From assembly GCA_021157815.1 (NCBI GenBank), contig JAGGVT010000041.1, forward strand, positions 1-36,396: a stretch of DNA of 36,396 nucleotides, given 5' to 3'. Position 1 is the first letter of the stretch, and every line of letters starts with the position of its first letter. Position numbers and translations under genes: made by a program. The stretch comes from a bacterium (lineage in GTDB: Bacteria; JAJVIF01; JAGGVT01). Below are positions 1 through 36,396 of the stretch, piece by piece. A model generated the notes under the pieces. The model worked only from the letters and a program-made list of their open reading frames with translations. It was not told the DNA's origin and ran no database searches.

Positions 1-5
1 CATCC

Positions 6-35
6 AAAAAAAACGCATCCTGCAGCAGGATGCGT
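6..35 (-). terminator. Rho-independent terminator of the YjbH-like gene
   Basis: Read on the minus strand, two 10-nt arms (ACGCATCCTG and CAGGATGCGT) separated by 3 nt form a perfect hairpin, directly followed by eight T residues. It begins about 25 bases past the stop codon of the minus-strand gene that ends at 61, so it is well placed to end that transcript. Confidence 0.85.
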
Positions 36-60
36 GAGAATTTTACAATCAGATGCTGTT

Positions 61-750
61 CTAGAATATGAAGCATGTTCCGATTAACATATCACCATCG
101 ACTATTCCGCCTTGTACTGACCACTGTTCATTTGCGAAATATCGAATACCCAACGAAAAGGCATCGTTGTCATTCGGTCCAAAAGTGCTTACATACTCGA
201 CGATTGCAATCATGTTGTCAGCGAGATTGAAATCCAGTCCAGCCCAGTAGTTGAATTCATCGTTAACCCAGTCAGCATCAACCCAGCTAAGGCCGCCGTG
301 AACACCAACCGCGCGGTCGATTGAAATATCATCCGACTGGAAATATCTTGATGCGACAAGATAGAACTGCGTCAAGGTATTTCCACCCAGATCGTTATAG
401 TCTACACCGAAAGCTACACCGGGCGTATCTTCATTTTCAGTTATGAAGGCATATTTGGCGTTTATACCGAAACCGTCATCGGCATCTGAATGGAAGAAAC
501 CGCTGGCACCCATCTCGAAATTTTCCGAAAGACCGCTAGTAAGCGTGAAAGCCCAGATTGTGTCATTGGCGCCCGCATCGCTGAAATCAAGGTAATTGAA
601 TCCCAACCATGCGCTTTCAGGAGTTGTAATATCCGCTGTCGGGCATATTAACAACCCTGTAGGGCCAGAAAAAGACGGCTCGGCGGATGCAAGAGCGCCA
701 AGCGCAAATACGAAGGCGAGAGCTAAAACCACGATAATGAATCGTTTCAA
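61..750 (-). CDS. YjbH-like outer-membrane beta-barrel protein
   Basis: A 229-residue secreted protein. Residues 1-23 form a signal peptide (MKRF, a long hydrophobic run, then ASA before EPSF). The mature part opens with GPTGLLICPTADITTPES, which resembles the start of YjbH/YmcA-type outer-membrane proteins, and continues with alternating aromatic strands ending in GTCFIF with a terminal Phe, as in many barrel proteins assembled by BAM. It is much shorter than full YjbH (about 700 residues), so it may be a small single-barrel relative. The start is TTG at 750, chosen because AGGAGG (757-762, minus strand) lies 7 nt upstream. A promoter at 806-834 and a terminator at 6-35 make it a monocistronic unit. 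The exact function is unknown; a porin-like or exopolysaccharide-linked barrel is an inference. Confidence 0.6.
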   Translation of the reverse strand: MKRFIIVVLALAFVFALGALASAEPSFSGPTGLLICPTADITTPESAWLGFNYLDFSDAGANDTIWAFTLTSGLSENFEMGASGFFHSDADDGFGINAKYAFITENEDTPGVAFGVDYNDLGGNTLTQFYLVASRYFQSDDISIDRAVGVHGGLSWVDADWVNDEFNYWAGLDFNLADNMIAIVEYVSTFGPNDNDAFSLGIRYFANEQWSVQGGIVDGDMLIGTCFIF

Positions 751-805
751 TTTAAGCCTCCTGAATTTGATTTACAGCGATTAAATCGCTATTAAACAAG
801 AAAAA

Positions 806-834
806 ATCCTATCACAACAAAGGATGCAAGTCAA
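806..834 (-). promoter_or_regulatory. Sigma70-type promoter for the YjbH-like gene
   Basis: On the minus strand, TTGACT (829-834) and TAGGAT (806-811) are separated by 17 bp, matching the -35/-10 consensus at 5/6 and 4/6. A perfect 7-bp inverted repeat (AGCGATT/AATCGCT, 776-790) lies in the leader between the promoter and the ribosome binding site. Confidence 0.5.
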
Positions 835-1024
835 TGTAATTCAAACTCGTGTAGTTGGTTAGTTTTGTTTAGCATGGATAATCTCGATGTTTATGTTAAG
901 CCTTTACGTCTGATGGTGATGGGTGGTACAATCTTAAATAGGCTGGCGCCAATCATATAAACGATATTTTTTATGGATAAGCCTATATATAAGTAAATCT
1001 CTCAGACCATATATCATCATTGAC

Positions 1025-1360
1025 TTGGCAAATAGATTTATTAATGTTTACTTGTCTTATATGATCCATCATGAAGATGGTTGGTATTTTGCAGAATGCC
1101 CGGAATTAGAAATAATGGACCAGGGCAGAACACAAAGAGAAGCGATTGAGAATTTGCAAAAAATGGTCATGGCAACCTTACTTGAGGCAGTTGAAACCAG
1201 GAACCTTGATGCAATGCTATTGGAATTAGGATTCAGAAAAACCGCTATTCATCAGGGAAAGCAATTTAAGTCAACAATATCATCATATGAAGATATGCAT
1301 CCCTTGAAGATGCAAGTCCCATTACCTCATGAACCTGAAAAGGCGACAGTCTCACCATAA
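1025..1360 (+). CDS. HicB-like antitoxin domain protein, orphan
   Basis: A 111-residue protein. Residues 6-60 (VYLSYMIHHEDGWYFAECPE, then a QGRTQREAIENLQ helix) match the HicB partial RNase-H fold: an edge strand, an acidic GWYFAECPEL strand, then a helix with EAIENL. HicB family proteins neutralise the HicA mRNA interferase and often repress their own operon. No C-terminal HTH or arc-type DNA-binding domain is recognisable; the tail after residue 75 is polar and unassigned. The TTG start at 1025 has no good ribosome binding site, and the frame stays open upstream, so the start is uncertain. ATG at 1061 would remove the first strand of the fold. No intact hicA is next to it: only 79 bases separate it from the convergent lipoprotein gene. 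Confidence 0.6.
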   Translation: MANRFINVYLSYMIHHEDGWYFAECPELEIMDQGRTQREAIENLQKMVMATLLEAVETRNLDAMLLELGFRKTAIHQGKQFKSTISSYEDMHPLKMQVPLPHEPEKATVSP

Positions 1361-1393
1361 ATGGCAAAAGGAAAGAAATCATCTAAGGAATAA
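1361..1393 (+). other. Ten-codon ORF, possible hicA remnant
   Basis: ATG immediately follows the HicB-like stop codon and encodes MAKGKKSSKE before TAA. Reading through that stop in the same frame gives ILKLLN and a second stop, so SSKE+ILKLL faintly recalls the opening helix of HicA (xGKELIKLL). The space to the next gene is too short for a whole HicA. It may equally be chance. Confidence 0.2.
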
Positions 1394-1439
1394 ATCCTGA
1401 AATTGCTCAATTAGCTTGAGACAATTTTACATTAACAAC

Positions 1440-4400
1440 CTAACCGACGCGTGAGAAAATCTCACCGTTGGCGCTGTATGTGTTGTCCTCGTATATCACG
1501 ATAATCTCGCAGTTTGTTTCGCTTGTTATAATCTCCGGCGATGTTCTAACCGCGCTTCCGGGACTTGGATCATTTACGATTTTGTCACCGCCGAAAGTAA
1601 CTCCGCCATCGCGTGAATAATCAGCATAGATGTCGGGGAAATCAGCTGTCGCGCGGTCATCGCTCCAGACAACATAGATATACCCCAGTGAATCAGTCGT
1701 GATGCCTGCTTCGTACGGGCGGTTGTTGGTCGTATCGTTGACGGATGAATTAGCAATAGCGAAACTGTCAATTGTAAAATTGCCTTTGATGATTTTAATC
1801 GCGCCAACCGATGAATCGCCCTGTGCGAATGCGACATATACCGCCTGGCCATCGGGGTCGGAATCGGTTATCGCGATATCGATTGAATTGATGCTCTCAT
1901 CATACGAATTGGAAATCAGTTTTGCTCCCGCGCTGAAATCATCCCCGCGGTTTGTGCTTCGAGCGATAAACACGTTGCTTCCGGATTGCCCATCCTGCGC
2001 GGCGCAGACATAGATGTTTCCGTTAACGGGCGACACAATCAGGTCGGCGACAGAGAACGAACGGTTATAAACCTCGCTGCTGTTTGCAACCACGACCAGC
2101 GAACCTGAAGGGAAAGTCTCGCCTGTGTCCGTGCTTTTCAGCAGTTCTACACTGTTGGATGCAGCAGTTGAGTCGTTGTCTTCGATGAACAGGAGGTAGA
2201 TTCTGGTCGGGTCGATTGGATCCTGCGCAAGGCTTATGCAGGAGATGTAATCAGAGCCGTTATAAATCTCAGACCTGTCGAACACGATGCCGCCGTTGAT
2301 GCTTCTTTCAATGTAGATCGTGTTTGTGCTCTGGTCAAACCATGCGACAACGATGATAAGGGCATCATCAGTTGCGATACTGAAACCGCCGGGCAGAACG
2401 GATGTCGGAATGAAATTGGATAGAGGCCAGCTGCTGCCGTTGTCGGCACTTCTCGCAAAGCCGATTCCCGGCTGAGAATCCGTGATTCTGATTCCCTTGT
2501 ATCCGGCGTATATGTTTCCATCGCCGCCATCGGCAAGTTTCATACCGCCTCCACCCATTTTCGTGATGTCAAGGTTGTTGAAATTTGTCTGCGATGCTAT
2601 CACGCGATGGCCTTGCGAGAAGTTCAATCCGGTTCCGTAGCATGGGGCGCAAATAATCTGGATATTGAAATCCTCGATATAATCATTTGAAGCGGCGCAA
2701 TCATCGGCGATTTCGCATGTCATGCCGACATAAAGCGGATCACCGTATCCGCCAACGCAGTTTGAATTGTCGAAAACGCGTGTGATTGTATTACTGGCGC
2801 CTGTCTGATCCTCTAAATCGGGATTGTCGAAATAGAAAGAATACGTTGTGATATTTGCATTGGAACTTGTGAATTCAGATGCCCTGATTGAAATCTCGGC
2901 GCCGTTAATTACTGACAACGTGCTGCCTGTCATTTGCGTGAAATTGGTTCCGTCGAGTGAATACTCAAAATATCCCTCACCTATGGGCCCGCATTCAGCG
3001 GGACATTCGACATGTATCTTATATTGCTTTGTCCAGTCATTGGACATCTGGCAGTCATCCTCGACTGCAAAATCGAGCAGCAGAAGGTATGGCTCCGCGC
3101 CACTCGCGGGGCAGTCGGGATGAGTTATCGTTCTGGTAACAGAAGATGTGCTGCGTGACTGGTCTTCAATTCGAGGATCATTGAAATCGAAAGTGTATTT
3201 CTCGATACTGCTGTTTGTGCTGGAGAATCCGCTGGCTTTGAAAATCATTTCATCGTTGTTTTGAATAGTGACTCCGAGCATCGGGAATGGTTCAAAAGGC
3301 GCGCCGTTTTGGGAATATGTCAGCGAGCCGGGCATAATAGGCCCGCATCCTTCACCACAATAAATGAATATCGTGAAAACGTCCTGCCAGTCGGCGGACG
3401 CATCGCAGTCGTCGGTGATTGTGATTGTCAGATGCAGCTCCAGCGTATCATTTGAGCCGCCGCAGTTTGGATTGTCGTATGTTCTTATGACTGTGCTGTC
3501 GGTAGAGGACTGGTCATCAAAATCCGGATTGTCAAAATCAAAATCGATATTTGTAACCTCTCCGCCCGGTATCGTTGCCAGAGCTTTTATTTTCATCTCA
3601 CTGCCATTTATAAAATGAAGCACATTGCCGTCAAGGCTGTTGAGGAATCCCATGCCGCCTGTTTCGCCGTACTGCATACGCACAGTGATAGGGCCGCATG
3701 TCGAACCGCCGGCTGATGCCACATCAATGGGGAAAACCTGATATGTCGCGAATTCATAGACTTTTGTGAATTCAAGCCCTTCACCCGGAATAAAATCAAC
3801 AAGTTCGCCAAGGGAACCGTAGTTCATCCCTTGATGCCGGCTGTCGATGACTTTAACAAGACCCCAGTATGAACCTGCCTCCGCGAGAAGGTCGTTGTTG
3901 ATTTCGACCAGATAGATTAGAGGGTCATTATCGATGCCTGTTCCGCCTGTGGGAGTGTCTGATGTGTCGTTCTTAAATGTAACGCCGGGAACTTCGGCTG
4001 ACACATTTGTTATTTCACTTGATGCTTTGATAGCGTCAAGGTCATTCAGGAATGAGTCGATTTTAGTTGTTGAATGCTGCCAGTCCCAGACTTTAACCCG
4101 CACAGTTGCTGACGATGACGCCTGCGCGTCGTTCAGGTTATTAGCGGGGATATCAACCTCGATTTTCCACGGCTCCTTGATATTGAACTCGGGCAGCCAG
4201 TATTGGGGAGTTAATCTGTCCATCCAGTTGAAAGTAGATTGCCCGTAACCGCCGAACATAAGCAGCGTCGCGTTGATTGTCTGTCCATAGGGCAGATGCA
4301 GAATCATGTCATCGTAATATGATTCACCCTGATTGAGAACGTTATGCCCTGACGCGTTTGCGAGATCGGCGAATCCGGTATCATAGGTCGGATCAACGTT

Positions 4401-5039
4401 TCCGACTGACGGGTCCTCTGCGAGAATGATATAGGGATATGCGTTTGTCGCGATATCATCAGTCGGATCAAGAAGCAAATCCTCGATATTCGTGTATCCA
4501 TCAGCGTTTGTAATAGTTACCGGGTTAAGCACAATGCCGGTTTTTGCAAATTCCACTTCTCCCTCAATTATATATATAAGTTTGACATCGAAGATTCTCA
4601 AATCATCCCTGTTTTTCGCGGATGGCGGCTCAAGGGCATTCGCCCGCTTGTATGGATGAGTCGTTTTGAATCTTAGAACGATATCGTTTTGTTGATTGAC
4701 GGAAACGCTGTCAATCCTCAGGCAGTCTTTGCATGGTACGGATGTGAAATAATAGGAGAGCGCGGTGAGGAAGGAATCTCCTTCTTTGAGCGCGGTTCTG
4801 ATTGGGACAAGTTCCGCGGAAAAGTTCTGTGTGTCAACGCGCAGATTGAACGCTCCCATAAGACCGCGTCCAACCGATATGTCGGACTCATCTCCTTCGC
4901 TTATTAAAAGCGGGAAAGAATCATCCGCCGCGTTTGGCTGAACCGGGATGCCGGGTTCAATCGGGCTTTTGGATGAACATCCCCAAAGAATTGCGAACAG
5001 GAATAAAGGCAGTATCCATAATGCTCTTTTCTGTAACAT
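1440..5039 (-). CDS. Large lipoprotein: family N-terminal module, three Cys-containing PKD-like repeats, Asp-box propeller
   Basis: About 1199 residues. A hydrophobic leader ends in LWGC (Cys21), predicting lipidation and membrane anchoring. Residues 47-442 form a module shared with three other genes in this window: an ELVPIR strand, a C-x2-C pair (103, 106), a THPYK motif, a DLRIFDV strand, NADGYT, then GLVKVIDS and EFATYQVFPIDV. Next come three tandem repeats of 115-118 residues, each starting CGPI (448, 565, 683) and carrying an F-D/N-DP-x-x-x-DQS core, a conserved Cys before a loop and a DDC motif. The last 400 residues hold sialidase-type Asp boxes (SADNGSSW, SINGGIVF, STDTGETF, STNRGDDF, SRDGGVTF), implying a beta-propeller. 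Start: ATG 5039 with AGGGTG just upstream; GTG 5048 is possible. Probably a surface or periplasmic binding or adhesion protein; no catalytic residues are recognised. Confidence 0.75.
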   Translation of the reverse strand: MLQKRALWILPLFLFAILWGCSSKSPIEPGIPVQPNAADDSFPLLISEGDESDISVGRGLMGAFNLRVDTQNFSAELVPIRTALKEGDSFLTALSYYFTSVPCKDCLRIDSVSVNQQNDIVLRFKTTHPYKRANALEPPSAKNRDDLRIFDVKLIYIIEGEVEFAKTGIVLNPVTITNADGYTNIEDLLLDPTDDIATNAYPYIILAEDPSVGNVDPTYDTGFADLANASGHNVLNQGESYYDDMILHLPYGQTINATLLMFGGYGQSTFNWMDRLTPQYWLPEFNIKEPWKIEVDIPANNLNDAQASSSATVRVKVWDWQHSTTKIDSFLNDLDAIKASSEITNVSAEVPGVTFKNDTSDTPTGGTGIDNDPLIYLVEINNDLLAEAGSYWGLVKVIDSRHQGMNYGSLGELVDFIPGEGLEFTKVYEFATYQVFPIDVASAGGSTCGPITVRMQYGETGGMGFLNSLDGNVLHFINGSEMKIKALATIPGGEVTNIDFDFDNPDFDDQSSTDSTVIRTYDNPNCGGSNDTLELHLTITITDDCDASADWQDVFTIFIYCGEGCGPIMPGSLTYSQNGAPFEPFPMLGVTIQNNDEMIFKASGFSSTNSSIEKYTFDFNDPRIEDQSRSTSSVTRTITHPDCPASGAEPYLLLLDFAVEDDCQMSNDWTKQYKIHVECPAECGPIGEGYFEYSLDGTNFTQMTGSTLSVINGAEISIRASEFTSSNANITTYSFYFDNPDLEDQTGASNTITRVFDNSNCVGGYGDPLYVGMTCEIADDCAASNDYIEDFNIQIICAPCYGTGLNFSQGHRVIASQTNFNNLDITKMGGGGMKLADGGDGNIYAGYKGIRITDSQPGIGFARSADNGSSWPLSNFIPTSVLPGGFSIATDDALIIVVAWFDQSTNTIYIERSINGGIVFDRSEIYNGSDYISCISLAQDPIDPTRIYLLFIEDNDSTAASNSVELLKSTDTGETFPSGSLVVVANSSEVYNRSFSVADLIVSPVNGNIYVCAAQDGQSGSNVFIARSTNRGDDFSAGAKLISNSYDESINSIDIAITDSDPDGQAVYVAFAQGDSSVGAIKIIKGNFTIDSFAIANSSVNDTTNNRPYEAGITTDSLGYIYVVWSDDRATADFPDIYADYSRDGGVTFGGDKIVNDPSPGSAVRTSPEIITSETNCEIIVIYEDNTYSANGEIFSRVG

Positions 5040-5312
5040 AACAATCACCCTGTATAAACTGCATATTTAAAGAATAAATCAATAATATTTCCATATAAGG
5101 ATTTAGATTTTATCATTTTTGCAAATGAAAGTCGCTTGATTGGTGTGGAAAAGGAGTGAATTGGTTGTGGGGTTATCGTACGACTTTACGATATGTAAGC
5201 TGAAGCGGGCGGCTGCATTGTTCTATAAATATTGATGTTGTGTTATTTATGATATACGACTTGATATGGGCTGACACCACGGCTCATGCTGTTGTTTTGC
5301 AACGGTCTCAGT

Positions 5313-8300
5313 TTAGAATAATTTTCCGAACGTATAGTAAATATCGGACTCACCGCTGAACGGAGTTCCCATATCGCTGGATGCGTTTCTCTCATCGCCC
5401 CACACCAGCATAATGCCTGAATTAGATGAGATTAGAATAACAGGCGGGCCCTGTGTTACATTCTCAGGAGATGAGTCGCTGTTAATCTTCACGTTCTCTG
5501 CAAACGTCGGCCTGTCGGGCATCAGCGCAAATGAGAAATAGACATCGCCGCCGAAACCATCCCTGAAATCCCGCCATGCGATAAAGGTTCGCCCCATCAT
5601 GTCAGTGCCGATCGATGGATTATCCTGAAGAATCTGGTTGCCCGGACTTTCAACAGAATCATTCACTTTACGATTAGGTATGAAAGTCAATCCGGTCAAT
5701 GAATAAGAATAAAAGATGTCAAAATCGTTTATGGTATCTCCGTCCCGGCTGTCCTGCCAGGCGACATAAATCGCACTGTTCATTCCGACAGCGACCGATG
5801 GATGAGTGGAAATTCCGTCATTAGCGGCTGAATCGACAATTCTCACAGGCGGATAGAACTGCGATCCTGAACGCTGATAACACACCATGATGTCTGAATT
5901 GTCACTAATCGAGTTATTTTTTCCTTCGAATGCAATGACGACGGTACCGAACTGCGCGGTTGCCGCGGATGGGAATTTGCCATCATCGGCAATAGTCAGA
6001 GGAGAATCAAACGTGTTGCCGCCATCAGTGCTTCGCGCCAGCCGGAGCGGTACATTGCCACCGGACATCGTACCGGTGAAGAAGTAATTTATTGTTCCTT
6101 CAATATCAACTGCCAACGTTGGTCCGCCATAATCGTTCTCACCCGTACCCACTTCTACAGGAGCGCCAAATACACCCTGATGATCTGTAATGTGATAGTA
6201 ATATGAGTTGCCGTCCGCGTAAGCAAGATGAAGATTGCCCATAAAATCAGCAATCAATGTGGGTCGCAGGTCGGCGGGAGATGCTGAAATCAAATTCGAG
6301 TTAGCGGTGAGAGGCGGATTGAAAGAACGTCCGCCATCGATACTCACGCTGTATTTAATTGCAGGACCGCCGGACACATTCCCCTCATCCACCCAAGCGA
6401 CCACGACAGCTCCTGTTGTAAGCAGTACGGCGCTTTTTTGTCCGCCACCCATAAATGAGTGGCTGTTATATGAATCTTCCTCATTGAGCATGTAATTCTC
6501 GCAAAAAGCGACCTCGCCTGGAAACCCGCTTAGCGGTTCTGAGACTAATTTAAGGCGAGTTACACCCTCAAGCGGAGGACTGGAATCATCTTTCACTCGC
6601 AACATTACATTATGCGATCCTTGGCTGAACCTGCGCTGAATGACGCTACCTGTCGCTTCCACAGTGAAATCCGGGCTTTGGGGGTCATAGTCGAAATCCC
6701 ATTCATAGGCTACAACTTCGCCGTCACTATCGTATGAATCCTCACCATCAAGAGTAATCAAAGTGCATTCACTGAACGGGGATGGCGGATCAACAGTGAA
6801 AACAGCATGAGGCGGCGAATTAGGCTGCACCAGAATCTCTATTCCGAATATGCCCTCGAGAGGAGGATCACCATTATCCAAAACCCGCAAAACGGCAAAG
6901 TAATTCTCGGGATGGGACGGGTTTGGATTGTCATACCTGTGCGGTGGCGGTGTAGCGCCTGTATCATCAGGTACAAACTCCCCTTCGAATTCAAAATCCC
7001 ATTCGTAGGTTGTTATTTCGCCATCAGGATCGAACGAATTAGTCGCGTCAAAAGTAATCGACTCTCCGGAAGTTATTTCAGGAAGACGCGGGTCAGTTTT
7101 AAAAGACGCCTCAGGCGGTATGTTTGGCGGATATGCCGCTACTTCAACTTGAAAAATCTGGTAGTTTGTGAAGTCATTGATATTGATTATTCCAAGCTCG
7201 CGCGTTGTTCCAACAGGCCCGTTGCCGCCGCCCACCAGCGAATCGCGAATCGCCGCAATGCCGAAATATGTTCCACCCTCCGGGTCAAGTTCGTTATCGA
7301 GTGTGAAAGTGTAAACGTACGGATCTGTCCATACACCTGTACCGATAACACTCTCCGGCTCAACAAGAGGATTTTCCAAAAGTTCCGGTAAATAAATTTC
7401 AACGCCTGTCACATCGGAAGCAGATGAAATGTCAGTCAGGCTGCCGTTAAAATAATCAATCGCGCCACTGCCCGCCAGACCGGCCTGCCAGTCATAAACG
7501 GTAACGCTTAATGTCGCATGGGTATCAGACCCTCCATGCGCAAGAGTGTTGTTTGAAATATTAACAAACGCTTTCCATGCCTCTTTACGATGGAACTCAG
7601 GGAGGAAATAACGTGGATTAGTCCTGCAGCCGACATCCGGAAAAGGAATGTCGAAATTGGATGAATGCCCGTAACAGGCATCGAAAGCCATTACTAATTC
7701 AAGATTGCCGCCGGGCTCAATGTTAAAAATATAATTGACATCATCTGTTCTACCACCCTGGGGAAATACATTCTGCCCCTGAGGAGCTGTAAGAGTAATC
7801 CAACCGTTTACGGGAGCAATATCCTCACGAAAATTACCCTGTCTCGCGTCTTCAAAGAACATCTTGTAAGCGTGGAGATTCGCGCTTGTTGAGTAAATAT
7901 TGTCATCCATATATTCATCAAAAAAAGTTGTGTAACCATCGGCATTTACAACCAGGTCCGGCCTGCACCGAATTGTCTCGTTGGGATTGCCGTCACCATT
8001 CACATCTGATTTCAGTTGGGAGTAAATCCTGCTGCCTTCTGAGAAGATAATCCCGTGTACATCAAACAGGTGGAGGTCTATTCGCTCACCGGGCTGCGGG
8101 TCTGACAGGTTGCCCGGAATAGGAATAGGGTGATGAAGCCTGAACGTCACCTCGAGAAATTCATCATTTTCAGTCAATCCAACACCCACGACCTGCAGGC
8201 AATCAGCACAAAGGGAATTGAGAAATCCTGTAATGTCCGACTGGTATGTGTCACCAAGGGCTGATGCGTTTCTTATTGGAACCAGTTCCGCGGTTAATTC

Positions 8301-8522
8301 ATCGCGGTTTAGTTCAAGGGAGTACATCAGAAAAACCCCGACCTCGGAACTGTCGCCGGTATTCGCACTTGGGTATGATTGAATATCGTCAGGCAGGTTG
8401 ATTGACGATGATGGCATTTCATCCTGTTCGCCGGGAAGCATTGGATTTTTTCCACCGGAAGAACAACCGGCGGTAATTAATGCCAGAATAAAAGCCATTG
8501 TGATTATACGAGTGATAGTCAT
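5313..8522 (-). CDS. Lipoprotein: family N-terminal module, two PKD domains, Asp-box propeller
   Basis: 1069 residues, paralogous to the 1440-5039 gene. The lipobox is ITAGC (Cys20). The shared module spans about 55-462 with ELVPIR (79-84), CADC (105-108), HHPIPIP, DLHLFDV, VNADGYT, VYDWQ, GTYFGIAAIRDS and FTNYQIFQVEV. Two PKD domains follow (about 468-565 and 570-662), each with FDPDGEITTYEWDF-like or YDSDGEVVAYEWDF cores. Residues 670-1069 carry Asp-box motifs (SIDGGRSF, STDGGNTF) and repeated VAWQDSRDGD, IAWRDFRDG and LVWGDERNA strands, typical of a sialidase-fold propeller without an evident active site. Start ATG 8522 has AGAGGAG 6 nt upstream. A promoter-like pair, TTGACT (8581-8586) and TAAATT (8559-8564) with a 16-bp spacer, lies upstream on this strand, and a 6-bp hairpin (8543-8558) sits in the leader. 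Role inferred: extracellular binding or adhesion. Confidence 0.78.
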   Translation of the reverse strand: MTITRIITMAFILALITAGCSSGGKNPMLPGEQDEMPSSSINLPDDIQSYPSANTGDSSEVGVFLMYSLELNRDELTAELVPIRNASALGDTYQSDITGFLNSLCADCLQVVGVGLTENDEFLEVTFRLHHPIPIPGNLSDPQPGERIDLHLFDVHGIIFSEGSRIYSQLKSDVNGDGNPNETIRCRPDLVVNADGYTTFFDEYMDDNIYSTSANLHAYKMFFEDARQGNFREDIAPVNGWITLTAPQGQNVFPQGGRTDDVNYIFNIEPGGNLELVMAFDACYGHSSNFDIPFPDVGCRTNPRYFLPEFHRKEAWKAFVNISNNTLAHGGSDTHATLSVTVYDWQAGLAGSGAIDYFNGSLTDISSASDVTGVEIYLPELLENPLVEPESVIGTGVWTDPYVYTFTLDNELDPEGGTYFGIAAIRDSLVGGGNGPVGTTRELGIININDFTNYQIFQVEVAAYPPNIPPEASFKTDPRLPEITSGESITFDATNSFDPDGEITTYEWDFEFEGEFVPDDTGATPPPHRYDNPNPSHPENYFAVLRVLDNGDPPLEGIFGIEILVQPNSPPHAVFTVDPPSPFSECTLITLDGEDSYDSDGEVVAYEWDFDYDPQSPDFTVEATGSVIQRRFSQGSHNVMLRVKDDSSPPLEGVTRLKLVSEPLSGFPGEVAFCENYMLNEEDSYNSHSFMGGGQKSAVLLTTGAVVVAWVDEGNVSGGPAIKYSVSIDGGRSFNPPLTANSNLISASPADLRPTLIADFMGNLHLAYADGNSYYYHITDHQGVFGAPVEVGTGENDYGGPTLAVDIEGTINYFFTGTMSGGNVPLRLARSTDGGNTFDSPLTIADDGKFPSAATAQFGTVVIAFEGKNNSISDNSDIMVCYQRSGSQFYPPVRIVDSAANDGISTHPSVAVGMNSAIYVAWQDSRDGDTINDFDIFYSYSLTGLTFIPNRKVNDSVESPGNQILQDNPSIGTDMMGRTFIAWRDFRDGFGGDVYFSFALMPDRPTFAENVKINSDSSPENVTQGPPVILISSNSGIMLVWGDERNASSDMGTPFSGESDIYYTFGKLF

Positions 8523-8667
8523 ATCAGCTCCTCTTGATGAAACCGGTTTGACAACCGGAATTTAAGGCATACTTATTCATAGTCAAAATAACGCTCTGCC
8601 TGCACAGCAGAAACGCAAATTGCCCAATAGAATTATAGCATATTTATTCAATGCGTTCGATTTGATG

Positions 8668-8673
8668 TATAAT
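8668..8673 (+). promoter_or_regulatory. Possible -10 element upstream of clpP
   Basis: A perfect TATAAT lies about 120 bases before the chosen clpP start. The hexamer 17 bp upstream (TATTCA, 8645-8650) is a poor -35, so this is only a candidate. Confidence 0.3.
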
Positions 8674-8791
8674 GTTCCGTTGAAAAAGTTCTGGATTATC
8701 AGTCGATACATAATATGTCAGGTACTATCCTGAATGGGTGTTTGAAGAAACTAAAAAAAATATATTAGAAAAACCGGGAGAGAAAAAAGAG

Positions 8792-9394
8792 ATGACCCTT
8801 GTACCATTTGTAATAGAACAAACCGCTCGTGGTGAACGTTCGTATGACATCTATTCGCGACTTCTGAAAGATCGCATCATTATGCTTGGAAGTCCAATCA
8901 ACGATCAGATTGCAAATGTAATCGTCGCACAGCTTCTGTTTTTGGAAAAAGAGGATCCTGAAAAGGATGTCGATTTGTATATTAATTCGCCCGGAGGCAG
9001 TGTTAGCGCGGGGCTTGCGATATACGACACGATTCAGCACATACGCTCAGACGTATCCACGATAGTTGTGGGCATGGCCGCGAGCATGGGCGCTCTTATC
9101 CTTACTGGAGGATCAAAGGGCAAACGTTTTTCGCTGCCCAATTCGGAAATACTGATTCATCAGCCGTGGGGAGGCATGCAGGGGCAGGCATCTGACATGA
9201 AAATCCACGCGGAACATATTGTCAAAACGCGAGAACGCCTTAATGAAATTCTTATGAAACACACAGGGCAAAGTAAAAAAGTTATTGAGAAAGACACAGA
9301 CAGGGATAATTTCATGTCGGCAGATGAGGCGATGGAATATGGTATCATTGATCAGGTGATTGTAAGCATGCCAGACAAGTCCCGGGAAAAATAA
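8792..9394 (+). CDS. clpP: ATP-dependent Clp protease proteolytic subunit ClpP
   Basis: A 200-residue serine protease subunit that forms the double-heptamer barrel degrading proteins fed by a Clp ATPase. The catalytic triad is visible: Ser98 in GMAASMGA, His123 in LIHQPWGG and Asp172 in DTDRDNF. The oxyanion strand [10 protein letters not shown] is intact. ATG 8792 is chosen because the protein then opens [20 protein letters not shown], the usual ClpP start, with GGGAG about 11 nt upstream. A GTG at 8738 in the same frame would add 18 residues of polar leader and is less likely. The clpX gene starts 15 bases after the stop, so the two are almost certainly cotranscribed and form ClpXP. Confidence 0.96.
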
Positions 9395-9409
9395 GGAAAA
9401 AAGCATAAA

Positions 9410-10759
9410 ATGACCAAACCAAAAGACAAGACGCCAAGATGTTTCATATGCAACCGCACTCAAAGCGCTAATCGCAAGCTGGTTGGCGATCATGAAAGGA
9501 ACGTATATATCTGCTCGGAGTGCGTGCACCTTTGCATGAATACACTGAACCAGGAGTATATCGCTTCTCAGGCGGATCGCCCGTCAACATATGATTTGGA
9601 CAGGAAATCTCAAGCGGCGCAACCGGCAGGAGTAATGGACAACATTTCTCTTCTCAAGCCGGAAAAAATTAAGGATGAACTGGACAAGTATGTCATCGGG
9701 CAGGATTACGCCAAACGCACACTTGCTGTCGCGGTCTATAATCACTACAAACGAATTAAAAATTGCGCTTTGCGAGATTCAGATATTGAAATTCAGAAAT
9801 CGAATGTATGGCTGATTGGTCCGACAGGTTCAGGCAAGACCTACCTTGCGCAAACATTGGCGCATATTCTTGATGTTCCATTCGCGATTTCAGATGCCAC
9901 ATCCCTGACGGAAGCGGGTTATGTTGGAGAAGATGTTGAGAATATCGTTCTGAAACTATACCTGAATGCCGACCGTGATCCGGCTCGCACACAGGCAGGC
10001 ATTATTTATCTGGATGAGGCAGACAAGCTTGCGCGTAAAACCCATGACAATCCATCCATCACTCGTGATGTTTCAGGCGAGGGCGTTCAGCAGGCGCTTT
10101 TGAAAATACTTGAGGGAACAATAGCGAACGTTCCGCCGGAAGGCGGGCGAAAACATCCTGAGCAGGAATACCTGCGAATAGACACAACGAATATTCTGTT
10201 CATCCTCGGAGGCACGTTTCAGGGACTTGAGGATGTTGTCGCGTCAAGAATCAAGCACCAGTCGATTGGCTTCAGGCGGGATTCATCCGCGATAAAAAAG
10301 ATAAGCGACGCCGAGCTGATAAAGAATACGGTGCATCAGGACCTGGTTAAATACGGCTTTATTCCCGAGTTTGTCGGACGCGTTCCCATACTTGCGACAC
10401 TTGATCCACTATCGCAGGAAGACCTGGTGAAGATATTAATCGAACCGAAAAACGCTCTTTTAAAACAGTACACGGAGCTTTTCAATCTGGACAACTGCGA
10501 GTTTTCAATCAATGATGACGCCATCAAGCTTATCGCTAAAGAATCGATTAAGAGAGGTACCGGCGCGAGGGGTCTTCGTACAATACTTGAAAAGGTAATG
10601 CTTGATCCAATGTTCGATGTTCCGTCCCTCCCTGATGGAACGCGCATAACCATAAACAAACAGAACATCCTGGGCAAACCCGTGAAGATAAAACCCGCGA
10701 ACGCAAAGGGTGACAAGAAGAAGAAAAAGCCGGACATCAAACTTGATGAGGCAAGTTAA
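9410..10759 (+). CDS. clpX: ATP-dependent Clp protease ATP-binding subunit ClpX
   Basis: A 449-residue AAA+ unfoldase that recognises tagged substrates and threads them into ClpP. The N-terminal zinc-binding domain has Cys11, Cys14, Cys35 and Cys38. Walker A is GPTGSGKT (137-144), the pore loop is GYVG (170-173), Walker B is IIYLDEAD (198-205) and the [18 protein letters not shown] block is intact. An IGF tripeptide at 287-289 is the known ClpP-docking loop, supporting a real partnership with the upstream clpP. The C-terminal tail is Lys-rich ([12 protein letters not shown]) and longer than in E. coli ClpX (424 residues). The Walker B has EAD rather than the common EID. Cotranscribed with clpP (15-base gap). 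Confidence 0.96.
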
Positions 10760-11198
10760 TTTTTATATCTGCCATTTGGCATAGGGAATATTCGGCATCA
10801 AATCTCTTTAAGACTCCAAGCGGAAAGCTGAGCGTCGCGTGCATAGGATATACCTCCCCCATATCATATTTAATAACGCAATCCTGTCCCGCGATGCCAG
10901 TCTTTATGCATATTTCAGGGCAATAAATGATAAAATAAATCCAAAATTGTAGTGGAAAATAGATTGCGTCTCTGATATTCTTTTGCGCCCGTTTGACTTG
11001 TGAGTTGCTTTGGAATACATGCAAAAAGTCAAAAGGGCGTTTGTGAATGATGGTCACCGGGGTTGACTTGAATCACATTATCCGGTTTTAGATAAGTTAC
11101 AATTCGCTACATGAGACGGAGATTGGTTATTAATGCGTGCTGCGACGAAGTTATTAACGTGTCTGGAGATTTTGCGCTATCACTAAATGGAGACTGCC
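10760..11198. other. Gene-free stretch between clpX and dnaA
   Basis: No convincing gene. It contains an imperfect inverted repeat at 10986-11039: CGCCC plus TTGACTT on the left, AAGTCAA plus GGGCG on the right, with 2-base mismatched joints. A second TTGACT occurs at 11063-11068. These could belong to the dnaA promoter region, but no matching -10 hexamer at standard spacing is clear. Confidence 0.4.
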
Positions 11199-12662
11199 AT
11201 GGCGGAGTATAAAAAAGATTTTTGGAAAAACATACTAGAAAAACTATCCGGCAAGCTTCCGTCCGGGATTTTTGAAAATGTAATCCTGCAGGCAAAACCG
11301 GGAAATCCCGAAAATGGCAAATTGAAAATTTACCTTCCGTATGCGTACATGACCAGGAGAATTACGCAATCCGATAGAACAATTATTGAGAATGTGATAT
11401 CTGAAATGCTCAATACTCCCATTAAGGTTGAGTATTCGATAACCTCTGATAAAAGCAGTGTCCTTACAACGAAGCTGGCAATTTTAGCGCAGCAGACCAT
11501 AAGCAGCCGAAAAAAGCTTGTCAGGAAGAAGGGGAAAAACGGCGGTTCAAAATCAGGCTCCGGCGTTGGCGCTGGGAACGGGCATGGTAAAATCTCATCC
11601 GGTTCCGGTGATAATTACCCACGGCTCAAGTCATCATATACATTCGACAATTATATTGTTGGAGATTCCAATCGCCTGGTTCATGCCGCATCCATGGCAG
11701 TATCAGAATTGCCCGGCGGGAAATATAATCCTCTTTTTATCTACAGCCTGGTTGGCCTTGGAAAGACGCATCTTCTGCACGCAATAGCCCATAAAATTCT
11801 GGAGCTTCATCCTGAGAAAAAAATCCAGCTCACACATGCGGAGACATATACAACAGAACTAATTGAAGCCATCAACGACCCAGCAAAGTCGAGACGTTTT
11901 AGAAGCAAATTCAGGCATTGCGATGTTCTTCTGATTGATGACATTCATTTCCTTATCGGCAAGGATGCAACAAAGGAAGCGTTTTTCCATACGTTTAACG
12001 ATCTTTATGAAATGGGCAAGCAGATTGTTCTAACATGCGATCGTCATCCCCGGGAGCTTAGAACGCTTGAAAGCCGCCTTATAAGCCGTTTCCATCTTGG
12101 CTTGATAGTTGACATACAACGTCCGTCATACGAAACACGCCTTGCCATACTTACAAAAAAAGCATCACAAATCAGGCTGAATCTGCCAGCCGAGATACTC
12201 TCACTCTTTGCGTTATCCGTCCAGGGTTCCATAAGGTCGCTTGAGGGATGTCTCCAAGCGGTTCAACACAATGAGACGACTCTCAACAGAAAAATCACTC
12301 TTGATGAGGCGAAACAGATAGCGGTCGATTATTCCTATGATCGTGACCCGCAAACAAATCCGATAACGATAAAGGATATCATGGACCTTATCTGCCACCA
12401 TTATAGAATAACTCCGGAGGATTTAACCGGCAAGTCGCGCGAAAGCCGCCTGACGCATCCAAGGCATATTGGAATGTACCTGTCTCGAAAACACACATCC
12501 CTGACACTGAAAGATATAGCCAGGGCGTTCAAACGAAAAGATCATGCCACCGTATATCACGGAGCGAATAAAATAGATAACGGGCTGAATCTGGACGCCG
12601 TTCTCGCGCGTGAAGTTAAGTATATCGAGGATATTCTTCTTGGCAGAGCTCAGATGAAATAA
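11199..12662 (+). CDS. dnaA: Chromosomal replication initiator DnaA
   Basis: 487 residues. Domain I (1-90; FWKNILEKLSGKLPSGIFEN) and a Lys/Gly/Ser-rich linker precede the AAA+ domain. That domain has Walker A (YSLVGLGKTHLLHA, about 182-195), Walker B VLLIDDIHFL (from 243), sensor 1 TCDRHP, the ESRLISRF arginine-finger box and sensor 2 SIRSLEGCL. Domain IV has the DnaA signature HPRHIGMYLSRKHTSLTLKDIARAFKRKDHATVYHG for binding DnaA boxes. Odd: the first glycine of Walker A (normally YGGxGLGKT) is Ser, followed by Leu. ATG 11199 is chosen because GGAG lies 6 nt upstream; the in-frame ATG at 11187 has none. A DnaA-box cluster lies directly downstream. The neighbours are clpX and ddl, not dnaN, recF or gyrB. 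Confidence 0.96.
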   Translation: MAEYKKDFWKNILEKLSGKLPSGIFENVILQAKPGNPENGKLKIYLPYAYMTRRITQSDRTIIENVISEMLNTPIKVEYSITSDKSSVLTTKLAILAQQTISSRKKLVRKKGKNGGSKSGSGVGAGNGHGKISSGSGDNYPRLKSSYTFDNYIVGDSNRLVHAASMAVSELPGGKYNPLFIYSLVGLGKTHLLHAIAHKILELHPEKKIQLTHAETYTTELIEAINDPAKSRRFRSKFRHCDVLLIDDIHFLIGKDATKEAFFHTFNDLYEMGKQIVLTCDRHPRELRTLESRLISRFHLGLIVDIQRPSYETRLAILTKKASQIRLNLPAEILSLFALSVQGSIRSLEGCLQAVQHNETTLNRKITLDEAKQIAVDYSYDRDPQTNPITIKDIMDLICHHYRITPEDLTGKSRESRLTHPRHIGMYLSRKHTSLTLKDIARAFKRKDHATVYHGANKIDNGLNLDAVLAREVKYIEDILLGRAQMK

Positions 12663-12692
12663 TTTGGTTTGGGAGGACCAGGCGTTTTTTTT

Positions 12693-12717
12693 GCAGTCAG
12701 GATGCCCGCAGCACAAA
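12693..12717. repeat. Half copy of the GGATGCCCGCACCAC repeat family
   Basis: CAGGATGCCCGCAGCACAAA matches the right arm of the inverted repeats at 26018-26090 and 17969-18048. The left arm is absent here. Confidence 0.5.
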
Positions 12718-12741
12718 TTCGTACTGCCTAAAACGACTTGG

Positions 12742-12758
12742 GGGGCTATCGCCCCTTT
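12742..12758 (+). terminator. Weak terminator-like hairpin after dnaA
   Basis: GGGGC-TATC-GCCCC followed by only three T residues, 80 bases past the dnaA stop. The stem is GC-rich but the T tract is poor, so function is doubtful. Confidence 0.3.
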
Positions 12759-12820
12759 ACCAGCAATGATACAGAATCTCCCGGCTTTGAGGGATTATTA
12801 AAATATTGGGTTTTCTGTAT

Positions 12821-13058
12821 TGTGAATACAATGTGAATTAAGATTGATAAAGTGTGAATATATAAGGATTTATCCACAATGTAAAAATGCTTCTCAAAAT
12901 TATTCACAGACTTTTCACGTTAAATAACACAGGATTCACACGTTATTGAAATATCGAAATATCGCCTGACTCTTCTTTTTATGCTGGATTCCATACGTTA
13001 TTCACTTATTCACACCCCTTATTATTATAATTATTATCTTTTCTTATATATACAGTGT
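12821..13058. other. oriC: Candidate chromosomal replication origin (oriC)
   Basis: The gene-free, AT-rich stretch after dnaA holds three perfect TTATNCACA DnaA boxes on the plus strand: TTATCCACA 12870-12878, TTATTCACA 12900-12908 and TTATTCACA 13006-13014. Near matches are at 12998-13006 (TTATTCACT, abutting the third) and in reverse orientation at 12821-12829, 12832-12840 and 12853-12861 (TGTGAATAC, TGTGAATTA, TGTGAATAT). The last perfect box is followed at once by CCCC (13015-13018) and then TTA triplets (13019-13036, one TAA among five TTA). Its complement reads 3'-AAT repeated, the pattern of a DnaA-trio next to a GC clamp in the B. subtilis basal unwinding system. An AT-only stretch follows (to 13058). 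Box density plus adjacency to dnaA makes this the likely origin; function is inferred. Confidence 0.85.
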
Positions 13059-13108
13059 CTTTTTAACAACCATCCTTTGAAGAAATATCTTTGATAAATA
13101 AAAAATGG

Positions 13109-13129
13109 ATTCCGGGTCAAGCCCGGAAT
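13109..13129. repeat. Short inverted repeat of the GGATTCCGGG/CCCGGAATGAC family
   Basis: Arms ATTCCGGG and CCCGGAAT around a TCAAG loop, inside the context GGATT...AATGACAA. The same block recurs at 36367-36387. It sits inside a looser inverted repeat (CCTTTGAAGAAA at 13074-13085, TTTTTTCAAAGG at 13169-13180) on the ddl side of the origin. Confidence 0.6.
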
Positions 13130-13270
13130 GACAATAGTTTGCTTTTACTAAGAAAGCTTTAAAACATGTTTTTTCAAAGGCAAATTATTGATTTTTTGGC
13201 ACTAAAGCTGCATATTTTATCTATTCTGTTATGGTTTTAATGTTTGGAGAAATGAATAAAGGATAAGGCA

Positions 13271-14221
13271 ATGAAAATAATGACACTTATGGGGGGCCCG
13301 TCTCCTGAAAGAGAAATATCTATAACAAGTGGAAAAGCAGTAAGTGACGGGTTAAGGAGGCTTGGGCATGAGGTTCTGGAAGAGGATTTTTCAATAGAGA
13401 CATATGAAAATATTAGAAATCTCAAACCGGATTTGGTGTTTATAGTAATGCATGGAAGTCCCGGCGAGGATGGATCAGTTCAAGGCATGCTTGAAATACT
13501 CGGAGTGCCTTATACTGGTTCAGGAGTACTGGCATCATCGTTGTCAATGGATAAGGCAGCGTTAAAACGATTTCTTTCAGATTCGGATATCACAATGCCA
13601 TCCTGGTTTTGGGTGCCGGAATCAGCGGAAATAGATATTGCGATAAATCGCCTTGCCGCACAGGGGATGCTTTTTCCTGTGGTGGTGAAACCGACATCAG
13701 CCGGAAGCACCATTGGGATATCGATTGTAAAAGATGAGGATGAGCTTGAGGAAGCAATCCAAAACGCAAGGAAGATAAATCCAGATGCCATCGTGGAGCA
13801 ATTTATAAGCGGGAAGGAAGTTACAGTATCGATAGTTGGAAATGATAATCCGATAATTTTGCCGACACAGGAGATAATCGCGGAGGGTGGATTTTATGAT
13901 TATGATGCAAAGTACACTCCCGGCAAAAGCGAGCACGTTTTCCCACCGGATATTGCTCCGGCATCCATTTATAAGGCTGAGGAGATGGCTGAACGAGCTT
14001 ATATCGAGACCGGCTGCCTTGGCTTTGCAAGAGCGGATTTTATTATTGGTAACAACGGAGAACCATATTTCCTTGAGATGAACACAATTCCAGGAATGAC
14101 TGAAGTAAGTCTCGTTCCGGATTCCGCGCGCGAGCATGGATGGAGTTTCGATGAACTTCTCAAACGCATTGCTGAATACGCGCTTGAACATTTTTCATCG
14201 TCTGTGCGAAAGCAACATTAA
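13271..14221 (+). CDS. ddl: D-alanine--D-alanine ligase
   Basis: A 316-residue ATP-grasp enzyme that joins two D-alanines for peptidoglycan precursors in the cytoplasm. The start MKIMTLMGGPSPEREISITSG is the Ddl signature. HGSPGEDGSVQGMLE and PYTGSGVLASSLSMDK follow, then the ATP-binding strand FPVVVKPTSAGSTIGIS, the omega loop FYDYDAKYTPG and the metal site FARADFIIGNNGEPYFLEMNTIPGMT. The Tyr in the omega loop is typical of D-Ala-D-Ala rather than D-Ala-D-lactate ligases. The start has AAGGA about 9 nt upstream. It lies just past the candidate origin. Its TAA stop overlaps the stop of the convergent HTH gene in the sequence TTAA, leaving no room for a terminator between them. Confidence 0.95.
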   Translation: MKIMTLMGGPSPEREISITSGKAVSDGLRRLGHEVLEEDFSIETYENIRNLKPDLVFIVMHGSPGEDGSVQGMLEILGVPYTGSGVLASSLSMDKAALKRFLSDSDITMPSWFWVPESAEIDIAINRLAAQGMLFPVVVKPTSAGSTIGISIVKDEDELEEAIQNARKINPDAIVEQFISGKEVTVSIVGNDNPIILPTQEIIAEGGFYDYDAKYTPGKSEHVFPPDIAPASIYKAEEMAERAYIETGCLGFARADFIIGNNGEPYFLEMNTIPGMTEVSLVPDSAREHGWSFDELLKRIAEYALEHFSSSVRKQH

Positions 14222-14667
14222 ATCACAATATCCAGAGCGATAAAACGTGAGGCGATTTGATAAGAACCCGCGGGGACGTTCTTGAAAGTGAACCTTCCGT
14301 CAGCTTCGCTTCTGACACGCAAAGTTTTTTTTCGATCGGAAATCAGGCGAACCTGCACATTACCACAACGCCTGAGGTTTTTGTCGAGCAGGTATCCTGT
14401 CAGGTCGTTTTTTTTCGATTTTGCGGATTTCCTTTTTTCGATAATCGGGCGGGGTTCAATAATGAAAATATGTGCGACTTCCTTCGCGGGGAAAATCTCC
14501 TCGACGCTGACACCAAGCACAGACGCAATGGTTTCTTTCGAACTTTCAAAAGGAGCATGCTCACCGCGCTCTATACGGTGAATGGTTTTCCAGTTCAAAC
14601 CTGCTTCACGAGCGAGCCGCCACTTGGACATACCCTGTCGTTTGCGAATATCTCTAAGATGATTCAT
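14218..14667 (-). CDS. XRE-family HTH protein fused to a carboxypeptidase-regulatory-like domain
   Basis: 149 residues. Residues 1-60 are a Cro/cI-type helix-turn-helix (LRDIRKRQGMSKWRLAREAG, then NWKTIHRIERGEHAP and ETIASVLGVSVEEIFP). After a basic linker (KRKSAKSKKND), residues 88-149 look like a carboxypeptidase regulatory / Cna-B-type beta-sandwich: LTGYLLDKNLRRCGNVQVRL, then SEADGRFTFKNVPAGSYQI. Such domains are normally extracellular, so attachment to a cytoplasmic repressor is odd; it may act as a sensing or dimerisation domain. ATG 14667 has AAGGTGG about 9 nt upstream; GTG 14679 is an alternative. A near-consensus promoter (14774-14803) and a 16-bp palindrome in its leader suggest autoregulation. 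Target genes could include the divergent pseudopilins. Confidence 0.75.
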   Translation of the reverse strand: MNHLRDIRKRQGMSKWRLAREAGLNWKTIHRIERGEHAPFESSKETIASVLGVSVEEIFPAKEVAHIFIIEPRPIIEKRKSAKSKKNDLTGYLLDKNLRRCGNVQVRLISDRKKTLRVRSEADGRFTFKNVPAGSYQIASRFIALDIVI

Positions 14668-14734
14668 TTTTGAACCCACCTTGCATATTATTGATTTGCC
14701 ATATTATCCCTTTATTAAATAGCATCAAACGGAA

Positions 14735-14750
14735 AATAGTTGCAACTATT
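14735..14750. promoter_or_regulatory. Perfect 16-bp palindrome, candidate operator
   Basis: AATAGTTG followed by its exact complement CAACTATT. It lies between the -10 element and the start of the HTH gene, about 17-32 bases into the predicted transcript, a position suited to repression by the encoded protein. Confidence 0.5.
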
Positions 14751-14773
14751 CTATGCGGCAACAAGTAATTCAT

Positions 14774-14803
14774 ATTATATAGGATTTAATACAGGGATTT
14801 CAA
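14774..14803 (-). promoter_or_regulatory. Sigma70-type promoter of the HTH gene
   Basis: On the minus strand, TTGAAA (14798-14803) and TATAAT (14774-14779) are 18 bp apart, matching consensus at 5/6 and 6/6. The predicted leader is about 100 nt. Confidence 0.6.
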
Positions 14804-14834
14804 GTTAAATTTCGGAAAGGATTCCGGCAATTTC

Positions 14835-14855
14835 AATTTGTACCGGGTACAAATT
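14835..14855. promoter_or_regulatory. Perfect 10+1+10 palindrome, candidate operator
   Basis: Arms AATTTGTACC and GGTACAAATT around a single G. It sits between the minus-strand promoter of the HTH gene and a possible plus-strand promoter for the pseudopilins, so one bound dimer could influence both. Its sequence differs from the 14735-14750 palindrome, so they may have different binders. Confidence 0.55.
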
Positions 14856-14888
14856 AAATGAAGCAGGCGAGGGGTAGTTTTCCAGCAC

Positions 14889-14917
14889 TTGCGGTATATT
14901 GAATCAGGTGGTATATT
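14889..14917 (+). promoter_or_regulatory. Possible promoter for the pseudopilin genes
   Basis: TTGCGG (14889-14894) and TATATT (14912-14917) with a 17-bp spacer. The -10 is 5/6 and the -35 weak. If used, the leader before the first pseudopilin is about 370 nt and includes a hairpin at about 15167-15194 (ACTCTT/AAGAGT flanked by TTGC/GCAA). Confidence 0.3.
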
Positions 14918-15296
14918 AAGTGTAGATTATTAGATTTATAGCAGTAGCATTATTTTCAACATAGCAGAACGGTTCCTGACGATTCAGCCCATCCGCAGTA
15001 ATTATTTCAATCCATCATCTTGCGGATTTCATGGCTAAATTTCCGGTAACATCTTAGATATGCTGTCAATGCGATCGCGTTGATTTATGTGTGATTATTA
15101 TCTTAAGGAGTCCTTGCGGCAAAATGGACTTTACAACGAGTAGAAAATACTGTATCCTTTTAAACTTGCGTACTCTTATCGAAGAGTGCAAAAGGGGCAA
15201 GTATCATAATTTTTGTCCAAAGGAGTATCAAGAAAAGGAAATCCACATCAGTGGAATAAAATTACCCACTCTAACTTATAGGAAGGAGGTGAAATC

Positions 15297-16490
15297 ATGA
15301 AAAACAGGTTTCACAATCAATCTGGTTTTACCCTGATTGAACTGTTGGTCGTAATCGTAATCATCGGAATCCTTGCCGCGATTGCGCTGCCGAACTTTAT
15401 CAAGGCGCGTAACAAGGCGAGAGAAGCCGAGGTTAAATCGAACATCCACTCTGTCCAGCTGGCGCTGGAGCGCTATGCAACCGACAATGGAGGCGTTTAT
15501 CCGCCGTATCTTGTTGGTGGCGAGCGGGATTCAAACATCCTGTGGTGTTCGATTGACCATTTAGTCAACGGGACTTTCCCGAACGCTGACTGGCCCACAT
15601 TGTCATTTGCCAATTTCCCGCTCGGTATCACTCCTTATTCGATAGTTAAGCCGAAGGATATTAATGGCATTCCGAATGGGCCATACAATGGGTATGATGT
15701 TCTTAATGGCGACGCGCTTCTGTTCTACGGTTATCTTGCGCAGTATCCCAAGAATCCGTTCGCGCGCAAGGACTCCGGTCTCTGGAACGCCAATGCAATT
15801 GGCGGAACTGCAATGACCGGACTATTCCCGTACGGTGGACATCACGGTGACGTAATGTTTGATCTTGGCTTCGGATGGGGCGATGCTCCGCAGTCTGACT
15901 TCGTGCTTTACACGACGGAAAGACTCGAGGAGAACGACCCCGACGTGGTCGCTGATCCCGATCTGGACTCACCGGGTAACTTCTATTATCACCCGATGTT
16001 CTCGGATGGCATTCCGGTTTACTTCCACACCCAGCACCTGATAGAGTCCATTTTAGGCTCTGCAACCGCGCAGGGCATTTATGGTGAGGATGTAATGGGA
16101 TTCTATCTTTACGGTTATGGAGCGCCGGGAGATCGCGACAGTATTGTGGAAGGTGGGCAGGATATCTTTAACAGGATGCCTGCAGGATTTATTACTCAAT
16201 CACCAGAACCACCGTTCCCCGACTCCAGTAGCACTTTTGGTCAAATACCATACCATAACGTTGCTGGTGGAGAGCAGGAGCGAGTGCAGTGTACAGGTTA
16301 CAACTCATCAGAGTATGACCCGTACACAGGCGCGTATCCTGATGGAATCAACCCGAGAGATGCTGAAGAGCTTACATTCAAGAGTGGCTCCGACGGCATT
16401 CAGGACTGGGTGGTCATCGTTGTTGCGGCCGGTTCGGACTGCGCTCCGGATTATGTTCGCGACACGCTGGTCTATGGTGAGGCTAACTAA
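15297..16490 (+). CDS. Type IV pilin / pseudopilin-like protein with long C-terminal region (copy 1)
   Basis: 397 residues. A short positive leader (MKNRFHNQSG) ends in the prepilin peptidase site G10|F11, followed by FTLIELLVVIVIIGILAAIALPNF with the conserved Glu at mature position 5, the class III signal that anchors pilins in the inner membrane before assembly. The helix continues NKAREAEVKSNIHSVQLALERYATDNGGVYP, typical of GspG/PilE-like subunits. The remaining 320 residues (usual total 130-180) are a Gly/Asp/Pro-rich globular part with YLAQYPKNPF, PDLDSPGNFYYHPMFSDG and QDWVVIVVAAGSD motifs also found in the next gene. The start has a perfect AAGGAGGT (15283-15290). No assembly ATPase or prepilin peptidase is nearby, so the machinery must be encoded elsewhere. 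Confidence 0.85.
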   Translation: MKNRFHNQSGFTLIELLVVIVIIGILAAIALPNFIKARNKAREAEVKSNIHSVQLALERYATDNGGVYPPYLVGGERDSNILWCSIDHLVNGTFPNADWPTLSFANFPLGITPYSIVKPKDINGIPNGPYNGYDVLNGDALLFYGYLAQYPKNPFARKDSGLWNANAIGGTAMTGLFPYGGHHGDVMFDLGFGWGDAPQSDFVLYTTERLEENDPDVVADPDLDSPGNFYYHPMFSDGIPVYFHTQHLIESILGSATAQGIYGEDVMGFYLYGYGAPGDRDSIVEGGQDIFNRMPAGFITQSPEPPFPDSSSTFGQIPYHNVAGGEQERVQCTGYNSSEYDPYTGAYPDGINPRDAEELTFKSGSDGIQDWVVIVVAAGSDCAPDYVRDTLVYGEAN

Positions 16491-16825
16491 AGTCTCACTT
16501 CAGGGTTTTAAACTAGTTTATATAGATCGTGAAGAATCTCCCACGTTCGCTGGGGAAGGGCATAAGGGAGTAATGGCAATTTATACAAGACAGGATTCAC
16601 ACAAAATGCCAACTCCTCCGGACTCAAACGAACGGGTTTTTCAAAAGTTCAGTCAGGGAAAATAAATATATAACATTATCCTGAACCGGACAGGCGAATC
16701 GCCAGGGCAAAGAATCTTAATGATCGATCTCTTTCACTAGTATTATTTCTTAACTACTAAAAATGCCTAAAATCCAAACAGGATTTAGGGCCCTCTCCCT
16801 AATAGGGAAGGAGGTGAAAGAAGAT
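16491..16825. other. Spacer and leader between the two pseudopilin genes
   Basis: No gene is supported. Two hairpins precede the second gene: CCTAAAATCC/GGATTTAGG (about 16766-16789) and CCTC-TCCCT-AAT-AGGGA-AG-GAGG (16792-16814). The second pairs the ribosome binding site GGAGG and could lower or regulate translation. Confidence 0.4.
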
Positions 16826-17902
16826 ATGATGACGCACAAGAATGATAGAGGATTCACTCTTATCGAACTTCTGGTCGTTATCGTGATCATCGGAATCCTG
16901 GCCGCGATGGCTCTCCCGAACTTTGTAAAAGCGAGGGAAAAAGCAAAAGAGGCTGAGGTCAAGTCGAATATTCATTCAATCCAGATCGCTCTTGAGCGAT
17001 ATGCCACAGACTCAGGTGGAGTTTATCCGTTAATTCTTTACGGTGGTGATAATTCAGACTCATTCACTACCCGAAAAACGGAGGAATACGATGATTCCGC
17101 TGGAAATACATGGGATGGATTCAGTGAATATAACGGCGATGTGGACGTTCTGATCGAATACGGTTATCTTTCCCAGTATCCGAAGAACCCCTTCCAGAGG
17201 AAGCGAGACATTGACAAGTACGGACGACTGCTTACGCAGCCGGCAGATTACAACTTGCTTATGATGGATCACCGAGTCAATATCTGGTCGCAGCATCCAG
17301 CCCCCACTCATGGGGCTTCGGATAGAGCGCACCAGCTGATTGAACGACAGGTCGGTGGCGAGAAGGGTAATCTGATGTGGGAAATTTCCGAAGGCCAGAG
17401 GCATATGCCGTTCCCCATCGTTGTGGTTCCTGACCCGGACCCTGATGCGCCAGGGAATTATTATCACTATGTCAATCCGACAGCGGCCAATAACTTCGCC
17501 GTTGTGGCGAACTTCCGTGATGATCACCTGTTTTTCCTGATGCCCGGTAACTTCTATTACTACGCGACGTTCAGCGGCATTGGCGGATACAGTCCCCTTG
17601 TAAACGGCGATCCAATGAAGCCGGTTCTTAGTGAGGTAACAGGCTTTAACCTTGCAGGTTACGGCACGACAACCAACCCGGCGAAGGACGTTTACAACAT
17701 CCTTGGTGATTACACCGATCGTTCGCTGTTTACGACCAACAGACCGATTCCGCCAGGAGAGATTGATAGCTACACACTCGAGGACCGCGACAAGATCTAT
17801 GTTGGTCCTGACGGACGAAATGACGGTGTTATTATCGTTGTTCAGTCAGGAGCGGATAGAAAGGCTCCGACGAATCTCGAAATAGACGAGGATCTCAGCT
17901 AG
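16826..17902 (+). CDS. Type IV pilin / pseudopilin-like protein with long C-terminal region (copy 2)
   Basis: 358 residues, paralogous to the preceding gene. The leader MMTHKNDRG is followed by the cleavage site and FTLIELLVVIVIIGILAAMALPNF, then REKAKEAEVKSNIHSIQIALERYATDSGGVYP, nearly identical to copy 1. The body shares YGYLSQYPKNPF, PDPDPDAPGNYYHY and the C-terminal DGVIIVVQSGADRKAP with copy 1, so the two are tandem duplicates that have diverged between these anchors. ATG 16826 is chosen because AGGAGGT (16809-16815) lies 10 nt upstream and the leader then has normal prepilin length; ATG 16829 also fits. A strong terminator follows at 17936-17969. They may be two subunits of one filament or surface structure. 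Confidence 0.85.
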   Translation: MMTHKNDRGFTLIELLVVIVIIGILAAMALPNFVKAREKAKEAEVKSNIHSIQIALERYATDSGGVYPLILYGGDNSDSFTTRKTEEYDDSAGNTWDGFSEYNGDVDVLIEYGYLSQYPKNPFQRKRDIDKYGRLLTQPADYNLLMMDHRVNIWSQHPAPTHGASDRAHQLIERQVGGEKGNLMWEISEGQRHMPFPIVVVPDPDPDAPGNYYHYVNPTAANNFAVVANFRDDHLFFLMPGNFYYYATFSGIGGYSPLVNGDPMKPVLSEVTGFNLAGYGTTTNPAKDVYNILGDYTDRSLFTTNRPIPPGEIDSYTLEDRDKIYVGPDGRNDGVIIVVQSGADRKAPTNLEIDEDLS

Positions 17903-17935
17903 GACTGAGAGACTCGGTTATTGCACGATAATTCA

Positions 17936-17969
17936 GATGGGCGCTTTAATAAGCGCCCATCTTTTTTTT
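17936..17969 (+). terminator. Rho-independent terminator of the pseudopilin genes
   Basis: Perfect 11-bp stem GATGGGCGCTT/AAGCGCCCATC with a TAAT loop, followed by eight T residues, 33 bases after the stop codon. Confidence 0.93.
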
Positions 17970-18048
17970 GTGGTGCGGGCATCCTGCCTGCATCTTTTTA
18001 GATCTTAAGCTACATCTCGAGATTCAGGCAGGATGCCAGCAGCACAAC
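17969..18048. repeat. Inverted repeat of the GTGGTGCGGGCATCC family
   Basis: Left arm TTGTGGTGCGGGCATCCTGC and right arm GCAGGATGCC-type (CAGGCAGGATGCCAGCAGCACAA) flank an AT-rich centre. A degenerate further arm (GATGCAGGCAGCACAA) lies at about 18080-18095. It is related to 26018-26090 and 12693-12717 and sits between convergent genes. Confidence 0.7.
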
Positions 18049-18116
18049 AAAGTCATGTAATAATCCAAGCTTATCTCAAGATGCAGGCAGCACAACAGCA
18101 GCACAAGCAGATTAAT

Positions 18117-19172
18117 CTAATTGGATTCGCGTTTCTTCTTATTGTTGTTTGTCAACCACAGTTTCTGAGGGTCGCCGCGGGGGATTAGCCTGAATCGGTC
18201 AACGAGGAAATCGGCGATGAGGAGCAATGCCGCGATTGCAAGGAACCAGTGTGCCAGTTCCTCTTTGCGTGTCATTAGTCCTGATTTGAATTCAGCTTTG
18301 GATGAGCGGTCGAATTTGAGAAAAACCGCGTTGGCGTCACTGAGTTTCTCGATGAAAAAAGCTTTTCCATGAGTGATATCAGCGATTTTCTTAAGCGTTG
18401 ATTTGTCCAGTTTGACTATGACAGGCTGATTCTTATATGACCGTGGAATAAGTCGATTGAAGAAATCGCGTTCGAATAATCTGGTGCCCTCCTCAGTTCC
18501 AATACCGATGGCGTAAATCCTGACGCCGTCCCTTAACGCTTCCCTTGCGGCTTTTGTTGGAGTGGAACCTTTGTTGTTTTCGCCATCGGTGAACAGAACG
18601 ATTGCCCGTCCGTGTTCGCCCTCGAATCTGGTTAATGCAAGCGTGACAGCATCGCCGTAACCTGTTCCCGGACTGGATGATGATCTATCGATTCGGACGC
18701 CATCGAGGAAAGTTAGCAGAGTGCCATGATCGAGTGTAAGGGGGCAGATGACATACGGTTCGCCTGTGAAGCCGATGATGCCTATTCTATCGTGAGGGTG
18801 GCTTTTAACTATGGCTTCAGAGACTTTTTTCTGCACGATAAATCTGGACGCGCCGACATCCTCGACTATCATGCTTTTGGACATGTCGAGTATGAGGTAG
18901 ATGTCGATACCCTCTGATGTGGATTCCATTTCGATTTCGCCGCCTTTGGGTCGTGCGAGAGCTAACAGCAGGCATGCCAGCGCCAGGGCAATCAGGATTG
19001 TTCTTGCCAGTGGAACCCATTTACGTTCGGACGGAGCGATAATCCGCCAGAGTTTATCATCGGCGAATTTGTTTCTGGAGCGCGCGCGGAGCTTGTAGAA
19101 ACGCAATATCCACCAGACGGCGATGGGTACGAGCAAAAGGAGATAGAGTAGATTTTCGTTTTGAAATATCAT
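18117..19172 (-). CDS. VWA-domain membrane protein, BatA/BatB-like (second copy)
   Basis: 351 residues. An N-terminal membrane segment (LLYLLLLVPIAVWWILRFY) and a second one (ARTILIALALACLLLALARP) match the Bat N-terminal domain. The von Willebrand A domain follows with its metal site: DMSKS (96-100), Thr in PGTGYGDA (about 170) and FTDGENN (194-200). A C-terminal membrane segment (WFLAIAALLLIADFLV) precedes a basic tail. The Lys in DMSKS replaces the Gly of the usual DxSGS. Bat proteins act at the membrane in stress resistance and complex assembly, usually with MoxR ATPase and DUF58 protein. It is separated from the patatin gene by 252 bases that contain a 102-bp repeat, and its start at 19172 lacks a good ribosome binding site. 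Confidence 0.82.
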   Translation of the reverse strand: MIFQNENLLYLLLLVPIAVWWILRFYKLRARSRNKFADDKLWRIIAPSERKWVPLARTILIALALACLLLALARPKGGEIEMESTSEGIDIYLILDMSKSMIVEDVGASRFIVQKKVSEAIVKSHPHDRIGIIGFTGEPYVICPLTLDHGTLLTFLDGVRIDRSSSSPGTGYGDAVTLALTRFEGEHGRAIVLFTDGENNKGSTPTKAAREALRDGVRIYAIGIGTEEGTRLFERDFFNRLIPRSYKNQPVIVKLDKSTLKKIADITHGKAFFIEKLSDANAVFLKFDRSSKAEFKSGLMTRKEELAHWFLAIAALLLIADFLVDRFRLIPRGDPQKLWLTNNNKKKRESN

Positions 19173-19234
19173 TTTTTAGCAATCACCATGCTAAACAACC
19201 TGACAGAAAAGGCGCGAAATTGATCTAAAACGCA

Positions 19235-19336
19235 GGGTGCCGCCCATACAGCCGTCTCGGCTTTATGGGTGATACGCTGCGAAGTTACGCATTTCACCCA
19301 CAAATCACAAAAAGACGTGATGTGTGGGCGGCACCC
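19235..19336. repeat. 102-bp inverted-repeat element, full copy A
   Basis: Terminal arms GGGTGCCGCCCATACA and TGTGTGGGCGGCACCC (one mismatch) enclose two internal hairpins. The left is CCCATACAGCC/GGCTTTATGGG, and the right is CCCACAAATCAC/GTGATGTGTGGG around AAAAAGAC. It has the same length as the copy at 30621-30722. It lies between the patatin and second VWA genes, inside an otherwise co-directional cluster. Confidence 0.85.
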
Positions 19337-19424
19337 GAGAGTTACCAGTAAAATTGTATGTTTGAAAATCACCATACTTTTCCAATGTGCTCTAAAGCGT
19401 AGTGTTAAAAATACATGATTCTTT

Positions 19425-20495
19425 TTATTCGTTATCTGCAAGTTTCTCCATGATTGATTTTTTTGCTTCCAGGATTTGCTTTTCGAAATCCGGGATTCCT
19501 GTCATTGGTACATACGGGAGTTTTGGCCGGATAATAATCAGGTCAGCTTTTGGGCCTCGTGTGGTTTTGTAATCCTTGATGATAAATTCATGATCAATTG
19601 AAAGTTCCACGCCGAGTATTTCAAAGCTTTCGCTTATTAGGCTTAACGGGTTTGTTGGCGGTGAGGCATCTTTCGACCAGTATGCCACTTCCATTGCGAC
19701 GATTAGCAGGTCTCTTTTTTCGCGCCGCATGTTGACATCCTCAAGCCATCGAATGAAAGGAGTTCGAATCGGCAGGTGTTCAGCGATGCCGCCATCTAGG
19801 TAGTATTCATCTCCTATTTGCTTGGGCCAGTAGATTCCGCTCATCGACATCGATGCCCTGAGGATATCGGCAAGGTCGCCATCAGAGATGTTTTCATCAA
19901 ACAGGTCGTCCTCTGATCGCATTAGATGGCGGACATTTCCATCATTGGTGATACTTAGAATTGTTTTTTGATACCTTTCGATGTTGTATGCGATAGCGTG
20001 GAAGTCCGAAAGGTTTACCAACGGGTTTGGCTGGCTGGCTTTTTGCGCCAGTTCGCGAATGTGATTTTCAACTTTCATTCCGGGGAAGAATCCGGCCGTT
20101 TTCAGTTTTTCCTCGCCGAACAAAACGCTTATCTCTGATTTGATGGCTTTGACATTAAAGAGGTCGAACATCAGGCTGAGGCTGATGTCATCGAGTGCCG
20201 CATCAATTTGTTTGATGCTTAATCCACTTGCCCATAAACCACCGACAATCGCGCCAGCGCTTACACCATAAAGTTCATCAATTTTCATGTTGAGTTTTTC
20301 AAACAGGCTTAAAAAGGGCAGATGGCATGCGATTTTTAATTTACCGGAACTTAGCGCGACAACGAATTTCTTATTCTTTCGATGGCGTATGAGATCGGTG
20401 AATTCATCGGGATTAAACTCCCAGATTTCACTCTTGCGGGGTTTGGATGAGTTTTTTTTCAAGCCCGCCAGTTTTTGTTTAATTGATTTATGCAT
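19425..20495 (-). CDS. Patatin-like phospholipase
   Basis: 356 residues. The catalytic dyad is visible: Ser79 in GVSAG (G-x-S-x-G) and Asp234 in LDGGIAEHLPI (DGG). The family hydrolyses acyl chains from phospholipids or related esters. The usual glycine-rich oxyanion motif (GGGxKG) is degraded to ALSSGKLKIACH (47-58), so activity could be reduced or altered. A long N-terminal extension (1-42, basic) and a C-terminal region with DLIIIRPKLPYVPMTG are present; no signal peptide is seen, so it is probably cytoplasmic or peripheral. It starts 2 bases after the stop of the upstream VWA gene, with AGGAGG inside the end of that gene, indicating translational coupling. A patatin inside a Bat-like cluster is unusual to my knowledge. 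Confidence 0.88.
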   Translation of the reverse strand: MHKSIKQKLAGLKKNSSKPRKSEIWEFNPDEFTDLIRHRKNKKFVVALSSGKLKIACHLPFLSLFEKLNMKIDELYGVSAGAIVGGLWASGLSIKQIDAALDDISLSLMFDLFNVKAIKSEISVLFGEEKLKTAGFFPGMKVENHIRELAQKASQPNPLVNLSDFHAIAYNIERYQKTILSITNDGNVRHLMRSEDDLFDENISDGDLADILRASMSMSGIYWPKQIGDEYYLDGGIAEHLPIRTPFIRWLEDVNMRREKRDLLIVAMEVAYWSKDASPPTNPLSLISESFEILGVELSIDHEFIIKDYKTTRGPKADLIIIRPKLPYVPMTGIPDFEKQILEAKKSIMEKLADNE

Positions 20496-20497
20496 TT

Positions 20498-21475
20498 TTA
20501 TATTATCCTCCTGAATCGTCCGGTGAAAAGGAACATTTCGAGGACAAGGAAACAGAGTCCGGGGATGAGGAAATATTTGTAGAGTTCGTTATAGACAGTG
20601 AACTCACGGGTTTCAATTTTGTGTTTTTCCAGCTGCGCGATTTCCTGGTAGATTTGCCTGAGTGATGTGTTGTCCGTGGCGCGGAAATATCTGCCGCGTG
20701 TCAAACTGGCGATTTTCTGCAGCGATTCCTCATCGAGATGTGTTTTCATCAGCTGGGTACCCTGATGATAGTATCTTTTTTGCCCAAGCGGGTCGATGTA
20801 CGGCACCGGAGCGCCTCCGATAGTTCCGACTCCAATCGTATATATTCGGATTCCCTTGTCGAAAGCGACTTTTGAGATTATCTCCGGATCGATTCCCGTG
20901 TTGTTTTCTCCGTCTGTCAGAAGAATAATCAGCTTGCTTTTGGCTTTTTCATCGACGAATTTATTTATTGCGTTTCCGATGGCATCGCCAATCGCGGTAC
21001 CGTTAATCGGGATTGTTTCAGTGTCCAGTTCGGCGATGAGCTGCTCGATTATGTGATAATCAGTGGTAAGCGGACATTGTGTGAACGATTTACCCGCGAA
21101 AGCGACCAGACCAAGGCGGTTTCCCTCCATTTCACGGACGAATTCCTTTACAACATCCTTCGCGGCTTCCAGGCGGTTGGGTTTGAAATCCTCCGCGAGC
21201 ATGGAGCCGGACACATCGAGACAGAGGACGATATCAACGCCTTCCGTGATTGTTTTTTCCTCACCGCTGCCAATCTGCGGCCGCGACGCCGCGATTATTA
21301 TCAGGACAAGCGCGATTATTCGCAGTATCGAAACCAGTTCCCTGCGCCAGAATACCGGTTTTCCTTTTCTGATTCGTTTGAAAGTATTCGAGGTCGGCAG
21401 GAGCATTGTGTAGTCAGGCAGTTTGTGCCTGAGGAAAACCGCAAGCAGCAGAAACGGGATGACACCAATCAGCAT
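20498..21475 (-). CDS. VWA-domain membrane protein, BatA-like (first copy)
   Basis: 325 residues from ATG 21475. It has two N-terminal hydrophobic segments (LIGVIPFLLLAVFL, then LRIIALVLIIIAASRP), the Bat-type RPQIGSGEE junction and a VWA domain with a complete metal site: DVSGS (87-91), Thr in NGTAIGDA (about 160) and LTDGENN (186-192). It ends with a membrane segment (YFLIPGLCFLVLEMFLFTG). It resembles BatA of aerotolerance operons. The open frame and hydrophobic character continue upstream of 21475 (FGFKIAL) to a CTG at 21502 that would overlap the DUF58 stop; no ATG, GTG or TTG lies between, so the start is uncertain. It is translationally linked to the downstream patatin. Confidence 0.88.
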   Translation of the reverse strand: MLIGVIPFLLLAVFLRHKLPDYTMLLPTSNTFKRIRKGKPVFWRRELVSILRIIALVLIIIAASRPQIGSGEEKTITEGVDIVLCLDVSGSMLAEDFKPNRLEAAKDVVKEFVREMEGNRLGLVAFAGKSFTQCPLTTDYHIIEQLIAELDTETIPINGTAIGDAIGNAINKFVDEKAKSKLIILLTDGENNTGIDPEIISKVAFDKGIRIYTIGVGTIGGAPVPYIDPLGQKRYYHQGTQLMKTHLDEESLQKIASLTRGRYFRATDNTSLRQIYQEIAQLEKHKIETREFTVYNELYKYFLIPGLCFLVLEMFLFTGRFRRII

Positions 21476-21498
21476 CAGAGCTATTTTAAATCCGAATG

Positions 21499-22386
21499 TC
21501 AGCGACGGCGTTGCCCCCTTTCGCGTTTGCGGATGAAATCGAGAATTGGTTTTGCGATATCCGTTTGGGTTGTGAGCTCAATAATCGGTATGTGCAGGCG
21601 TTTGGCGATTCGTGAATGGTATTCATTCCATTCGGCGATGGATTTCCGGTACGTTCTGAGTGTCGATAAATCCCGTCCGTTCAGAAGGAAAACCTCCTCG
21701 GTTTCGGGGTCTTCGACTTCGATTACGCCGTCGAAATCCAGGTTAAGCTCCTGTTCATCGCGCGTTCGCACGAGGATTATGTCATGGCGGCGATTAACAG
21801 ATTTCAGAGGTTTGTATAAATCCTCATCGGTTATGAAGTCGCTGACTATAAACACGACGCTGCGTCGCAGGTTGCGTTTGGCAAGCAGGCGAATCGCTTC
21901 TGTGATATTCGTTCCGCCGCTTTTGGATTCGTGATTGATAAGGTGATTCATCAGCTGGAAGAAATGCGCGCGCCCCTTTTTGATTGGTAGGGAGTATTCG
22001 ACCTCATTTGTGAAAAGCGACAGTCCGACCTTGTCCTGATGCATGATAGCAAGGTACGCCATCGTGCCGGTGAATTCTGATATGAGCTGGCGTTTTGTTC
22101 GCCGGCGGGTTCCGAAATATCCGCTTTTTGAAATATCGACCAGGAACAAAACCGACAGTTCGCGCTCTTCGACGTACTCCTTCACGTACGGCTCCCGCAT
22201 TCGCGCGGTTACATTCCAGTCAATCAGGCGGATGTCATCACCCTCGATATACTTGCGCACCTGCGAAAATTCAATCCCGCGCCCCTTGAACGCGGATGAG
22301 TACTCGCCGGCGTAGAGGGTGTCGATGCGGTAGGAGAGCCTGAGTTCGAAATTCCGTATCTGTTTTATGGTTGCTGCGTCAAGCAT
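21499..22386 (-). CDS. DUF58 family protein
   Basis: About 295 residues. The DUF58 hallmark EFSQVRKYIEGDDIRLIDWNVTARMREPYVKEYVEERE is intact, and a VWA-like fold follows with LFLVDISKS (D-x-S-x-S) and VVFIVSDF. DUF58 proteins usually sit after a MoxR AAA+ ATPase and before Bat VWA genes; here the MoxR gene is missing and the gene upstream on the same strand is rloB. ATG 22386 is chosen over TTG 22404 because the promoter at 22410-22439 predicts a transcript start close to 22403. The protein ends in RERGQRRR. The downstream VWA gene follows within about 25 bases, so the two are cotranscribed. Confidence 0.88.
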   Translation of the reverse strand: MLDAATIKQIRNFELRLSYRIDTLYAGEYSSAFKGRGIEFSQVRKYIEGDDIRLIDWNVTARMREPYVKEYVEERELSVLFLVDISKSGYFGTRRRTKRQLISEFTGTMAYLAIMHQDKVGLSLFTNEVEYSLPIKKGRAHFFQLMNHLINHESKSGGTNITEAIRLLAKRNLRRSVVFIVSDFITDEDLYKPLKSVNRRHDIILVRTRDEQELNLDFDGVIEVEDPETEEVFLLNGRDLSTLRTYRKSIAEWNEYHSRIAKRLHIPIIELTTQTDIAKPILDFIRKRERGQRRR

Positions 22387-22409
22387 AAGTTTCACATATT
22401 CCAAGGCTA

Positions 22410-22439
22410 ATTATACGATACTTGGGGGGCGGGTGTCGG
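22410..22439 (-). promoter_or_regulatory. Possible promoter of the DUF58-VWA-patatin operon
   Basis: On the minus strand, a perfect TATAAT (22410-22415) lies 18 bp from CCGACA (22434-22439, 4/6 to the -35 consensus). It would separate this operon from rloAB upstream and give a very short leader. Confidence 0.4.
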
Positions 22440-22481
22440 TTTGATTTTTGTGAAAAGAAGGAGGGGATGTGGATTGCATTT

Positions 22482-23090
22482 TTAGAGTGATTCGAGGAAT
22501 TCTATCAAATAGTCCACATTTGTGGATGGATTTGCCATTTCGTCGTTGTGATTTTCGAGGTTCTTTTTTCTGAGAATTTTCGCATTGAACATAGCTTCAT
22601 TCAGATGCGGTTTTAGCATATCATAGATTCCCTGCATAGATTTATCATAGTTGTTGATTTGTTTTCCAAGTTCACTTATTGCTTGTGCAGAAGTAAGATA
22701 TGGAATTGCATCGGTGAAATGTAAAAGGAACCAAAGCTCAATGCACGGATTAGAGAGTGCAACTTTAAGCCCCGCGTTTTGCATTTGTTGCATAGTTTCT
22801 TTTATTTCAGGGCGTTCATCGTGATCAAACACACACCAGACAATGTCGTTTGGGCCATCCTTTTTTAATTCTTTACCATATTGCAATAATCTTTTAGGAT
22901 TTGTTCCGTTTACATTTTTAGGAATTTCAATCTTGGCATTGCATCTGCGCTTTTTCTCTCTGATTGCTTTGAAATAATTTGGTTCGGTTTCCTTGCCTTC
23001 ACAAAGGATGAAGATTAATCGTTTAGGGTCACGAAAAGGGTCTTTTCGTCGGAAGTTTGGATTGTGCTGTTTTCCTCTTCTGCTTTTCAA
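22482..23090 (-). CDS. rloB: RloB-like protein (AbiLii-type, Toprim-related nuclease)
   Basis: 202 residues. LIFILCEGKETEPNYFKAI (25-43) and WCVFDHDE (85-92) are the Toprim-like acidic motifs of the RloB family. NPCIELWFLLHF (113-124) is also a RloB hallmark. Related proteins occur as the second gene of RloAB and of the lactococcal AbiL phage-resistance pair, where the ATPase senses infection and the Toprim protein is the likely effector; that role here is inference. The start is TTG, and the sequence TTGA serves as both start and the rloA stop, a 4-base overlap that couples translation. The basic N-terminus (KSRRGKQHNPNFRRK) is typical of the family. Confidence 0.88.
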   Translation of the reverse strand: MKSRRGKQHNPNFRRKDPFRDPKRLIFILCEGKETEPNYFKAIREKKRRCNAKIEIPKNVNGTNPKRLLQYGKELKKDGPNDIVWCVFDHDERPEIKETMQQMQNAGLKVALSNPCIELWFLLHFTDAIPYLTSAQAISELGKQINNYDKSMQGIYDMLKPHLNEAMFNAKILRKKNLENHNDEMANPSTNVDYLIEFLESL

Positions 23091-24379
23091 AATGGAAGGT
23101 CTCCGATGAATGGAACAGCGCCGTAGCGTCCCTTTAGATATCCGGTTCTGTAATTTTCATTTTTCCGCGGTTTGAAATCCCAGAGGGAATATAAATCGGT
23201 CGCTCCGGTTTCATCTTTTTCTGTGAACCATATTTGGTCGCGGCGGAAAAGGTCAGCATCAAGGAGTCCGCAGTCATGAGTTGTGAAAATCAGTTGGGGA
23301 TTTTTATCGTTATTATATTCGTGTACCATTTGGATTAAAAAGCGAGTCAAATGGGCATGAATGCTTTTTTCCAACTCATCGACAAAAAGAACGCACTCAT
23401 TTTCCAGTGTATATAACCAGGGTCCAATCATTGCAAAGAACCTAATTGTTCCAGCGGATTCATCCCTTTCTAAATCAAAATCTATCATTAATGTGTCTTG
23501 GTCTTCTGATGATTTTTTATGCTTTGTAATGACTTTTGCTATTTTTGCATCGCGGAGGTCCATATTCGTTTCCGCCATAATTTGTTTCTTCGTTGCGTCA
23601 GGTAATTCCAGCCAATGTTGTGAATCTGTTATAGGTATCTCCTCAATGTTAAATCCCTCAATTCCTAAATCCGCAATTCTTAGATAATTTTCAACTTTCT
23701 TTTTTAAGCCTGGGTATTTAGAACACATTGTAAGTGTGAAGCCCATTTCAGCTTCCTTTTCAGGATGTTCAGATATACTCTTCAAGCAATTTGAAAACCA
23801 TTTATAAACGGGTTGAACCGTTGGATTGTTAAACTGGACAGCGACAGATAGAAAAAGAGCGTTATCTCTTGTTTTCCCCTCAAGCTGCTTTCTATCGCCT
23901 TTCCAGCTTGGGCCAAAATCGTATTTGTATTCTCCATCAGAAATTATTTTACGTTCGAATAATAAACGTGGTCGTGATTTCCTTGCGGCTGTCAGCCACT
24001 CTTCATGCACTTTTTCTGAATCAACAGAAAAGCCATAGACATATCTTTCATCATTATGAATAAACACAATCTCGAATTCTGATGGTTTGGATGAAAATGC
24101 TGTATCAAGTTTGAATGGCGTAATGCCTATTTTATCGCCTGACTGCAGTTTCGTGGCGGAATTAAGAACCATCCAGCGCATTATGCCTAATGCTTCGAGA
24201 ATATTGGATTTTCCAGATGCGTTGGCGCCGTATATTCCAACGCTTTTCAGCAAACTGAAATTGCGATTCTCAACCTCAAATGTATTTTCAGGATGAGTCG
24301 AATCACTGGACGCAACCATGCTAAGAGTTACTTTGTCTTTTATGGACTTGTAGTTTTTAACGCTGAACTGAACTAACAT
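23087..24379 (-). CDS. rloA: RloA-like AAA/ABC-type ATPase (AbiLi-type)
   Basis: 430 residues. The protein opens MLVQFSVKNYKSIKDKVTLSM, as in OLD/RloA-type ATPases. Walker A is GIYGANASGKSN (48-59), an ABC-like signature ESAGT lies at 307-311, Walker B VLFVDELEKSIH at 330-341 and the switch motif TTHD at 366-369. All are present, so ATPase activity is expected. Such proteins are SMC-like sensors in RloAB, AbiL and PARIS-type defence pairs. Start ATG 24379 has AGGGG 9 nt upstream. It is the first gene of a two-gene operon with rloB. An inverted repeat overlapping a possible promoter lies upstream (24449-24476). Confidence 0.9.
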   Translation of the reverse strand: MLVQFSVKNYKSIKDKVTLSMVASSDSTHPENTFEVENRNFSLLKSVGIYGANASGKSNILEALGIMRWMVLNSATKLQSGDKIGITPFKLDTAFSSKPSEFEIVFIHNDERYVYGFSVDSEKVHEEWLTAARKSRPRLLFERKIISDGEYKYDFGPSWKGDRKQLEGKTRDNALFLSVAVQFNNPTVQPVYKWFSNCLKSISEHPEKEAEMGFTLTMCSKYPGLKKKVENYLRIADLGIEGFNIEEIPITDSQHWLELPDATKKQIMAETNMDLRDAKIAKVITKHKKSSEDQDTLMIDFDLERDESAGTIRFFAMIGPWLYTLENECVLFVDELEKSIHAHLTRFLIQMVHEYNNDKNPQLIFTTHDCGLLDADLFRRDQIWFTEKDETGATDLYSLWDFKPRKNENYRTGYLKGRYGAVPFIGDLPF

Positions 24380-24448
24380 TTTCTTTCCCCTAAAAGGGTG
24401 ATTTAATCATTATTAACTTTCGTGATTATTATCGCCATTTAATTGCTA

Positions 24449-24476
24449 ATTATGCACATTTTGCGCATAAACGCAA
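24449..24476 (-). promoter_or_regulatory. Possible rloAB promoter with overlapping operator
   Basis: On the minus strand, TTGCGT (24471-24476) and CATAAT (24449-24454) are 16 bp apart. An inverted repeat with 9-bp arms, one mismatch, and a 3-bp centre (TTATGCACA/TGCGCATAA, 24450-24470) covers the spacer and the -10, as an operator would. Confidence 0.4.
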
Positions 24477-24605
24477 GTTAAAATCAAAGAGCAACGCATT
24501 TTAATCCGAGTTCTCGAATGTTTAAAATACAAGAAACGGGACGTTTCTGACACAGCCGATGGGATATCAGCACTACGAATTGTGGATTTATGATTTTCAA
24601 TAATG

Positions 24606-24634
24606 TTGCAAACTAACCCGCGTTGCGTTAGAAT
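24606..24634 (+). promoter_or_regulatory. Possible promoter of the aminotransferase gene
   Basis: TTGCAA (24606-24611) and TAGAAT (24629-24634) with a 17-bp spacer; matches 4/6 and 5/6. The leader would be about 50 nt. Confidence 0.45.
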
Positions 24635-24690
24635 TTTTTTCCTTTTTGAGGAGATGGCTTAAGTGCATAATTCCATTCGGAGGTTTTGTT

Positions 24691-25902
24691 ATGGCAAGGA
24701 AAGTAATTGCTGATCGTGTTTCGAAACTCGGCGGCGAGGGCGCGTTTGTCGTACAGAAGAAAGTGGCGATGCTTCGCAGGGAGGGGAAAAAGATTGTAAC
24801 GTGCCATATCGGACAGCCTGACCGTCCGGCGCCGAAACCGGTTGTTGATGCCGCTATTAAAGCGCTTGAGGATGGCGATCACGGTTATACGCCGTCCGGG
24901 GGGAAACTGGAAATGCGGGAGACTGTCGCTGAGTGGCTGACCAAAACGCGCGGCGTGGAATATAATTGGGAGGAAATATGCATTACTCCCGGCGCGAAGC
25001 CCGCGATTTTCCTCGCGCTTTTGGCGACAATCGAAGCCGGGGATGAGGTTATTTATCCTGACCCCGGGTATCCGACCTACGGCAGTGTGATTCCGTTTTT
25101 GGGCGCGATTCCTAAACCGCTTCCGCTTGTCGAGGAACTGGGATTCCGTTTCCAGCTCGACCAGCTGGAGAAACTGATTACTCCCGGCAAGACTCGAATG
25201 ATAATTTTGAATTCACCGGAAAATCCCACAGGCGGAGTTTTGACTGAAGAGGATATGAAAGGCATCGCTGAATTGTGCCATGAATACGACCTGCTTGTGT
25301 TTTCAGATGAGATATACAGCCAGTTGATTTACGGGGAGAAGCATCACTCGATTGTGCAGCAACCGGGAATGAAGGAGCGTACGATTGTCATGGACGGCCA
25401 TTCGAAAACGTATGCAATGACGGGATGGCGTCTGGGATTCGCGGGCGGCACGAAAGAAACAGCGCGCGCGATGGAACTTCTGATGACAAATTCGAATTCG
25501 TGTGCGGCGAGTTTTACACAGACAGCAGGACGTTACGCACTGATGATGGATCAGGCGCCGGTCATTGAAATGCGGGAGGAGTTCAAGCGCAGGAAAGATA
25601 TGCTGGTTGAACGTCTGAACACGATTGACGGGATAACGTGCCATAATCCGGAGGGAGCGTTTTACGTTTTCCCGAATGTCAGGAGTTTCGGGAAATCATC
25701 GGATGAGATAGAGGAATTCCTGTTGACGGGAGCGGCTGAATTGGGCGTTGGAAAAGACCTTGGTTTGGATGGTGTTTCGGTATTATCGGGTACGGCGTTT
25801 GGGCCATTCGGTGCGGGGTATATACGGTTAAGTTACGCTAATTCGTATGAGAATCTTGAGTTGGCGGTTGAGTTTATGAAAGAGGCGTTTGCGAAGTTGT
25901 GA
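24691..25902 (+). CDS. PLP-dependent class I aminotransferase (AspB/AspC-like)
   Basis: 403 residues, cytoplasmic. PLP-binding features are intact: Asn and Gly in NSPENPTGG (174-182), Asp206 and Tyr209 in FSDEIYSQ, Lys239 in DGHSKTYAMTGWRLGF (Schiff-base lysine) with Arg247, and the substrate-carboxylate Arg in GYIRLSYAN near 386. The layout fits the Iγ/aspartate-type group of class I transaminases, which includes aspartate, aromatic and alanine transaminases; the substrate cannot be told from sequence. ATG 24691 is chosen because GGAGG (24679-24683) lies 7 nt upstream; an upstream in-frame start at 24646 has no such site. It appears monocistronic, with a repeat-rich spacer following it. Confidence 0.92.
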   Translation: MARKVIADRVSKLGGEGAFVVQKKVAMLRREGKKIVTCHIGQPDRPAPKPVVDAAIKALEDGDHGYTPSGGKLEMRETVAEWLTKTRGVEYNWEEICITPGAKPAIFLALLATIEAGDEVIYPDPGYPTYGSVIPFLGAIPKPLPLVEELGFRFQLDQLEKLITPGKTRMIILNSPENPTGGVLTEEDMKGIAELCHEYDLLVFSDEIYSQLIYGEKHHSIVQQPGMKERTIVMDGHSKTYAMTGWRLGFAGGTKETARAMELLMTNSNSCAASFTQTAGRYALMMDQAPVIEMREEFKRRKDMLVERLNTIDGITCHNPEGAFYVFPNVRSFGKSSDEIEEFLLTGAAELGVGKDLGLDGVSVLSGTAFGPFGAGYIRLSYANSYENLELAVEFMKEAFAKL

Positions 25903-25940
25903 TGTTGTGGTGGTTGTAAATGTTGAGAATAAAGTCAGGT

Positions 25941-25986
25941 ATTTCACCCACAAATCACAAAAAGACGTGATGTGTGGGCGGCACCC
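25941..25986. repeat. Right-half copy of the 102-bp element
   Basis: Matches positions 57-102 of copy A almost exactly: the CCCACAAATCAC/GTGATGTGTGGG hairpin and the GCGGCACCC end. The left half is absent. Confidence 0.8.
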
Positions 25987-26017
25987 TGGAATGTAGTAAA
26001 ACATAGATATTAAGAAT

Positions 26018-26090
26018 CTTTGTGGTGCGGGCATCCAGCCTGCAGCCTTTCAACGCTAATAGATGCAGGCAGGATGCCCGCACCACAAAG
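26018..26090. repeat. 73-bp inverted repeat of the GTGGTGCGGGCATCC family
   Basis: Perfect 19-bp terminal arms (CTTTGTGGTGCGGGCATCC and its complement) with further pairing of CTGCA/TGCAG segments towards the centre. It is the best preserved of three copies, 31 bases from a half copy of the 102-bp element, between two convergent genes. Confidence 0.85.
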
Positions 26091-26149
26091 GCGATAGACT
26101 TCATTAAAAAACGAAATGTTAGTAGCTTTTTTGGGGAAATGTTTACAAT

Positions 26150-26174
26150 AAAAAAAGGCACTCGTGAGAGTACC
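26150..26174 (-). terminator. Rho-independent terminator of the HU gene
   Basis: On the minus strand, GGTACTC-TCAC-GAGTGCC (seven pairs, one G-T) is followed by seven T residues, 28 bases past the HU stop. Confidence 0.85.
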
Positions 26175-26202
26175 CTTTTCTTGCAATCTTTGGACCAGGT
26201 AA

Positions 26203-26481
26203 TTACTTACCAGCGATTGTTCGTTTGAGCTCGCTTCCTGGTCGGAAGAATGGAACCTTCTTTGCAGCGATTTTGATAGTCGCGCCTGTCTGCGGGTTCA
26301 CGCCCTTTCGAGCTTTACGTTTTCGTACACCAAAGGTGCCGAATCCGATCAGTCGAACCTCTTTGTTCTTCTTGAGGCTCTTCTGGATGTTGCCTGTGAA
26401 GGACTCAATGGCCCTCTTCGCCTGTGCCTTGGTTACTTTGGCTTCCTTGGCGATGACATCGGTGAGTTCTGCCTTATTCAT
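26203..26481 (-). CDS. hup: HU-family DNA-binding protein
   Basis: A 92-residue nucleoid protein that bends DNA as a dimer. The N-terminus MNKAELTDVIAKEAKVTKAQAKRAIESF is the HU dimerisation helix pair. GFGTFGVRKRKARKGVNPQTGATIKI is the HU/IHF signature with the beta-arm, and it ends VPFFRPGSELKRTIAGK. The length is normal. HU rather than IHF is preferred from the homodimer-like N-terminus, but the two can be hard to tell apart. The start has a strong GGGAGGTGA site, a near-perfect promoter is at 26594-26622 and a terminator at 26150-26174, fitting a highly expressed single gene. Confidence 0.96.
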   Translation of the reverse strand: MNKAELTDVIAKEAKVTKAQAKRAIESFTGNIQKSLKKNKEVRLIGFGTFGVRKRKARKGVNPQTGATIKIAAKKVPFFRPGSELKRTIAGK

Positions 26482-26593
26482 TTGTTCACCTCCCTGGTTA
26501 TTCGTTTACTGCATACCGGTACCGGATTAAAGACTATATTCTAATAATGCCTCTCATCCCGCACCGAATGAGACTTAACAAAAATCCTGCGCA

Positions 26594-26622
26594 AGTATAT
26601 TTGTGCCCATGCGGTTTGTCAA
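26594..26622 (-). promoter_or_regulatory. Near-consensus sigma70 promoter of hup
   Basis: On the minus strand, TTGACA (26617-26622, 6/6) and TATACT (26594-26599, 5/6) with the optimal 17-bp spacer. Confidence 0.8.
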
Positions 26623-27167
26623 GCTTACACACCTGTTATCGGCAATGAATTCAGGTATTTAAGAGATAATTGCCTAAAAAAAAGGCTTGTAAATTACAGC
26701 TTGGAGCACTAACCGCTTGCGACTGTTGTAATGACCGGAATATACCACCAGTTGCCATTATAACCTCGCTTGATTACAGGCGCCAGGCACGTTTCGGTAT
26801 AATTTATGTGATGATGCTGCGAATTGCTGATGAACACAGGGTATATCGCATATGCTGGGCGTTGGGAGCATATGGCAAATCGTGAAGATGCATATGTAAT
26901 TTTAGATAGCAAATGTCGTATGCCCCAGATGGCGCATCAATTGCGCAAATGAATAGAAGAACATCGTATGATAACCGAATTATAGGTATGCGTTATATTC
27001 TAGTGAAATGAAATTTGTGATTTTTTTTTAATTTATTTTTATCAAACCTGATTTGAATGGCAAAATTAATCTCATTCGTGCCCCAATGCTTTACGCATGA
27101 ACACAGACTATGATAATATTCATCGCGGATTGTGAATTAACTTGTCGAATCAAGCGAGGTACAGTTG
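26623..27167. other. Gene-free stretch upstream of glyS
   Basis: No gene or RNA is convincingly supported. It contains three CATATG-centred words between 26848 and 26900, a small GCGCA/TGCGC hairpin near 26932 and a T-rich tract near 27019-27030. No T-box antiterminator motif was found ahead of glyS. Confidence 0.4.
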
Positions 27168-28457
27168 GTGGATAAAATCGTTTCTCTGGCAAAACGAAGA
27201 GGGTTTATTTTTCAGTCAAGTGAGATATACGGCGGGTTTGCCGCGACGTGGGATTATGGGCCTCTTGGCGTGGAATTAAAAAATAACGTGAAGAAACTGT
27301 GGTGGAACAGAATTGTTCGCTCAAGGCTTGATGTTGTCGGGATGGATTCGGCGATATTGATGCATCCTGATGTCTGGGAAGCGTCCGGCCATGTGGAGGG
27401 ATTTACCGACCCGATGATTGACTGCCTGACATGCAAATCGCGTTTTCGCGAGGACATGATGGAAAAGCCGGGACAATGCCCGAACTGCGGCGGGAAAGAT
27501 TTAACGGAAGCTCGCATGTTCAACCTGATGTTTAAAACCGAAGCTGGCAGCGTTGAAGGTTCGACACAGGATGTTTATCTGCGGCCGGAAACCGCGCAGG
27601 GGATTTTCGTGCAGTTTAAAAATGTCATGACAGCATCACGCCTGAAACTGCCGTTTGGAATCGCGCAGATGGGCAAAGCATTCAGAAACGAGATAACCAC
27701 GAAATCGTTTATTTTCCGAAGCCGGGAATTCGAGCAGATGGAACTGGAATATTTTGTCAAACCCGGAGAGGATGAAGAATGGTTTGATTACTGGGTGAGT
27801 GAGCGTGACAAGTGGTATAAACAATACGGGATAAAAAGCGAGCATCTTCATCTTCGCGAACATGACAAGGATGAATTGAGCCATTACTCGAAGCGCACGA
27901 TTGATATTGAGTATGATTTCCCATTCGGGCAGAAGGAGCTGGAGGGAATCGCGAATCGGACGGATTTCGATTTGAAAGCGCATATCGAAAAAAGTGGAAA
28001 GGATCTTGTTTATTTCGATGAGCAGACTCGTGACAAGTTTGTGCCGTATTGTATTGAATCATCGGCGGGTGTTGACCGTACTGTTCTCACTTTCCTTTGC
28101 GATGCCTATGAAGAGGATGTAATCGACAACGAGGAGCGCGTTGTGTTGAGATTTCATCCGGCTGTTTCGCCTGTGAAAGTCGCGATTTTTCCGCTGATGC
28201 GCAAGGAGCCGCAGATAAACATGGCGAAGGACATTTTCGATTCACTGAAAGGCTGTTTCAATTGCATGTATGATCAAACAGGTTCAATTGGCAAGCGGTA
28301 TCGACGCCAGGATGAAATAGGGACGCCGTATTGTGTTACAGTCGATTTCGATTCAATTGAGGATAAGGCGGTTACAATCAGGAATCGGGACAAGACCGAC
28401 CAGGTGCGGATTAAAGCTGCTGAGTTGAAAAGCTGGTTCGATGGGAAGTTTGAATGA
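27168..28457 (+). CDS. glyS: Glycyl-tRNA synthetase, single-chain (alpha2) type
   Basis: About 429 residues; charges tRNA-Gly with glycine. RGFIFQSSEIYGGFAATWDYGPLGVELKNN is the opening of the homodimeric GlyRS found in archaea, eukaryotes and part of the bacteria, not the alpha2beta2 glyQ/glyS type. Class II motif 2 is FRNEIT (about 172-177) and motif 3 SAGVDRTVLTFL. A Cys4 cluster (CLTC about 86-89 and CPNC about 104-107) suggests a zinc-binding insert. The C-terminal anticodon-binding domain runs from VKVAIFPLMRK. GTG 27168 and TTG 27165 are both possible starts after GAGG (27155-27158). Gene symbol usage varies (glyS or glyQS). Confidence 0.94.
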   Translation: MDKIVSLAKRRGFIFQSSEIYGGFAATWDYGPLGVELKNNVKKLWWNRIVRSRLDVVGMDSAILMHPDVWEASGHVEGFTDPMIDCLTCKSRFREDMMEKPGQCPNCGGKDLTEARMFNLMFKTEAGSVEGSTQDVYLRPETAQGIFVQFKNVMTASRLKLPFGIAQMGKAFRNEITTKSFIFRSREFEQMELEYFVKPGEDEEWFDYWVSERDKWYKQYGIKSEHLHLREHDKDELSHYSKRTIDIEYDFPFGQKELEGIANRTDFDLKAHIEKSGKDLVYFDEQTRDKFVPYCIESSAGVDRTVLTFLCDAYEEDVIDNEERVVLRFHPAVSPVKVAIFPLMRKEPQINMAKDIFDSLKGCFNCMYDQTGSIGKRYRRQDEIGTPYCVTVDFDSIEDKAVTIRNRDKTDQVRIKAAELKSWFDGKFE

Positions 28458-28473
28458 GTTGTGCCTGCAAAAA

Positions 28474-28516
28474 TCACCCACAAATCACAAAAAGACGTGA
28501 TGTGTGGGCGGCACCC
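28474..28516. repeat. Right-half copy of the 102-bp element
   Basis: Same hairpin and GCGGCACCC end as at 25941-25986, 17 bases after the glyS stop. Like that copy it lacks the left half. A separate 9-bp perfect hairpin (CACCATGCT/AGCATGGTG, 28544-28563) follows; a related word occurs beside copy A near 19186. Confidence 0.8.
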
Positions 28517-28597
28517 GGCTTTGTATAAGGAGTTGCGAAGGCGCACCATGCTAAAGCATGGTGTTAATGAAGATGGTTGGTAATTTGAATTTTTAAT

Positions 28598-28881
28598 AAC
28601 CGAGCCTCGAACGTATGAGCATGTCGGGAAAGGCACCGAAAACAAGAAGCCCCTACCCCAGCCCTCCCCGCGAGCGGGGAGGGAGAATATTGTCTTTTCC
28701 CTTCGTAAGTGTATAGACCGGGTATATCGGTGCAAATGCAAAAATATTTCCCCCTGCTCGCGGGGGGATTAAGGGGGGGATGAGATATAACAACAACCTT
28801 TCCCGACAGGCTTGCAAGTGAGAGGTAGTGAATTTGAAATAGTATCGATTGCATCCCCTCACTCACGTTCGGGGCTCGGTT
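28598..28881. repeat. 284-bp nested inverted-repeat element between glyS and recJ
   Basis: Ends AACCGAGCC-CGAACGT-TGAG and the inverted CTCA-ACGTTCG-GGCTCGGTT are imperfect terminal repeats. Inside are TGTCGGGAAAGG (28621-28632) and its exact complement (28795-28806), a perfect CCCTCCCCGC/GCGGGGAGGG hairpin (28662-28683) and a G/C-run hairpin near 28751-28768. No coding capacity is apparent. The right end lies 26 bases before the recJ start, so the element must contain or replace the recJ promoter, or recJ is read through from glyS. Confidence 0.65.
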
Positions 28882-28907
28882 GATTTGTGTTAGAGGGCAA
28901 TACGACA

Positions 28908-30575
28908 ATGACATCAACAACAGTAAAAACATTTCCTTTATACAAATGGAATTACATTTCTGAAACGTCTGGTATCAGCGATACTTGTGAGTTAATCAGC
29001 GCAATCGCGCGTAAACGCAATCTGCTTGATGCGTCATCGGAATACCATTCACCGTTTCTGATGGGCGGGATGCAGTCTGCTGTTGAAAGAATCAGCCGCG
29101 CGTTGAAAAATCACGAGAAGATACTGATTCATGGCGATTATGATGTTGACGGCATTGTTGCCACGGTTATTCTGCATCGATTTCTGAAATCGGTTGGCGC
29201 GAATCCTTATATATACCTTCCGACACGCAGGGGACAGGGTTATGGCCTTGCGCTTGATGCGGTTGAGAAGGCGGCAAATAACGGAGTTTCGCTTATTATT
29301 ACTGTGGATTGTGGAATAGCCGACTGGCGTAATGTGGAATATGGAAATGAAAAGGGGATTGATTTTATAATAACTGACCATCACCAGGTTCCAGACAAAT
29401 TACCGGATGCAGTAGCTGTTGTTCATGGTGCGATAGAAGGGGAGAAGTATCCATATCCGTCGCTGTCGGGCGGCGCGGTTTCGTTTAAACTGATTCAGGC
29501 GCTGTCGGAACATCTGAAAAAACCGATAGACCCGCAGGAATACCATCCATATGTCGGACTCAGCATCATTACTGATATCATGCCACTTACAGGGGAGAAT
29601 CGGCTTTTTGTGCGTGATGGAATAAAGGCGATTCATAAGGGTTTCGCGCCGCATATTGAGATTCTCGCGCGAGCCGGGGGATTCAAACTTTCTCAGATAG
29701 GGGCGCGGGAACTTGGATTTCATGTGGGAAGCCGTTTGAACGCACCGGGACGCCTTGATTCTCCTGTTCTGTCAGCAAAATTTCTGATGGAGGATGATAA
29801 ATCGAAGATAGCGCAAATTGCCGCCAGAATTGAAAGAATAAACACTGCAAGGCGCGAAATTCAGGATGATGTAGCGCGCAAGGCTGTGAAACAGGCAAAT
29901 CGGGAGCGTGAATATCTTGTTCATGTATTGCGTGACCCGGATTGGCACGAGGGGCTTCTCGGCACAGCGGCATCTCGCGTGGTGGATGAAACCGGGCATC
30001 CGGCAATTCTGTTCACAAAGGGACTCAACGGTTTGTGGAAAGGTTCGGGACGCTCGCCTGAGGGTATTAACCTTTACAGCTTGTTGTATAAATCCAAACA
30101 GATAATGGAACATTTCGGCGGACATCCAACCGCCTGTGGCGTCAGCCTTGCCGATGATAAATTCGATGATTTAAAAAAGCGGCTGGTGGAATGCGCCAAA
30201 GATGAATATCCAACAGGTTATCCGAGGAAGACTCTGGAAGTGCTATCGAAACTGTCAACATCGGATATCGATATGAAGTTTGTTAAAGATATGAAAGTTC
30301 TGGAGCCTTTTGGCATGGGTAATCGGGAGCCGTTGTTTGAGTTCGGTCCAATCGCGATTGAAAACGCGAATTTTGTTGGCGGCGGTAATCATCTTAAATT
30401 AGCTTTCAAAAGCGGGAACAAAAAATACAACGGTATTATGTTCAAGGTAAATGGTGTCAGGATAGGCGATGTTATTGGGCGTGTTGTATCGATGGTTGCC
30501 ACTCCAATCATTAATGAATATATGGGAAACAGGAAGCTGGAGTATCAGGTCAGGGATATTAAGCCGATCGAATAG
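28908..30575 (+). CDS. recJ: Single-stranded-DNA-specific exonuclease RecJ
   Basis: About 555 residues; 5'-3' exonuclease of recombination and mismatch repair. DHH-family motifs are complete: HGDYDVDGIVAT (about 75-86), ITVDCGIADW (about 131-140) and ITDHHQVPD (155-163). SGRSPEGINLY and FGGHPTACGVSL form the DHHA1 region, and a C-terminal OB-like part has LKLAFKSGNKKYNGIMFK. ATG 28908 is chosen because AGAGGG lies about 11 nt upstream; GTG 28887 would add 7 residues. It is slightly shorter than E. coli RecJ (577). An 18-base stretch of its 3' end (30453-30470) is repeated exactly after the next repeat element (30723-30740). Confidence 0.95.
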   Translation: MTSTTVKTFPLYKWNYISETSGISDTCELISAIARKRNLLDASSEYHSPFLMGGMQSAVERISRALKNHEKILIHGDYDVDGIVATVILHRFLKSVGANPYIYLPTRRGQGYGLALDAVEKAANNGVSLIITVDCGIADWRNVEYGNEKGIDFIITDHHQVPDKLPDAVAVVHGAIEGEKYPYPSLSGGAVSFKLIQALSEHLKKPIDPQEYHPYVGLSIITDIMPLTGENRLFVRDGIKAIHKGFAPHIEILARAGGFKLSQIGARELGFHVGSRLNAPGRLDSPVLSAKFLMEDDKSKIAQIAARIERINTARREIQDDVARKAVKQANREREYLVHVLRDPDWHEGLLGTAASRVVDETGHPAILFTKGLNGLWKGSGRSPEGINLYSLLYKSKQIMEHFGGHPTACGVSLADDKFDDLKKRLVECAKDEYPTGYPRKTLEVLSKLSTSDIDMKFVKDMKVLEPFGMGNREPLFEFGPIAIENANFVGGGNHLKLAFKSGNKKYNGIMFKVNGVRIGDVIGRVVSMVATPIINEYMGNRKLEYQVRDIKPIE

Positions 30576-30620
30576 CTCATTGAGACTGTTGCGATTGATT
30601 GTGGGTTTTATAAATTCCTC

Positions 30621-30722
30621 GGGTGCCGCCCATACAGCCCTCCGGGCTTTATGGGTGAAATTATCCGAATTTGCAGGTTTCACCCATAAATCACAAAAAG
30701 ACATGATGTATGGGCGGCACCC
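30621..30722. repeat. 102-bp inverted-repeat element, full copy B
   Basis: Perfect 16-bp terminal arms (GGGTGCCGCCCATACA/TGTATGGGCGGCACCC). Left hairpin CCCATACAGCCC/GGGCTTTATGGG; right hairpin ACCCATAAATCA/TGATGTATGGGC. Against copy A, the right stem changes CCCACA to CCCATA and TGTGGG to TATGGG, a compensatory pair change. It lies 45 bases past the recJ stop. Confidence 0.88.
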
Positions 30723-30789
30723 GGTGTCAGGATAGGCGATTGATTAACCCGTTAGATTGATAAGCCGTCATTCCCGCGAAAGCGCTAAT

Positions 30790-30886
30790 GTAGGGGCGAA
30801 CCTTGTGTTCGCCCAGAAGGTTAGGCATAATTACAGGGCGACCCACTAGTGGGCGACTAGTGGGCGAACACAAGGTTCGCCCCTAC
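30790..30886. repeat. 97-bp inverted repeat with perfect 25-bp arms
   Basis: The arms begin GTAGGGGCGAACCTTG and are exact complements over 25 bp. The centre holds a tandem ACTAGTGGGCG direct repeat (30845-30866). It is flanked by TCATTCCCGCGAAAGCG (30768-30784) and the inverted CGCTTTCGCAATGA (30917-30930), as if inserted into an older TCATTCCCGC-type repeat. Confidence 0.85.
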
Positions 30887-30969
30887 GGTTTGCGCCCAAA
30901 GGTTTTTTTCAACAGCCGCTTTCGCAATGATCCTCCAAAAGCGCTTTTCAGGGGCGACTGATTATATAG

Positions 30970-30998
30970 TTGAAATAACCTCCTCAGTCCAGTATAAT
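30970..30998 (+). promoter_or_regulatory. Sigma70-type promoter of the third lipoprotein gene
   Basis: TTGAAA (30970-30975, 5/6) and TATAAT (30993-30998, 6/6) with a 17-bp spacer, giving a leader of about 95 nt. Confidence 0.65.
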
Positions 30999-31099
30999 TC
31001 CATTTCCTAAAAGGGTTGTTTATCAGCAACATATCACTGCTTCAGAGCTTTTTTTAATAGCAACAATAACTAATTGTAATTTTACACAGGTGAATTAGT

Positions 31100-33808
31100 A
31101 TGCCTGAAAAACTGCTGTCTTTATTCATTTTTATTTATGCCGCTTGTTATGTTTTTGCAGGTTGTTCAGGGAGCGATATCCCAACGTCACCCGAACCTAT
31201 GGCGTTTGATGCAGACGGTTTTTTGCCGGTTGGAGTATCAGATTATGATTCAAACGGCAACCCGCTGGCAGGATATGGCTCGCTTGGGTTATTCGAAATC
31301 CATGTGAATATTGAAACACTTGAGGGGGAAATAACTCCTTTTCGCACGACGGCATCCGCTGATGTTCTTGAAATTGTTGACATAACGAATTTCCTTCAGG
31401 TCGCGCCGTGCACTGAGTGTGTGAAACTGCAGTCTATATTAATGGATTTGGATGAGAATCTGGTGTTGTCAATCGGTATCAAGCATCCGTTCAATGCCGG
31501 TGATTCGGGAGCGCCTATTTCAGGCAGGAATCGAGCTGATTTGCATGTGTTCAATGTCGAGGGGACAATACTCGCATCGACAGCCAATGTGGATATTTTT
31601 GGCGGATTGAATCAGGGGGTTGGTTCGTTCACGCTGGTCAACGCTGACGGATTAAGCGCCTATCTGAATATTCCTCTTCTTCCATTCACGTTTAATTCGA
31701 TTCATCCGTATAAGCTTCATTTTAACGATTACTCATCAGGCAATTTCAGCGCGAACAATCCAATGGGATTTCAGAGCGTAACAAATCCGCCGCCGAGCGG
31801 GAATCTGGTAATGGCGATGGGGTGCGATTATGATTTTCAGGATTATGTGTTGAATATTACACCTGGCGATTATATCGGATTGATATACGCGGTTGGATGC
31901 ACATATGCGGTAAGCGCCGCGAGCAGGGATGACAGGTTCAAGCCGGAATATCGAATCCCGCAGCATTTGAAAAAAGCGGCTGCGAAAGTCGCTGTCAGGA
32001 TTGTGGATAACCAGCTTGAATCAGAAAATATATTAAGCGCGGCTGAAATTGAAATTGATGTTGTTGACATGAATCATGGTGTCGCGGTTGGGGATGAGCT
32101 TGATGAGATGTTTGCCGACAGTTCTGTCGAATCGATTAAGCTCGAAATTCCCGGAATTACAGCCAATGTTGTGGATGTCGCGCTGGCGAATATTGGCGGT
32201 ACAGGACACAGCGATTCTGATCCTCTGATTTATGCGGTTACAATCCATAATGAAGCGGCAGGCGTCGAGGGAATATTCGCAGGGCTTGTGAAAGTGCGGG
32301 ATTCATATTCACCGGGTTCGAACATATCGCCACTATTGGATTCGATGGATGGTATCCAGCGAGTGGAACCGATTAAGAATCCGCTTGATGGTTTGTTTCC
32401 GATATCTGAATTTGCAACTTACCAGAAATTTCAGATTGAGATTTGCGGTAATGGCAATGAAACACCGGTGGCGGACATTCAATCTGAACCTGACCCGGCG
32501 GAAATAGAGGAGGGTTACTCTGTTAGTTTGAACGCCACAGCATCCTTTGATACGGATGGAACAATCACGCTGTATGAATTCGATTATGACTGGGATGGAA
32601 TTGAAGAAAATTTCTCGGCTGATGAGTCAAATGTTATTGGAACAGTGATCTCAGATCCCTACATGGCTAATGGCAACTACACGGCGGCTTTGCGAGTTAC
32701 CGATGATAATGTTCCCGGCGCTGTCGATTATGCCACTGTACAGGTTACAGTAAACGAATGGGCTGGATGTCCTGATGCATCCTATGCCGGGAATTCATTC
32801 AACGGGGAATTTTCTTTCAGCGCAAATCACGATCATTATAATGGTACGAGTTGGGGTGACTTTGCGGATCAGATAATTGACGCGGATATATTATCCTCAG
32901 GCAATGGCGTGGTTATCTATTCGGATTGGTTGAACTTCGATGGCGAAATGCGCATTTTTGCTCCTGGTTCCACATCATTTACGCCTGTAGGCGATGATTA
33001 TCCGGGTGCAATAGGAGTCAGCATTGATGTTGATTCCACTGACCTGGTTGCGTTTGTGACGTCCACACTATCGCATGTTAACAGTGACGCGGAGGATATA
33101 GCGCTCGTAAATAGAATTGCGGCATCAAACGATTATTTCACAGTGGTTGACCCGACTGAGGGAGAGTCAAGTGAACAGATTGTAGATGTGGGCGCAACAA
33201 TCCAGGCGATAGATATCGACGCTTATGATGATATCTGGGCGCTTGATACGAATAAAGCCATGCACAGGTATGTCAAAACAAACGGTTATGCCGAGGATAT
33301 GGCAAGACAGTTTAACCTTGATGTTACAACATCAGGCGCGTTTGACGGGCTTGTTTTCGATTTCGTGATTAATTTCCACAACGAGGCGTTCTATATTTTA
33401 ACCAACAAAACCGGAAAAGGTGTGCTCTGGCGTTTTGAATGCGACGGCGCTTATAACTCTGATATAAATGGCAATCCAAATCCATTGATTGATGTTTTGG
33501 AACATGCCACGGCAAATGATGTGGCTGATATTGGAATCGATAATCTCAATATTGGCGGCAATGTTCTTGATGGCGCGCAGGATTCGCAGATTGTTGTGGT
33601 GGGAGGCTATCTTTCAACATACTGGTTCTCGATGATTAGCAGGATTGACTCTGAATTAAACCAGCATTTGACTTCAACCATCGGTGCCGGGGACGGGCTT
33701 ACCAATGTATTTTTCAATCAACGCACTAATATTCTCTGGGGCTGGCAAAGTCACGGGAACAGCGATTCATTCACAGAAGAATGGGATGCGCCCGCTGACT
33801 GGGAATAG
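31100..33808 (+). CDS. Lipoprotein: family N-terminal module, one PKD domain, propeller-like C-terminus
   Basis: 902 residues, third member of the family. The lipobox is VFAGC (Cys22). The module (about 55-448) shows GLFEIHVNIETLEGEITPFR, a C-x2-C pair (104, 107), KHPFNAGDSG, DLHVFNVEG, LVNADG, HPYKLHFND, SDPLIYAVTI, FAGLVKVRDSY and EFATYQKFQIEICG, colinear with the 1440 and 5313 genes. One PKD domain (about 455-552; TASFDTDGTITLYEFDYDWDG) follows. The last 345 residues have repeated strands such as VDSTDLVAFVTS and AYDDIWALDTN, suggesting a propeller, but lack clear Asp boxes, so this C-terminus is distinct. ATG 31100 has AGGTGA upstream. It probably forms a tandem pair with the next gene. 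Confidence 0.75.
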   Translation: MPEKLLSLFIFIYAACYVFAGCSGSDIPTSPEPMAFDADGFLPVGVSDYDSNGNPLAGYGSLGLFEIHVNIETLEGEITPFRTTASADVLEIVDITNFLQVAPCTECVKLQSILMDLDENLVLSIGIKHPFNAGDSGAPISGRNRADLHVFNVEGTILASTANVDIFGGLNQGVGSFTLVNADGLSAYLNIPLLPFTFNSIHPYKLHFNDYSSGNFSANNPMGFQSVTNPPPSGNLVMAMGCDYDFQDYVLNITPGDYIGLIYAVGCTYAVSAASRDDRFKPEYRIPQHLKKAAAKVAVRIVDNQLESENILSAAEIEIDVVDMNHGVAVGDELDEMFADSSVESIKLEIPGITANVVDVALANIGGTGHSDSDPLIYAVTIHNEAAGVEGIFAGLVKVRDSYSPGSNISPLLDSMDGIQRVEPIKNPLDGLFPISEFATYQKFQIEICGNGNETPVADIQSEPDPAEIEEGYSVSLNATASFDTDGTITLYEFDYDWDGIEENFSADESNVIGTVISDPYMANGNYTAALRVTDDNVPGAVDYATVQVTVNEWAGCPDASYAGNSFNGEFSFSANHDHYNGTSWGDFADQIIDADILSSGNGVVIYSDWLNFDGEMRIFAPGSTSFTPVGDDYPGAIGVSIDVDSTDLVAFVTSTLSHVNSDAEDIALVNRIAASNDYFTVVDPTEGESSEQIVDVGATIQAIDIDAYDDIWALDTNKAMHRYVKTNGYAEDMARQFNLDVTTSGAFDGLVFDFVINFHNEAFYILTNKTGKGVLWRFECDGAYNSDINGNPNPLIDVLEHATANDVADIGIDNLNIGGNVLDGAQDSQIVVVGGYLSTYWFSMISRIDSELNQHLTSTIGAGDGLTNVFFNQRTNILWGWQSHGNSDSFTEEWDAPADWE

Positions 33809-33904
33809 TAAAACCGGACTGATTCGTCTTAATAGTAATATCGATACCAATTTGATATAATTTGAGAAGTTCCTGAATCATGATTAATATAGGAAGTGGT
33901 TACT

Positions 33905-36241
33905 ATGCGACATGCGTTTTTTACATTAATGATTTTCCTGCTATTGGTTTTCGCAGGATGTTCCTCATCTTCGAATAATCCGACACAGCCTGCAGCTCCT
34001 GATTTGCCTGAAGCGGCTTGCTCATTCGATGGCACCGCGTTGTGTTATCAGGGAACGTTTGAAATCGACCTTGAAACACAGGCTATTAACCAGATTGAGA
34101 ACAGGCAGTCCGATTTCGTTTATGACATAACGGGATTCCTGCCGGACAAGTGTCCGGGCGGCTGTTTCAGATTTTCTATCGTAGGCGTTGTCGGAACGGT
34201 TTTGGAAATCGAACTGACGCTTGAGAACCCGCTTACGATACAGGTCTATGATGCCAGAGTGCAGTATCTTGATTTGTTCGGCAAGACGGTTTTAAATCCT
34301 GACAGTTATACTGATTTTCTCGGTACGCCGATAACGGGAATTTATCCGTTCACCGCGTTTGTAAAAGAAAGTGCTGATAGGACGTTTCCTGTTGGGCCGG
34401 GCGGGATAGATACTGAAACGATGTATCTCGATTTTCCTCCGGGCGCGCCATCCGCGGTTAATTATGCCATCACGGCTCATCTTCCGGGCCAAACACTTGA
34501 ACCGTACGAGGTGAGTGAAATGTCGCAGTCCGGCACACTTACACCAACAGGCGGAAGCGCGATTATCAGATGTAAAGTGGATGATCATCAGGACAATATT
34601 TCCGGCGTTTACATGAATGCGATACCATTCACCGGCGCGCCTGTACAGCTTATTTTCAATGACCCGCTTTACGAAGTGACAATTTCCAATACAGCTGGTG
34701 CTTCTGAAGGAATATATAATCAGCTGATGATGGCATTAAGCCCGAATCCGCAGAATATAAGCACATATAACTATGTGGAGATTACGGTTTCCGGTGGCGG
34801 AGACCGACCTGTCGCTGATTTTACAGCCAACCCGTACCCGGATGCATTGACATGCCAGCATATTGGTTTCGATGCCAGTTCCTCGTATGACCCCGGCGGA
34901 AACAACATTGTGGAATACCAGTGGGACTGGGATTATACAGGCGTTCCCGCTGAGTTCATTGCCGATGTGATTCTCGATACTCCGTATGCGAAATACCAGT
35001 ATATTACAGAAGGCTCGCATACTACGGGATTGAAAGTTGTCAATGATGCTTCTCCGCCTCAAACAAGCGAGGTTTCTTCTCTCACGCATGAACTGACACA
35101 ACCTCCCGCGGCGGATTACGATTCGAAAGAGGTTCACAAGGTATCAACCAGCGGTTCCGATGAAATATGGATGCCCGGTTCAAACGCGATTGTTGTTGAC
35201 AGCAGCGGTGTTGTTCATATTTTCTCGAAAGTATATCCCAACCTGGTGCATCAAACCTGGGATAACGGTGTAACAAGTGAAGTTGTCATTGATGGCATGA
35301 CCAATTACGCGCATCAATCAGCGCAAATCGATTCCAACGATGTGATTCATCTTGTGTGGTACAGCGATAGTGTTCTGAAATACGCGACTTCATCCGATGG
35401 TTTTTCATCGCATGAAATAATCGCATCACAATTTGAGAATAATCCATATTCGTACTGCATGGGAATTAACGGCCAGGATGAGTTGATGGTTCTCTATTAT
35501 GAGGCATTCAGTGATACGCATCCGCTGATGTATATTTTAAAGGATGAATCGGGATGGGCTGAACCGACTCTGCTTACAAATCCGCCACACGAAACAGGCA
35601 GTTCGGGCAGTGAGCTGGCAATAATGCTTGCGTGCGCGGGAACTCCGGGTTATGGAGGCCGCGATTTCCATGCTGTCTGGACTCAGCAGTTTACAGAAGG
35701 ATACATGAATCCGGTTGTGACATATTCAAAATTCGATGGTGAAACTGAAACGTGGTCAACACCGGAGTATGCCGCGGATGGATTAACGCATTATCAGGAC
35801 TGGAGCGATGTCGATGCCACCGAGGATGGCGACGTTTTCATCGGAGCAAGTTATCACTGGGACAACAGTTTCGTTCCGCGCAAGGATGGAGTAACCGGCG
35901 ATTGGAATATCTGGATGATAGCGCAGACATCGCATGATGAATACACGTCCACAATAGGCGCGAACAATGACGGCACTGTCTGTATCGCATACTGGGAAAG
36001 AATAGGATATCCCGATCCTGATCCGTTTGAGGTTCACTACAAGGTTTTTCATGAAAGCATGAGCCAGTCGGAAGTTGATGCCATAGATCCTATGCCGCTT
36101 GATCCAACTGCTGGAACATACGAATATCGATACTGTGATATTTTCCAGACGGAATGCAATTTCTACTGCGCATTTCTGGACAAGCGTGATACAAGTGGAG
36201 GCGCATGGAGCTCATACTTCGGCAGGATCAGCCATGAATAA
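33905..36241 (+). CDS. Lipoprotein: shortened family module, PKD domain, propeller-like C-terminus
   Basis: 778 residues, the most divergent of the four paralogues. The lipobox is VFAGC (Cys19). The N-terminal module is about 260 residues instead of 400: FEIDLETQAINQIENR replaces the ELVPIR strand, and FLPDKCPGGCFRF has C-x3-C instead of C-x2-C. LNPDSYTDF, YPFTAFVKES, NDPLYEVTIS and a late GIYNQLMMALS correspond to motifs of the others. A PKD domain covers about 300-395 (FDASSSYDPGGNNIVEYQWDWDY). The rest has strands such as VDSSGVVHIFSK, DSNDVIHLVWYSD and HAVWTQQFTEG typical of sialidase-like propellers. ATG 33905 with AGGAAG upstream is preferred to GTG 33896. A TATAAT lies at 33856-33861 without a good -35. 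The gap to the preceding gene is 96 bases. Confidence 0.72.
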   Translation: MRHAFFTLMIFLLLVFAGCSSSSNNPTQPAAPDLPEAACSFDGTALCYQGTFEIDLETQAINQIENRQSDFVYDITGFLPDKCPGGCFRFSIVGVVGTVLEIELTLENPLTIQVYDARVQYLDLFGKTVLNPDSYTDFLGTPITGIYPFTAFVKESADRTFPVGPGGIDTETMYLDFPPGAPSAVNYAITAHLPGQTLEPYEVSEMSQSGTLTPTGGSAIIRCKVDDHQDNISGVYMNAIPFTGAPVQLIFNDPLYEVTISNTAGASEGIYNQLMMALSPNPQNISTYNYVEITVSGGGDRPVADFTANPYPDALTCQHIGFDASSSYDPGGNNIVEYQWDWDYTGVPAEFIADVILDTPYAKYQYITEGSHTTGLKVVNDASPPQTSEVSSLTHELTQPPAADYDSKEVHKVSTSGSDEIWMPGSNAIVVDSSGVVHIFSKVYPNLVHQTWDNGVTSEVVIDGMTNYAHQSAQIDSNDVIHLVWYSDSVLKYATSSDGFSSHEIIASQFENNPYSYCMGINGQDELMVLYYEAFSDTHPLMYILKDESGWAEPTLLTNPPHETGSSGSELAIMLACAGTPGYGGRDFHAVWTQQFTEGYMNPVVTYSKFDGETETWSTPEYAADGLTHYQDWSDVDATEDGDVFIGASYHWDNSFVPRKDGVTGDWNIWMIAQTSHDEYTSTIGANNDGTVCIAYWERIGYPDPDPFEVHYKVFHESMSQSEVDAIDPMPLDPTAGTYEYRYCDIFQTECNFYCAFLDKRDTSGGAWSSYFGRISHE

Positions 36242-36313
36242 ATTATGGGGACAGGTTGTGTGGGAAACACTCGTTTTTCCTGTTAACATTGAATTCACCA
36301 ATTGGGTGATAAA

Positions 36314-36392
36314 TTGTCATTCTGAACTTGATTCAGAATCCATGTTTTTAGCGCTTATCAAGATGGATTCCGGGTCAAGCCCGGAATGACAA
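36314..36392. repeat. 79-bp composite inverted repeat (TTGTCATTC ... GAATGACAA)
   Basis: Outer ends TTGTCATTC and GAATGACAA are exact complements. The left half contains TTCTGAA-CTTGA-TTCAGAA, and the right half is the ATTCCGGG/CCCGGAAT block also found at 13109-13129. It resembles small REP-type or MITE-like intergenic repeats. Confidence 0.7.
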
Positions 36393-36396
36393 CGAG

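Follow-up and report, generated by a model that had tools for sequence, protein, structure and literature searches.

A candidate chromosomal replication origin with a box-clamp-triplet opening unit downstream of dnaA in a draft bacterial genome

The DNA analysed here (the window) is the whole of contig C87, 36,396 bp in length, from a draft genome of 3.2 Mb in 221 contigs that is 91% complete. It carries dnaA, which is present in a single full-length copy in the 221-contig draft, is preceded by clpP and clpX, and is followed next by a D-Ala-D-Ala ligase gene (ddl) that starts at 13271. The dnaN gene sits on another contig, C113. Features of dnaA and of the dnaA-ddl spacer are collected in Table 1.

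Table 1. Features of the dnaA gene and the adjoining spacer (window coordinates)
Feature	Position	Strand	Details
dnaA	11187..12662	+	491-aa initiator; TIGR00362, 433 bits; PF00308, PF08299 (Pfam Bac_DnaA, Bac_DnaA_C)
dnaA-ddl intergenic spacer	12663..13270	.	608 bp, 33% GC; holds the putative origin
Distal group of reverse boxes	12821..12861	-	three one-mismatch boxes: GTATTCACA (12821), TAATTCACA (12832), ATATTCACA (12853)
Perfect box	12870..12878	+	TTATCCACA
Perfect box	12900..12908	+	TTATTCACA
Two-mismatch box	12932..12940	+	GGATTCACA; ATTCACA core intact; weak candidate
Proximal box pair	12998..13014	+	TTATTCACT (12998, one mismatch) and TTATTCACA (13006, perfect); 1-bp overlap; tandem TTATTCAC-TTATTCACA
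GC clamp	13015..13018	+	CCCC; a 4-bp GC spacer is also found in control loci
DnaA-trio-like triplets	13019..13036	+	TTA TTA TTA TAA TTA TTA; complement of 3'-AAT type, 5/6
Predicted unwinding element	13018..13057	.	least stable 40-mer in the window; nearest-neighbour dG -37.2

Elsewhere in the window, two large minus-strand ORFs (1440-5048 and 5313-8522) encode 1202 and 1069 aa. An NCBIfam search with these ORFs returned no family above the cut-off, and one of the two gave a weak partial match to an M36-type metallopeptidase model. A neighbouring gene pair at 15297-17902 carries type IV pilin-like N-terminal methylation motifs. A palindromic dispersed repeat, GGATTCCGGGTCAAGCCCGGAATGACA, occurs at 13107-13133 and 36365-36391 and has 113 copies in the genome at ≤2 mismatches, compared with none for the reversed control. 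As several contigs end no more than about 100 bp from a copy, the repeat likely breaks the assembly.

Seven boxes with no more than one mismatch to TTATNCACA were found in the spacer between 12821 and 13014, three perfect and four with a single mismatch. The first-pass annotation had reported three perfect and at least four single-mismatch boxes within 200 bp after dnaA, with reverse boxes to the left and forward boxes to the right, and both statements held: three reverse boxes lie on the left and four forward boxes on the right. The count was compared with 2000 dinucleotide shuffles of the 608-bp spacer. No shuffle reached three perfect boxes (mean 0.04) or seven boxes in all (mean 1.0, maximum 5), and none reached the six copies of the ATTCACA core that the spacer contains (mean 0.13, maximum 2). 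Over the whole window the box total was 40, which is not above the chance mean of 33, and the signal is therefore the local cluster.

Exact boxes are scattered through the 221 contigs, with 58 copies of TTATTCACA and 63 of TTATCCACA. The dnaA-ddl spacer is the one place in the 3.2-Mb draft where 200 bp hold three perfect TTATYCACA boxes; the next densest pair of exact TTATTCACA/TTATCCACA boxes is 121 bp apart, on contig C80. A broader search with TTATNCACA gave at least 100 places, covering boxes whose fifth base is A or G in full on all but the last contigs. When two ATTCAC cores close together were sought in a separate search, the spacer had the most matches (3/18).

The pair on C80 belongs to a weaker second cluster near 48.1 kb, with four boxes of ≤1 mismatch in about 195 bp and five over the locus as a whole (L151, 48000-48241). 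This cluster occupies an AT-rich stretch flanked by an HDOD-like and a glycosyltransferase-like gene, both named from ORF reading, and could be a DnaA regulatory site. An origin linked to dnaN was also considered and was unsupported, as no box cluster lay near the C113 dnaN among the box matches listed.

Immediately to the right of the last perfect box of the dnaA-ddl cluster, the order of elements is that described in the first-pass annotation, namely CCCC followed by TTA-type triplets in five of six units, with the fourth triplet, TAA, interrupting the run. The genome was searched for this arrangement with the pattern TTATNCACN, 0-10 nt, YTAYTAYTA. A box followed by (YTA)3 occurred once, at 13006-13027, and the reversed-pattern control gave none; the C80 cluster was without a box-clamp-triplet unit in this genome-wide search. 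Among the 40 boxes of the window, the box at 13006 had the top triplet score on a scheme devised for this analysis (10.5 vs 6.0 for the runner-up, which lies in the same spacer). As to the features that mark a bacterial oriC, the cluster of DnaA boxes is above chance, an AT-rich unwinding element adjoins the boxes (the least stable 40-mer of the window), and the linkage to dnaA or dnaN is to dnaA, which ends at 12662. Loose NTN triplets arise easily in AT-rich spacers, and the whole pattern might be a product of chance in AT-rich intergenic DNA; given the 0/2000 result with shuffles of this same spacer, and a cluster and a box + (YTA)3 unit that are each unique genome-wide, we count that explanation as refuted.

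The published basal unwinding system (BUS) is defined by a DnaA box with up to two mismatches that lies no more than 16 bp from three or more NAN trios; its GC-rich gap averages 4 bp, with a peak at 10-13 bp in the spacing between the better box and the trios (PMC8287927). At the present site, a perfect box is followed by a 4-bp gap and then by three consecutive AAT, one ATT and two AAT trios. The gap equals the published average, and the upstream box of the pair lies 12 nt from the first triplet, inside the 10-13 bp peak. Tandem proximal boxes with a short GC-rich gap, which also characterise the BUS, are represented by the 12998/13006 pair and CCCC.

Like the BUS of B. subtilis oriC (incC), with its boxes #6/#7 and DnaA-trios, the site lies downstream of dnaA (PMC6669920, PMC8287927), and it shares with that system proximal tandem boxes, a short GC-rich gap, complementary-strand triplets with a central A, and extra distal boxes. 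The seven boxes of incC fall into distal and proximal groups, the distal ones working in either orientation (PMC6669920); as far as sequence can tell, the present layout fits this distal/proximal arrangement. Unlike the B. subtilis system, the following gene is ddl and not dnaN, the triplets are of AAT and not GAT type with one unit broken, and the boxes are mostly TTATTCACA.

We compared 111 dnaA loci from many phyla. In the 1.5 kb flanking the gene on either side, we looked for two boxes offset by 8 bp, then a GC-rich gap of 2-6 bp and triplets. Matches came from 11 of the 111 loci, and in 10 of these 11, including the present site, the unit was downstream of dnaA and pointed away from it. 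Among them were Poribacteria L041 and L066, Rubrobacter L053, Siminovitchia L043, and loci L015, L056 and L089. The same criteria, which were fixed after this site and several controls had been inspected, matched 0/8880 shuffled regions; since the shuffles preserve base composition alone, they make a lenient null. Stronger evidence than the shuffle comparison comes from the consistency of side and orientation among the loci.

Examples from the matching loci read ttatccacATATCCACA-cccc-CTA CTA CTA TTA CTA in Poribacteria, ttatccacATATCCACA-ggcc-TTA TTA TTA TTA TTA in Rubrobacter and ttatcaacATATCCACA-gccc-CTA CTA CTA TTA CTA in Siminovitchia (Bacillaceae). Poribacteria L041 and L066 and Rubrobacter L048 and L053 resemble the present site in having a box pair, a cccc, gccc or ggcc gap, TTA or CTA triplets, and an equal orientation to dnaA. 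They differ in that L048, L053 and L066 have more perfect boxes, the triplets of L041 and L053 are uninterrupted, and the paired boxes of L048 abut, whereas those described here overlap by 1 bp. That the 1-bp overlap recurs across several phyla hints at a rigid geometry. Altogether, the first-pass comparison of the box, clamp and trio order with the B. subtilis system was borne out in order, spacing and orientation, both against the published BUS (PMC8287927) and against other phyla.

The BUS also involves a DnaA with a single-stranded DNA (ssDNA)-binding ISM residue and an arginine finger. Here the ISM isoleucine I229, the arginine finger R301 and the sensor II residue R350 are conserved; the equivalences of I229 and R301 were assigned from the alignment and from E. 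coli and B. subtilis numbering. The protein keeps the residues predicted to serve in ssDNA binding and oligomerisation. Its Walker A motif is SLVGLGKTH: Ser replaces the usual first Gly, as in 8 of the 111 panel DnaAs, and the Leu at the next position is unique to this DnaA among the 111. In domain IV, DHATV replaces DHTTV. This substitution raised the idea of a changed specificity for DnaA boxes, which was dropped, as Ala occurs there in 6/111 panel DnaAs and the boxes are near consensus.

A switch in strand skew is a correlate of replication origins and stands outside the definition of oriC. To the left of the site, plus-strand third-position GC skew was 0.30, 0.31, 0.11, 0.15, 0.07 and 0.00, and to the right it was mostly positive. 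No sign change at the site was seen in the 36-kb contig, the plus strand being G-rich on both sides, and the cumulative minimum, which the first-pass annotation had expected at the site, fell at the contig's left end. Across 61-24379, third codon positions are G-rich on the plus strand even in minus-strand genes. About 390 kb sampled from other contigs had strand asymmetry that was often consistent per contig, with many local reversals and noise. As the genome has strand asymmetry and third-position skew is positive on both sides, the sign in the left 12.7 kb is not the one expected if a bidirectional origin lay at 12.9 kb. The mismatch could be accounted for by a local inversion, or by acquisition of the left-hand genes (61-8522), which are all minus-strand.

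Both the lack of a skew switch at the cluster and the existence of the second, weaker cluster near 48.1 kb on C80 would suit a regulatory DnaA-binding site, acting on dnaA or ddl or in titration or reactivation like datA or DARS, with the chromosome starting elsewhere. We consider this unlikely, because the cluster is downstream of dnaA and not upstream, it combines a box-clamp-triplet unit with the weakest duplex of the window, and the C80 site has no such unit.

Conservation of the spacer, a further check suggested in the first pass, was likewise not upheld: three same-class genomes (G001-G003) were without a comparable array at dnaA, their DnaA proteins being 31-39% identical and the G003 contig stopping about 0.5 kb past dnaA. 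The search for relatives yielded none at genus or family level. In G002, which is nearly closed, GC skew sampled in 20 stretches and the dnaA region of C1 had several weak sign changes; among these stretches, a plus-to-minus change was seen near 1.55 Mb, with dnaA at 1.63 Mb. As the array is not kept at dnaA in these relatives, origin placement may be fluid in the class. Together with the wrong skew of the left arm, this allows a very small chance that the site is an old, inactive or recently moved origin whose features persist while initiation occurs elsewhere in this strain; however, the site still has its boxes, clamp and triplets intact, and a stronger cluster was not found in the draft genome. 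It is also rather improbable, though a little less so, that the site acts as an origin whose flanking asymmetry is not that of a bidirectional one and which class relatives lack, in which case the class may often move its origin or replicate chiefly rightward from the site.

The dnaA-ddl spacer is therefore most probably the chromosomal oriC, its opening unit being of the canonical box-clamp-trio kind, a reading made from sequence to which we give a probability of roughly 0.87. The first-pass suggestion of a likely oriC is supported by the single adjoining dnaA, by the genome-unique cluster and unit, and by the match to the BUS. Binding, opening and initiation are steps that we infer from this anatomy and from the comparisons, with B. 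subtilis and other species tested in the literature as the models throughout. DnaA would bind at 12821-12908, to the distal boxes, and at 12998-13014, to the overlapping proximal pair. Starting from this pair, a DnaA filament would load, past CCCC, onto the single strand 3'-AAT-AAT-AAT-ATT-AAT-AAT-5', stretching it and melting the AT-rich segment 13018-13057 for helicase loading. The distal boxes would raise the local DnaA concentration, probably via looping.

Paired boxes, GC clamp and triplets make up an opening signal known from Bacillus and many other bacteria, and that picture is unchanged. The site adds a distant example to the view that box-clamp-trio opening is widespread, and it provides a clean oriC candidate for an uncultured, sparsely sampled lineage.
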